From assembly GCF_016097555.1 (NCBI RefSeq), contig NC_054701.1, positions 6,135,093-6,199,092 on the forward strand: a DNA stretch of 64,000 bases. Direction: 5' to 3'. How positions within the stretch are numbered: the stretch's first letter is position 1; each line of letters opens with the position of its first letter. Below the pieces are notes generated by a model, which was given only the letters and a program-made list of their open reading frames with translations, searched no databases and was not told the origin of the DNA. This document shows positions 1-64,000 of the stretch, in pieces. Source of the stretch: Gigantopelta aegis. Taxonomy: Eukaryota; Mollusca; Gastropoda; Neomphalida; Peltospiridae. The position numbers and the translations under genes were made by a program.

Positions 1-464
1 ATGTACAACTATGACAATAAACATTTCAAATTTATTTACAGTCATGAACACAATTTTATCAAAAACAGAAATTATTATACAAGCTTGTGTGTCCTACCTA
101 TTTTATGAAACAAGTGTCAAAACGTTTCAAATGTAACCAGAAGGAGACAACAAAATGACGTCATTTTGGTAATCTATTACTACGAGCTAAGAAAGGGGAC
201 GCCACATTATGTTATGATGTCGCTTCCCAAAATAATGTCATTCATTAGTACTGGTTATATTTCCCTGTATATCTTCAACTATGTGGATAGTAATATACTG
301 TATTAACCCAGTTCATAATTGTCTGCAAATTAAAAGGTATATGCAAATTTTCAAGGTCTCTTGGTAATAATGTGTTGCTGAGAACGGATCATTTGATTAC
401 AAACCATCAAGACCTGTATACCCTAGTGTAACGTTTTCATAAGATTTAGTTAGTGCATGACATC
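1..464. other. Unassigned sequence, probably DCAF1 intron
   Basis: AT-rich sequence to the left of the last visible DCAF1 exon on the minus strand. No exon, tRNA or clear repeat boundary was recognised. The next DCAF1 exon must lie beyond the left edge, so this is most simply intron. Confidence 0.4.
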
Positions 465-701
465 AAAGTAATTTGTGCTAATCGTGATGACATCATATTA
501 CCGATGGAGGCAACTTTAGTACTGTAATTTACTAAATATCGAATGAAAATGTTACTTTAGAAGTGTTATAGGATAAATAGAATTAGCAACTAGTTTTTTT
601 CAATATGTAAAATATCAACTCTATCTAGTTAATCAGTATTTGTTTCGATAGAGCCTTGACAAATACCGATTAACATAGACTTGGTTGATATTTTCCATAT
701 T
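465..701 (+). repeat. Dispersed repeat with foldback end
   Basis: Matches 11744-11960 in inverted orientation with moderate divergence. Positions 602-701 are an imperfect palindrome: AATATGTAAAATATCAAC on one side pairs with the complement in GTTGATATTTTCCATATT on the other, with arms of about 40 bases. The paired copy at 11744-11832 keeps the same foldback shape. It abuts the piggyBac-type MITE at 700. Family unknown. Confidence 0.6.
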
Positions 702-1395
702 AACCTTCTGATTACTGCAGGCGAGATATCTCGCCCGACGTCACGTCAGTCGATATACTGTACACTGTATACAGTGCATTCCCCAATTCATATTTCCCGC
801 CGTTTTGCACACGACACTCACCGGAAACGGAAATATAATTAAAGAAAAAGGATTTTTTTCAAAATGGTGGTTTTTGTTTTGATTTTTTCAATTGAAAATA
901 CCTTGAAATTTTGAGTTCAAAAAGTGGTTTTCGGCAAGTATTTTCGCTTGACAACAATGGCGGCACGTCGCGGTAATTTTCAGGGATCGATAGCTGATTG
1001 TAACAGCTAATTTGATAATAAATTTGATCGTTTTACCAACAACGAAAATTACCAAATATTGCAATATGAATCGTAGTTCGGGTTTAAAAAAAAATTCTGG
1101 TCAGAAAACCACTGTTATCGGGAATAATGGACATAAATACTGGACAGCTGGCCACAAATGCCCGTAAGTAAACGCAACTTTTTCGATTTTTTGCCTAATT
1201 TTAATCACCATTAGCCGATCTAAAATAATAAAAATTAAAAAAAAAGACACGAAAATAATACTTACCGATTCATATATGAACTTTATTTCATGTATTTATG
1301 AAACATTTAAGTGAATATATGTGAGTAAAAATTATAAACTTGTACCCACTCAACGTGGTTTTTGTTAAAAATTAATCCAGTAGTCTAAAGGTTAA
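700..1395. mobile_element. piggyBac-type MITE, copy 1
   Basis: Runs from TTAACCTTCTGATTACTG to a right end whose reverse complement begins TTAACCTTTAGACTACTG, so the ends are similar inverted repeats of about 18 bases that begin and end on TTAA, the piggyBac target. It is closely similar along its length to 3843-4467. No transposase is present. Both copies carry a short ATG-started segment followed by a perfect splice-donor string (CCCGTAAGTAAACG at about 1162 here), perhaps left from the parent element's first exon. The right end lies only 31 bases from the donor of a DCAF1 exon. Confidence 0.7.
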
Positions 1396-1426
1396 AAAAC
1401 ACTTGTGACGAATCGTCTGTGTATAC

Positions 1427-1528
1427 CTTAAGAGCCTCAAAAGCCAGTCTAACATCTCGGTTTTCCTTCAGGTTAATGTAGAAAAAGATAAGGTCAAGGG
1501 CACTGTGTTCAAAAGTCGTACCCAGCAA
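1427..1528 (-). CDS. DCAF1: DCAF1 exon (seventh seen)
   Basis: 34 codons, phase 0 at both ends. Acceptor TTTTCAG before TTGCTGGGT and donor AAG then GTATAC. The peptide includes [14 protein letters not shown] and ends FEALK, matching the conserved DCAF1 stretch FYIDLKQTNDV..FEALK. Last exon visible before the window edge. Confidence 0.88.
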
Positions 1529-4500
1529 CTGAAAATTAAAAAACACAGTGTTTAATAAAATGTGCAATTATTCTTTTTACACAGACCCATGTACCAACTT
1601 GTTGCAGCAATAGCATCGTTTTAACAAACTTCACAATGTCCTATTAAGTTCATTTTTAATTTGTTAATTAAAAAAAAAACCTTAAGAAAAAAAACCCCCA
1701 AACACTGATACCCCGGTACTACTGGGTAACTGAATGTAAGTGTTATTATTGTTCAGTACGACCTCACCTCCTGGTATTCGCCCATTGGTGTGAGATACTG
1801 TAGAATCATGCGCTGTTTCATGGAGGTGGTCAGTGGTTCCATGGAGTACGATCCAATTACATACGGCTGCATCTCAGCCCAGCTACTGTTACTCTGGTCA
1901 GCCTCAGAAATCACACATTTTTCTACAATATACAAGTTCTAGACTTATTTAGTTGAGATTTTCACATCAAACAACTCGCTTTCAAATAAAATCACAAGTT
2001 TAGATTTATAAAACTGGTCTAGCATTTTAAGGAGAGGGATCACTTGTGCCTGCCAATAACCACGTAAAATGAATATTAGGCATGCTATCAACCATCCGCC
2101 TGGACAAAACTAATGCACGTCTACAGAAATATGTTCATAATCAGCTACAGAAATAAGTAGAATTTTTCGCTCCATGCTTATATAATGTTTAGAGTCTAGA
2201 CTCAAGACTAATAGAGTGTGAGACTTTACAAACAAACTGAATACCAGTAATGTCATTAGAGTACCATAGTCTAAAAGTACACGACACCAGGAGTCAGAAC
2301 AAGTATCTGATTCAACTAACCTCACAGTTTATATAACGTTTAGAGTGTAGACTCAAGACTAATAGAGTCTCAGACTTTACAAACAAACTGAATACCAGTA
2401 ATGTCATTAGAGTACCATAGTCTAAAAGTACACGACACCAGGAGTCAGAACAAGTATCTGATTCAACTAACCTCACAGTTTATATAACGTTTAGAGTGTA
2501 GACTCAAGACTAATAGAGTCTCAGACTTTACAAACAAACTGAATACCAGTAATGTCATTAGAGTACCATAGTCTAAAAGTACACGACACCAGGAGTCAGA
2601 ACAAGTATCTGATTCAACTAACCTCACAGTTTATATAACGTTTAGAGTCTAGACTCAAGACTAATAGAGTGTGAGACTTTACAAACAAACTGAATACCAG
2701 TAATGTCATTAGAGTACCATAGTCTAAAAGTACACGACACCAGGAGTCAGAACAAGTATCTGATTCAACTAACCTCACAGTTTATATAACCTTTAGAGTG
2801 TAGACTCAAGACTAATAGAGTGTGAGACTTTACAAACAAACTGAATACCAGTAATGTCATTAGAGTACCATAGTCTAAAAGTACACGACACCAGGAGTCA
2901 GAACTAGTATCTGATTCAACAAACCTCACAGTTTATCCCGACGGGATAGTTAACAATATAGGGGATATTTTTACCAGTCATACTTCACAACAATGCATTC
3001 TACCAACAGACTCGGGGCTAGCAGAAACTTTAGCCAAATTATCTCTTAAACTTTAAAAAATATAAAAACGCTGTTATATTCTAACAAAATAGCAATTATT
3101 AGATGAAATTATTTCGCCAAATTTAAATAAAATTTGCCAATTGTTTTTAAACTTTGAAATTAGCAAATTTGGTGAGTGCCAGAGCTAGCCGTGCATCTGC
3201 TATTATCACCCCCTCCCATCTCAATTTCAAAGAGGTGACTGACGACTAGCACACCTCCAGGGCTGTACTTGATCCTCTTGGGTTTGAGGTTGAAGACGTC
3301 GTCGCTGTAGTGGCTGGGAGACAGCACTCGCTTGAGGATCTTCTTGTGTTCATCCTGCCTGGCCTCCTGCTCGCCGTTACTCTTCAGCGTCAGTGGACTG
3401 GGCGCTGTAGTGGCGGCCGGCGACTTCGAGTCCTTGCCGAACATCGAGAAGTAGCGCTTGTTGTCGTCGCCGTCTCTACTCGACGAGCTCAATGATTCCT
3501 CCATCTGCTGCTTCTGTAGAGCGTGCAGGCGCTGCAACATCAGGGGAACCTGGAATCAACACAGAAAACAAATAATAAATAATAATAGGTACGAATGTAC
3601 ATAACCACATAGATACAGTCTGCGACAGGAGAAAAATCAAGGCATTAGGTTCAAATAAAATGTATCAAAATAATTTGCAACAAGGTGATTAATTTGCCAC
3701 TGTCCTATAAGAAAACGGGATGGATCAGTAATCCGGTCACTCGCCTTTCCTGGTGAAGATTGCACATGCACACATTAACATACACAATTAATATACAAAA
3801 CAGAGAGAAGTAAATCAAAATGAACCTGTATTCTGAGTTATGTTAACCTTCTGAGTACTGCAGGTGAGATCCTGCCCGACGTCACGCCAGTAGACATACT
3901 GTATACTGTATACAGTGCATTCCCCAATTCATAATTCCCGCCGTTTTGCACACGGCACTCACCGGAAACAGAAATATAATAAAAGAAAAAAGATTTCTTT
4001 TCAAAATGGTAGCTTTTATTGTTATTTTTTCAATTGAAAATACCTTGAAATTTTGAGTTCAAAAAGTAGTTTTCGGTCATTTTCAGGGATCGATAGCTGA
4101 TTGTGACAGCTAATTTGATAATAAATTTGATAGTTTTACCAACAACGAAAATCACCAAATATTGCAAAATGAATTGTAGTTCAGATTTAAAAAACCCTCA
4201 TTTGGTCAGAAAACCAGTTATTGGAAATAATGGACATAAATGCTCGTAAGTAAACGCAACTTGTTCTTTTTTTTGCCTAATTTTAATCATCATTAACTGA
4301 TCTAAAAATCATAAAAATTACAAAACCCACGAAAATAATACTTACCGATTCATATATGAACTTTATTTCATGTATTTATAAAACATTTAAGTGCATATAT
4401 GTCAGTAAAATTATAAACTTGTACCCACTCAACGTGGTTTTTGTTAAAAATTAATCCAATAGGTTAAAATAAAACATATGCTCTATCGCATCTTAACAAT

Positions 4501-7500
4501 TTTTGTATCTCATTACTTCAAGTGCCATTCCATATATACTCTTCAAAAGAAGAAACGCAAAACCACATTGTCGTAACATTTGGAGAATTGATTTAATTAT
4601 TGAATGGCGAGTCCGATAATTACCAAATGTTGCAGGATTGTTCACAATTCACTCTAGTCCATTGTGAGTAAGTGATAGGACACACCACCAAGGTCAAGGT
4701 CATCTGGAGTCAATACCGGGTGTGGCCTCCGCGTGTGTTGACAACTGCCTGCCCATTGAAGCAACCAGAGTACGGATGACGTCCCGTGGGATGGTGGCCC
4801 ACTCGGCCTGCAAGGCTGCTGCCAGCTCGGGCAGGGTCTGGGGCTGTGGTTGTCGCTGTCGGTCCAACTCGTCCCATAGATGCTCAATTGGGTTCAAATC
4901 CGGTGATATCGATGGCCAAGGAAGGACATTAATGTTGTTGTTCTGTAGGAAAGCCGTTGTGAGATGTGCTGTGTGAGGCCTGGCGTTGTCATGTTGGAAC
5001 ACTGCGTTGGCGTTGGCCATAACTGGAACGATGTGTGGCCGGAGGATCTGGTCAATGTAGCCCTGTGCATTCAGGTTGCCCTGCACGTGGACCAGGTCAG
5101 TTCTGCCAGTGTGTGAGATGGCTGCCCACACCATGACACTACCCCCACCGAATCTGTCCACTTCCTGCACGCAGTTTGCCGCATAACGTTCACCACGACG
5201 CCTATACACGCGACATCTTCCATCATGACGTCGGAGCAGAAATCGGGACTCGTCACTGAACCACACCTGTCTCCATCGCAGTTGAGGCCATTGTCGATGA
5301 ATCTGGCACCACTGCAGTCGGAGTCGACGGTGTTGTGGTGTTAAGATGACACCTCGAACTGGACGTCTGGCACGAATTCCTACCTCACGTAGGCGGTTCC
5401 GTACGGTCTGGTCGGATATCCTGCGCAAACCTGGTATTGCTGCGGCTGTGGAGGTGGCAGTAGTCAATCGTTCCCGAAGGTGGCGTACCCGGATGTAGCG
5501 GTCCTGCCCGGGGGTAGTGACCCGTGGTCGACCGGATCTAGGGAGGTCGTGTGTTGATCCATGTTGCTGGTAACGGTCCCACAGTCTGGAGATGGTGCTT
5601 GGGGACACATGGAATGCCCTGGCAACGGCCGTTCTGGATTCGCCTGCGTCTAGTCGGCCGATGGCATTGTTTCTCTGCGGTTCACTGAGACGTGGCATGT
5701 CCTGGATTGTCAACTGTCGGCCAGATACAGAGGCCAGGCAAGCGAACACCCTGCACTTTTATACTGTCGGTGTTCATGTTGCACGTGCAGACAACGCATG
5801 TGCAGTGGTGACATGGTTTGCACGTGGCTGCGTTTTTGCGAATATTCACATTTTGAAACTTTATTTTACAGTAGCTGCGTTTTATCGAATGTAACCGTGG
5901 GAATGTGTTTGGGACATGCAATGACCTTATATTCACAAAGCATGAACCGGTAGGAAACATAAAATCGGAGTTATAACCCATTTGTACCCTTTTGCGTTTC
6001 TTTTTTTGAAGAGTATACAAGTCAAAACTGATTTCTAATGCTAAATGACACAGCTATATACACAAAATCAATATCTTGAGGTATTGATAAAAACCTATGT
6101 GGTACAGATAGACAGACAGAAAACTTGTAGTGCCCTCGTGATGGATGTACAATATTAATGAGAATAGGCACTCACCAGTATGGAGTTCTGTTCTTTGAAG
6201 TTTGAAGCAATGTCTTGCAGGTCCATTGCCCCGGCTAACAAACCCGTGGCATACGAGCTGAGAGGGTTCTCGGCATTCTCTGCCCACTCAAACAGCTGTT
6301 CCACCACACCTTCCTGTAAAACACAGCAAATGGAACAATAAAAATTAATGAGTGTTTAACGAAAACTTAAACAAAATGCAGCTTCAAAAGTATTTTCTCA
6401 AGCATACAGAATATTTATTATTTTTGAAACAACCCCATACATTCTCGACAAAAAAGGTTGATTAAGAATTAGTTTAAAAATGCAACAACTTAGTGACAAT
6501 CATAGAACATAAAAATTATTTTTGAAAAATAGAAAACCATTAAAATGTAGTCATCCATTTCCATGACAAAAAATGAAAACACCAATTTCAGTTCAAACTC
6601 TGGCCCAAACCACTACTCTCAATATTTTCTTTTGGCATTCCAGTTACCTAGGTAAACATCATGTGGACTCAATTCAGATTTAAATACTGTCCCATGCAAA
6701 ACGACTATTAGCACATTTTTTAGGTCTATCAAACAACTATAACTACCATAGCTTACATTCTCCTGAAAGACAACGGATGTTTCAAGCCCTGGCATGACAT
6801 CGAGCAGGAGTCGACAGGACAGTGTGTGCAGTTCCTTTTTATCTCTACCTGACATCAAATATGTCCCAACCAGCTGAATAAAAGAAAAAATAATAATCAA
6901 AAACTATTCATTATTGACCAGACTCACCATTTTTAAAGTGTAAAATAAAAATAAATGATGACAGAAAAGAGAGAAGAGTGATCCTGTCAGTCTATTTAAG
7001 CAGGGTGTCCCAACTGTCCATCAGTTTGTAGCATGTGAAACTTCTCTGTGGAAACAAAGATAAAAATTAGATTATACGAAACACATTTTTTGTTAAACAA
7101 AGAACAATACCTGATTCATGAACTCTTCATTTTTAAACAAGGATTTCATCAAATGTCCCAGAGTACATGTTGGGTTTGCTCTCCCTAGAAACAGACAAAA
7201 CAACAACAAAATTATGGGTGTGGTTTCCTCTTAGAACAAACACAAAGAATTACAATCAAATTATTATAAATATATAAATTAAATTCACAAAAATTAATAT
7301 TATTATTTAGAATAAAGTTACCAATCACAACTTCTGATTACAACTATAAAAATTGAAACAAAAAATTATCCTAATAAAAGGTCTAGTTATACTACTGGCA
7401 GTTAAATATTGATCTAAAACAATTCTTCTTCGGACTCATAATGACGTCTAGTGCTGAGACATCTTTAGCCGAGTTGGTAACAAGAATTACACAGAATTAA

Positions 7501-7758
7501 ATGTCTCGTCCTTACGTGTACAAGACAGAGAGGGTTGTGGGTGTATGTATGTGAAATGCAAAAAAATTAGATCCTCCCCCAAAACATGGAGTTAATTTAA
7601 AACTATTTTCGTTAAAAATTAAAATGCACAAAACATTAAATACTGCTCTAGTAAATATATATAAATTAAAAGAACAAATACCTGGGTGTCGATCATCAAA
7701 TGGATCTGGATCCATCTTAAAATAAGCTTCTGTCTCATGTTCAATCAGTTCAGCCAGT
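1427..7758 (-). CDS. DCAF1: DCAF1 (VPRBP), 5' part, seven exons, continues past the left edge
   Basis: DCAF1 is the substrate receptor of the nuclear CUL4-DDB1 ubiquitin ligase. Seven exons on the minus strand, in order 7682-7758, 7111-7184, 6757-6873, 6176-6313, 3255-3549, 1768-1922 and 1427-1528, join with consistent phase and canonical GT-AG borders. Their peptides follow the N-terminal armadillo-like part of vertebrate DCAF1 as I remember it: [91 protein letters not shown] and [14 protein letters not shown]. The start-codon exon was not found to the right, and the remaining armadillo-like, LisH and WD40 parts lie beyond position 1. The introns have collected two piggyBac-type MITEs, a 151-bp array and a Tc1 element. 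Identification rests on recalled homology, not a search. Confidence 0.9.
1768..1922 (-). CDS. DCAF1: DCAF1 exon (sixth seen)
   Basis: 155 bases, entering in phase 1 (acceptor TTGTAG) and leaving in phase 0 (donor GAG then GTGAGG). It encodes [18 protein letters not shown] and [15 protein letters not shown], a highly conserved DCAF1 block. The first codon is completed by the last G of the 3255-3549 exon, which supports both borders. Confidence 0.88.
2174..2934. repeat. Tandem array, 151-bp unit, five copies
   Basis: The string CAGTTTATATAACGTTTAGA or a close variant recurs at 2325, 2476, 2627 and 2778, with the end of the last unit at 2929, exactly 151 bases apart. The first copy, from about 2174, is slightly diverged. 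Copies differ by only a few bases, suggesting recent expansion. It lies in the DCAF1 intron between the exons at 1768-1922 and 3255-3549. No coding sense seen. Confidence 0.95.
3255..3549 (-). CDS. DCAF1: DCAF1 exon (fifth seen), low-complexity linker
   Basis: 98 codons plus one base. Starts after acceptor ATTCCAG with [19 protein letters not shown], matching the DCAF1 helix VAIVLRRLRELQLQE. It continues into a Ser/Lys-rich, poorly conserved linker containing a basic LKPKRIKYS patch. The donor is GGAG then GTGTGC. The reading frame stays open about 30 codons past the donor, but phase and homology favour splicing here to 1922. Confidence 0.83.
3843..4467. mobile_element. piggyBac-type MITE, copy 2
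   Basis: Second copy of the 700-1395 element, starting TTAACCTTCTGAGTACTGCA and ending AATAGGTTAA. It has small internal deletions relative to copy 1 but keeps the ATG-plus-donor segment (TGCTCGTAAGTAAACGC near 4242). Inserted in the DCAF1 intron between the exons at 3255-3549 and 6176-6313. Confidence 0.7.
4537..6015 (-). mobile_element. Tc1-like transposon, apparently complete
   Basis: 1,479 bp. The left end TACTCTTCAAAAGAAGAAAC and the reverse complement of the right end, TACTCTTCAAAAAAAGAAAC, are inverted repeats differing at about one position. TA dinucleotides flank it at 4535-4536 and 6016-6017, the Tc1/mariner target duplication. It encodes one uninterrupted transposase on the minus strand, in the same orientation as the DCAF1 intron that hosts it. 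An intact frame and near-matching ends argue for a young insertion. Confidence 0.93.
4700..5698 (-). CDS. Tc1-family DD34E transposase
   Basis: Cut-and-paste transposase of the Tc1 family. The frame is open from 5749, but I take the inner ATG at 5698 ([19 protein letters not shown]), because Tc1 proteins usually begin just before the first helix-turn-helix and the extra 17 residues look like leader. Order: paired-like DNA-binding region (residues about 1-110, with [12 protein letters not shown] and a GRPRVT hinge), then the catalytic core with WFSDESRF (first Asp), [11 protein letters not shown] (second Asp) and [14 protein letters not shown] (Glu). There are 34 residues between the second Asp and the Glu, the DD34E signature. 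332 residues is the normal family length. No stop or shift seen, so the protein could be active. GC content is well above the surrounding intron. Confidence 0.95.
   Translation of the reverse strand: MPRLSEPQRNNAIGRLDAGESRTAVARAFHVSPSTISRLWDRYQQHGSTHDLPRSGRPRVTTPGQDRYIRVRHLRERLTTATSTAAAIPGLRRISDQTVRNRLREVGIRARRPVRGVILTPQHRRLRLQWCQIHRQWPQLRWRQVWFSDESRFLLRRHDGRCRVYRRRGERYAANCVQEVDRFGGGSVMVWAAISHTGRTDLVHVQGNLNAQGYIDQILRPHIVPVMANANAVFQHDNARPHTAHLTTAFLQNNNINVLPWPSISPDLNPIEHLWDELDRQRQPQPQTLPELAAALQAEWATIPRDVIRTLVASMGRQLSTHAEATPGIDSR
6176..6313 (-). CDS. DCAF1: DCAF1 exon (fourth seen)
   Basis: 46 codons, phase 0 at both ends, acceptor TTTTACAG and donor CTG then GTGAGT. It encodes [19 protein letters not shown] and [16 protein letters not shown], matching the DCAF1 stretch YSTGLLGGAMENQDIAANY. 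Confidence 0.92.
6757..6873 (-). CDS. DCAF1: DCAF1 exon (third seen)
   Basis: 39 codons, phase 0 at both ends, acceptor TTATTCAG and donor AAT then GTAAGC. The peptide contains [19 protein letters not shown], almost identical to vertebrate DCAF1. Confidence 0.92.
7111..7184 (-). CDS. DCAF1: DCAF1 exon (second seen)
   Basis: 74 bases. It completes a Gly codon split with the 7682-7758 exon, then encodes [20 protein letters not shown], matching DCAF1 RADPECMLGHLLRILFKNDD. Acceptor TTTCTAG, donor CAG then GTATTG. Confidence 0.9.
7682..7758 (-). CDS. DCAF1: DCAF1 exon (first seen)
   Basis: 77 bases after acceptor TTTTTTTCAG, donor CCCAG then GTATTT. It encodes [20 protein letters not shown] and then DDRHPG, matching DCAF1 [24 protein letters not shown]. 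It enters mid-codon, so at least one upstream coding exon exists to the right; none was recognised. Confidence 0.9.
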
Positions 7759-8146
7759 CTGAAAAAAACAAAGCATTTTAAAACAAAGGTCAAAACATAC
7801 TGGTTTTAATTCATAGTATTTTGTTTTTAACATGTACTGATCTTAGTACCACTATAGTCATACATACCTACTACTGTAACTGTTTCTTTCGATCACCAGC
7901 CTGTTTGATAATGATAATGGTCTTTAAGTTATGGAGAAAATACACACAGGATCCTCAGATCTTGTCTTTTAATGTGCGCGAGTGTGATCGCGCTTGTACA
8001 CAATTTCAATCTGGCAAGTGTGAAAAATAACGCATATTACACTTAACAACAAACGTAAAACAATTGTGTATAATGATTGCCACTATTTACCTTGTGAAAG
8101 ATCAGAGAGAAAAAAAATTGATGCAAACGGTAGTGTCCAATATTAA
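7759..8146. other. No feature seen
   Basis: AT-rich sequence right of the first visible DCAF1 exon, probably intron. Short open frames here have no recognisable similarity. Confidence 0.4.
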
Positions 8147-8147
8147 T

Positions 8148-10339
8148 AGGGCAATTCCACGGTAACTGACACAACATTCAGACATTTTTTAACGTCTTGA
8201 TTATTTTTATTTTTTTGAAGTATTCAATAAAATTCTTAAGAGTGTTTTTGATTGAAATAAATATGTTGTGACAAAGTCATGTCAAAAGAAAATTTCATTG
8301 CATACAATCTCAGCACAACTACAAATGAAGTGTGGGTAACTGACGCAATAAAAAAAAAGTAACTTGTATTTGACATGTCTTTGAACTTGCCAAAATTCTC
8401 TGAATCTGAAGTATCAATTTTTCAGGTGTATATATATAGAAATGTGTAGTGCACAGGTAATCCATGATCACTAGAAGATGAGAACTAAGTTTTCTACAAG
8501 GAATTTTTTATTAATTTTTTTTTTAATTAATGGATAACTGACGCAACATTTACGAATCATAAAAACTAATAAGAACATATTTTTAAAAATAAAACATTTG
8601 TCTTTGGCAACTGGTTCATCTAAATTGTAAGAAATACATAAATCTTGAACGGGAATTTTAAAAAACCCTAACAATAGGGGCATGTTCAGGTTGGTGGGTC
8701 AACCCCCCATTTCTCAACCCTATCCCTGCTCAAAGCAAATTATTATTATTATTTTAATATGCATATACATGCATTTGTCATGACTAATTTTACAAATTGC
8801 ATTTTAGGACATCAGGTTCTCTTAATTTTTCACCCCCCCCCCCCCCCCCCCCCCCCCACGTAACTTGGGTAGTTGCACCATCGATGCCAGCCAGTCTAAA
8901 CTTCCACTCCCTTCAAATGTTTTTGCACACATGCCTCAACATGTGTTATTCTCAGCATGCCGTCCTGTCAATTTTTCTTCTTGTTTTGATTTCACTTTAT
9001 CTTGCTCCATTTTTCACTATTCTCTTCCCTCTCCAACCTCTTTCTGTCTTCGTTCAAATGTGCTCGATTCTCGTTCATTTTCTAAGTTGCTGTCTTGGGA
9101 GGTATTCTACTATATTTTTAGGATTAGTAACCAATTTATTAAATGAAAGGATATTTGCTATTTAGAACTATTAAAGGGTCAATCTCATAGTTGCATGATA
9201 TATTTCCAAAAATTATTATTATTATTTTATTTATCTTTTGAAATGTAAAGATTATTCTTTAATTAAGTTACATGCCCATAAAATATTACAAACCAAATAA
9301 CTTCATTTACAAGTAAAAAATAATTACATCATTACAAAATTAATTTCAGGTGACCAACAGTTAATTGCGTGAAATCACATTTTGAGTTCGAGTTGTAATT
9401 GCACAATGACAAAGGATTGGCTGTTTTGTTGAATAACTGATGCAAACTGTTGATATATTTTACAATTTTAGCTAAGAATTCATGGGAAACCACTGTGGCA
9501 GTAAGGTGTAAATGTTGATTTATTTTTCTGAGTTAATTATGAAAGATTATGTATGAAATCATCTAATGTGTATTTATTTATCATAAATAAATGTAAAAAT
9601 AGCAAAATAAATTACTTGCCACTACTTGTATGAAACTGCGATTTTAAATTTGTGTTACCGGTAATTATTATTGAACATTATAGATACTGTTTACAATAAA
9701 CGGTTTTGTACATATATTAATCTAAGCTAATGAAACATTATGCCTCCAAGAAATAAAACAATGGAAAACAATGTATGTGTTATTGTGTTGCGTCAGTTAC
9801 CGACTAGGCGAGTTGTCAGTTACCAATAAATTTTAATTCTTGGTGTGCCCACATAGATTATGTTACCATGTTGTGTAACCATGACACAACTAAGAGAATA
9901 TAAAAAAATATAATATATGGTAGCACTGTAGGAGGGCAATATTAAAATTAAGCTTCAAAAGGTAACTGACGCAACGAGGTCATGCTATAAGTTCAAGTTT
10001 TTATTCATAAAAATCTATTCCAAATTTATTAATTTGTGTTGTTTGGGAATTACCATTAAGATCTTAGAAACAAAATGCAATACTTACCTTCATCATATTC
10101 ATCCAATTTTAATGACATTTAAAAAAAAAGATTTCAGTGCAATTTGGGTTCTATTGTTAGGAGGAAATAGCACAAATTAAAGGTGGTCGCCAGGTCACAT
10201 GACACAGTTTTGAATTAAAACCTGAGTATATTTTATGGTTTATTGATTATTAACAAATAATTCTATGTGAAAAATAAAGGCATAACAGTGAGAGAAAAAA
10301 CAATGACTCCAGAGGTATCATTTTTCGTGGAATTGCCCT
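8148..10339. mobile_element. Non-autonomous TIR element with repeated internal motif
   Basis: Ends are perfect inverted repeats, TAGGGCAATTCCACG at the left and CGTGGAATTGCCCTA at the right, with TA at both borders consistent with a TA target duplication (8147-8148 and 10339-10340). Inside, the motif GTAACTGACGCAAC or a close variant occurs near 8162, 8336, 8534, 9432 and 9962, and in reverse near 9788 and 9813. No transposase frame is visible in the 2.2 kb. Spaced copies of one motif are typical of transposase-binding sites, but that role is inference. Confidence 0.7.
8833..8857 (+). repeat. Poly-C tract
   Basis: Run of about 25 C inside the 8148-10339 element. The exact length is likely unreliable in the assembly. 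Confidence 0.9.
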
Positions 10340-10340
10340 A

Positions 10341-11743
10341 TATGACTGGCACTTATCTTTGCTATACAAATCAGAAAAACTAGTTTAATACATCTTTGAA
10401 GATCAAAACTCCTTTACCTATTTAAGGTCTAGTTTACAAAACAAGTCTTTTTTAAACATCTATTATTATTTTTTTTGGTATCTTTAAAAAAATCAAACTA
10501 AACTTCATTTAAATATTTGTATTTCAACCAGAGGTTAATGAATGTACATCTGTTATTTATATAGGTATATATGTACAAAATAAAGTAACAGTAATCAATG
10601 ATCATAGGATTAACCGACTATTTAATTTGTGTTTGTTTCAATAGGTTTGTTAGAACCATGAACGTCACAGACCATGTGACTGGAACATGATTTGATGCGC
10701 AGTACTCTGTGGCATATTGACATTCAGAGCTATCGAGGTCAGATTATTTATACTCTTGGAACTCTGGCTGCACGCAAACGCTGGTCTACTTGATAACTTG
10801 TTTTGCATTTATGGTGGTGTCTAAAATTATGTTTGTTTTTAGATTATCTTTATTACGGCATTCTTTGTATTAATGTCAGATTTTTATCAACAACATTAGG
10901 ACCGTTCTAAATCAATAACGTAATGCAGACTTGACATATATATCAAAGCTGTTCGTAACTGGTAGTGGTAGGTCAAATGACGTGTTACAAAATTTTGAGG
11001 GAGGAAGGTTGTGTAATTGTTGAATTAAAAATTCCACTTGAATGCCAATGCCCCAACCAACACTATCAATTGAACAAATTGTAGGTCTACGTTTAACGAG
11101 TTATTTTAAAAAAAAGTAAAATAATAATGAGGGATCTAATTCAGTCAGTAGTGCACACGAGATGCTTGGGTCGTAGTTCTAATTGAACCACCTCCTCTCC
11201 TCAGTATCACTTGTTTTTCCCATCCCAACTATCCTAATCATGTTCACTGTACATAATAATGATTTTCAAGATAAGTTTATTCCTAAACGTTTAGCTTCAT
11301 GTTAACCAAACCATCTGACACCGAAAAGTATCTATAAGTATAATTGTGTGCATCACATTATCTAAATAGTACATAATGTAACTAAAAAAATCAAATTATC
11401 TGCAGTGTATGTCATAATTATATTTCTATGGCACTGCTACTAACATTTTTAAATAACTCCATTCCTGAAAGTGAAAAGAAGTCGGACTACACTAATGAAT
11501 CAAACAACAAAATTAGAACACATTATTGGTTTATCAGTTAATTTTTGCAACATACGTCTCTACATTTACATGTACCAATCACTTCATAAACTAATAATGC
11601 TTGGTTTTCACTCGCCTAAGCATTTTGAGGGGTGCAATTTTTCATAGGCCATGGTTTTTCAAAAGACTTCATTACTGCTAAACTGGATCTAGTATGTATA
11701 TAAAAATACATAAAGGATTCATCGAGTGTTGTATAGTAATATA
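10341..11743. other. No feature seen
   Basis: AT-rich unique-looking sequence. I looked on the minus strand for the missing first DCAF1 exon and did not find a convincing one. Confidence 0.35.
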
Positions 11744-11960
11744 AATATGGAAAATATTAACAGTCTTATGTTAATCAGCATTTACCAAGACATATACCGA
11801 TTAACTGGACTAGGTTGATATTTTTACATATTAAAATAACATGAGTAACAAATTCTATTTATCCTATAACACTTCTAAAATAACATTTTAATTCATTATT
11901 TAATAAATCACAGTTCTAAAGTCGCCTCCATCGGTAATATGACATTGAGATTAGCACAAA
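11744..11960 (-). repeat. Dispersed foldback repeat, second copy
   Basis: Inverted copy of 465-701. Its own palindrome spans 11744-11832: AATATGGAAAATATTAAC on one side, GTTGATATTTTTACATATT on the other. Confidence 0.6.
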
Positions 11961-12138
11961 TGTAGTTTGACGTTTCACATCACCTTCACACAAACATATA
12001 TGGGAGACAACTCATGTAGTATGAATTTGACAATTAGTACTTTCAAAATGACCCATGTCATCCAAAATTTGTTTGTTACTGACTGGGATGTCACCCACAC
12101 TGAAACCCACTAAATTAACAAATTGAACGTCGACCATA

Positions 12139-12330
12139 TGTTTTTTTTTTTTTACGTTTTCAAATCTCACAGAATTCAATATTCAATAGATCGGCGAACC
12201 TTATTCCATGTATGTTGTTCATCAGTTACAGTATTACATGCATTGTTTTGTGTTTTTGTAATCAATTTAAATATTTTTTTTTTACGTTTTCAAATCTCAC
12301 AGAATTCAATATTCAATAGATCGGCGAACC
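12139..12330 (+). repeat. Short direct duplication
   Basis: A segment of about 57 bases, starting with a T run and TTTACGTTTTCAAATCTCAC and ending in GATCGGCGAACC, occurs at 12139-12200 and again at 12273-12330, virtually identical. The intervening AATCAATTTAAATAT string is also repeated after the second copy. Confidence 0.85.
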
Positions 12331-12895
12331 GTAGTAATCAATTTAAATATTTAAACTGATTCTTTGTCTTTTGTTTCTTTGATCAAATGTCATCAGTGTT
12401 CATTTGCATGTTACTGAATACCAGTAGTAACTGGTCACAATCTGTTGGGTTAAATTTTTCATGGAATCCTATAATTTGCACTAAATGTCTTTGCTTGAAA
12501 AGTAAGTTCCAGCGAAAATAAAAGTATTTTACAGTATGTCAAAATTGTAACCTCGGTTTACTGTATATCCCAGGCCCTAATCTTGCTCAAGTTGCACAGT
12601 TATCAGCAGCGATGGTAATATTTTGGACCTAATCTGATTTCAAAAACAAAATCACACAACAGACATAAAGACCCCGACTTGTTTAGGGTCATAGCTCTCT
12701 TGTAACCTTGACAGTCCATGTTTTTACTTTGTTGATAGACTACATCAACGAATGTCGCACTGTTTGCTGTTACCAGTCTAGCATTGTTAATCCTTGGCCA
12801 CATTCATTTCAGTAATGCCAGAACATAATAATTATTACTTTCATTTTAATATAATGGCACATTATCAACAACTGTATAAAATCATGTTTTTAATG

Positions 12896-13223
12896 GAAGG
12901 AAGGAAATGGTTTATTGAAGGACGCACTCACCACATTTTACTTAGTTATATGGCGTCAGACATATATGGTTAAGGACCACACAGATATTAAGGAAGGAAA
13001 CCTGCTGTCGCCACTTCATGGGCTACTCTTTTCGATTAACAGCAAGGGATCTTTTATATGCACCATCCCATAGACAGAATAGCACATACCATGGCCTTTG
13101 ATGTACCAGTCATGGTGCATTGGCTGGAGCAAGAAATAGCCCAATGGGCCCACTGATGGGGATCGATCCCAAACTGACCGCGTACCAAGCCAGCACTTTA
13201 CCACTGGGCTACGTCCCGCCCCC
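12896..13223 (-). mobile_element. SINE, head A / tail 1
   Basis: Full-length copy read on the minus strand. The tRNA-like head (box A TAGCCCAGTGG, box B GGATCGATCCC) lies at the right end and the tail ATTTAACGACGCACTC-type sequence at the left. TTTTTAATG occurs at both edges (about 12887 and 13227) and is the likely target-site duplication. Confidence 0.85.
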
Positions 13224-13586
13224 ATATTTTTAATGAAACATACAACTGTTATTTAAATTTTATTACCGGAAGTAGAATATTATATCGAAATATTACAATT
13301 AGAAACAAGTGTATAAATCAGAATTTTTTGTAATAAATGTGGGACATGGTTAAATGTTACGAAATGTACCAATATTAATTTCATAAATTTTTATCAAACT
13401 TCTCCTCTTTCTTCTGGGAAGGGAGATATCACTTCTACTTTTTAAATTCTAGATTAGGGCCCGATATGCCTCTTATTTGAATATATATCTTTGCTGCACT
13501 TATAAGGCATATCCAAATAGTAAATTTGTAACAAGTTATAATCATGTTTTATTTTATTGCTTATAATATATTCATATTGTAAAATG

Positions 13587-13952
13587 TAGAGCTGGGCGGT
13601 ATACCGTATATACCATTCGGTATCGTATTATTATTATGTCAATACCGATTTATCGTATCAACCAAATTTCAAAATACCGAAATTTTGGTATTAAAAAATA
13701 TTTCCCGGAAAGCACTAATAATAAATCTGACGAATGCAAAATGGCTTGGTATAAATCAGACGAGCCTCGTGTATGGAATTTGATTGTATTTAGATGAAAT
13801 TAGCAGGTGAGCCATAACACAGGCATGCATTAAAAGGCGAGTATACCAAAAATAGCGTTTGATATAGGTATCGTGTACCGATACCGAGGTAAATCACCCC
13901 AAAAATACAGATATTGATACTGAACCTCAAATTTCAATACCGCCCAGCTCTA
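13587..13952. mobile_element. hAT-type MITE with 8-bp target duplication
   Basis: 366 bp with 16-base perfect inverted repeats: TAGAGCTGGGCGGTAT at the left, ATACCGCCCAGCTCTA at the right. GTAAAATG occurs directly outside both ends (13579-13586 and 13953-13960). An 8-bp duplication is the hAT hallmark. No coding capacity. The interior is rich in CGGTAT/ATACCG strings, so it can fold back on itself. Confidence 0.93.
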
Positions 13953-13960
13953 GTAAAATG

Positions 13961-14852
13961 TTGGGAGGGAGAGGCCAATCTCCACACTGCTACCGTTTTT
14001 GACGGGCAATAAATATTGTTTAAAAACCAAATGGATTTGACTATAGTTTAATCAACTATCGATGCATTGCTAGCAAGGCACTTACTATCGCAATATATCA
14101 ATAGCTTGATGTACTGTTACACTCCCAAAACATATGCATGGTCATATGTGACATGATTCATTTTTGATTGTGCAAAACTTACTCAGCTATCAAATGTTAC
14201 ACTGTACAACTATTATTGACCTTTTTAATGTTGGAATTGGATCTGCACCGGTACTGTGATTACTCTTCCATTCTTCCAAAACACTGTTAAACTCGACCAG
14301 TGTATCCTGATTAGACATGGTTTATGCCACTTTAATAAACGCGCCAAAATCAAAATAAACCTTATTTCTATTTTACAAACTCTTCTCTTGCCCAATGACA
14401 CAACAAGTGTCAAAAGCTCAGGTTCATTGCAGTTAACATGTTATTTTCCACTAAGCTGTATCTAAATAGATCACCGAAAATAAAGATGCATAACATTAAA
14501 GTATTTAACTAAAGTAACAGGAAACAAAAAGTATCAATGTGCTTCCACACTTTTGCAAAACAGAGTTAACGGCTCCAGTTAACTGTCATCTATTGTTTTG
14601 TTCCGCAGCAATAAAGAATGAAATCTAATAGTTATAAAAAGTACTAGAGAATCAGTCGACTTCATGGCTTTACTTTATGAACAACGTATCAAATAGAGAA
14701 ATTGATAGCAAAAAAGCCGTAATAATTGAAAGTAATATTTATTATACATACAACATCTCTATATTAATAACATTATAATATATACATCAAACATTAGTTT
14801 CGTATTACTATAATAGACATAAGTATATCTTTTTAAAACTTGTTAATAACAT
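13961..14852. other. No feature seen
   Basis: AT-rich, unique-looking sequence upstream of the tRNA gene. Short open frames at 14225-14465 have no recognisable similarity. Confidence 0.35.
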
Positions 14853-14924
14853 TCCCAAGTGGTCTAGTGGTTAGGATTTCGCGCTCTCACCGCGACGGCC
14901 GGGGTTCGATTCCCCGCTTGGGAA
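14853..14924 (+). tRNA. tRNA-Glu (anticodon CTC)
   Basis: 72-base cloverleaf. The acceptor arm TCCCAAG pairs with CTTGGGA, discriminator A. D-arm region GGTCTAGTGGTTAGGATT, anticodon stem TCGCG/CGCGA around loop CTCTCAC (anticodon CTC, reads GAG), T-arm CCGGGGTTCGATTCCCCG. Both internal promoter boxes are present and a long T run (14926-14935) follows as a Pol III terminator. No CCA is encoded, as expected for a nuclear gene. Unlike the SINE heads it has no SINE body downstream. Confidence 0.96.
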
Positions 14925-15094
14925 TATTTTTTTTTGCTGTTTATATTTTTTTATGCATTCCATATTTTGTGTTTGCATGCTAAATTTTCATAGTTTAAAC
15001 ATTTATGCCATTCTGTTTCTAATTCACATAATGTATCGCCTATAATTACATAACATCAGTGCATGTATTATACTGCATTGTGCAGTAATGTTGG

Positions 15095-15260
15095 ATTCAA
15101 TACAATACAATACAATACAATAACTTTATTTCCATGTTCATATATGTATAATAAAAACATAGTCTGGTTGACCAGCAAAAATAAAGTACATAAAATTAAA
15201 CGCTAACATCAAAAAAACCCAACTAAACTACAACTCTTGTACATTTATTTTGTTCGACAT
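15095..15260 (-). mobile_element. Probable non-LTR retrotransposon 3' end
   Basis: On the minus strand this reads CATGGAAATAAAGTTATTG followed by (TATTG)n. A short tandem tail after an AATAAA-bearing 3' UTR is typical of some LINE clades. Only the 3' end is recognisable; the inner boundary is a guess and no reverse transcriptase is present. Confidence 0.45.
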
Positions 15261-15697
15261 TTTAATTTAAACACACAGAAAGACATATGGGCAGAAAGAG
15301 ACATACATACACACAGTGACTTACAAACAAGAAAGTTATACGTACACGTTCGTATTGCGATGTACATGTTGTATTAGAGATGTTATCTGCTTATTTTATT
15401 TAGTTCATTGTTATGATGAACTGCAGCAGGCGCGCGTGCAGGAATTTTAGCACGCGTGTATGTAATGCTCCCCTGGAAAATTGGTACCCGACCCCCCCCC
15501 CCCGATACATATGCCTGATTGTTCACAAAACCAAATCGTCCACGGTCCATCAGTCTGTCCGTCCCACCGACCAACAGGTAGTGCAATCAACACATTTTTG
15601 TAACATTATAATTTATATAGTCAACTTTTGTTGAAGTTAGAAAAAAGGTTAACCTATTGAGATATACTCGACTAGCTGAAATCAAGTCTGATTCATA
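15261..15697. other. No feature seen
   Basis: Unassigned sequence with a short C run near 15490. No gene or repeat boundary recognised. Confidence 0.35.
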
Positions 15698-15971
15698 GGA
15701 AGGAAAGAAAGAATGTTTTATTTAATGACGCACTCAACACATTTTTATTTAGGCGATATGGACATCTCGTTAAGTATCACACAGATCATGCAGCATCCGA
15801 TTATGCAGCATCCCACAGACAGGGTAGTACTTACCACGGCCTTTGTTATATCAGTTGTGTTGCACTGGCTGGAACGAGAAATAGCCCAATGGGCCCATCG
15901 ACGGGAATCGATCTCATTCCGACAGCGCACCAGGCGATCGATTGTTTTACCACTGAGTTACGTCCCGACCT
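15698..15971 (-). mobile_element. SINE, head A / tail 1, shortened
   Basis: Minus-strand copy with tail GAATGTTTTATTTAATGACG at the left and head reading out as ACTGAGTTACGTCCC at the right. Part of the middle (the GCAGCAAGGGATCTT region) is missing and a short ATGCAGCATCC string is duplicated. Confidence 0.8.
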
Positions 15972-15992
15972 CCGAGTCATATGATTAAAGGA

Positions 15993-16265
15993 TTTAGATG
16001 AGTTTCTGCAGGCTAAAGGACTAGGGTGAGTTTCTGCAGGCTAAAAGACTAGGGTGAGTTTCTGCAGGCTAAAGGACTAGGGTGAGTTTCTGCAGGCTAA
16101 AGGACTAGGGTGAGTTTCTGCAGGCTAAAGGACTCGGGGTGAGTTTCTGCAGGCTAAAGGACTCGGGTGAGTTTCTGCAGGCTAAAGGACTCGGGTGAGT
16201 TTCTGCAGGCTAAAGGACTAGGGTGAGTTTCTGCAGGCTAAAGGACTCGGGTGAGTTTCTGCAGG
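15993..16265 (+). repeat. 28-bp minisatellite, about ten copies
   Basis: Unit GGGTGAGTTTCTGCAGGCTA followed by AAGGACTA, period 28 (one unit 29). Copies are nearly identical, varying mainly at ACTAG versus ACTCG. Each unit contains GGTGAGT (donor-like) directly followed by TTTCTGCAGG (acceptor-like). Confidence 0.95.
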
Positions 16266-16369
16266 TAAATATAACTACAAATTAATTAAAACCACACATA
16301 ATATTTGCATAAATAACTTGGAAATATCAAATTGTAATGTGCTTATAAAAGAGCAGTAAGTTCAACGTT

Positions 16370-19300
16370 AACAGTACTCATTATTAAACCAGTCCACTGT
16401 AGAGGTAAGTGACGTTCACAGTTTAGCAAGACCTCATCGGACAGTACTCATTATTAAACCAGTCCACTGTAGAGGTAAGTGACGTTCACAGTACTCATTA
16501 TTAAACCAGTCCTCTGTAGTAGGTCCAAGTAGAGGTAAGTTTACAGTACTAATTAGTGTCGGACGTTCACAGTACTCATTATTAAACCAGTCCACTGTAG
16601 AGGTAAGTGACGTTCACACAGTTTAGCAAGTCCTCAGTACTATTAATTAGACAGTCTCATTATTAAACAGTACTCATTATTAAACCAGTCCACTGTAGAG
16701 GTAAGTAGGTGACGGACAGTACTCATTATTAAACAGTCCACTGTACACAGTACTCATTATTATTAAACCAGTCCACTGTAGAGGTAAGTGACGTTCACAG
16801 TTTAACAAGACCTCAGTACTATTAATTAGGTGTCGGACAGTACTCATTATTAAACCAGTCCACTGTAGAGGTAAGTGACGTTCACAGTTTAGCAAGACCT
16901 CAGTACTATTAATTAGGTGTCGGACAGTACTCATTATTAAACCAGTCCACTGTAGAGGTAAGTGACGTTCACAGTACTCATTATTAAACCAGTCCACTGT
17001 AGAGGTAAGTGACGTTCACAGTTTAGCAAGACCTCAGTACTATTAATTAGGTGTCGGACAGTACTCATTATTAAACCAGTCCACTGTAGAGGTAAGTGAC
17101 GTTCACAGTTTAGCAACTCCTCAGTACTATTAATTAGGTGTCGGACAGTACTCATTATTAAACCAGTCCACTGTAGAGGTAAGTGACGTTCACAGTTTAG
17201 CAAGACCTCAGTATTATTAAACCAGTCCACTGTAGAGGTAAGTGACGTTCACAGTACTCCTTATTATTAAGAGGTAAGTGACGTTCACAGTACTCATTAT
17301 TAAACCAGTCCACTGTAGAGGTAAGTGACGTTCACAGTACTCATTATTAAACCAGTCCACTGTAGAGGTAAGTGACGTTCACAGTACTCATTATTAAACC
17401 AGTCCACTGTAGAGGTAAGTGACGTTCACAGTTTAGCAAACCAGTCCACTGTAGGTGTCGGACAGTACTCATTATTAAACCAGTCCACTGTAGAGGTAAG
17501 TGACGTTCACCCTTATTAAACCAGTCCACTGTAGAGGTAAGTGACGTTCACAGTACTCATTATTAAACCAGTCCACTGTAGAGGTAAGTGACGTTCACAG
17601 TACTCATTATTAAACCAGTCCACTGTAGAGGTAAGTGACGTTCACAGTTTAGCAAGACCTCAGTACTATTAATTAGGTGTCGGACAGTACTCATTATTAA
17701 ACCAGTCCACTGTAGAGGTAAGTGACGTTCACAGTTTAGCAAGACCTCAGTATTATTAATTAGGTGTCGGATAGTACTCATTATTAAACCAGTCCACTGT
17801 AGAGGTAAGTGACGTTCACAGTTTAGCAAGACCTCAGTACTATTAATTAGGTGTCGGACAGTACTCATTATTAAACCAGTCCACTGTAGAGGTAAGTGAC
17901 GTTCACAGTACTCATTATTAAACCAGTCCACTGTAGAGGTAAGTGACGTTCACAGTACTGATTATTAAACCAGTCCACTGTAGAGGTAAGTGACGTTCAC
18001 AGTACTCATTATTAAACCAGTCCACTGTAGAGGTAAGTGACGTTCACAGTTTAGCAAGACCTCAGTACTATTAATTAGGTGTCGGACAGTACTCATTATT
18101 AAACCAGTCCACTGTAGAGGTAAGTGACGTTCACAGTTTAGCAAGACCTCAGTACTATTAATTAGGTGTCGGACAGTACTCATTATTAAACCAGTCCACT
18201 GTAGAGGTAAGTGACGTTCACAGTACTCATTATTAAACCAGTCCACTGTAGAGGTAAGTGTAGAGGTAAGTGTACGTTTCACAGTACGGACATTATTAAA
18301 CCAGTCCACTGTAGAGGTAAGTGACGTTCACAGTTTATTAATTAGGTGTCGGACAGTACTCATTATTAAACCAGTCCACTGTAGAGGTAAGTGACGTTCA
18401 CAGTTTAGAGACCTCAGTACTATTAATTAGGTTCGGACAGTACTCATTATTAAACCAGTCCACTGTAGAGGTAAGTGACAGTTTCACAGTGTAGAGGTAA
18501 GTGACTTCACAGTACTCATTATTAAACCAGTCCACTGTAGAGGTAAGTGACGTTCACAGTACTGATTATTAAACCAGTCCACTGTAGAGGTAAGTGACGT
18601 TCACAGTTTAGCAANNNNNNNNNNNNNNNNNNNNNNNNNNNNNNNNNNNNNNNNNNNNNNNNNNNNNNNNNNNNNNNNNNNNNNNNNNNNNNNNNNNNNN
18701 NNNNNNNNNNNNNNNNNNNNNNNNNNNNNNNNNNNNNNNNNNNNNNNNNNNNNNNNNNNNNNNNNNNNNNNNNNNNNNNNNNNNNNNNNNNNNNNNNNNN
18801 NNNNNNNNNNNNNNGACGTTCACAGTACTCATTATTAAACCAGTCCACTGTAGAGGTAAGTGACGTTCACTCCTTATTAAACCAGTCCACTGTAGAAGTA
18901 AGTGACTTCACAGTACTCATTAATAAACCAGTCCACTGTAGAGGTAAGTGACGTTCACAGTACTGATGATTAAACCAGTCCACTGTAGAGGTAAGTGACG
19001 TTCACAGTTTAGCAACTCCTCAGTACTATTAATTAGGTGTCGGACAGTACTCATTATTAAACCAGTCCACTGTAGAGGTAAGTGACGTTCACAGTTTAGC
19101 AAGACCTCAGTACTATTAATTAGGTGTCGGACAGTACTCATTATTAAACCAGTCCACTGTAGAGGTAAGTGACGTTCACAGTTTAGCAAGACCTCAGTAC
19201 TATTAATTAGGTGTCGGATAGTACTCATTATTAAACCAGTCCACTGTAGAGGTAAGTGACGTTCACAGTACTGATGATTAAACCAGTCCACTGTAGAGGT

Positions 19301-20255
19301 AAGTGACGTTCACAGTTTAGCAAGACCTCAGTACTATTAATTAGGTGTCGGATAGTACTCATTATTAAACCAGTCCACTGTAGAGGTAAGTGACGTTCCC
19401 AGTACTGATTATTAAACCAGTACACTGTAGAGGTAAGTGACGTTCACAGTACTGATTATTAAACCAGTCCACTGTAGAGGTAAGTGACGTTTACAGTACT
19501 CATTATTAAACTAGTCCACTGTAGAGGTAAGTGACGTTCACAGTTTAGCAAGACCTCAGTACTATTAATTAGGTGTCGGACAGTACTCATTATTAAACCA
19601 GTCCACTGTAGAGGTAAGTGACGTTCACAGTTTAGCAAGACCTCAGTATTATTAATTAGGTGTCGGATAGTACTCATTATTAAATCAGTCCACTGTAGAG
19701 GTAAGTGACGTTCACAGTACTCATTATTAAACCAGTCCACCGTAGAGGTAAGTGACGTTCACAGTACTCATTATTAAACCAGTCCAATGTAGAGGTAAGT
19801 GACGTTCACAGTACTGATTATTAAACCAGTCCACTGTAGAGGTAAGTGACGTTCACAGTACTCATTATTAAACCAGTCCAATGTAGAGGTAAGTGACGTT
19901 CACAGTACTGATTATTAAACCAGTCCACTGTAGAGGTAAGTGACTTTCACAGTACTGATTATTAAACCAGTCCACTGTAGAGGTAAGTGACGTTCACAGT
20001 ACTCATTATTAAACCAGTCCACTTTAGAGGTACGTGACATGACGTTCACAGTACTCATTATTAAACCAGTCCACTGTAGAGGTAAGTGACGTTCACAGTA
20101 CTCATTATTAAACCAGTCCACTGTAGAGGTAAGTGACGTTCACAGTTTAGCAAGACCTCAGTACTATTAATTAGTTGTCGGACAGTACTCATTATTAAAC
20201 CAGTCCACTGTAGAGGGAAATGACGTTCACAGTTTAGCAAGACCTCAGTACTATT
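16370..20255. repeat. Two-module satellite array (47 + 40 bp)
   Basis: Built from module a (47 bases, CAGTACTCATTATTAAACCA then GTCCACTGTAGAGGTAAGTG then ACGTTCA) and module b (40 bases, CAGTTTAGCAAGACCTCAGT then ACTATTAATTAGGTGTCGGA). Module a occurs alone, in runs, or alternating with b as an 87-bp pair. Copies are nearly identical apart from a few point variants (TACTGATTATT for TACTCATTATT; GCAACTCCTC for GCAAGACCTC). The long minus-strand open frames are by-products. True length is unknown because of the gap at 18615-18814. Confidence 0.95.
18615..18814. other. Assembly gap, 200 N
   Basis: Exactly 200 N inside the satellite, a conventional gap of unknown size. Satellite copy number therefore cannot be read from this sequence. 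Confidence 0.99.
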
Positions 20256-20290
20256 AACAGGAATTATTATGACTCATAATAATTCCTGTT
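20256..20290. repeat. Perfect 35-bp palindrome
   Basis: AACAGGAATTATTATGA, a central C, then TCATAATAATTCCTGTT: 17-base arms with no mismatch. It sits exactly where the satellite ends and unique sequence begins. The centre reads TGACTCA, which is also the AP-1 consensus. Confidence 0.95.
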
Positions 20291-20363
20291 CGAATTGAGT
20301 CGCACATAAATTTCGTTAATTGCGATCTTTCTTCTAGGAAATCAGAGAAGAAACGCGTTGCTG

Positions 20364-20365
<2 letters not shown>

Positions 20366-20437
<72 letters not shown>

Positions 20438-20438
20438 G

Positions 20439-20469
<31 letters not shown>
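20366..20469 (+). repeat. (AT)n then (TG)n microsatellite
   Basis: About 68 bases of AT repeat, a short interruption, then about 25 bases of TG repeat. Confidence 0.97.
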
Positions 20470-20924
20470 ATACGAATAGAAAATCCTTTTGTGTTGCTGG
20501 CACCTCTCCTCTAAAGTAGCAAGGGGTCTTGAGATAATATATTTTATATAAAGAAAAAGTCAGAAGCCTCGTTTAAAAGTAATTTATCCCTCTTTAATTC
20601 CAAATTTTCGCCTGTTCAGGCTTCATCAGGGAAATCTGTCAACAAAAATAAAAATACGCACATAAAACCACTAGCAAAAACCGAGTTAAAGCTGTAACTA
20701 AAATAATAAATAATATACTTAAGTCTATATAAGAAAAGGAACATAGGATAATAGCTACAGAACAAACTACTGGTCAAAGATTAAAAGTATTGTAATACTA
20801 TGACTGAGGTAAAACGAAGTGTGGGTAGGGGGAATAAAATAATAATTAAGGGTAAATAATACAAAGAACAAAATAATGAACAAAATAACAAATACTTTCT
20901 TTATATAAATATGTATATCAGAGA
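20470..20924. other. Unassigned, possible retroelement remnant
   Basis: Contains GCCTGTTCAGGCTTCATCAG near 20611, a hairpin-forming string reminiscent of non-coding ends of some retroelements (Penelope-like). No coding region supports this, so it is only a suggestion. Confidence 0.25.
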
Positions 20925-21112
20925 TGGGGTAATCGTAATTAGTAATCGTAATCGATTATAATTACACTCGTAATCGATTACATTGTTTGAGAATGTCATG
21001 TAATCGCAATCGTAATCAATTACATTGTTTGAGAATGTCATGTAATCGCAATCGTAATCGATTACATTGCTAATGTAATCGTAATCAGCGATTACTTTCA
21101 TGATTACTCATA
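20925..21112 (+). repeat. TAATCGATTAC-rich minisatellite
   Basis: Irregular repeats of GTAATCGCAATCGTAATCGA and CATTGTTTGAGAATGTCAT, with one near-perfect 48-base duplication at about 20980-21070. Confidence 0.85.
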
Positions 21113-21338
21113 ACTATTTACTAAAGTTAGATGTGTTTAACATCAACTCCAGTAACAGTGCCTATAGTTAGAAGCAGTACTGGTCAGTCAGTAGAACTGA
21201 TCTCCCATTGTCTACTACTCTCATAGTAGAACTATTATTTGCCCTGAGAAACAGGGGATCATAACTTCTGTATTATCAAATGAATGTTATTGGGGAGGGG
21301 GTAGAGTCCCCATTCTCTCCTGCTCCGCCGTGCCTGTA

Positions 21339-21342
<4 letters not shown>

Positions 21343-21412
<70 letters not shown>
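21343..21412 (+). repeat. (CA)n microsatellite
   Basis: About 70 bases of uninterrupted CA repeat. Confidence 0.98.
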
Positions 21413-21414
<2 letters not shown>

Positions 21415-21598
21415 TTTAAATGGCTAATTAATCATCATCATATGTCTTTTGAGGGCTATGTATTTTTATCATCACGTTATAATATATAACCAGTGATCTT
21501 TCCAAAAACAAAAAAAAGTTTAAAAAAATGGTCGGCGTCTCACAAGGTCTCTTAAACAAAAGCGATTTGAAAGTCTTTCAGCATTGCACTGAGTGACC

Positions 21599-21976
21599 GG
21601 CCTCGGTGGCGTCGTGGTTAGGCCATCGGTCTACAGGCTGGTAGGTACTGGGTTCGAATCCCAGTCGAGGCATGGGATTTTTAATCCAGATACCGACTCC
21701 AAACCCTGAATAAGTGCTCCGCAAGGCTCAATGGTGTAAACCACTTGCACCGACCAGTGATCCATAATAGTTCAACAAAGGCCATGGTTTGTGCTATCCT
21801 GCCTGTGGGAAGCGCAAATAAAAGATCCCTTGCTGCTAATCAGAAAGAGTAGCCCATGTAGTGGCGACAGCGGGTTTCCTCTCAAAATCTGTGTGGTCCT
21901 TAACCATATGTCTGACGCCATATAACCGTAACTAAAATGTGTTGAGTGCGTCGTTAAATAAAACATTTCTTTTCTT
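21599..21976 (+). mobile_element. SINE, head B / tail 1, full length
   Basis: The head at 21600-21672 folds like a tRNA: GCCTCGG pairs with the end TCGAGGC, with box B GGTTCGAATCC. A linker (ATCCAGATACCGACTCCAAA onward) follows, then the same 3' half as the head A family (AAAGATCCCTTGCTGCTAAT through GTCGTTAAATAAAACATTTC). This is therefore a different head joined to a shared tail. Confidence 0.87.
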
Positions 21977-22709
<733 letters not shown>

Positions 22710-22749
22710 AAACACCTGAGAAACGGAGAGAGGGGGGAGTCAGCTAATC

Positions 22750-23000
22750 AGCATGGAATCTTTTATTATACCCATTCCCATAGATAACACAGTACATACC
22801 ACAACCTTCACTGGTGTAGGAAGCTGGGGGGGGGGGGGAGGAATGGGGGCATGTACCCCTCCCACTTTGTGGCAGCACCGATGCTCTTTAAAAATATATT
22901 TATACATATATTTATATAAATATGTGTGTGTCCCTTTTGACACCTTCCTACGCCCGTGACCTTTGATGTGCCAGACTGGCTAAGACTGGGAAAAGCCCAC
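22750..23000 (-). mobile_element. Decayed SINE interrupted by a short element
   Basis: 22755-22805 resembles the SINE middle (ATCTTTTATATGCACCATCC-type) and 22961-23000 resembles the continuation toward the head (CTTTGATGTGCCAGACTGGC). Between them, about 22808-22962 has weak inverted ends (GGTGTAGGAAG and CTTCCTACGCC) around a G-rich core, suggesting a small TIR element inserted into an older SINE. Confidence 0.45.
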
Positions 23001-23175
23001 ATTCATAAAGGATTATCAATCATATGACACCTCACACCTCGGGCGCCTTAGCCTTATCGCTTACTAACTATATACATATAAAGCAGTTGTTCGTTTATGA
23101 TCAACTCAAACATGTGGAAGGAAATTATTTTTTTATTTTTTAAAATATATATTATACTGTACACTTGTTTTCTTT

Positions 23176-23430
23176 TATATTATTCACTGTAAGAAAGCCG
23201 GAACTATTTTGCTGCTGGCATTTTGAAAATAAAGGTAAATTGCCAAAAGTTATATAATAAATAGAAAATATCATGTTTTTTGTCAAATATGATTAATATC
23301 TCATCTCGTGAAGTTTTCAATCATATCACACTCGTCGCGCAAGTGCGACTCATGAGATATGATTGCAAACTTCACTCGATGAGATATAAATCATATTTGA
23401 TAAAAACATGAAATATCCTCTATATATATA
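23176..23430 (+). repeat. Dispersed repeat with inverted core, copy 1
   Basis: Closely similar to 31400-31613 (shared CACTGTAAGAAAGCCGGAAC, TTGCCAAAAGTTATATAATA and GAGATATAAATCATATTTGA). The core is an inverted repeat: ATATGATTAATATCTCATC near 23288 against GATGAGATATAAATCATAT near 23379. The second copy lacks part of the left arm. Confidence 0.75.
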
Positions 23431-24330
23431 ACCCTTATTTATAAGTCAGAACCAAAAATATTATTGGTAATAAATCTTATTGTTGGATAGTCATTGAGGG
23501 GGGAGGGGGGTGGGGGGTAAATTAAAAAAAAAAAAAAATCAAAAAAAAAATCCGACCTTTATATTTCGATCGAACCGTTGGAAATTACCGTCCAAATCAC
23601 GTAAACATTTCTACTCATGCCAATTTTTTATTTTTTTTTAAATTGGCTTAAATTCTCCTACTGAGAAACATTGCAAAACCAGACTGCCTACTCTCTCGTT
23701 TACACCGGATCCAACCTGGCTGCAGTGCTCATTTTCGGAGGGTTTTGGGGCTCGAAACCCCTCTCTGCTCAAGCAAATTTTCATTTTTGTAAATATATTT
23801 TCCGAGGGAGCATGACTCGACCCCGTATAAACGTCGCTCGCCAGTCTAGACATATAGGTACGGGAGTCAGGTCGATTTATCTATGTCGGAGAGTCAGGAA
23901 CGTTTGAACATTGATTCTTATGTAAAAACATATGTATAGATTTCAGATCTGCAACTCTTACTTGCTAAACCTGTACGTTAATTGAGAATTTGCATAGTTT
24001 TAATGGTATGTCAAGGTCAATTTGTGTTCGATCTGCTGCTACTCAAAAACCAACAGTTCACGAGACAGACACCAAATTTTAGTTGTAGGGTAGATTAAAC
24101 TCTTTAAACAATTTTTTATGACGCTTAATATCCACACTTTCCATTTTGATTTGCTGGATTTTCATAATATGTCAATTTGACCTACATTTTCAAGGTCAAA
24201 TGAAGGTAATTGTTTCTGAATATATAATATGCTGTAAATGACACAAATCGTTGGTTTCCTTTAATTTTTTCCAATAATATTGATCAATAATATTCATATT
24301 ATTACTTTGGTTTATAGACATATTCATTAC
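23431..24330. other. No feature seen
   Basis: AT-rich sequence with A, T and G runs. Open frames near 23640-23907 have no recognisable similarity. Confidence 0.3.
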
Positions 24331-25170
24331 ACATTTAGTAGGGGTGCTTCCTGATTGAAATATTAGGGGCAGATCTATAATTTAACGAAAGGGGGAGATG
24401 TTTAGGAAAAGGTTACGCCCACATTTTGGGGCATGGTTTGTTAAAAATGGGTACCCATGTTTACTGAGATCTGTACAGGGTATAGTTTATGGCGAGGATA
24501 GGTGCGGTTTACGGTGAGGGTAGGTGCCCACACAAAGGTTAAGGATTTTTTAAAAACATTTTTCTTATCTTTGTGGGGAGAGCTTTTTACAAATAAGCTA
24601 CCTAAAGTTCGCTTTTTATAAAACAGATTTTAATGGATCATTATATATCACAATTTACATGAAAACTATAGGGAAACTTGACAACAAATAAATAAATCAA
24701 CTCATCTCGAAATTATGTCTTTCTGGGACACATCCAGAATTTAATTAAAGGGGATAATTTCTGAATGGGTTTTGTCCACATTTTGGGCATGGTTTGTTAG
24801 CAATGGGTACCCATGCTTAGTGAGTTCTTTACAGGACATAGTTTATGGTGAGTGTAGGTAAAGTTTATGGCAATGGGAAGTACCAAGGCGAAATTGGCCC
24901 TTAAGGATAATTTTGGGGTCATCTAAGGTCATTTAGGGTCATATTAGGAACAGTTAAAAATTTTGTTTGACATTTTTCTTATTTTTGAGGGTTGGGCTTT
25001 TGTTCGAAATTATGTGTTTACTAATGTCTAAAACATACGTGTAAAATAATTAATAATAGCTTTGTTAGAAATGGGTACCCGTGCTTATTGATGTTTATAT
25101 AGGGTAAGGTTTATGGTGAGGGTAGGTACCCATGCAAAATTCACTTGTATTGAGATCTGTTTAAGGCAAG
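24331..25170 (+). repeat. Three diverged direct repeats
   Basis: A block containing CATGGTTTGTTAAAAATGGG, TACCCATG, TATAGTTTATGG and GTGAGGGTAGGT recurs at about 24431, 24789 and 25062, with clear divergence. A related block is inverted at about 28050-28140 (GTCCCCATTTCTAACAAA), so this may be one arm of a larger element now interrupted by the Tc1 insertion at 26385. Confidence 0.6.
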
Positions 25171-26384
25171 GTTTATGTTGAAGGTACGTTCTCTCACCAC
25201 TGTGACACTTTAAAGGTAATTTTAGTGGTCAGTGGAAGTCAAAATAAATATTTATTCAGGAGGTTCCACTCTTTAACAATGGCAAGAACACTGTTGGTTT
25301 CATTAATATTTAATGAAACATTGGTACTACACTTGTGTCAAATAAATGTCACATCTATAATTTTGCACAATTTACCTTTCTCTTTCCTACTCCTTAGAGT
25401 TTTGTTGGTGGCTTTGTGTATTGTTTCTCAATATGAGTGTCAAAGATAATATCATCTTTTCTGGTGGAACCATTAATCTTTCCCAAAACTATGTTGACAA
25501 AATTAATGTGTTTGCAATTGGTTTGTTAAATGCATAGATCAGAGCATAACCATCAAACATTTAAGGTAAGAAAAAATGTCAGTCTACACATTATCTACGT
25601 AACATTCCTTTGTCGCAAGTATTATTCTAGTTTATCATGCAGGATCAGAGTAACAATGTTTTTTGTTTAATATTCTATGGAACATGGGGTTACATTAGTT
25701 TATAAGTATGGGCTCATCACTGGAGATGGTTGAGGATCCACAAAAGTTATGGCAAATTCATCCAGATAGGAAATTATGACGCAGCTATAGAGACACAATT
25801 TTTCCTCCAAGCATGGAGCATATTCTCGAGTTGTGGTTGAATGCAGACAGACACTTAACACTATTAATGGTTTACTACCTTGGTCACTTTGGAGACGAAG
25901 CTTTGATACCATTTGGGTTGTCATCAAATACTGGGCAGGGCATACTCTACTTGAATCACACTGATGTCATTGATCTCAGTGGACATTGTGCATTTCCTGA
26001 ACCATTTGATAATTTGTTTGGTGATACGGAGTCATTGATAAAGCCAGGAAGGAGAAAAGACTCTGGAGGTGTTTCTACCTATCAATAATGCCTCAGCTAT
26101 ATTTGAAACAGCTAATTTCTAAACATACTTTCTAAGCATTCCATAATTTGACAGTAAGGAAATTGGAAACATAATTTGAATGTTGCAAAAACAAATCAGA
26201 TATGTATTCCAGAATACACATGTACTGCGCTGATATCTATCAATCATAATATGAAACCGGTTAATTATATGGCATTTGTTCATGTTGAATGATAAGTTTA
26301 ATCATAAAAACCAAATAAAACATAACATTTTAATTGTTGTTAGAATAACAGTGATATTGTCTTTAATTAGATAATAGCATTATA
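25171..26384. other. Unassigned; open frames of unknown nature
   Basis: Open frames at 25813-26088 (plus, 91 residues) and 25700-25927 (minus, 75 residues) overlap. Neither shows a motif I recognise. They may be remnants inside the repeat that flanks the Tc1 element. Confidence 0.3.
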
Positions 26385-27960
26385 TACTTAACTCCAAAAG
26401 AAACGCGAAAATTTTAAAATATTAAAAAACCCACATTTGAATAAACTATGTACAAATCGATTAAGTTGACCAATAGCCATCTTGTCAGCGTATCCAATTC
26501 CACATAACGCATGAAAAAAACGAGTACAGTGTGACGTCACGCACGTGCTGAAATTAACGACCAAAATCGATCTGGAATGCAAAACGGGTGGATCATGAAA
26601 GATGCGAATTGCACGTGAAACACTACCAGGCCTGGGTATAAAAGAAACGCCAGACAGCAATGTTCAACTCATTTTACGAGTAGCGATACAACGATGCCAC
26701 GACTTAACGCTGATTCCAGACATAGAGCTTTGGGGAATTTGGAGGCCGGAATGGATGCCAGGCAGGTTGCACGTGCTTTCGGTGTCCATGTCTCGACAAT
26801 CTACCGTCTCATAGACCGATTTCTACAGAACAACAACGTCGTCGACCGTCCACGTAGCGGCCGTCCCAGAGTGACGTCACAGCGCCAGTACCGTTACATC
26901 GTCAGAACTCACATGCGTGATCGGTTCGTACCAGCCACCACAACAGCCCGGCAGACAGTGGGAACCCACAACCGCCCCGTTTCCTACACCACGGTACGAC
27001 GTCGTCTGATCGCCATCCATCTGAACTGTCGTCGACCGTACATTGGACAACGTCTCACACAGCGACACCGCCTTGCACGACACGACTGGGCTGTTCTGCA
27101 TCGACAGTGGCGGAACCGACAGTGGCAGAACATCGTCTTCTCCGACGAAAGCCGCTACTGCTTAGATAGGGCCGACGGTCGTATGAGGGTGTGGAGGCGT
27201 CGAGGTGAGCGCTTCACAGATGCGTGTGTTATGGAGAGGGACCGTTGGGGAGGGCCTTCCGTCATGCTGTGGGGTGCCATATCCTGGGGACGTCGTGTAC
27301 AACCTGTCATCTTCGACAACAACGGCCGAGGACGCGGCAGGGGCGTCACAGCACAGCGCTACATCGACGAAGTGCTCACGCCTGTGGTGGTGCCGTTTTT
27401 TCGCGTGTCACCGTCAGATGGTTTACCAGCACGACAACGCCAGGCCACACACGGCACGGGCCACCCAGGCATTCCTGGCACAGCACAACATCATCACAAT
27501 GGACTGGCCAGCTTTAAGCCCGGATCTGAACCCCATCGAGCACTTGTGGGACGAGGTTCAGCGCATGATGAACCAACGCCCTGCTCCCGTGGTGACACAG
27601 CAGCAGCTCCGCCAGGCCGTCGTGGACACCTACAACAACGTGCTCAGGGCCTTCATCAGGAACCTCTTCCTCTCCATGGGTAGGAGGTGTGCGGCGGTCA
27701 TGGCCAGCAATGGCGGACACACCCGCTATTAGTGGACATGTTTGAGTGGCATGTGACGCCATTGAAGAAGCGCCATGGCCTTGACATTTCAAATGACAAT
27801 GCGACCTCGATTTTTAACATGTCAATAACATGAAATCTCATCTTTACGAATTGTTTAAGTTTTTCATAGAAACGATTATTTTAAGAACTTTGGGACGTAT
27901 TTCAATGAGTGCACTCAAAACCTCCAATCTACGTATTCGCGTTTCTTTTGGAGTTAAGTA
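26385..27960 (+). mobile_element. Tc1-like transposon, second lineage
   Basis: 1,576 bp with perfect 25-base inverted repeats (left end TACTTAACTCCAAAAGAAAC; right end its reverse complement). TA at 26383-26384 and 27961-27962 is the target duplication. The transposase differs clearly in sequence from the one at 4700-5698, so the two are separate families. The transposase has one frameshift; perfect ends suggest it is still fairly recent. Confidence 0.94.
26694..27732 (+). pseudogene. Tc1-family DD34E transposase, one frameshift
   Basis: Starts MPRLNADSRHRALGNLEAGM. An N-terminal helix-turn-helix region (ARAFGVHVSTIYRLIDRF, then GRPRVTS) is followed by the catalytic core with VFSDESRYCL (first Asp), [12 protein letters not shown] (second Asp) and [14 protein letters not shown] (Glu), again 34 residues apart. 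The first part reads in the frame of 26694. From about 27400 the family sequence continues in the next frame to a stop at 27732. The switch falls at a T6 run (about 27395), a likely single-base length change. Otherwise full length (about 345 residues) with no internal stop seen. An assembly error at the homopolymer is possible. Confidence 0.92.
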
Positions 27961-28857
27961 TATATATCTTAAATATTGATGATATTGACCCCTTCAAAAC
28001 AAAAGAAATAATAATAATAATAATAAGTTTTCTTAATTTGTGCTAAATGACTTTAAATGATGTTAACACGACAGGATACCTATCCTCTTTGTTAACCTTA
28101 GCACTAAGCATGTGTCCCCATTTCTAACAAAACGTGCCTGAAATTATTTTTGCTCAGTTGTTTAGAAAGACAGATGGGATCTGTTTAAATTCCTAATAAT
28201 ATTATATGAAGCATATTTCATTTCATTCTACACCAAAACGAAATATTAAACAAAACATATATACATTTATATTTCATATTTTTATTTATAAAGATATTTG
28301 GAACAATTCGTTAACTTAAAAATATCATTTGCCATTATCCAGGCTGAGAAGCAGTCAATTTAATGAGTACCGTACTTCTTTTGTCTTTTGGTAGTGGCTG
28401 ACAGCGGAAACAATTTCGACATACCATTAAAAACATGCACAAGTTTCTTTTTGATAACTGCTATACGGTACCAATGCAAATTATAGGGTGTATACTACCA
28501 AATCAAATTCCATAAACGACAATAGTAACATATGTGGCTGAAACTCCCACCTGCAACGTATCAATCGACATAAACACCACGGATATAAATACTACCACTC
28601 CTCACCCTTAAAGTGAATCAGAAAAAAATAGGGGTCAAGCTGCTCATTTCAGAGATAACGGGTAGCGTCTATGACTACCCTAGTTCCGTACAAAATTTGA
28701 GTACTTTTTTTAACAGGTACCCCATATATGTTTCAAGCACAAGGCTACTTGACTAATTTTTTTTATAACCAACACACTCACATTTATCACCAATCACAGA
28801 CCTTGTGGTGTTCACTTCTCTATCAAAAGGTCGGTGCACCTCGAACTTTGACCCAGC
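27961..28857. other. Repeat-like sequence, no gene
   Basis: Holds the inverted relative of the 24331-25170 repeats at about 28050-28140 and a segment near 28620-28725 (CAGAGATAACGGGTAGCGTC) that looks like part of a dispersed repeat. No coding region recognised. Confidence 0.4.
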
Positions 28858-29200
28858 CGGAATCGATCCCCGTCGGTGAGCCCATTGGGCTATTTCTCGT
28901 TCCAGCCAGTGCACCACGACTGTATATCAAAGGCCGTGGTATGTGTTATCCTGTCTGTGGGATGGTGCATACAAAAGATCCCTTGCTGCTAATCGAAATG
29001 AGTAGCCCATGAAGTGGCGACAGCGGGTTTCATATCTCAACATCTGTGTGGTCCTTAGCCATATGTTTGACGCCATATAACCGTAAATAAAATGTGTTGA
29101 GTACGTCGTTAAATAAATAAATAAACCTTGAATCTTAATTGGATATAAACATGAAGTAAAAATAAAATGAATGAAATGCAGTTCAGATATATGGCGATAA
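28858..29200 (+). mobile_element. SINE, head A / tail 1 with an extra tail 3
   Basis: 5'-truncated head from the box B area (GGAATCGATCCCCGTCGG), the shared middle, and tail 1 to GTCGTTAAATAAATAAATAA at about 29125. Tail 1 is directly followed by CTTAATTGGATATAAACATG, the tail of another SINE family (compare 35830), so two tails stand in series. Confidence 0.75.
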
Positions 29201-29808
29201 CCATGTCGCTTGTTTTGTATTAGGCCAGTGTTACAACTTAAATGCTAGATTTTTATTCAATTTTATTTTTCAAAATGGGGGAGGGGGTAAAATATGTTTT
29301 ATGGCCTTTATCCAAGAGACTGGCGGTGTTTAAAATCTTGGATTTCTTTTATAAAGGTCATATTTCTGTTAAATACTCACAGTTCCTTGCTTGGCGTATT
29401 ATTCTGTGTACGTCCATATTTACATCCAAACGTGCCTTTGTTTACTTACTTATTTAATCCTCTTGTGTGCGGTCACACACAAGACTGACACCAAAGAACG
29501 CCAATGTTGTCTGTCCATTGCAAGCTTTGTCACCTGTGTTTACAGAAACGATAAAAAGGAGTTTGTCCCCTGGCTGTACTGGCGTACTATAACGTGGCAG
29601 TCCTCCTACAGGCGGAGTTGAAACCATATATCGTGGTCAAGATCAGTTCTCCTTTGTAGCCAAAACACCCGGCAGTGAGCCATGGCTGCATACCCTCACG
29701 ACTCTATTATAAGTTATTTTGAAATCGGTCTTGTGTAGAGATACGGTATTAAATATACTAATGGCAAATCAGTAATCATCATGTGTGTTATCGTATCTGA
29801 TTATACAG
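29201..29808. other. No feature seen
   Basis: Overlapping short open frames (29242-29621) have no recognisable similarity; no repeat boundary identified. Confidence 0.3.
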
Positions 29809-30137
29809 GAAGGAAGGAAGGAAATGTTTTAATTAACGACGCACTTAACACATTTTATTTACGGTTATATGGCGTCGGACATATGGTTAAGGACCACACA
29901 GATATTAAGAGGAAACCCGCTGTCGCCACTTCATGGGCTACTCTTTTCGATTAGCAGCAAGGGATATTTGATATGCCCCATCCCACAGACAGGATGGCAC
30001 ATACCACGGCCTTTGATATACCAGTCGTGGTGCACTGGCTGAACAAGAAATAGCCCAATGGGCCCACCGACGGGGATTGATCCCAGACCAACCACGCAGC
30101 AAGCGAGCACTGTACCACTGAGCTACGTCCCGTCCTG
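29809..30137 (-). mobile_element. SINE, head A / tail 1, full length
   Basis: Minus-strand copy from GGAAGGAAGGAAGGAAATG to the head end CTGAGCTACGTCCCGTCC, with all parts of the consensus present. Confidence 0.87.
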
Positions 30138-30251
30138 ATTATACCGTGATATAGGAAATATGTATTTACTTTTCTTACACTTGGTTGTTTGAATATAAGT
30201 CGTTATTTATGATAACACACACCTAATAACACGTGCAATATCGATTTAAAG

Positions 30252-30549
30252 TTAATGTTTGTTTTGTTTAATGACATCACTAGAGCACATTGATTTATTA
30301 ATTTATGGACTATTGAATATCACACATTTGGTAATTTTGACATTTAGTATTAGACAGGAAACCAGCTACATTTTCCCATTAGTAACAAGGGATCTTTTAT
30401 ATGCACCATCCCCTATACAGGATAACACATACCACAACCTTTGCTAACCAGTCGTGGTATACTGGCTATAATGGCCTTGGCAACGGGGATCGATCCTACA
30501 CCAACAGCGCATCAGGCAAGCGCTTTACCACTAGGCTACATCCCACCCT
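30252..30549 (-). mobile_element. SINE, head A / tail 2
   Basis: Same tRNA-like head and middle as the other copies (CACTAGGCTACATCCCACCC end), but a different tail: GACATCACTAGAGCACATTG and TAATTTTGACATTTAGTATT. Tail 2 also occurs at 30875, 60230 and 52606 and inside the inverted repeats of the 39543-46316 element. Confidence 0.82.
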
Positions 30550-30874
30550 GATATCGATTTCAAAACATCCCATTGGCTATTCCTGAGTATGATGACCCAG
30601 TCGCCACAGTTAATCAATCCAATGAAAGAATCACTATCAAAATTCATTGCTCTCTGTTGTACAAGTTAACCTAAAACTGAATGCTCTGTGACGCGTATGC
30701 AAGGGTCGTAAATAAGTTTTACTTAAAAAACCCAAACCCATTTATATTTATTTCAAATCTGGTTTTGAAGATATGTAAGAAATAAAATAGTACACTCGTG
30801 TCCGTTAGATACCATGCATCTTATAAAACGTTAAAAAACGTAGCCATCTCGCTTTTACTTGTTAGTTTAAAATG

Positions 30875-31168
30875 TGTTTTTTTGTTTCTTTAATGACACC
30901 ACTAGAGCACATTGATTAATTAATCACTGGCTATCGGATGTCAAACATTTGGTAATTCTGACACATAGTCATCAAAGGAAAAACGCTACATTTTATATGC
31001 ACTTTGCAACAGACATGAACGCACATACCACGGCCTTTGACCAGTTGTAGTCTACTGGTTGGAACGAGAAAAAACCCAGTCAGTTGAATGGATCCACCAA
31101 GGTGGTTCGATCCTGCGACGCAACCACCTCAAGCAAGCACTGAACCGACTGAGCTAAATCCTCCCCCA
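30875..31168 (-). mobile_element. SINE, tail 2 type, diverged
   Basis: Tail 2 (GACACCACTAGAGCACATTG) at the left and a diverged tRNA-like head at the right (GGTTCGATCCTGCGAC, CGACTGAGCTAAATCC). Confidence 0.75.
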
Positions 31169-31323
31169 TCTCGTTAGATTCGCTTTGAAACAATTCATAA
31201 CAAATGATATGTAACGGCCACTTATGCAGTATTATACTATAACGCTTTTAAGTCAGTTTATTATATAACATTTAGTAAAATATCTTAAAATATCAGTGAA
31301 ATAAAAGTGTTATCAGTCACTCA

Positions 31324-31386
31324 GTGACGATAACACATTTCAGAGTGAAAATTTCACTGTTTCACTCTAAAATGTGTTATCGTCAC
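31324..31386. repeat. 27-bp-arm hairpin
   Basis: Arms 31324-31350 and 31360-31386 (GTGACGATAACACATTTCAG in the left arm) pair with one mismatch around a 9-base loop. It lies next to the dispersed repeat that starts near 31400. Confidence 0.93.
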
Positions 31387-31399
31387 TGTAGAAAGTGTT

Positions 31400-31615
31400 A
31401 TCTTCACTGTAAGAAAGCCGGAACTACTTTGTTGCTGGCATTTAAAAAAATAAAGGTAAATTGCCAAAAGTTATATAATAAATAGAAAATTTCATTGTTT
31501 TTGGTCAGATATGAAGTTTACGCAAGCGCGACTCGTGAGATATGATTGCAAACTTCACTCGATGAGATATAAATCATATTTGACCAAAAACATGAAATAT
31601 CCTCTATATATTACT
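31400..31615 (+). repeat. Dispersed repeat with inverted core, copy 2
   Basis: Second copy of 23176-23430, shorter by one arm segment of its core palindrome. Confidence 0.75.
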
Positions 31616-32611
31616 TTGGTCATAATGCATTATCTAATGTACAGATTAGTCAAAATGCCCATTATATTTTATTTATTAAAAGACGGTGGTGCTATTTCAT
31701 ATTTTGAATATATGCATACTTTTTCATCACTTTGGTGAAACTCTTGCAATTTGTTTCATTATAGATGAAGTGACTGACTTGACAGTGAATACATATCATC
31801 ACTCTTTTGACAGTGATTCATGAGTGCATGTCATCACAACTATATGTATTCCAATGAGCCCTGTCCTGTACTAGTTTTAATTTAATAAACTAGTCTGAGA
31901 GTGGCAATCCGCTTTATGGAAGGATGCATTTCCAATACAGAATCTTCCCGGGAGTGGCTGCCCTCCTACATACTAGTCACTATACAGAGATTACTGGAAT
32001 CAACTACTATTTTGCAAAACGCCCATTCGACTCTGAATTGGTCATAGATGTATACGGTCTTGATGACGAATAACGGTTTTGTCGTTCAGATAAAGACCGT
32101 TTATTCCACTTGATACCGTGATATGTAATCACCGGATAACACTTAATCATCTTAATCTTCACCGTCATTATTATATTGCCACCGATGTTCCAAACAATCG
32201 TGATTTAATGCATTACACCACTATTTCAGCCATAGCATGGTGTTCTCATTGGACCACTTCATGTTGTAGTGCTGTCAATACAACCCCAAAATTGTAATAT
32301 CAGCATCATGTTAAGACTTTTGGTGAATAACAATAATGATGTGCAACATAATCTGGAATATTTCAGCCTTTTGTTGCCATCCCTTGTCATTCTTACTGAG
32401 TTCACGTAGTAGTCCAGATTAAAAGACATATATTTAAGTTTGCTGTGTTTCTAGTCAGTATTTGCTATTTGCTGTGCAATATAAATAGACTGCAAATAAG
32501 ATCTGCACTTCACCTTAAGGGATTATACAACTATTTCAGCCAAGGAGCTAATACAATTCCATTAGAAAACGTGCCCCTTTTCCTTGTCTTATTTTGTTGG
32601 AATCAGAACTA
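31616..32611. other. Region upstream of the oxidase gene
   Basis: No coding exon recognised. It should hold the promoter and any upstream exon of the multicopper oxidase. No unambiguous TATA box or exon was identified. Confidence 0.35.
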
Positions 32612-32645
<34 letters not shown>

Positions 32646-32660
32646 CGACGACGACGATTA
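32612..32660 (+). repeat. (GAT/GAC)n repeat
   Basis: About 16 GAT or GAC triplets 90 bases upstream of the oxidase start. They produce a poly-Asp open frame (32584 onward) that runs antisense to sense in the oxidase and is not a gene. Confidence 0.9.
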
Positions 32661-32746
32661 TGATGTTGATGCTGATAATGACATAGCTACTACAATAATT
32701 ACAAAATCATATTCAATAAATGTTTTTCAGGTAATCCAAAACTGTC

Positions 32747-34657
32747 ATGGAGTTGATGACAATATTTATTCTGGTCGTCTCTGCGACTGCGCAGACCGTC
32801 ACAGCAGTATGCCGCGAGACGGACGCCGTCTGCGAGTTCTGGCTGAGCGTGGAGAACAGGCTGACGATGATCCACGGTCGAGATCTGGTCGTGCCTCACG
32901 ACGGCAAGCTGTATCGCTGGGATACCACGAATTTCAGCTCGGCTGTACCAGTCTCCCCGGATGACGTCATCACAGCAGACGGCTGGACCGAGTCTCGTAT
33001 GGTCGCTGTGGTAAACGGGACAATGCCTGGACCAGCGATCGACGTCTTTCAAGGTCAGACCGTCGTCATCCACGTGGCCAACCACATGATGGAGGAGACG
33101 ACGAGCCTCCACTGGCACGGCCTCCTCCAGCGGGGGACGCCATGGATGGACGGTGTTGCCCAGGTATCGCAGTGCCCCATTCTCCCATTTCAGAGTTTCA
33201 CGTACAGGTTCAAGGTCGACCATGCCGGGACCTATTGGTACCACTCTCATGTCGGAGCACAGCAGTCTATGGGTATCTTCGGAGCGTTGGTGGTTCGGTC
33301 GAAGACACACCAGAAAGTGGTGGATAAACATGTCATGATACTGCAGGACTGGAACCACGACTGGGATTCCAAGATGTCGCACATGAAGATGGTGTATGGC
33401 ATGTACAAGAACCAGCGACTGATAGCGGGTACGAGCACCCTGGCAGGGATTAGATACAGCATGTTTCACTTCCAGGCGGGCTTAATCAACGGCAAAGGTC
33501 GCTACTATAACGAACCAGGAAGACACAACGGGGCGCCACTGGAAACGTTCACAGTCAAAGAAGGAACGAGTAATCGGTTCAGAGTAATAAACGCCGGAGC
33601 TGTTTATAGCTTTCGAATTTCTATCGACCTTCACCCTCTGACCCTGGTCGCCCTAGATGGCAATGATATTAAACCGCTCACTGTGGAGTCGATCATCATT
33701 AATCCAGGGGAGAGAGTGGATTTCACAATCCTAGCAAACCAACAAGTGGACAATTACTGGATCCGAGGTCGAACTCTAGAGGTGGAAGTTAACAACACCG
33801 TTGAAGCAATTCTGCATTATGAAGGAGCACCGGACACAGAACCCACGTCGTCACGGCAGACATGCACACCAAAAGACTGCTGTGTTGTATTTAACTGCCC
33901 ATTTCTGTTTTACCCTCTCGGCTCTCACACGGCGTGCATTACTGTTGACGATATTCACTCTTTAGATAACACACAAGTGCCTGACGACAAGGAACACTTC
34001 AAGGAATATTTTTTGAACTTCGCCTTTCCCGGCAATTCCTGGACTCCGGGATCGGTTAACGGACGAGTGCTTCAAATGTTTCCCTCCGTCTCAGCTTTGA
34101 CCCAGCCAGACGAGGTCTCATTCCACTGTGATGCTTCCAAATGTGGCGAAGACAAGCTGTGTAAATGTCCACTTGTTTTAAACCTACAGCACGGTGATAC
34201 CGTGCAGATGGTGTTTCTAAACTTAGGCATGGGTAAAGGCTGGGACCACCCCATACATATGCACGGGCATCAATTTTACGTGCTCAAAATGGGATATGGA
34301 CGATACAATCAAACGGATGGTAGTTTTATTGGGGATAATACGGACATTGACTGCAGGGGGAACTCAAACAAATCTCTTAGTTTCTGTAATGACGCCACGT
34401 GGAGTGACCGAACCTGGGTAGGTGGAAACGTCCCAGGTCTTAAACTGAACGGTGCTCCGAAAAAAGACACAGTGATGGTGCCATCTGGTGGGTATGTTGT
34501 TATAAGAATTAAGTCCGATAACCCAGGCTTGTGGCTAATGCACTGCCACATAGAAATCCATATGCTGGACGGTATGTCCATGTTGCTGAACGAATCTTTC
34601 CCGAACGTCCCACCACCACCAGCGGGGTTTCCTCAATGCAGAAGTTTCAGACCTTGA
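32747..34657 (+). CDS. Secreted laccase-like multicopper oxidase
   Basis: Oxidises phenolic or similar substrates while reducing oxygen to water; acts outside the cell. The 636-residue frame starts with a hydrophobic signal peptide (MELMTIFILVVSATAQTVTA). All four copper motifs are present: HWHG at 122-125, WYHSH at 164-168, HPIHMHGHQF at 501-510, and HCHIEIHMLDGM at 599-610, with the type 1 cysteine at 600 and an axial Met at 610. Three cupredoxin domains fit the length. Several NxT/NxS sites suggest glycosylation. Start chosen because the signal peptide follows directly. A TTTTTCAG acceptor-like string lies 17 bases upstream, so a non-coding first exon is possible. The coding region has no intron and is richer in GC than its surroundings. 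No transmembrane tail. Physiological substrate (shell or cuticle tanning, pigment) cannot be told from sequence. Confidence 0.96.
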   Translation: MELMTIFILVVSATAQTVTAVCRETDAVCEFWLSVENRLTMIHGRDLVVPHDGKLYRWDTTNFSSAVPVSPDDVITADGWTESRMVAVVNGTMPGPAIDVFQGQTVVIHVANHMMEETTSLHWHGLLQRGTPWMDGVAQVSQCPILPFQSFTYRFKVDHAGTYWYHSHVGAQQSMGIFGALVVRSKTHQKVVDKHVMILQDWNHDWDSKMSHMKMVYGMYKNQRLIAGTSTLAGIRYSMFHFQAGLINGKGRYYNEPGRHNGAPLETFTVKEGTSNRFRVINAGAVYSFRISIDLHPLTLVALDGNDIKPLTVESIIINPGERVDFTILANQQVDNYWIRGRTLEVEVNNTVEAILHYEGAPDTEPTSSRQTCTPKDCCVVFNCPFLFYPLGSHTACITVDDIHSLDNTQVPDDKEHFKEYFLNFAFPGNSWTPGSVNGRVLQMFPSVSALTQPDEVSFHCDASKCGEDKLCKCPLVLNLQHGDTVQMVFLNLGMGKGWDHPIHMHGHQFYVLKMGYGRYNQTDGSFIGDNTDIDCRGNSNKSLSFCNDATWSDRTWVGGNVPGLKLNGAPKKDTVMVPSGGYVVIRIKSDNPGLWLMHCHIEIHMLDGMSMLLNESFPNVPPPPAGFPQCRSFRP

Positions 34658-34784
34658 TCAGGAACAACGCCCTTGCCAGTTCAAAAGCGATCAAGTGGAC
34701 CCACAGACCTAGCTGAATCGCAAAGCTCACACACGAGTAGTGGGAACAGTGCCTCTGCATCTATTTTAGTAACGTGGAAAATCA

Positions 34785-35130
34785 TTTCAGTCCTGATATT
34801 CGTAAATTGTATACATGTATATGTCTGTTAAAGATAATGGGTCATCGATATTTGACACTATTTCATTGGTTTAAGGAATCATCTTATTACACCTTATATT
34901 CGTCAATTACATTCATGTTTGTTAAAGATAATAGGTCATCAATATCTTACACTATTTCATTGGTTTAAGGAATCATCTTATTACATCTTATATTCGTGAA
35001 TTACATTCATGTTTGTTAAAGATAATAGGTCATCAATATCTTACACTATTTCATTGGTTTAAGGAATCATCTTATTACACCTTATATTCGTGAATTATGT
35101 ACAAGCTTGTTAAATACAACAAAGTTGTTT
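34785..35130 (+). repeat. 94-bp tandem repeat, about four copies
   Basis: GTTAAAGATAATAGGTCATC and TTTCATTGGTTTAAGGAATC recur with a 94-base period (anchors at 34827, 34921, 35015 and 35109). It starts about 130 bases after the oxidase stop codon and may lie in its 3' UTR. Confidence 0.92.
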
Positions 35131-35619
35131 ATTTTTGACACTATTTCATGTATGGATAATCGTTTAAGCACTTTTGGTATTTTTGGTTAAACAAGATATG
35201 TCATCAATTTTGACATTAATTCAGAACTGTGGCAAATCATGTCAATATGTTTAATATTCGTAAATACTTTACAATCATGCTTGATTGATACTAAAATAAC
35301 TGTTACGAAGAATTGCTTAAATATTTGAATCTTCTAACTGTATCTAATAATGATAAAGAGAGCTGTTGGCAGATTTTTGGCATCATATTTAGAGGTTTTC
35401 TTACATATTTCAAGTATGTTTGATTACGCGGTTTGGACAAAGAAAAACATTTTGATGGCATATTTTACTTAGACAAAATGCAGTTTCGCGTAATTTAATT
35501 TTTTAAAGTTATATCTTTAAAATAAAATAATGCATTTACTTGTATGCTTTAACATATATAGACAAATAAAGAGTTCTATTTTGCTGTGTTTTATTTTACT
35601 GTGTGACATTAAAAAACCC
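35131..35619. other. No feature seen; possible 3' end of the oxidase transcript
   Basis: AT-rich. AATAAA strings occur near 35522 and 35567 and could serve as polyadenylation signals, but this is not decisive. Confidence 0.35.
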
Positions 35620-35852
35620 ATCTTAGGTGGTGTCGTGGTTAAGCCATCGTACTTACGGCTGGTAGGTACTGGGTTCGCAGCCCGGTACCGGCTCCTACCC
35701 AGAGCGAGTTTAGGGACAGTGCGACCACTACACTGACGTCTCTCTCACTAACCACTAACCCACTGACTTTGACAGCCAGCCCAGATAGTTGAGGTGTGTG
35801 CCCAGGATTGCTTGCTTGAATTTTAATTGGATATAACCACAAAAATAAGTTT
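35620..35852 (+). mobile_element. SINE, head B / tail 3
   Basis: Head B (GGTGGTGTCGTGGTTAAGCC, box B-like GGTTCGCAGCCC) followed by a body not shared with tail 1 (CTCTCACTAACCACTAACCC) and a tail TTAATTGGATATAACCACAA. This shows head B joined to a third tail. Confidence 0.75.
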
Positions 35853-35971
35853 TAATGAATCAACACATGATTGGCACATAAAAACGACATATGTCTAAAA
35901 TTCTTTTCAATAACATCTAAAGAATTTTATTTTTAAAAAACCTGTTGTTTTGTTTTATTTTTTAAAACAAT

Positions 35972-36297
35972 AATGGGAAAGAAAGAAATGTTTTATTTAA
36001 CGACGCACTCAATACATTTTATTTACGGTTATATGGTGTCAGACATATAGTTAATGACCACACAGATATTGAGAGAGGAAACTCGCTGTCGTCACTTCAT
36101 GGGCTACTCCTTTCGATTAACAGCAAGGGATCTTTTATATGCACCATCCCACAGACAGGATAGTACATACCACGGGTTTTGTTACACCAGTTGTGGAGCC
36201 ATAGCTGGAACGAGAAATAGCCCAATGGGTCCATCGACGAGGATCGATCCTAGACCGACCGCGCATCAAGCTACCACTGGGCCACGTCCCGCACCTA
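35972..36297 (-). mobile_element. SINE, head A / tail 1, with target duplication
   Basis: Full-length minus-strand copy. AAACAATAATGGGA occurs at both edges (about 35966 and 36298), a clear 14-base target-site duplication. Confidence 0.9.
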
Positions 36298-36797
36298 AAC
36301 AATAATGGGAGTCCCTGAGCTGAATAAAAGACATACAAGGACATTTAAGATTTAACAATATACTTGGATTCGGATGGTATTCTTTGGTTCTTTGTGAATA
36401 CTTTCGGTAATACACCGTACCACAGAACCATTATAGCATGTCTTGTGTTTCTTTTCATGCTGTTGATATTATTGTTCATGTCTGTATAATTCACATATGG
36501 AAATAAATGGTTGATCGATTGACTGAACCAAAACAAAGGACAAATATGCTTAACCATACTGTAACGCATTATTTGATCGAATGATATTGTGGATCTGGTA
36601 CAGTAGGTGGGTGAATCCTACACGCAGATGAGTGGATCCTATCTGTCGGTTATCTATTTCGTCTACTTTGTATTCCGCTCGCGGATAACACAAATGACGC
36701 CATAATCAATAAGACAGTAACAATAGTGGAGGATGTACAACAGCTGTGTGTCGCTTATTGTGTCCTCAACTGTAAACTATTGCTTATTAATATTAAT

Positions 36798-36800
<3 letters not shown>
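36298..36800. other. No feature seen
   Basis: Unassigned AT-rich sequence; no coding or repeat signature recognised. Confidence 0.3.

Positions 36801-36834
<34 letters not shown>
36801..36834 (+). repeat. (AT)n microsatellite
   Basis: About 34 bases of AT repeat. Confidence 0.97.
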
Positions 36835-36844
<10 letters not shown>

Positions 36845-37135
36845 TTACTTTTTTAATTAAAACTACATTCCCTGGAATATTTTTTATTATTTAAGCATAT
36901 AGAACAGAACATCCAATTACGTTTAGTGCATATAATATGACGCCGCACTCCGCATTGGTTTCAGTATTTTGAAAGTGGGACACTTTTGACAGGCTCATAC
37001 CGATCTCGGTTTTCATTGGCTTATCACAAGTATAGAATTCTCCAACAAGAGATCACGTGAGATTTCGCAATTTTTGAACAAATTTAACTATCTTGATTGA
37101 GGGGTCGTCTCATATCTCCAAAACATATTTATATC

Positions 37136-37524
37136 CATAGAAAGAAAGAAATGTTTTATTTAACGACGCACTCAACACATTTTATTTACGGTTATATGGC
37201 GTCAGACATATGGTTAAGGACCACACAGATTTTGAGAGGAAACCCGCTGTCGCCACTACATGGGCTACTCTTCCGATTAGCAGCAAGGGATCTTTTATTT
37301 GCGCTTCCCACAGGCAGGATAGCACAAACCATGGCCTTTGTTGAACCAGTTATGGATCACTGGTCGGTGCAAGTGGTTTACACCTACCCATTGAGCCTTG
37401 CGGAGCACTCACTCAGGGTTTGGAGTCGGTATCTGGATTAAAAATCCCATGCCTCGACTGGGATTTGAACCCAGTACCTACCAGCCTGTAGACCGATGGC
37501 CTGCCACGACGCCACCGAGGCCGG
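37136..37524 (-). mobile_element. SINE, head B / tail 1, full length
   Basis: Minus-strand counterpart of 21599-21976: tail AAAGAAAGAAATGTTTTATT at the left, shared middle, linker, and the tRNA-like head B at the right, ending CGACGCCACCGAGGCCGG. Confidence 0.87.
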
Positions 37525-37750
37525 TTTATATCCATAGAGGTATGGTACAACGGTCGGTGAGTGGGGGATTTGCCTTGAAATTTTGACAGTGGCCAGCTGT
37601 TGGCATACGCGTTACATGTAAGGGGGTGTTACTAATTACGTAACGCTCTAGGGGTAGAGGAAGAGGGCACTGTGTTCGATTTACGTAACATTTTTCAAGA
37701 CTATATGTTATTTTTATTCATTACTTAGACCTAAAAAGGTGTTTTTTGGA

Positions 37751-37884
37751 AATGCGCGGTCAGTCTAGGATCGATCCCCATCGGCGGGTATACAAAAAGA
37801 CCATGGTATGTGATATCCTGTCTGTGGGATGATACATATAAACAATCCCTTGCTAAAAAAAAAATGTAGCGGGTTTCCAAGGCG
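37751..37884 (+). mobile_element. SINE fragment, head A
   Basis: Begins mid-head (TGCGCGGTCAGTCTAGGATC) and is broken off in the middle; the Ser-loop-like GGGCCCATT block is deleted. Confidence 0.65.
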
Positions 37885-38101
37885 CGTGTGCAGGGATTTC
37901 AGCGGGGTTGGGGTTATAGACTTTGTTAAGCGAAGTTTATATGGGGCCATGCTCCCCCCAAAAATACATTTCAAAAAAATTTTAAGCTTGGGCAAGTAAG
38001 GTTTTCGACCTCCAATACCCTCCCCCCTGCACATGCACCCGATTCCTCTCTAAGATTATAATTATGTCAACATTACCAAATGTTAGACATCCAACAGCAG
38101 A

Positions 38102-38176
38102 TGGAAGGAAGGATAGGATATGTTTTATTTAACGACGCACTCAACACATTTTATTTACGGTTGTATGGGGTCGGAT
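38102..38176 (-). mobile_element. SINE tail 1 fragment
   Basis: Only the 3' end: GTTTTATTTAACGACGCACT to TTACGGTTGTATGGGGTC. Confidence 0.75.
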
Positions 38177-38901
38177 GATTATTAAATCAATATGCTTTAT
38201 CTTTGATGTCGTTAAACACCCCCCCCCCCCCCAACTTTACCCTTTCCAAACGAAATAATATTTATTTGAATTTGTCGATTTTAACACGTAAAATTAAGAA
38301 GTGAAAACGTTCATTGTCTACTTTAGTATATTTTATTTTAAAAATATATACATAATTAATGTGTTACTAGTATACAAACTAAAATTTGAAAGTTCTACTA
38401 ACACTTTATAAAATATCAATTATGAAATAGGAAGGTACGACTGTCGATAATACGTTGTCAAGATCAAACCGGTTTTAACTAAAGACTCTAGTACCGTATC
38501 CTCAACCGAACGTTCTTCGTACAGCGCAAGATTTCTCTTTTAATTTTTTGAGACGAACCCTACAATTTGAAATCGGCAAACGCAACCGAGTAGTTAATAG
38601 TCTAAAATGTTTTCCGAATTTTTTTTTTGCCCCCATGCTAGCTACGGCTCAGAAAATATAAGTTTGTTTTACTTATTACTATTTTAATAAATACGATCTT
38701 CTTTATTAAAGTCCGACTGGAAATGAACGACACATGCGTGACTGGAAAACAATTGAGTCGAGATCCTATTGCAGTTCAGTTCGTTTCAGCTTATTGCAGG
38801 GACTGTGGGCTGCCATTGTCCGATGTGTCCAACTGTTAAACACAGCCTTAGTAACAACTAAGAGTACATGTTAAATATATTTTCTCGTTTAGAATACCAG
38901 A
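38177..38901. other. No feature seen
   Basis: AT-rich; contains a C run at 38217-38232. No gene recognised. Confidence 0.3.
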
Positions 38902-39130
38902 AAAAAAGAAATGTTTGATTTTACGACACACTCAACACAATTATATTTACGGTTATATGGTGTCAGACATATGGTTAAGGACCACACAGATATTAAGGGA
39001 GGAAACCCGCTGTCGCCACTTCATTGGCTACTCTTTTCGATTAGCAGCAAGGGATCTTTTATATGCACCATCCCACAGACAGGGTAGTACATACCACAGC
39101 CTTTGATATACCAATCGTGGTGCACGAGAT
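38902..39130 (-). mobile_element. SINE, tail 1, head missing
   Basis: Minus-strand copy from AAATGTTTGATTTTACGACA to ACCAATCGTGGTGCACGAG; the tRNA-like half is absent. Confidence 0.82.
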
Positions 39131-39536
39131 TAGAATACCAGTGTCTGTATATTCAGTGTATTTCTGCTTGCCCTTTGTAGTACCTATAATTTTTAATTTT
39201 TACTTCACAAAAATGTGGGGTTTTTTGTTTTGTTTTGTTTTGTTTTGTTTTGTGTTTTTGTTTGTTGTTGTTTTTTTTACATTTCGGGCACACCCGAACA
39301 TGTCGGATACCCCATTTATTACAGAAAATATTTACAAGTTTGTTTGCATTAAACAAATTACTTAATCAATGAATTCATTAATTAAACAATTAATCAGGTC
39401 TCAATGAATGAGTAAAAATTAGAAATGAACAAATAAAGTATTTTTGGAAGCATAATTATGACAAAAATGATCTTATCATGATATAAAAGTTAAAATTTAA
39501 CACTAGGTTAATTTAGACATTTTCATTTAACAATAG
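39131..39536. other. No gene; (GTTTT)n run
   Basis: Contains GTTTTGTTTTGTTTTGTTTT at 39226-39255. Otherwise AT-rich left flank of the Polinton-type element. Confidence 0.5.
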
Positions 39537-39542
39537 CCTAAT
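39537..39542 (+). other. Target-site duplication, left (CCTAAT)
   Basis: CCTAAT directly outside the left inverted repeat. The same six bases lie directly outside the right one at 46317-46322. Six bases is the Polinton/Maverick duplication length. Confidence 0.93.
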
Positions 39543-40911
39543 AGTAGTAAGGAGGCCTGTCTGGGGTCATGACCTACTTTCCCGTGATCACGTGACCTTG
39601 AGACAATGGGCTTGGTGTAGACAATGGGGCTTGGTGTAGACAATGGGCTTTGTGTAGGAACCAATGGCCTTTGTGCAGGTGTCTGACCTGGGTAGGAAAC
39701 AATGGCCTTTGTGTAGGAAACAATGGCCTTTGTCTAGGAGTGTGCAGGTGTCTGACCTAGGTAGGAAACAATGGCTTTTGTGTAGGAAACAATGGTCTGG
39801 GTGCAGGTGTGCGATCATGGTGTATTCAATTCAATGTATTGCATATTACCAAACAAACTGGTGTCGGCAAACAAATAAAAGCAAAGAAACAACAACAATT
39901 AATAATAACAATATGTACAGGCCAAGTGTAAGTCTGACGTTGGTTTTGGCTTCATTGTATAACGTCTATTGTGTTGTTTTTTGTATTCACAGTGGACATA
40001 CACGTGAATTTTTTTCAAAGTGTTTTATTCTAGACACCCAAAATAATAGCCGTTAAAATATGTCTCGTGGGGAAGGACTGTAGCTGTTTGCTGACTGTTT
40101 GGTCTAAAGTGAGGCTTTCATGTCGCCAGACAAAATGCGTGTGTGATGATTTTCATTCATTTGTATTTCTTTAGCACATTGTCGACGTTTTCTTTGTTGT
40201 CGTCATTCAGCCATTCATTCATTCGCTTTATAATAGAGGAGTACTTTATCAGACCTCTTCATCGGCCCTCATACAAAGACATTTTATTACGCCTCTCCGA
40301 GTGTTTATGAAAACAGGTGAACTGCAAAAGACATACCGACGCGTGCCCGTCTCAAGTAGCAGAATAAATTTGTTATGGTATGCACACTGACCGTGAAAGT
40401 TTGTTTGTGTGTTTAGCGACATCACTAGAGTACATTGATTTATGAATCATCGGTTATTGGATGAAAAACATAATTCTGACAGTTTTAGAGAGGAAACCCG
40501 CTACATTTTTTCCATGAGTAGCAAGGGATCTTTTATATACACAATCTCATACCCCTTATGGGGCCAGTATTTCATAATTAAACACAAACTTTTTGTGCGT
40601 GCGTGCGTGCGTGTGTGTGTGTGTGAAACACTACAGCCCATTCCTATGAAGAAAGAACGCGTGACTGCAACTCAACGCTCCAACCTAACCTATGCTCTTT
40701 TAACTACATTTTAAACACGAGAATTTCCCAAGTCTACAAGCCTTTAGAGACAACCAGTGTATTATGTCTGGTATATCAAAGGCCGTGGTATGTGCTGTCC
40801 TGTACACACAACTCTTGCTACTATAAAGTAGCGGCAGAAATATTCAATCACAAATCTAGTTATAGAGTAGAATACACAAAAAACAAACGCAATGGTTGAG
40901 AGAGAGAGAGG
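39543..40911 (+). repeat. Left terminal inverted repeat
   Basis: About 1.37 kb, matching the right repeat nearly base for base over most of its length. The outer 250 bases contain short tandem units (GGAAACAATGGCCTTTGTGT, GTGCAGGTGTCTGACCT), and unit number differs between the two sides. The inner part includes host SINE sequence: tail 2 at about 40400-40540 and a middle fragment (TATATCAAAGGCCGTGGTAT) at 40772. Confidence 0.92.
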
Positions 40912-41007
40912 GAGACAGACCATCAAAACCAGATGGGATTTCTTCAGTGCTCCTTCTGCACCCCCAACGGGTACCATCAATAGAATGATTCCAACTAAAC
41001 TGACTTG

Positions 41008-41016
41008 TATATAAGG
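41008..41016 (+). promoter_or_regulatory. TATA box before the BIR gene
   Basis: TATATAAGG, 29 bases before the first ATG of the frame at 41045 and 116 before the second in-frame ATG at 41132. Spacing suggests transcription starting near 41040, which favours the inner ATG. Confidence 0.55.
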
Positions 41017-41044
41017 CTGTGTTTTCTCTCCCAAGGGCTCATTC

Positions 41045-41710
41045 GTGCTTGAGAACTCGAAGAGAGCAGACGTGTTTGCTGATGATTTTGACATTTTTGT
41101 ATCTTGTTGCACTCTATCTGGAACGAAGACGATGGCATCAGGATATTCGAGCAGTGTTAGCAGCTGCAGCAGTGACGAAGGCGACGTCTTGATCTGTAAA
41201 TGTTCAGAAAGACACACGATCAAAAGAGTGACTACCAAACCTGAAGAAAATGACACAGATCAAACGGACGCTGCACGTGAACCCGGTGAAATTGTGGATG
41301 AAGACCCCATGGATATCCGTGAACCCGTCGAAATCGTGAACGAAGAACCCATGGATCAGACGGATGCTGCTCGAGAATATAAAACGGATGCTGCTCCCTA
41401 CGATGATGATGCCTACGACGCCGATGACGAATGGGATGGCCTTTCGAGACATTACTTGTTCTGTCATCGACCCGAAATGAGAGGATTCTATACACGAATG
41501 CAGACATTTGGGTGGTGGCCCTTACAGTTACGCCAGAAACCGAGGGAGCTCGCCAAGGCCGGTTTCTTCTACACGGGAGACCATGATGCCGTTGTCTGTT
41601 ACTGTTGTGGACTACGCGTCTACCGATGGCAGAGAATGGACGATCCAGTGATGGAACATTACAGACTGTCCCCGAGATGTCCCTATGTGAATAACGTGTT
41701 CAGACATTAA
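41045..41710 (+). CDS. BIR-domain (IAP-like) protein of the Polinton-type element
   Basis: A 221-residue frame; the inner ATG at 41132 (MASGYSSSVSSCSSDEG) may be the real start. Residues about 70-145 are acidic and internally repetitive (PMDIREPVEIVNEEPMDQTD). The C-terminal 75 residues form a baculovirus IAP repeat: LAKAGFFYTGDHDAVVCYCC, then W, DDP, EH and a final Cys (DDPVMEHYRLSPRCPYV) in zinc-binding spacing. BIR proteins bind and restrain caspases and related factors. No RING finger follows, so no E3 ligase part is seen. It was probably captured from a host IAP. An AATAAA at 41749-41754 can end the transcript. Confidence 0.87.
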   Translation: MLENSKRADVFADDFDIFVSCCTLSGTKTMASGYSSSVSSCSSDEGDVLICKCSERHTIKRVTTKPEENDTDQTDAAREPGEIVDEDPMDIREPVEIVNEEPMDQTDAAREYKTDAAPYDDDAYDADDEWDGLSRHYLFCHRPEMRGFYTRMQTFGWWPLQLRQKPRELAKAGFFYTGDHDAVVCYCCGLRVYRWQRMDDPVMEHYRLSPRCPYVNNVFRH

Positions 41711-41799
41711 ACACGTATTGCATGAGTGTGATACTTTTCGTTTTGTAAAATAAACTCGTGAATAACACGTTTTGTTTGTTATTAATTTAAGGGTGACCC

Positions 41800-41802
<3 letters not shown>

Positions 41803-41844
<42 letters not shown>
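41803..41844 (+). repeat. (TG)n microsatellite
   Basis: About 42 bases of TG repeat followed by short GTGGCCCTGAG-type repeats, between two genes of the element. Confidence 0.95.
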
Positions 41845-41846
<2 letters not shown>

Positions 41847-42012
41847 ACCTGTGACCCTGAGTATGGCCCTGAGTGGCCCTGAGTGTGGCCCTGTGTGAGG
41901 CCCTGAGTGTGGTCCCGGGAGTGGCCCTGAGCCGTGCACGAGCTATGCTTTGGGATGGGGGATGGGTCATACGTACCACACAAAGATTAAAAATGCGTGA
42001 AATTGTAGAGAG

Positions 42013-42020
42013 TATAAATA
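42013..42020 (+). promoter_or_regulatory. TATA box before the 42074 gene
   Basis: TATAAATA, 53 bases before the ATG. Confidence 0.55.
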
Positions 42021-42073
42021 AAAGGGGTAATGGGTAACATCGTCATTTGAGGTAGAACCTTCAGAGAAGCAAC

Positions 42074-42415
42074 ATGTCAAACCAGTACAAGTTGTATGTA
42101 CCCGACGTGGATAAGTGGACCCGTTTCTACAAGTTGCAAGCAGAAGGTAAACTTCAACCTCATTTTCCAGTGCAACGTGGTGGGAAAAGTCAGATGATGT
42201 ACAGTGTAGATCGATGTCTAGAACTGTATGACCCTACATGGAAAAAAGAAAAAGAGGAACAGAACAAGCCCCCGGCACCCAAAGTCGTAATGGTGTCCCC
42301 AACACAACAGGTGGTAGAGCAAGCCAAGGCCGAGCAGAAACGGAAACGTGAAGAGAGTGGCGTGGAACAGACACGACGAGAGCAGACTGGGCAAAAACGG
42401 CACAAGCATTTCTGA
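42074..42415 (+). CDS. Small basic protein of the Polinton-type element, unknown
   Basis: 113 residues. The N-terminal half is probably folded (YVPDVDKWTRFYKLQAEGK, then SVDRCLELYDPTW). The C-terminal half is Lys/Arg/Gln-rich and likely helical or disordered (EQKRKREESGVEQTRREQTG), ending in a KRHKHF nuclear-signal-like patch. No family recognised. Its position ahead of the ATPase and its basic tail would suit a nucleic-acid-binding or virion-minor protein, but that is inference. Confidence 0.7.
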   Translation: MSNQYKLYVPDVDKWTRFYKLQAEGKLQPHFPVQRGGKSQMMYSVDRCLELYDPTWKKEKEEQNKPPAPKVVMVSPTQQVVEQAKAEQKRKREESGVEQTRREQTGQKRHKHF

Positions 42416-42421
42416 GAAGAC

Positions 42422-42430
42422 TATAAAAGG
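42422..42430 (+). promoter_or_regulatory. TATA box before the ATPase gene
   Basis: TATAAAAGG, 56 bases before the ATG at 42487 and only 8 bases after the previous stop codon. An ATG at 42435 in another frame lies too close to the box to be in the transcript. Confidence 0.6.
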
Positions 42431-42486
42431 AGGCATGGCAGTTTCAACATCGCCAGTTCACGTCGAACACTTCAACAGTCAACATC

Positions 42487-43668
42487 ATGAATCAGAATTG
42501 GTTTATTCCGGAACATGTCATGAACAAAAGATCGTGTCCCGTATGTCCAAAGACTTTTTCAAAACCATCAAATATGCTACGTCATTGGAATACCTTCCAT
42601 TCAGCTCAACTCCAGGCTCCTCTGGCTCCTATAGCTCCGGCTCCTAGGGATCCTCTGGCTCCTCTAGCTCATATAGCTCCTGCTCCTGCTCCTAGGGCTC
42701 CTATAGCTCCTGCTCCTCTGGCTCCTATAGCTCCTCTGGCTCCTATAGCTCCGGCTCCTAGGGCTCCTAGGGCTCCTCTAGCTCATATAGCTCCTGCTCC
42801 GGCTCCTAGGGCTCCTATAACTCCTGCTCCTCTGGCTCCTGCTCCTCTGGCTCCTATAGCTCCTCTGGCTCCTATAGCTCCGGCTCCTAGGGCTCCTCTA
42901 GCTCATATAGCTCCTGCTCCTCTGACTCCTATAGCTCCTGCTCATAGGGCTCCTATAGCTCCTGCTCCGCTGCAGCAGCAGCCCCTAAGATTGTTACATC
43001 CGTTCACCATGATCGTGTCGGGACCCACGTCGTGTGGAAAAACATTTTTGTTGTACAAACTGCTAAGGGATGGTAAAATCCACCCGCCTTCCCAGCGCAT
43101 CATCTGGCTCTACAAACGATGGCAACCTCTCTATGATACGATCAAAATGGTTGCTCGAGTAAAATTTGCTCAAGGCATACCCGAGAATTTGGAAAAGGAT
43201 CATTATTTGGATCCCAGAGTCAGAAATCTCATCGTGTTGGACGACCTGATGTCTACAGCTGGAAAAGACTCTCGTATCACCGATCTGTTCACGGAAGGAA
43301 GTCATCACAGAAACCTCTCGGTGATTGCCATCAACCAGAACCTCTATAACAGCAAAGACCCGACACAGAGAAGAAACTGTCATTACCTGGCACTGTTCAA
43401 CAACCCCATCGACAAGCATCAGCAAGTCCTAACCTTGGCACAGCAGATGTATCCTGGAAATACTCGTCATTTCATGCAGCGGTTTGAGGAAGCTACCCAC
43501 AGGCCCTACGGACATCTCTTGGTGGACTTGAAACCGACCACGCCCGAACATTGGCGCCTTCGACCTAATGGTTTAGAGACGGGGCCGTCCGAATGGTATA
43601 TAAGCACGAGCGTAACGGCGAATGTCTCAGAACAGTTTCAACCACCGTCGGAGAAGGAGCTCTACTAG
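42487..43668 (+). CDS. Packaging ATPase (A32/FtsK type) with zinc finger and Ala-Pro linker
   Basis: 393 residues in three parts. Residues 17-38 form a C2H2 finger (C17, C20, H33, H38). Residues about 40-170 are an Ala/Pro-rich linker of PLAPIAPAP-type repeats, encoded by GGCTCCTATAGCTCCT-like DNA repeats. Residues about 172-390 are the ATPase: Walker A GPTSCGKT at 179-186, Walker B LIVLDDLM at 248-255, and a following sensor-like SVIAINQNLY segment. This is the genome-packaging motor family of Polintons and related large DNA viruses, which translocates DNA into capsids. The finger and repeat linker are additions to the usual ATPase core. The next gene starts six bases after the stop codon. 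Confidence 0.9.
   Translation: MNQNWFIPEHVMNKRSCPVCPKTFSKPSNMLRHWNTFHSAQLQAPLAPIAPAPRDPLAPLAHIAPAPAPRAPIAPAPLAPIAPLAPIAPAPRAPRAPLAHIAPAPAPRAPITPAPLAPAPLAPIAPLAPIAPAPRAPLAHIAPAPLTPIAPAHRAPIAPAPLQQQPLRLLHPFTMIVSGPTSCGKTFLLYKLLRDGKIHPPSQRIIWLYKRWQPLYDTIKMVARVKFAQGIPENLEKDHYLDPRVRNLIVLDDLMSTAGKDSRITDLFTEGSHHRNLSVIAINQNLYNSKDPTQRRNCHYLALFNNPIDKHQQVLTLAQQMYPGNTRHFMQRFEEATHRPYGHLLVDLKPTTPEHWRLRPNGLETGPSEWYISTSVTANVSEQFQPPSEKELY
43597..43604 (+). promoter_or_regulatory. TATA box before the 43675 gene
   Basis: TATATAAG, inside the end of the ATPase gene and 70 bases before the next ATG. Confidence 0.5.
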
Positions 43669-43674
43669 CAAATC

Positions 43675-44037
43675 ATGCAAAGAAACGCATTCAAGAGAAA
43701 ACTACCAGGCATACCCGCCTACGAAAGTGACGACGACGAAGAAGAAGATGAGGTAGAGCCCTATCTGAAAAAGGTCAAGAGGATGCAGTCTTGCGATACG
43801 TGTGGTCTGGTCTTTAAAGACGGGAGTGACTTGCAGCGACACGTGAAAACGTGCGAGGAGGGAAATGAAGAGCCGTCGTCCGATCTTGAAAACGAAGGCA
43901 TTCGTCTCATGATCGAGCGTGAATTCGACATCAATCGTGACTATTTCGAAAGCAAGAGGAAACGCTACGAAGAAAAAAAACATGTCCCAAGATGCCATCG
44001 AAAGAAACATGAAGACATTGCAATGGAAGTTATTTAA
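43675..44037 (+). CDS. Zinc-finger protein of the Polinton-type element
   Basis: 120 residues. Basic start (MQRNAFKRKLPGIPAY), an acidic DDDEEEDEVE stretch at about 19-28, then a single finger with C40, C43, H56 and C60 (CDTCGLVFKDGSDLQRHVKT), then a charged, probably helical tail. It resembles the finger at the start of the ATPase, so the two could share a partner or ancestry. Function unknown. Confidence 0.75.
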   Translation: MQRNAFKRKLPGIPAYESDDDEEEDEVEPYLKKVKRMQSCDTCGLVFKDGSDLQRHVKTCEEGNEEPSSDLENEGIRLMIEREFDINRDYFESKRKRYEEKKHVPRCHRKKHEDIAMEVI

Positions 44038-44260
44038 AGACACGTACTCTCGCTTTCTGACGTATATGTATTACTTTGACAAAGGCCCCAACACGAGAAA
44101 AATTCTACAGTTTGTGAATCCAGACAGAGATCTCAGACCGCAGATTCGTTCTAAATTAAATCAGTATCGTTCTTGGATTGGCGAATATTTGGACGAACTA
44201 GACGATGACGATACCGACGATGATGATACTGATGATGAGCACGAAGATGAAGAGAAATGA
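43982..44260 (+). CDS. Small acidic-tailed protein, overlapping the previous gene
   Basis: I take the ATG at 43982 (MSQDAIERNMKTLQWKLFKD), because the longer frame from 43919 would overlap more and its extra residues are simply the out-of-frame neighbour. 92 residues: a helical-looking front (YSRFLTYMYYFDKGPNTRKI) and an Asp/Glu-rich end (DDDDTDDDDTDDEHEDEEK). It overlaps the preceding gene by 56 bases in another frame. No family recognised. AATAAA at 44367-44372 follows. Confidence 0.65.
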   Translation: MSQDAIERNMKTLQWKLFKDTYSRFLTYMYYFDKGPNTRKILQFVNPDRDLRPQIRSKLNQYRSWIGEYLDELDDDDTDDDDTDDEHEDEEK

Positions 44261-44387
44261 ACACTCATGTTATTCACATGTCGCCCTTAAGGCCTCTCGA
44301 TGTAACCCAGTGTGTGTCCATTGCATGTGTAGTTGTCTCTAGAGAGACCAGCGATTGTACTTTAGAAATAAAAAATTTTTAAAACCA

Positions 44388-44583
44388 AACCATTGCGTTT
44401 GTTTTTTGTGTTTTTTACTCCATGACTAGATTTGTGATTGGATATTTCTACCGCTAATTTATAGTAGCAAGAGTTGTGTGCACAGGACATCACATACCAC
44501 GGCCTTTGATATACCAGACATAATGCACTGGTTGGCTATAGCCTATTTGGCCATCGATGGGGATCGATCCTAGATCGATCACT
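44388..44583 (+). repeat. Partial extra copy of the inner repeat end, plus SINE scrap
   Basis: 44388-44535 repeats, with clear divergence, the sequence at 44892-45038 (ACCATTGCGTTTGTTTTTTG, AGTAGCAAGAGTTGTGTG). It runs on into a SINE head fragment (GATGGGGATCGATCCTAGAT). Confidence 0.85.
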
Positions 44584-44715
44584 GTATTTACCCATTTGGT
44601 AATTAAAAAGTCCTGTACGAAGGCTAGTACTCTAGAGAAATTTCTGTTTAAAAATGCAGCTATTTCCCTTTGGTTAACACGTACTACTTGTTAAACCCAT
44701 GGCGGCGCGCGTCCC

Positions 44716-44892
44716 CCTCTCTCTCTCTCTCTCTCTCTCTCTAGCTGTCTCTTTCTCTGTCTATCTCTGTCTCTCTCTCTCTCTAGCTGTCTCTCTCTCT
44801 CTCTCTAGCTGTCCTTTCTCTGTCTGTCTCTCTCTCTCTCTCTAGCTGTCTCTTTCTCTGTCTATCTCTGTCTCTCTCTCTCTCTCTCTCTC
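44716..44892 (+). repeat. CT-rich microsatellite
   Basis: CT repeat broken by regularly spaced TAGCTGTCTCTTTCTCTGTC units, forming the inner edge of the right inverted repeat. Confidence 0.95.
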
Positions 44893-46316
44893 AACCATTG
44901 CGTTTGTTTTTTGTGTATTCTACTCTATAACTAGATTTGTGATTGAATATTTCTGCCGCTACTTTATAGTAGCAAGAGTTGTGTGTACAGGACAGCACAT
45001 ACCACGGCCTTTGATATACCAGACATAATACACTGGTTGTCTCTAAAGACTTGTAGTCTTGGGAAATTCTCGTGTTTAAAATGTAGTTAAAAGAGCATAG
45101 GTTAGGTTGGAGCGTTGAGTTGCAGTCACGCGTTCTTTCTTCATAGGAATGGGCTGTAGTGTTTCACACACACACACACGCACGCACGCACGCACAAAAA
45201 GTTTATGTTTAATTATGAAATACTGGCCCCATAAGGGGTATGAGATTGTGTATATAAAAGATCCCTTGCTACTCATGGAAAAAATGTAGCGGGTTTCCTC
45301 TCTAAAACTGTCAGAATTATGTTTTTCATCCAATAACCGATGATTCATAAATCAATGTACTCTAGTGATGTCGCTAAACACAAACAAACTTTCACGGTCA
45401 GTGTGCATACCATAACAAATTTATTCTGCTACTTGAGACGGGCACGCGTCGGTATGTCTTTTGCAGTTCACCTGTTTTCATAAACACTCGGAGAGGCGTA
45501 ATAAAATGTCTTTGTATGAGGGCCGATGAAGAGGTCTGATAAAGTACTCCTCTATTATAAAGCGAATGAATGAATGGCTGAATGACGACAACAAAGAAAA
45601 CGTCGACAATGTGCTAAAGAAATACAAATGAATGAAAATCATCACACACGCATTTTGTCTGGCGACATGAAAGCCTCACTTTAGACCAAACAGTCAGCAA
45701 ACAGCTACAGTCCTTCCCCACGAGACATATTTTAACGGCTATTATTTTGGGTGTCTAGAATAAAACACTTTGAAAAAACATTCACGTGTATGTCCACTGT
45801 GAATACAAAAAACAACACAATAGACGTTATACAATGAAGCCAAAACCAACGTCAGACTTACACTTGGCCTGTACATATTGTTATTATTAATTGTTGTTGT
45901 TTCTTTGCTTTTATTTGTTTGCCGACACCAGTTTGTTTGGTAATATGCAATACATTGAATTGAATACACCATGATCGCACACCTGCACCCAGACCATTGT
46001 TTCCTACACAAAGGCCATTGTTTTCCTACCGAGACCATACACCTGTACCAATCTATACAAAGGCCATTGTTTCCTACACAAAAGCCATTGTTTCCTACCT
46101 AGGTCAGACACCTGCACACTCCTAGACAAAGGCCATTGTTTCCTACACAAAGGCCATTGTTTCCTACCCAGGTCAGACACCTGCACAAAGGCCATTGGTT
46201 CCTACACAAAGCCCATTGTCTACACCAAGCCCCATTGTCTACACCAAGCCCATTGTCTCAAGGTCACGTGATCACGGGAAAGTAGGTCATGACCCCAGAC
46301 AGGCCTCCTTACTACT
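44878..46316 (-). repeat. Right terminal inverted repeat
   Basis: Inverted partner of 39543-40911, about 1.44 kb. A 90-residue reading frame at 45076-45348 here is identical to the one at 40442-40714 in the left repeat, which shows how alike the two are. The extra length lies in short tandem units near the outer end. Confidence 0.92.
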
Positions 46317-46322
46317 CCTAAT
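46317..46322 (+). other. Target-site duplication, right (CCTAAT)
   Basis: Identical to 39537-39542. Confidence 0.93.
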
Positions 46323-46565
46323 ATTAATTGTGTAGTTCGAAGGCATCCGTGCAAGTTGCAAGGATGTCATTTTACTTCCAAATACACACATGTATATGCA
46401 TGTTTTTGGAAGGATGGGAACTTTATTAACGTGTCCATGTCCACGAAAGGTTCAGGAACACCCATCACAGATTTAGCCTCTCACATCGCCAGTGGCCTAC
46501 TCCGGGACGGAGAAATGAATGGTACAATTTTGAAATGTGGATGTTAAGACCTAATATAACATAAA

Positions 46566-46890
46566 ATGGGAAAGAAATGTTTGATTTAACGACGCACTCA
46601 ACACATTTTATTTACGGTTATATGGCGTCAAACATGGTTAAGGACCACACAGATATTGAGAGAGGAAACCCGCTGTCGCCACGTCATGAGCTACTTTTTT
46701 CGATTAGCAGCAAGGGATCTTTTATATGCATCATCCCACAGACAGGGTAGTACATACCACGGCCTTTGATATACCAGTCGTGGTGCCATGGCTGGAACGA
46801 GAAATAGCTCAATGGGCCCCACCGACTTGGATCGATCCCAGACCGACCGCGCACCAAGCGAGCGCTTTACCACTGGGCTACTTCTCGCCC
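46566..46890 (-). mobile_element. SINE, head A / tail 1, seed of the adjacent satellite
   Basis: Tail GGGAAAGAAATGTTTGATTT at the left through the middle to the head at the right (CACTGGGCTACTTCTCGCCC). From about 46829 its head is the first unit of the 126-bp array. Confidence 0.9.
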
Positions 46891-49200
46891 TTAAAAAGGG
46901 AAGATACGGCGATTAAATCATTTAGATTGGCGCCAGAAACTAATAACGATTATTGGATCGATCCCAGACCGACCGCGCATCAAGCGAGCGCTTTACCACT
47001 GGGCTACTTCTCGCCCTTAAAAAGGGAAGATACGGCGATTAAATCATTTAGATTGGCGCCAGAAACTAATAACGATTATTGGATCGATCCCAGACCGACC
47101 GCGCACCAAGCGAGCGCTTTACCACTGGGCTACTTCTCGTCCTTAAAAAGGGAAAATACGGCGATTAAATCATTTAGATTGGCGCCAGAAACTAATAACG
47201 ATTATTGGATCGATCCCAGACCGACCGCGCACCAAGCGAGCACTTTACCACTGAGCTACTTCTCGTCCTTAAAAAGGGAAAATACGGCGATTAAATCATT
47301 TAGATTGGCGCCAGAAACTAATAACGATTATTGGATCGATCCCAGACCGACCGCGCACCAAGCGAGTGCTTTACCACTGGGCTACTTCTCGCCCTTAAAA
47401 AGGGAAGATACGGCGATTAAATCATTTAGATTGGCGCTAGAAACTAATAACGATTATTGGATCGATCCCAGACCGACGCGCACCAAGCGAGCGCTTTACC
47501 ACTGGGCTACTTCTCGTCCTTAAAAAGGGAAGATACGGCGATTAAATCATTTAGATTGGCGCCAGAAACTAATAACGATTATTGGATCGATCCCAGACCG
47601 ACCGCGCACCAAGCGAGCGCTTTACCACTGGGCTACTTCTCGCCCTTAAAAAGGGAAGATACGGCGATTAAATCATTTAGATTGGCGCCAGAAACTAATA
47701 ACGATTATTGGATCGATCCCAGACCGACCGCGCACCAAGCGAGCGCTTTACCACTGGGCTACTTCTCGTCCTTAAAAAGGGAAAATACGGCGATTAAATC
47801 ATTTAGATTGGCGCCAGAAACTAATAACGATTATTGGATCGATCCCAGACCGACCGCGCACCAAGCGAGCGCTTTACCACTGGGCTACTTCTCGCCCTTA
47901 AAAAGGGAAGATACGGCGATTAAATCATTTAGATTGGCGCCAGAAACTAATAACGATTATTGGATCGATCCCAGACCGACCGCGCACCAAGCGAGCGCTT
48001 TACCACTGGGCTACTTCTCGTCCTTAAAAAGGGAAGATACGGCGATTAAATCATTTAGATTGGCGCCAGAAACTAATAACGATTATTGGATCGATCCCAG
48101 ACCGACCGCGCACCAAGCGAGCGCTTTACCACTGGGCTACTTCTCGCCCTTAAAAAGGGAAGATACGGCGATTAAATCATTTAGATTGGCGCCAGAAACT
48201 AATAACGATTATTGGATCGATCCCAGACCGACCGCGCACCAAGCGAGCGCTTTACCACTGGGCTACTTCTCGTCCTTAAAAAGGGAAGATACGGCGATTA
48301 AATCATTTAGATTGGCGCCAGAAACTAATAACGATTATTGGATCGATCCCAGACCGACCGCGCACCAAGCGAGCGCTTTACCACTGGGCTACTTCTCGTC
48401 CTTAAAAAGGGAAGATACAGCGATTAAATCATTTAGATAGGCGCCAGAAACTAATAACGATTATTGGATCGATCCCAGACCGACCGCGCACCAAGCGAGC
48501 GCTTTACTACTGGGCTACTTCTCGTCCTTAAAAAGGGAATATACGGCGATTAAATCATTTAGATTGGCGCCAGAAACTAATAACGATTATTGGATCGATC
48601 CCAGACCGACCGCGCACCAAGCGAGCGCTTTACCACTGGGCTACTTCTCGTCCTTAAAAAGGGAAGATACGGCGATTAAATCATTTAGATTGGCGCCAGA
48701 AACTAATAACGATTATTGGATCGATCCCAGACCGACCGCGCACCAAGCGAGCGCTTTACCACTGGGCTACTTCTCGCCCTTAAAAAGGGAAGATACGGCG
48801 ATTAAATCATTTAGATTGGCGCTAGAAACTAATAACTATTATTGGATCGATCCCAGACCGACCGCGCACCAAGCGAGCGCTTTACCACTGGGCTACTTCT
48901 CGTCCTTAAAAAGGGAAGATACGGCGATTAAATCATTTAGATTGGCGCCAGAAACTAATAACGATTATTGGATCGATCCCAGACCGACCGCGCACCAAGC
49001 GAGCGCTTTACCACTGGGCTACTTCTCGTCCTTAAAAAGGGAAGATACGGCGATTAAATCATTTAGATTGGCGCCAGAAACTAATAACGATTATTGGATC
49101 GATCCCAGACCGACCGCGCACCAAGCGAGCGCTTTACCACTGGGCTACTTCTCGTCCTTAAAAAGGGAAGATACGGCGATTAAATCATTTAGATTTATCG
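46829..49200. repeat. 126-bp satellite, 19 copies, containing a SINE head
   Basis: Each unit is the inverted tRNA-like head of the SINE (GGATCGATCCCAGACCGACC through CTGGGCTACTTCTCGTCC) plus about 60 bases of former flank (AAAAAGGGAAGATACGGCGA, GGCGCCAGAAACTAATAACG). Anchors run from 46829 to 49096; total drift is one base, from a single deletion in the unit near 47475. Units are nearly identical. Since 126 is divisible by three, the array stays open for hundreds of codons (42-residue repeats) without being a gene. After the last unit the flank string CGCCAGAAACTAATAACGGT continues into unique DNA. Confidence 0.96.
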
Positions 49201-51140
49201 CCAGAAACTAATAACGGTTATTGATTATTGATATTTAGAAATTATGTTAGTACATACGCAAATACTGGGAGGTAAAATCTAGTATTGTTATCTTTGGCTG
49301 CATTAAATGATATGCAGTAGCTGGTATTCCTTAAACTGCATTCGGCATATTTTGTTCAGATAAGCAGAAATATGGTGACAATTAAAATATGACACTTTCA
49401 AAATGCGATCGCTTCTAAGTCGGGCTGTGTTTATAGGGCATGCCTATGTTCACACACATCTTGTTCACATTTAGAGTAAAAAATTCCTACATTATTAATA
49501 AAATTTTGATTAATTTAGTAATGTCACATACAAGTAAGCTACACACAATAGTATCTAAACTGATAATGTAATCAACTGCATAATTGTAGACAACGAATCT
49601 TCAATACTCTTCCTATAGTATACCCCCTGCCTTGGTGTAACGCAATACTTGACACTGACAAGGATATTTACACAGTGATCAAGTTTGAACTGCCTAACTT
49701 AAGATAAAAAAAACCCGCGGCTAAAGTTTCAAACAAAATATATCTCTAAAATAAATAGGTGTACCATGTTCATCCCAAATGTGTATTTAGTGTTGTTACG
49801 GGTGTTCCTTTTACGACATTGGACTCACTTCCTGGTTATCACCTGAGAAAGAGAAACACAAATTTACGAATGTGTTTTATCTTATATTCAAAACTCCTGC
49901 CATGATGGCTTCCTTCTGGTGTTAAGTGAAAAGACTGCAGCCATGTATGATTGGAACGAACTGAAATGAATAACTGAATGTTTAACGACACACCAACACA
50001 AAAATGCACCGTCTATTGGGTGTCAAGCAATGGTAAAAATGAGAATGATCAACATTAGGCTAATATAAAATAAAAAACACAGTATAAAGAGCTGTGCAAA
50101 GTAGTCTATAAATATAACAATTATATTAAAATTTCGTGTAACGTTGGTACTGGTTAACAATATGTAAGTTTAATGTCATGACTGGACTCGAGAATAATCA
50201 AACTAAAGCTCTGTGGCATCAGAATTAGGGGGAAAAAGTATTTTAAACACAGTACGTAGCTTCCGACCATTTGGTTGTTGGCGATTGCCAAAGCATTACA
50301 TAGTGTTTTCTATCAACAAGGGTAGGGCTGGAGGTGACTCGAGCTACTTCATGTAGTATGTGTATTGGTGATTAATAATAAATATGTGTATTTTGTTTTA
50401 TCAAGGAACTCTAAAATGATCGTGTAAAGGTATTTAACGTCAAACATAGGACTGTTGTTGTATTAGAGCGCGAATCTTGGACTACCGTTTGGGAGGCACA
50501 GATTGCGCAATATTGATATAGTAGATTGTTCTCTGACGGTAATGAGTGTATAACTGTCCAAATGTCTGTCTAACTCTCTTACCGTCAGAGTACTCGGACT
50601 ACCGCGGATCCAGGGGTGGGGAGGGGGGTCGAGGGAAGGTCTGGACTCCCCTTAGTTCTAGCGTTATTGAGTCATTCTGCAATAACTGGGAGATTTCAGG
50701 TCCAATTAAAATAAAATGTTGACTACCTTCTGTCTCTCTTTCTCTTCATCAGGTAGTATCATTAGTAAATAAGTGTAATTACAGCAGTGATTTATCTGGC
50801 CGATTTCGATTTAAAATGTATTGAAATCTGCATGGTGTCCCATCTCAGTGTCATCTACGTCACGACATGTAGCCTTTCTTGAACTTCCATTTATTTTGTT
50901 TCCCATATGATTTAACCTAATAATGTGAATCCCAGTATATTTACATCATTTTGTAAAACTAATATTGACATTGTTTGATATCTTAGACATAACTAACAGT
51001 ATCCAGGCTCTCGAACTGTGACGGTCTGTCAGACATTCACCGTAATCAGATGTAGATACTCACTATATCAAGGTACTTTTAAATTTTATTAGTGCAGGAA
51101 CTTGTGTGAAGTTAAACAAGTGCATTCCCTACTTAACACA
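49201..51140. other. Mostly unassigned; small repeat fragments
   Basis: No gene recognised. 49975-50035 resembles another SINE tail (GAATGTTTAACGACACACCA). 50185-50260 is similar to 57895-57970 (AATCAAACTAAAGCTCTGTG), marking a dispersed repeat. One CATCTACGTCAC motif lies at 50850. Confidence 0.45.
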
Positions 51141-51491
51141 CCGGCCTCGGTGGCGTCGTGGTTAGCCATCGGTCTACAGGCTGGTAGGTACTGGGTTCGG
51201 ATCCCAGACGAGGCATGGTTTTTTTAATCCAGATACCGACTCCAAACCCTGAGTGAGTGCTCCGCAAGGCTCAATGGGTAGGTGTAAACCACTTGCACCG
51301 ACCATGGTTTGTGCTATCCTGCCTGTGGGAAGCGCAAATAAAAGACCCTTGCTGCCTATCGTAAAAGAGTAGCCTATGTGGCGACAGCGGGTTTCCTCTC
51401 AAAATCTGTGTGGTCCTTAACCATATGTCTGACGCCATATAACCGTAAATAAAATGTGTTGAGTGCGTCGTTAAATAAAACATTTCTTCTT
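51141..51491 (+). mobile_element. SINE, head B / tail 1, with target duplication
   Basis: Full-length plus-strand copy from GGCCTCGGTGGCGTCGTGG to AAATAAAACATTTCTT. TCCCTACTTAACAC stands on both sides (about 51126 and 51491), a 14-base target duplication. Confidence 0.92.
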
Positions 51492-51776
51492 CCCTACTTA
51501 ACACCGCTATCTTTCAATTATATTTGTTTCAACTGTTTATAATTATTAAACAAAAATATCTGTTGTGACGTAGATGACTCACCGTGACATAGATGACACA
51601 CCATGACGTTTGTGAAATTAATTGATCCCACGCATAATCTTTCCATAATTAACTTAATAATATTAATTTGTAAACGCCTTGTATTGGACGATAAGAGGAG
51701 TTTGCCGAATAAGTTGTAGCTAAATATAGCATAGTCACCATCTTTGTTTCTTTGTCAGTTGTCTGCAAAGAATTAT

Positions 51777-52102
51777 AAAGAAAGAAATGTTTTATTTAAC
51801 GACGCACTCAACACATTGTATTTACGGTTATTTGGCGTCAGACATATGGTTAAGAACCACACAGATATTGAAAGAGGAAACCCGCTGTCGCCACTTCATG
51901 GGCTACTCTTTTCGATTAGCAGCAAGGGATCTTTTATATGCACCATCCCACAGACAGGGTAGTACATACAACGGCCTTTGATATACCAGTCGTGGTGCAC
52001 TGCCTGGAACGAGAAATAGCCCAATGGGCCTACCGGCGGGGATCGATCCCGCACCGACCGCGCATCGAGCGAGCGCTGTACCACTGGGCTACGTCTTGCC
52101 CA
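51777..52102 (-). mobile_element. SINE, head A / tail 1, full length
   Basis: From AAAGAAAGAAATGTTTTATT to the head end CTGGGCTACGTCTTGCCC, little diverged. Confidence 0.9.
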
Positions 52103-52526
52103 CAAATAATTATTGTGTGTTGATTGTATACGCATAAAACAGTGACGTCACTAGTTAATGCGTGTTACACTACAGATCCTCCCCGAAAATACTTTCTTTT
52201 CTTTTTTTAATTATTTGGTTGTAATTTCTTATAGGCATATAGCTGAAGGTATAAACTTTATCTTTCAAAGCAAAAACTAATAAATGTTTTTGGCGTGAAC
52301 CGCCTTTAATACTAAGCAAAATCTTAGAAAACAAAAAGTCGATTCACATTATTTTGTACCACGTAAGCAATTTGCGGTTCCTGTGAAGTTAAACTTGCAT
52401 CTTTAAGTTTGAGCAATGTTTTAGCAAAGGTTTAGCTCTTGGAAATTTAGCTTGGTTTGAGCAAGAAAGTATAAGCAAAATGTTACAGTGAGATATAGGT
52501 ACATGTACATCCATAGCTGTATTAAT
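52103..52526. other. No feature seen
   Basis: AT-rich unassigned sequence. Confidence 0.3.
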
Positions 52527-52533
52527 CTCTCTT

Positions 52534-52590
<57 letters not shown>
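52527..52590 (+). repeat. (CT)n microsatellite
   Basis: About 64 bases of CT repeat with minor interruptions at its left end. Confidence 0.97.
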
Positions 52591-52595
<5 letters not shown>

Positions 52596-52605
52596 ACTGG
52601 GTGAG

Positions 52606-52676
52606 AATAAATTGTTTAACAACACCACTAGAGCACACTGATTTATTAATCATCGGCTATTGGATGCCAATGTCAT
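52606..52676 (-). mobile_element. SINE tail 2 fragment
   Basis: ACAACACCACTAGAGCACAC and TTAATCATCGGCTATTGGAT only; the rest of the SINE is missing. Confidence 0.75.
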
Positions 52677-52739
52677 GTCCGTCACGATACAAAAGTGACG
52701 TAGATGACAGTTACGTAGATGACACAACAGTAGGCTAAG

Positions 52740-52779
52740 AGTAGTAGGGGCGGCTCAAGCAAGTGCCGCCCCTACTACT
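52740..52779. repeat. Perfect 15-bp-stem hairpin
   Basis: AGTAGTAGGGGCGGC (52740-52754) and its exact complement GCCGCCCCTACTACT (52765-52779) around loop TCAAGCAAGT. It is followed by A and G, not a T run, so a Pol III terminator is not indicated. Confidence 0.93.
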
Positions 52780-53549
52780 AGTAAGCAAATTATGTAGTGT
52801 TCTGTTGTTTTTTATTTATCAATTACACTCGTTTATTAAAAAAATATCAAACAATTGTGTGCATCTGACTTCTGGTTCATGAGCAGCATGTCGTTTGTAG
52901 ATAACATGTAATAAATATACGCACCTGTATTGTGTCCAAAAATGAACAATATCGGCTATCATTTCAACAGAAACAACATGGCTGTCGTGGATATTAAAAA
53001 CTGACACGATCGCAAAGTTGCAATACCACATGGAAATAGTAGTTTTATGGAAATTCAATTTTTCTAGCACCTCGATGTAGTCGTGATATCAAGGAATCTG
53101 GGGACATGGATTTTTTAAACTAAAAAATTCGATTATTCAAGATATATTTAGCCTAGTAACTAACAAATTCTTTTGGACAATGAAGTATAATATGTTTCAT
53201 GGGGACTTTCTGACAAAATACATGTTATTTAACACGTACTGGTTACACTTAATGGCTACCTTGTAAATTAGAAACCAGGCAATGGGGACAGCCGCTTTTT
53301 GACTACCTTCTCCGGAAAATATTACAAGAAAATGCCAGAAATATAATTTACAATATCAAACTAGTGTAGATATTAAAATGAATTGTTTGCTAAGATGACA
53401 CAACCAAAAATATTACTTGAACATTTTTGTTTTACGAGTTATTCAGTACTAAAATTAGGGGACGCCAATTTGCCCTGTTACAGCAGAATGACTCTATTAG
53501 AACTATTATGATATATGTGAATAACGCTTCTAAAGGACACTCGAGCACT
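52780..53549. other. Unassigned; one open frame of unknown nature
   Basis: A minus-strand frame at 52819-53070 includes NIHDSHVVSVEMIADIVHFW followed by a donor-like CAG then GTGCGT at 52925. It may be an exon of an unrecognised gene or element. Confidence 0.3.
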
Positions 53550-54265
53550 CAGGGGCGGATCCAGGACATATTTTTAGGGGGGGGGGGGCAAAAAAGGGGG
53601 CACATTGGCTCGTTAAAACGGCATCTTAATAAAAGTTTTAATATTTGCACTTAATATGAATGCATTTGTATATATATCACAGTGTACGAACGGAAGTGTA
53701 CACTAAACGACTAGCTGCGATTTTCTGTAGCGCTAGTTGCATTAATAAAGATTAGTATATGAGCTTTGAGGCCCGTCGGAGCATTTTTGTTTTTTTTTAA
53801 AGTGAGGTGGACTAATTATCAGGGTCATTGTTAAGCATGGCACGAGATGTGTAAGGGGTTCCTGGGGGCATATTCCCCCGGGGAAATTTTTAAAACTGGA
53901 TGGCTTTAAACGCCTTTTTTTGGGGCATCTGAATCGCAAAATTAGCCATTTTTAAACAATAATTTAAAAACTATTTTGAGTATTATTTTGCATAGTATTA
54001 TAACCCAAGAATGTGTCTTTTCCCCTTGGCATTTTGATAGCAAAATTATCCATTTTCAGACAGTGATCACTTCCTATTTTGGAGTTTTATAACCCAAAAA
54101 TTATCATTTAGAAGAGTTCAAATTTTTTACTCCTAGATCTCAATGACTAAATGGTTAATTTTAACGTTGGCCGGGGGCGGGAGGACGGGGAGGGGGGCCC
54201 GGGAAAAAGCAACAGAATCAACTTTGCTTCGTCTATAAGTATGACATTGTAATTTTACTTTGATA

Positions 54266-54850
54266 ACTTTTTTTTTAAAGAGCACTATTCTAGGGACGGA
54301 TCTGCCTAGGTAGGGCAGATATAGCCTACAAAAACCCCTCAAAAAACAAAACCAAACCCTGATACAAAGGGGCACTTGTAAGCACTTCTAAATCAAAACT
54401 TTAAAAAGCACTGTTCTGGGGACGACTCGGTCTAGGTAGGGCAGTTATACATTAACACGATACAAAGGAGCACTTGAAAATTATAACTTTAAAGGGCACA
54501 GTTCTAGGGATGGCTCTGTCTGTGTAGAGAAGTTATACATAAAAAACAATACAAAGGGGTATTTGTAAATTATAACTTTATCTGGAACTATTCTAGGGAC
54601 GACTCTGTCTAGGTAGGGCAGTTATACATTAACACGATACAAAGGAGCACTTGAAAATTATAACTTTAAAGGGCACAGTTCTAGGGATGGCTCTGTCTAT
54701 GTAGAGAAGTTATACATAAAAAAACAATACAAAGGGGTATTTGTAAATTATAACTTTATCTGGAACTATTCTAGGGACGGCTCTGTCTAGGTAGAGAAGT
54801 TATACATAAAAACGATACAAAGGGGCACAATTATAGCTGTACGGGGCACT
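54266..54850 (+). repeat. Tandem region, about 90-bp half-units (177-bp period)
   Basis: TCTAGGGACGGCTCTGTCTA, GCAGTTATACATTAACACGA and GATACAAAGGAGCACTTG recur. AAAGGGCACAGTTCTAGGGA at 54491 and 54668 gives the 177-base period. Confidence 0.88.
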
Positions 54851-55180
54851 ATACTAGAGACAGCTGTCTCGGTACATGGGCGTACATAGGATTTTGAAAA
54901 GGGGGTTCCAAAATAGATTGCAGAGATATTGGGCATATATTTCTATGTTGAGTAAATATAATAATGTCAGATATCAATGTCAGATATATTAAATTATTTA
55001 AAAAAAGCGATTTCGGGGGGGGGGGGGGGGGGTTCGGTCGAACCCATCGGTAGGGCAGATATAAATAAAAATGACAGAGCCTATTGTTCATTAGTAATTT
55101 TGAAAATCTATAGGGCCTACAATTTCAAAGCAAAAGCTATTAGGCTATCATTATGCAACTTTGATCACGCAACTTTAAAA

Positions 55181-55460
55181 GAAAGACATGTTTTATTTAA
55201 CGACGCACTCAACACATTTTATTTACTAAGAGAGGAAACTCGCTGTCGCCACTTCATGGCCTACTCTTTCCGATGAGCAGCAAGGGATCTTTTATATGCA
55301 CTATCCAACAGACAGGGTAGTACATACCACGGATTTTGGTATACCAGTCGTGGTCCACTAGCTAGAACGAGAAATAGCCCAAAGGGCCCACCGACGATGA
55401 TCGATCCCACACCGACCGCGCATCGAGCGAACGCTGTACCACTGGACTACGTCCCGCCCC
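55181..55460 (-). mobile_element. SINE, head A / tail 1, internal deletion
   Basis: Tail and head are present; about 50 bases from the ATGGCGTCAGACATATGG region are missing. Inserted in the 53550-56369 element. Confidence 0.87.
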
Positions 55461-55568
55461 TACGCAACTTTAATTAAGGCGCTCATTATTCGCGTTACAC
55501 AATGTGGTGAACCCTATTGAGACTCCGTAACACACACACATCTGCACACTTGCGCATACACGCACAAC

Positions 55569-55945
55569 TTAAAGGGACATACCCTAGTTTCTAAACACTA
55601 AGGCATATTTTTGACTATTAAAGCCGTTTTTGATAACTGAAATCATACTTTACTTAGCTTTTATTGTTTAGATTATCCATTTCCGTACATTCGAAGTGTC
55701 TTTGGTCATCCTGGTGTTTTTAATATCACGAAATGCATTTCTCATATTTTAAAAACGCACGTGCGTCTGAGAGGTAATAGTTGTGGAATCGAGTTTTAGT
55801 TTATTTTTAGGGGGTATTTCACCATTTCAAAGTCACAGGCTCATGTTTCCTTTATTGTAGCTTTATCCAAATGTGTTACAGGTTTGTAGATTAACTAAAC
55901 TTTGTGTTAATATTCATGGGCTAAAACTAGGGTCTGTCCCTTTAA
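55569..55945. mobile_element. MITE with TTAA ends
   Basis: 377 bp. Left TTAAAGGGACATACCCTAGT, right ACTAGGGTCTGTCCCTTTAA, 20-plus-base inverted repeats with one or two mismatches, bounded by TTAA. The target suggests piggyBac mobilisation. Nested inside 53550-56369. Confidence 0.82.
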
Positions 55946-55969
55946 CTTCATCCAGCTAAAAATGCTTAC

Positions 55970-56262
55970 GTGCCAAATTCCCTCAATAAAAATTGCGCAC
56001 CCTTTTCTCTTTGGTATTTAACTGCTCCATTCAAATTCCATAGCACCACCACCACCCCCACCCGCCTGCTACCGATTTGATCGGGCTGCTGGTGCTCCCT
56101 TGCACCTGCCAGTGCAGGTGGTCCCTCCTCTTCCCTCCCCCCACCTTTCCTGTCATGGACGGAGGAGCCGGCCAAGGCCGGCTCTTGTGCCCACGACAGG
56201 CGTGCGCTACAAGAGCTTGTTCTGAATGTGCACGTAAAACCCTATGACCTGACCTGACCTAT
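55970..56262 (+). mobile_element. Probable non-LTR retrotransposon 3' end
   Basis: A GC-rich segment with hairpin GGAGCCGGCCAAGGCCGGCT ends in the tandem tail GACCTGACCTGACCT. A high-GC 3' UTR with a short tandem tail fits a LINE end; no coding part is present. Confidence 0.5.
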
Positions 56263-56557
56263 ACAAACAAAAAAGGAACTTGAAATTGTTTTATTTCTTT
56301 TTTTTGGGGGGGGGAGGGGACGCGTCCCCTGACCCCCCCCCCACCCCCCACCCCCCGGATCCGCCTCTGGCACTCATCGCTAATGTACAACTTCCATTTA
56401 AATAGTTGCATGTACCCCCTCCCCCCCCCCCCCCACACACACACCCCTGAATCCGCGCTTGATGCCATTATCCAGCTACATTCATTAGATCCACTTTTTA
56501 CCATCCAAAATACCGCACAAATAAACACTAGCCGACATAAAATCACGTGATTGCAAA

Positions 56558-56754
56558 ATGGCGTCTGCATTAGTTCATCATACTCATAGCCCGTCTCCGG
56601 AAAGTGTTTTTGGCGAAGATAGCGAAGAACATAATAATGTAATTATATTGATAGAAAAAGCGACGGATCATTTTATCTTCAAGGAGTTCTGTTCGTGTAT
56701 AGAAGTTTGCAGTCATGCGATATGTCGGACAAAAACCTTCCCCGACTGCAGCAG
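56558..56754 (+). CDS. PEX26: PEX26 exon 1
   Basis: Starts ATGGCGTCTGCA, ends in phase 2 at GCAGCAG followed by GCAAGT, the standard form of a GC-AG intron donor. The frame would otherwise close 11 bases into the intron sequence. It encodes an acidic leader and an amphipathic helix region, 65 codons. Confidence 0.8.
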
Positions 56755-59700
56755 GCAAGTGAACGATTGAATCAGTGATTTGAGTGAATGACAGCAGACA
56801 GGTGCCACTAAGCTTAATAAACAACCCCAGGTGTTGGGTGGGGTGTGAGTGGTGATGCTATGGTTATATTATACCATAGCATCCCCGGGATTGGTGTTTT
56901 GAGGGGGTAACTGATGACTCAACGTGGGCTTTTTAACATTTAGGGTCGGGTGCCCCAAAACACTGGTAATTCCGACCTCGACAGGGGCGGGACGTACCCC
57001 AGTGGTAAAGCGTTCGCTTGATGCGCGGTTGGTCTAGGATCGATCCCCGTCGGTGAACCATTGGGCTATTTCTCGTTCTAGCCAGTGCTCCACAACTAGT
57101 GTAACAAAGGCCGTGGTATACCCTCATCAAAAAGAGTAGCCCATGAAGTGGCGACAGCGGGTTTCCTCTCTCAATACCTGTGTGGTCCTTAACCATATGT
57201 CTAACGCCATATAACCGTAAATAAAATGTGCTGAGTGCGTCGTTAAATAAAACATTTCCTTCCGACCGACCTTGACATGAAAAAACACCCTTAGATTATA
57301 ATGTTTAACATCATTGTGCATACATTAAAAAGGACAAATAGATAAACTTTTTTTTGTAAATAAAAAAATCATATGTAAATTTTTTATATAAATGTCGAGA
57401 GAATATTTTTAACATTTGGTAAATATTCTGGAGATAATTCATTTTAAGCCAACATGTTTGTGATATTCACCCACTCACCAATTCGTGCTGCTAGAATTAT
57501 TCAAATAGAACCAAATATTTGAGAATATAAATCTATGGCTCATATTTAAAACCCCCAATTAATTAGGGTCTAAAAAAAGATGGTTTATGTTATTGCAAAG
57601 CAAGCTAAAGTGTCCTGTAGCCATCCTATTTATAAATTTAATTAGGGCTAGAGATTACTCTATGTAACAGATTGTCACCAACTACTGAATCTTAATTAAA
57701 TACACACATTTTCCTAGATTTGTCACTACGGATGTTTAGCTTGATTGTTTGTAAGTTTACTCATAACATTACACTAACCTGTTAGTGACGGGTGCCAAAG
57801 CTACAGGAAGAGGCCCAATACCAACTGAATTTGTTTTGGATAAAAGTGCCATGTTCCTTCTTGTAGCATTTGTACTAGTGAGAAACATAAGTTTAATGCT
57901 ATAGGTGAGTTCCAAGATAACAAAACTAAAGGTCTGTGTCATCAGATATAAGAAACTGTATTTTAGACACATTACTTTAATTCCAGCCAGTGCACCACGA
58001 CTGGTATATCAAAGGCTGTGGTATGTGCTATCCTGTCTGTGGGATGGTGCATATAAAAGATTCCTTGCTGCTAATCGAAAAGAGTAGCCCATGAAGTGGT
58101 GACAGCGGGTTTCCTCTCTCAATATCTGTGTGGTCCTTAACCATATGTCCGATGCCATATAACCATAAATAAAATGTGTTGAGTGTGTTGTTAAATAAAA
58201 CAGTTCCTTCCTTCCTTTTCATTACTTTGATAGTTTTTAACACTAAATGCACTCTAGCCCTGACCCAACATATTTAAACGGCACAGTTCGAGAACATTGT
58301 TTGAATAATCAAAGGCATTCAGTGGCAAAGCGCTCCCTCCATGCGCGGTTGGTCTGGGATCGATCCTCGTCGGTGGGCCTATTAGGCTATTTCTCATTCC
58401 ATGCCATATAACCGTAAATAAAATGTGTTGAGTGTGTCGTTAAATAAAACATTTCTTTCTTTCTTTCTTTCCATATCAATCTGTAGCATGTCGCTGACTG
58501 ACTCAGTCAAAAGAATATAGTTATAAGAACAGTCAGATCCCCATAGCCAAATTAATATTTTTACAAAGTGGCTACCATATTTAGTATTTGGCTAATGAAG
58601 GTTTTTTAAACTATTAATAGCCACTTTAAATAGTAATTTTCAAGGAAATACTCCACATATTTGTAAATTGGCTGATACAAAACTCTTTCAGTGTGAGCCC
58701 TGGTATTCAGAGAACATTTTGTTTTCAAAATCTTGATAAGTGATATTTCTAGTCAATCTCTGAAACTTGCGTAGTGAATCGCGGTGCGATTATGAAAAAA
58801 ATTATCCTGGTATCCACCTATGACGATCAAGCGGTTATTTTTCAGATGTTGTTCTTCCACGAGGACCCTAACAGTCTTAGCGATACAGGCGTACGCCGAA
58901 CTGAACCAGTGGGACTTGGTTCTCCCGTTTGTTCAGAACGTGTATGGAAATGTGGAGTCGTGTCCCGCCAGAGTCATACAGCTGTGGTAAGTACTGTGTG
59001 CATATACCGGTAACCATGGCCATACAAGGGTATAAACACCCCTGCTCAAGTAAATTGGCTTTTTTCCCAATACAGTGAAACCTCTCAAAACCGGACCCTC
59101 TGTAAACCAGAATTCCCTCAAAACCGGACATTTTTCACTGTCCTTTTTTAAAAATCAGAAAAGAACTTAACCTCTCTAAACCGGATACCTCTTAAAACCG
59201 GACATTTTACGTGGTCCTTAGGGTGTCCCGTCTAGAGGGGTTTCACTGTATGTTGCTCTACATTGTGACCAATTTGATCGCATATTTGTTAATTACTATC
59301 TATAGAAATAGGTGGTATCTAGTTCCTAGATGGAAAAGTTAATGTAAAGAGCTGATATATTTTGAGGGGTAGCATGATTCCCTATAAACTTGGCTCGCCA
59401 CAGTCTAGATCCCCCCTCGCTAAAATTCTTGCACATGTGCATCATTGAGAGTAGTATCGATTGTCATCAATGAACTCAAATAGTATATGAAAGGTACATC
59501 AAAGGCTGCGGTATGTATTATCTTGGCCTTGCTGCTTTATTGGTTGGAGTAGCTAAATTCGCAGCCTAATAACCATATTTTAAACACCACATTAGCCATA
59601 GTTTAAATTGTCTACAGGTTTTTGTTAAACAAACATTATTTTCCTCTGTTCAACTTTCCATTCCAGCCTGCTTCTTCACGCAAGAGTGAAACAGTTTGTG

Positions 59701-60007
59701 CAGTGTCACGCCATGGCCAAAGTCTGGCTGCAATACAATGCCAGCACGGGGATCGAGGGCTACACTGACGTCGCCAAACTGTATGTGCGTCAGATCCTCA
59801 TCCCTCTCGGAGCCTACAACTTGGTCGCGCAGTTTGTGGAAGGCTGCTCAGAACTCACTTTTACTGACAAACAGATGCTTCTTTCCCCGGTGAACAAGTC
59901 TGAAGAAGAGGTGTTCCGATTCGAAAAGAAACAGTCTACTCACTGCTCAAGAGAAGTCAGTGACGAAAGAGTGTCAGAACATGGAGGAGAAGTAACAGCA
60001 GAAAAGT
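56558..60007 (+). CDS. PEX26: PEX26, three exons, C-terminal part not found
   Basis: PEX26 is a tail-anchored peroxisomal membrane protein that docks the PEX1-PEX6 ATPase for recycling of the import receptor PEX5. Exons 56558-56754, 58846-58986 and 59667-60007 join in phase. Exon 1 has the helical start matching ALETCERAWQSL-type vertebrate sequence (FKEFCSCIEVCSHAICR). Exon 2 has TLTVLAIQAYAELNQWD, matching vertebrate CVVGIQALAEMDRWQEV. Exon 3 has KLYVRQILIPLGAYNLVAQF, matching FHVQRVLLPLGCLSEAEEL. Intron 1 uses a GC donor. Vertebrate PEX26 continues to a C-terminal membrane anchor. No exon for it was recognised in the remaining 4 kb, so either it lies outside or exon 3 ends at the in-frame TAG (60013-60015). 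ATGGCG start context; a TCACGTGA E-box lies about 12 bases before the ATG. Identified from recalled homology. Confidence 0.85.
56986..57263 (+). mobile_element. SINE, head A / tail 1, internal deletion
   Basis: Complete head (GGGACGTACCCCAGTGGTAA, box B GGATCGATCCCC) and tail, with about 60 bases of the middle missing. Lies in PEX26 intron 1. Confidence 0.88.
57264..57980. other. PEX26 intron; possible antisense exon
   Basis: On the minus strand, 57781-57868 reads as an open segment (NMALLSKTNSVGIGPLPVAL) between an acceptor-like TTTCTCACTAG and a donor-like CAG then GTTAGTG. No gene recognised, so this is only a candidate. The rest is plain AT-rich intron. Confidence 0.3.
57981..58218 (+). 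mobile_element. SINE, tail 1, head missing
   Basis: Starts in the middle (TTCCAGCCAGTGCACCACGA) and runs to AAATAAAACAGTTCCTTCC. Confidence 0.87.
58316..58470 (+). mobile_element. SINE, head A / tail 1, large internal deletion
   Basis: Head up to TTTCTCATTCC joined directly to ATGCCATATAACCGTAAATA, dropping the whole middle. Confidence 0.87.
58846..58986 (+). CDS. PEX26: PEX26 exon 2
   Basis: 141 bases after acceptor ATTTTTCAG, donor TGTG then GTAAGT. Enters and leaves in phase 2. Encodes TLTVLAIQAYAELNQWDLVL and FVQNVYGNVESCPARVIQLC, the best-conserved PEX26 segment seen here. A different frame is also open through the exon but carries no similarity. Confidence 0.87.
59073..59248. mobile_element. 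pogo/Tigger-type MITE
   Basis: 176 bp, CAGTGAAACCTCTCAAAACC at the left and AGAGGGGTTTCACTG at the right, TA on both sides (59071-59072 and 59249-59250). Internal AAACCGGAC units repeat. These ends are typical of pogo-family elements. Lies in PEX26 intron 2. Confidence 0.9.
59667..60007 (+). CDS. PEX26: PEX26 exon 3
   Basis: Follows acceptor CATTCCAG and completes a Cys codon from exon 2, giving CLLLHARVKQFVQCHAMAKV and later KLYVRQILIPLGAYNLVAQF. After about residue 95 the sequence becomes charged and weakly conserved. The exon ends either at a GTATGT donor (60008) or at the TAG at 60013-60015. Confidence 0.83.
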
Positions 60008-60022
60008 GTATGTAGTGTGACG

Positions 60023-60312
60023 AATTGGGACATAGCCCAGTGGTAAAGTGTTTGCTTGATGCACAGTCGGCCTAGGATCAATCCTCGTTGGTGGGCCCAT
60101 TAGGTTATTTCTCGTTCCAGTCAGTGCACCATGACTGGTATATCAAAGGCCATGGTATATGCTATCCTGTTTGTGGGATGGTGCATATAAAAGATCCCTT
60201 ACTACTAATGGAAATATGTAGTGAGTTTCCTCTCTAAGACTACATGTCAAGACATCCAATAGCTGATGATTTATAAATCAATGTGCTCTAGTGGTGTCAT
60301 TAAACAAAACAA
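60023..60312 (+). mobile_element. SINE, head A / tail 2, full length
   Basis: Head (GGGACATAGCCCAGTGGTAA), middle and tail 2 (ATCAATGTGCTCTAGTGGTG, ending ATTAAACAAAACAAAC). It begins a few bases after PEX26 exon 3. Confidence 0.88.
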
Positions 60313-60524
60313 ACTTCTTGATTGGCATTTCATCCTTGCTTATTGGTTAATACTGGTTTGTACCACCCGATCAACTTTTGATTAATTGGTAGAATTATAT
60401 TAACATAAGGACCCTACAAAGTGCTACTTTTACCCTTAATACCTATGCTAGATGAAATGGTCACTTTCAAACTTAAAACATCCATTTCCCTATTGTCCAG
60501 GATGCAACCATCACATTACCTAGG

Positions 60525-60725
60525 AAAGTGTATGTAGTGTGGAGAATTGGGACGTAGCCCAGTGGTAAAGTGCTCCATTGATGCGCGGTCAGTCTAGGAT
60601 CGATCTCTGTGGGTGGACCCATTGGGTTATTTCTCATTACCAGGCAGTGCACCACAACTGCTATATTAAAGGCCATGGTATGTGCTATCCTGTCTGTGGG
60701 ATAGTGCATATAAAAGATCCCTTCT
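60525..60725 (+). mobile_element. SINE, head A, 3' truncated, with duplicated upstream flank
   Basis: The SINE from 60545 ends at AAAAGATCCCTT. The 20 bases before it (GAAAGTGTATGTAGTGTG) repeat the sequence at the end of PEX26 exon 3 (60003-60020), so the two SINEs share an upstream flank. Confidence 0.82.
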
Positions 60726-60769
60726 TGAACCTGGTGTAATTGTACAAACAATTATACATTTTGCTGTTA

Positions 60770-61503
60770 AAGTTTTTTCAAACCATTAAATTACACATTA
60801 TATACTAAGCTTTTCTTTTCAACTGGTAAGTTACACATTATTTACAAATCTTTGTTTTTTTAACCATTAAGTTACACATTATTTACAAATCTTTGTTTTT
60901 TTAACCATTAAGTTACACATTATTTACAAATAATTTTAACTGTTAATTTACGGTACCGATTATTTACAAATCTTTGCTTTTTAACCATTAAATTTTTAAC
61001 TGTTAAATTGTATATTATTTACAAATCTTTGCTTTATAACTGCTTACACATTATTTACAAATCTTTGCTTTATAACTGTTAAATTGTATATTATTTACAA
61101 ATCTTTGCTTTATAACTGTTTTTTATACATTACAAATCTTTGTTTTATAACTGATAAGTTACACATTATTTACAAATCTTTGCTTTATAACTGTTAAATT
61201 GTATATTATTTACAAATCTTTTTTTCTAACTTAATTTACACATTATTTACAAATCTTTTTTTAATAACTGTTAATTTACACATTATTTACAAATCTTTGC
61301 TTTATAACTGTTAAGTTACACATTATTTACAAATCATTGATTTTTAACTGTTAAGTTGTATATTATTTACAAATCTTTGCTTTATATCTGTTAATTTACA
61401 CATTATTTACAAATCTTTGCTTTATAACTGTTAATTTACACATTATTTACAAATCTTTGCTTTATAACTGTTGTTACACATTATTTACAAATCTTTGCTT
61501 AAA
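60770..61503 (+). repeat. Minisatellite, about 40-bp unit, first part
   Basis: Units built on CACATTATTTACAAATCTTT followed by GCTTTATAACTGTTAAGTTA, with length varying from about 36 to 46. About 17 copies. Confidence 0.92.
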
Positions 61504-62860
61504 TGTAGGGTCAACTCAAACAAGAGCCTTATGTGTTGTAAAGATGCATACCCGGACCACCAACACATACTGACACTTTTAACAAATGAAAAACGCGTAA
61601 TTTTAGAGTTAATAAAAAAACATGATTATTCCTGATAACTGGGGGCAGCCATTTTGTTTCGTTTTTGTGACGTCCGGTGGTATAGCTTGGGGCGAAGTGA
61701 CGTCAGCTCCGTCCATCTTCTCTATGCACAGTGTAAACAAACGCTCTAATTTACGACAAGGCACTTCGCTTTCATCAACCTGACTTGTAAAACAACATAA
61801 ATGACTTGATAGTATAATAAACTATTTAACTAAATATATTTCAGGTTACATCAATAGAATGAAATGGAGTTATAGTATTTTTCTTTTTTTAAAAATCCAA
61901 AAGAAAAAATACATACTATTAGGCCTATTGGTAGGGCACGTTTGAGCAAAAACTACAACTCATGATACCCAAGTGATACTTTTCTTTTCTTTGGGACGAC
62001 GTAATTGGTCAGTTTTGTGATTTTAGATGGGAAAGTCTACTTAATCAAGGGTTTTACAGAATTACTTACAGTAATAAAGCAGGGCGGTTGATCGATTACG
62101 ATTAGAGGGGTGTCCGTGCAGTTAACACACAATACCCTGTGATCTTAATAAAAGAGGCACGTCTTTTTAGTGTGTCTAGACAGTGTCTGGGGACCGTCTG
62201 AATATACACCTGCCAATCAGGAACCACAGAAAGGCTACGGAAAGAAAAGACCAATTAATCAAGAAAACACTCCAATTATTGTTTTAGTACGTGGGTTAAT
62301 TTATGTACGAAACATAATACAGTTATTTCAACACTTTGACAATGGTGGTTTATTTTGTATTAAAAAATAATATATAATTGGTGCTGGCTTACTAGGATGG
62401 ATATAATTACAGAACAATGCGATGCATCTGCAAAAATCAGGTATGTTTTGCAGGGCCGTAGCTAGCAGGGGGGCAAGGGGGGCAGTTCTCCCCCCCCCCC
62501 CCCCCCCGAAAAAAATCGGAAAGCATTATAGAAACTTAAAGAAAAGGAGTTTTAGACTATTAACTGCTCAGTTTTCCCCCCAAACAAAAAATCCTAGCTA
62601 CGGCCCTGTTTTGTTTCTTCAGTTCGAAGACTAATTCCTGACGTGACACGTTAGGTATTACGTAACCACCAGCTTGCCAGAGGGCGTATTCACAGGGATG
62701 GTACAAAATGGCTGCGCCCGTTATATATAATAGCCGTCACTTTTAACCATTTTAATAATTAACTATACGATTATACTTGTTGATATTAAGCAATAATGTG
62801 CATTATATATCGTTGAATATGCATACCAGGCCAAATGCCGTAATTGTTCCCTCCTTTAAT
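61504..62860. mobile_element. Insertion splitting the minisatellite
   Basis: The minisatellite stops at CTTTGCTTAA (61501) and resumes at TTTAATAACTG (62857). TTAA stands at both junctions, and the ends ATGTAGGGTCAAC and (reversed) AGGAGGGAACAAT are weakly alike, suggesting a piggyBac-type non-autonomous element of about 1.35 kb. Both ends carry an AGCCATTTTGT string in inverse orientation (61648 and 62702). A TGACGTCA site lies at 61699. It contains the small MITE at 62451-62608. No transposase seen. Confidence 0.5.
62451..62608. mobile_element. Small MITE with C-rich core
   Basis: 158 bp, CAGGGCCGTAGCTAGC at the left, TCCTAGCTACGGCCCTG at the right, flanked by TTTTG on both sides (62446-62450 and 62609-62613). 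Core has G and C runs. Confidence 0.85.
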
Positions 62861-62976
62861 AACTGTTAATTTACAATTATTTATAAATCTTTGCTTTATA
62901 ACTGTTAAGTTACACATTATTTACAAATCTTTGCTTCATAACTGTTAAGTTACACATTATTTATAAATCTTTGCTT
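62861..62976 (+). repeat. Minisatellite, about 40-bp unit, second part
   Basis: About three more units of the 60770-61503 array after the insertion. Confidence 0.9.
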
Positions 62977-63417
62977 ACATTTTCAGTTTGACAAATCCTG
63001 TGGGTTCTGGTTGTTCTGGTGTTTATAGTAGCTAAAATGCATTTTTTTAATGCATTATTTTGTTTCAAAGTAATTAATCTATATATATATATATATATTT
63101 TTGTGGAATTACAAGTACTGGTATTCGATGTCAAGTGTTTTTAAAAACCTGAATTTTAATACAGTGTATGTGGCAGCAGACCACATCTGCTATTTGTGAT
63201 AAATATTTCCTTTTGATGTATGCCAGCTGTGATTCCTCAATATTTTATTACTCCCCCAAACTCCCAACCCCTCCATAGCATTTTCAATTCTGTCACCAAA
63301 GCCAGAGAGTGTTGCTGACTTGGATCCATGTCTGACCATGTTTGCAATGGGTCAAGGTCAAGTTTCATGCTTTTAACCAAAATTGTACAATATGATCAAA
63401 CATTGTGTTAGCCGGCC
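62977..63417. other. No feature seen apart from an (AT)n run
   Basis: Short AT repeat at 63079-63099. I searched for a PEX26 membrane-anchor exon here; an acceptor-like TTTTCAG at 62979-62985 is followed by no convincing hydrophobic frame. Confidence 0.35.
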
Positions 63418-64000
63418 TCAGGCGTAAGTCCTATTCCAGAATTGATCATATTGGAGGGGCCGAGATGTAGCCCAGTGGTAAAGTACTTACTCATTAAGTC
63501 AGGCTAAGTCCTATTCCAGAATTGATCATATTGGAGGGAGCGAGATGTAGCCCAGTGGTAAAGTACTTACTCATTAAGTCAGGCGTAAGTCCTATTCCAG
63601 AATTGATCATATTGGAGGGAGCGAGATGTAGCCCAGTGGTAAAGTACTTACTCATTAAGTCAGGCGTAAGTCCTATTCCAGAATTGATCATATTGGAGGG
63701 AGCGAGATGTAGCCCAGTGGTAAAGTACTTACTCATTAAGTCAGGCTAAGTCCTATTCCAGAATTGATCATATTGGAGGGGCCGAGATGTAGCCCAGTGG
63801 TAAAGTACTACTCATTAAGTCAGGCTAAGTCCTATTCCAGAATTGATCATATTGGAGGGGCCGAGATGTAGCCCAGTGGTAAAGTACTTACTCATTAAGT
63901 CAGGCGTAAGTCCTATTCCAGAATTGATCATATTGGAGGGGCCGAGATGTAGCCCAGTGGTAAAGTACTTACTCATTAAGTCAGGCGTAAGTCCTATTCC
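63418..64000 (+). repeat. 81-bp satellite containing a SINE-head segment
   Basis: At least seven units of 79-81 bases: GGAGGGGCCGAGATGTAGCC, CAGTGGTAAAGTACTTACTC, ATTAAGTCAGGCGTAAGTCC, TATTCCAGAATTGATCATAT. GATGTAGCCCAGTGGTAAAG is the box A part of SINE head A. Units are nearly identical and the array runs off the right edge. Open frames through it are artefacts. Confidence 0.94.

What the first reader, a model, noticed from the sequence alone, without database searches (positions are those of the whole stretch)
39537..46322. A 6.8-kb Polinton-type element with exact 6-bp target duplication and only five genes
Seen: CCTAAT on both sides, AG-starting 1.4-kb inverted repeats, five compact genes including a packaging ATPase. 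Known: Polintons duplicate 6 bp and normally span 15-20 kb with polymerase, integrase, protease and capsid genes. Inferred: this is a small derivative that keeps a packaging motor and a BIR gene but no replication or integration gene, so it may move as a satellite of a full element. Keeping a packaging ATPase while lacking capsid genes is unexpected for a simple deletion product.
Basis: partly seen in the sequence, partly recalled or inferred. Interest (0 to 1): 0.85.

Follow-up and report, generated by a model that had tools for sequence, protein, structure and literature searches.

The report
Polinton satellite keeping its own motor
This is one copy of a common family of short mobile DNA elements in an animal genome that kept a DNA-moving motor gene but lost the genes for copying, inserting and packaging themselves, so they probably ride on larger virus-like elements called Polintons.

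Summary
In detail: a 6,774-bp element (39543-46316) with exact CCTAAT duplications, near-identical 1.38/1.45-kb inverted repeats, and no polymerase or integrase. The gene count does not: in relatives the three right-hand ORFs are one long ORF (zinc finger, Pro/Ala linker, A32-like ATPase, zinc finger, C-terminal domain), so the set is BIR, B and this ORF, broken here. It is a recurring family. A terminus pattern matches 394 places (reversed control 0); of 31 adjacent end pairs in the 100 listed, 26 are 4.4-7.5 kb. Of 11 copies with both ends, 10 have exact 6-bp duplications; none of the 10 fetched shows integrase, protease, capsid-like or polymerase genes. The (AGT)2 ends and BIR match a 15.3-kb Polinton ('family A'), but the long ORF groups with another family ('E'): a mosaic, not a simple deletion. 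The genes are under purifying selection, also against a second 6-kb subfamily (dN/dS 0.17). Best reading: a non-autonomous Polinton family inserted in trans by family A, possibly using its own motor to enter Polinton capsids. The capsid step is untested, and family E keeps the same motor in a 10.3-kb element where I found no capsid gene.

The parts
39537..39542 (.). left 6-bp target-site duplication CCTAAT
46317..46322 (.). right 6-bp target-site duplication CCTAAT
39543..40920 (+). left terminal inverted repeat (1,378 bp), begins with (AGT)2
   Evidence: end motif as in vertebrate Mavericks (PMC8097293)
44870..46316 (-). right terminal inverted repeat (1,447 bp; one extra 70-nt stretch)
44388..44540 (-). 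second, 92% identical copy of the inner end of the inverted repeat
   Evidence: I5, D4
41132..41710 (+). BIR-domain gene, 192 aa
   Evidence: PF00653 3.1e-22; dN/dS 0.30 pooled; homologous to BIR of full-length Polinton L029
42074..42415 (+). gene B, 113 aa, unknown, basic C-terminus
   Evidence: no Pfam hit; present in 10 of 10 fetched paired copies; sits beside a capsid-like gene in L049
42487..43668 (+). first piece of the long ORF: C2H2 finger, Pro/Ala-rich repeats, ATPase; ended by an in-frame stop in this copy
42535..42600 (+). N-terminal C2H2 zinc finger
   Evidence: PF00096 3.2e-5, slightly below cut-off; coordinates from sequence
42607..42978 (+). low-complexity Pro/Ala-rich linker (repeats)
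   Evidence: D1
43021..43044 (+). Walker A GPTSCGKT
   Evidence: sequence; first G, K and T invariant in alignment A1 of 8 proteins
43675..44037 (+). second piece of the long ORF: second zinc finger
   Evidence: PF00096 1.1e-3, below cut-off; same ORF as ATPase in L009, L010, L021
43982..44260 (+). third piece of the long ORF: C-terminal domain, acidic tail; out of frame in this copy
   Evidence: dN/dS 0.165 pooled

Best explanation
A non-autonomous Polinton (Maverick) family whose members carry [BIR] - B - one long zinc finger/ATPase/zinc finger gene between long inverted repeats. SHOWN by comparison: repeated ~6-kb family, 6-bp duplications, (AGT)2 ends and BIR shared with family-A Polintons, long ORF grouping with that of family E, purifying selection. 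INFERRED, likely: recent activity; integration in trans by a family-A integrase that reads the shared ends; copying by a Polinton polymerase outside the chromosome. INFERRED, uncertain: the element's own motor and B select its short DNA and load it into capsids made by family A, as a packaging satellite; BIR would keep the host cell alive.
For: Copies: 394 pattern matches, reversed control 0+0; among the 100 listed, 31 adjacent pairs: 26 of 4.4-7.5 kb, 4 of 0.75-3.4 kb, 1 of 15.3 kb. Trans-mobilisation: 0 of 150 ATPase places lie within 20 kb of any of 85 PolB places; 0 of 10 fetched paired copies has INT, PRO, CAP or PolB hits, while L029 as positive control rings for 9 of 10 queries, all but family-E PolB. 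The 15.3-kb pair encloses PolB, integrase, an adenain-like protease and ATPase. L031, another PolB locus, matches the window terminus at 78% over 274 bp. Replication outside the chromosome: the 27-bp ends are identical within 26 of 31 pairs, shuffled mean 1.4, max 7. Mosaic: a 98/95-supported split puts small elements with family E, apart from A. Selection: dN/dS 0.165-0.52 by gene, 0.174 for the long ORF between subfamilies. Packaging: B lies directly upstream of a capsid-like gene in L049; the ATPase is homologous to those of PolB-linked Polintons.
Against: No particle, RNA or protein evidence. Four pairs of 0.75-3.4 kb with the same ends, and the 3.6-kb copy L025 lacking the ATPase domain, show that mobilisation does not need the motor in cis. 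Family E keeps the motor in a 10.3-kb element with no capsid or protease hit, so it may serve replication or integration. With the 15.3-kb Polinton only the outermost ~35 bp and BIR align, not the rest of the inverted repeat. The capsid-like gene of family A is named from memory and position; no database matched it. 'Packaging' rests on homology below Pfam cut-offs.
Confidence: 0.55

Rival explanations
1. The same non-autonomous family, but the zinc finger/ATPase/zinc finger protein is a DNA translocase used in replication, excision or integration (for example handling of the linear intermediate), not in capsid filling.
For: The family-E element C4:78354008-78364315 (10,308 bp, TSD AAAGGA) shows only PolB, integrase and this motor; family-A capsid-like and protease queries do not hit its pieces. 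In L034 the integrase and motor genes are neighbours on one strand.
Against: The ATPase domain is homologous to the ATPases of Polintons, for which PMC4028283 states genome packaging (passages). B sits beside a capsid-like gene in L049. Family E could itself be a capsid parasite.
Confidence: 0.3
2. Passive hitch-hiker: the element spreads only through its ends, and the ORFs are leftovers of an ancestral Polinton.
For: Gene-poor copies with the same ends exist. Many copies have stops or frame breaks: 6 of the 9 fetched paired copies that hold the ATPase.
Against: dN/dS below 1 in all five compared pieces, 0.165-0.52, and 0.174 between subfamilies at dS 0.915. 131 of 150 listed ATPase places have no stop in the 231-aa span by my count, though the ranking favours intact ones.
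Confidence: 0.08
3. Deletion derivative of one full-length Polinton.
For: Shares ends and BIR with family A.
Against: ATPase only 36% identical to family A and grouped with E. Two subfamilies whose inverted repeats do not align share B and the long ORF.
Confidence: 0.04
4. Autonomous element with an unrecognised replicase or recombinase in B or the C-terminal domain.
For: B has no relative in the libraries tried.
Against: Ends and duplications fit Polinton integrase. B is about 110 aa and occurs beside PolB or capsid-like genes in L048 and L049.
Confidence: 0.03

Closest known systems
Polinton/Maverick (polintovirus), vertebrate Mavericks of PMC8097293
   Same: 6-bp duplications, (AGT)2//(ACT)2 ends, inverted repeats (46-1,447 bp reported), ATPase gene
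   Different: 6.8 kb against 12.7-24.6 kb; no PolB, integrase, protease or capsid genes found
Capsid-less Polintons noted in PMC4028283
   Same: no capsid genes
   Different: there, nine of the MCP-less elements also lacked protease and ATPase; here the ATPase stays. That survey dropped elements under 10 kb as incomplete (passages)
Transpovirons (PMC7031253)
   Same: about 7 kb DNA with TIRs, use another virus's particles to propagate (abstract listing; passages)
   Different: associated with giant viruses of amoebae; TIRs 380-520 nt; gene sets not compared here; ours are chromosomal insertions with 6-bp duplications
Phage-inducible islands (PICI), recalled, no call
   Same: small satellite carrying its own packaging-specificity gene for helper capsids (analogy only)
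   Different: bacterial; proteins not compared

Membership tests
Polinton/Maverick | 6-bp target-site duplication | tested here: met
   exact in 10 of 11 copies with both ends, one mismatch in 1; exact in the one subfamily-2 copy examined
Polinton/Maverick | TIRs with (AGT)2//(ACT)2 or (AG)3 ends | tested here: met
   AGTAGT...ACTACT (definition)
Polinton/Maverick | protein-primed PolB | tested here: not met
   no hit in the window element or in 10 of 10 fetched paired copies
Polinton/Maverick | RVE integrase | tested here: not met
Polinton/Maverick | packaging-type ATPase | tested here: met
   36-43% identity to PolB-linked ATPases, 29% to a third kind (L036); 26 invariant columns in 8 proteins incl. 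Walker A G, K, T. Pfam matches stay below cut-off; packaging function itself not tested
Polinton/Maverick | capsid proteins and protease | tested here: not met
   no hit with family-A queries
Polinton/Maverick | length 12-25 kb | tested here: not met
   6,774 bp; 26 of 31 listed pairs 4.4-7.5 kb
Non-autonomous derivative of a Polinton family | many copies sharing ends with an autonomous element of the same genome | tested here: met
   trans-mobilisation itself not shown
Capsid-using satellite | DNA found in helper particles | not testable with these tools
   needs particle sequencing
Transpoviron | giant-virus association and transpoviron gene set | not tested
   comparison from passages only

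The most novel reading that the evidence does not exclude
An animal genome holds a layered parasite system. Capsid-bearing Polinton viruses (family A) are exploited by two capsid-less kinds that share one special motor: a 10.3-kb element that brings its own polymerase and integrase, and 6-kb elements that bring only the motor, B and sometimes BIR. The zinc-finger motor is a DNA-choosing loader that pirates family-A capsids, so its survival under selection would be indirect evidence that animal Polintons make particles.
Probability: 0.3. Interest if true: 0.85.

Novelty: new variant of a known kind. Interest (0 to 1): 0.65.

Why it matters
Particles of Mavericks had not been observed according to the abstract of PMC8097293 (seen in the listing), so whether animal Polintons are packaged viruses is open. 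A high-copy family that keeps only a motor under selection while lacking copying, inserting and capsid genes is what a packaging satellite would look like, and would make the question testable by sequencing protected DNA. If instead the motor works without capsids (as family E hints), the accepted role of the Polinton ATPase needs revision. Surveys that drop elements under 10 kb would miss it.

Tried and rejected
Five-gene reading: rejected. Simple deletion of family A: disfavoured. Homology of the C-terminal domain to the ORF next to family-A ATPase: not supported (20 of 500 shuffles as high). Structure: AlphaFold of B alone mean pLDDT 68 and ATPase alone 33 (unusable); Foldseek of B against viral models found nothing with E <= 0.001. 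Viral contigs: 0 relatives in three scans. PDB: single-sequence and profile searches gave zinc fingers and weak P-loop hits, no viral motor named in the rows shown. PHROGs: nothing useful. Papers: (six phrases for non-autonomous, truncated or derived Polintons/Mavericks) gave 3 papers, each holding only 'Polinton-derived', listing only; listings showed none that I recognised as this. Most subscription papers are not in the library, so 'not in print' is not claimed.

Results against me: mobilisation does not need the motor in cis. TIR identity within copies (11 copies, median 97.7%) overlaps that between copies (220 comparisons, median 93.5%, range 81-99%), and L021 is 84%. BIR is absent in 5 of 10 fetched paired copies. 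The family-E likeness of the C-terminal domain is weak (E 0.003 and 2e-4). Only 3 of the 7 family-E loci fetched lie near a PolB row (L033, L034, L045). L017, a one-ended locus outside the 10, has a 35% match to family-E PolB about 8 kb inside its end, not followed up.
Full report
OBSERVATION. The element is 39543-46316, 6,774 bp, flanked by CCTAAT on both sides. It begins AGTAGTAAGG and ends CCTTACTACT. The inverted repeats are 1,378 and 1,447 bp and differ by 5 substitutions, one 70-nt stretch and two 1-2-nt gaps. The vertebrate Maverick paper PMC8097293 (section 7 read; passages) gives (AGT)2//(ACT)2 as the commonest end motif, 6-bp duplications, and TIRs of 46-1,447 bp, so all three terminal traits fit.

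GENES. Pfam finds BIR (E 3.1e-22), two C2H2 fingers (slightly below cut-off), and weak Pox_A32 and Adeno_IVa2 matches below cut-off in the ATPase; B and the C-terminal piece have no match. Nine other window ORFs tested show nothing of use. The 'five genes' are three: in copies L009, L010 and L021 the ATPase, second finger and C-terminal piece are one ORF of 520, 552 and 610 aa (in L009 the ORF does not reach the first finger). That is 3 of the 9 fetched paired copies that hold the ATPase; in the other 6 the frame is broken, not all in the same place. In the window copy the ORF is split by an in-frame stop and a frame change.

FAMILY. The 358-bp terminus gave 76 match rows from 40 scored of 778 candidates. 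I fetched 20 loci: 10 of 20 showed both ends, and with the window that makes 11 copies, of 3.6 to 9.7 kb (the 9.7-kb one, L020, seems to hold extra sequence inside a TIR). Duplications are exact in 10 of 11, one mismatch in L010. Of the 10, B is in 10, the ATPase domain in 9, BIR in 5, and integrase, protease, capsid-like or PolB hits in 0 (L029 as positive control rings for 9 of 10 queries, all but family-E PolB). The pattern AGTAGTANNNNGGCCTGNNNGGNGYCA matches 195+199 times, reversed control 0+0 (100 of 394 listed). From those 100, 31 adjacent plus/minus pairs: 26 of 4.4-7.5 kb, 4 of 0.75-3.4 kb, 1 of 15,283 bp; 14 of 31 enclose one of the 150 listed ATPase places. The ATPase search scored 150 of 1,521 candidates, all at 91% identity or more; 19 of 150 have a stop in the span by my count, and the list is ranked by similarity, so it favours intact copies.

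HELPERS. The 15,283-bp pair on C3 holds a PC4-like gene, BIR (in two frames), integrase with chromodomain, a capsid-like gene in pieces, an adenain-like protease (E 4.7e-4, just below cut-off), ATPase and PolB, flanks CACAAA/CACAAC. The capsid-like gene is named from memory and position; no library matched it. I call this family A. The window element shares with it the outermost ~35 bp (sequence) and, over 798 bp at 71%, the BIR gene with its upstream DNA; the rest of the inverted repeat does not align. BIR of small copies L015 and L021 is 82% identical in DNA to that of L029 but 71% to the window's, which suggests more than one exchange of BIR between small and full elements. L031, another PolB locus, matches the window TIR end at 78% over 274 bp.

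MOSAIC. Family-A ATPase is 36% identical to the window's. A different group, family E, has ORFs of about 500-540 aa or more with the same order: finger, Pro- or Ala-rich linker, ATPase 43%, finger 47%, C-terminal domain 34-36% (weak, E 0.003 and 2e-4). I fetched 7 such loci: 6 read as one ORF (4 of them cut by the end of the stretch), L043 matches in pieces; 3 of 7 lie near a PolB row. The ATPase tree of 16 rows (drawn at the midpoint) has a 98/95 split that puts small elements with family E, apart from A and a third kind. One family-E element is 10,308 bp, TIR 637 bp 99.5%, TSD AAAGGA, ends TGATGA; in it I find PolB, the motor and an integrase interrupted by about 1.4 kb, and no hit for family-A capsid-like or protease queries. 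A second small subfamily (one copy examined on C6, about 6.0 kb, TSD CATATC, (AGT)2 ends, TIR about 1.4 kb at 99.6%) has B and the long ORF but a TIR that does not align to the window's, and no BIR hit. Modules have been exchanged: L049 has B directly upstream of a capsid-like gene in a PolB-linked locus, and L048 has B plus the finger/poly-Pro start of the long ORF upstream of a family-A PolB (86%).

SELECTION AND AGE. Pooled dN/dS among fetched copies: BIR 0.30, B 0.52, ATPase 0.27, second finger 0.24, C-terminal piece 0.165 (7 to 15 copies each). Between subfamilies over 414 codons, dS 0.915, dN 0.160, ratio 0.174. The window copy is probably young: its TIRs differ by 5 substitutions in about 1.38 kb.

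END HOMOGENISATION. The 27-bp ends are identical within 26 of 31 pairs, while 27 variants occur; shuffled pairs give a mean of 1.4, maximum 7. This suggests that one end is copied from the other before insertion, as in linear replicons that pair their ends (inference). Over 600 bp the contrast is weaker (within median 97.7%, between 93.5%, overlapping; same call).

MECHANISM. Most likely: copied by a Polinton polymerase as linear DNA, inserted in trans by a family-A integrase through the shared ends. The motor and B may load the short DNA into family-A capsids, and BIR may delay cell death. Only the anatomy, descent and selection are shown. The strongest counter-case is family E, which keeps the motor where no capsid gene was found; either the motor has a capsid-free job, or E too is a capsid parasite.

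KNOWN. PMC4028283 (passages) removed elements under 10 kb as incomplete and reports that nine MCP-less elements also lacked protease and ATPase; this family differs from that pattern. Transpovirons (PMC7031253, passages) are the nearest analogue in size and shape. Searches of the open library for non-autonomous Polintons listed no paper that I recognised as describing this (listings only).

Noticed in passing
L038/L033/L037 (G000:C4:78354008-78364315): 10.3-kb element with PolB, integrase (interrupted) and zinc-finger ATPase, no capsid or protease hit; 6-bp duplication AAAGGA, ends TGATGATAA.
   Followed up: partly
L048:258-3201: B and the first finger/poly-Pro part of the long ORF lie directly upstream of a family-A PolB (86%): a recombinant arrangement.
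   Followed up: partly
L049:257-1951: B lies immediately upstream of a capsid-like gene in a PolB-linked locus, the position that 'pw' holds before the major capsid gene in vertebrate Mavericks (positional only).
   Followed up: partly
L022:5536-5879: A small element carries a PC4-like gene next to BIR, as in the full-length Polinton L029.
   Followed up: no
window 40393-40549, also 30251-30410 and 60174-60316: About 150 bp of the inverted repeat resemble a dispersed repeat found elsewhere in the window and in other loci.
   Followed up: no
window 46827-49223: 126-bp tandem repeat, 19 copies, 98% matches, reading as long ORFs in more than one frame, just beside the element.
   Followed up: no
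L025:6202-9800: 3.6-kb copy with exact duplication GCTGCT, keeping BIR, B and the first 82 aa of the long ORF but missing the ATPase domain: an internal-deletion derivative.
   Followed up: no
G000:C3:37994362-37995112 and C3:61282213-61283660: 0.75- and 1.45-kb end pairs with the same termini: probable gene-free miniature forms, sequence not read.
   Followed up: no
L017:796-1416: 35% match to family-E PolB about 8 kb inside an AGTAGTA end: possibly another element kind.
   Followed up: no
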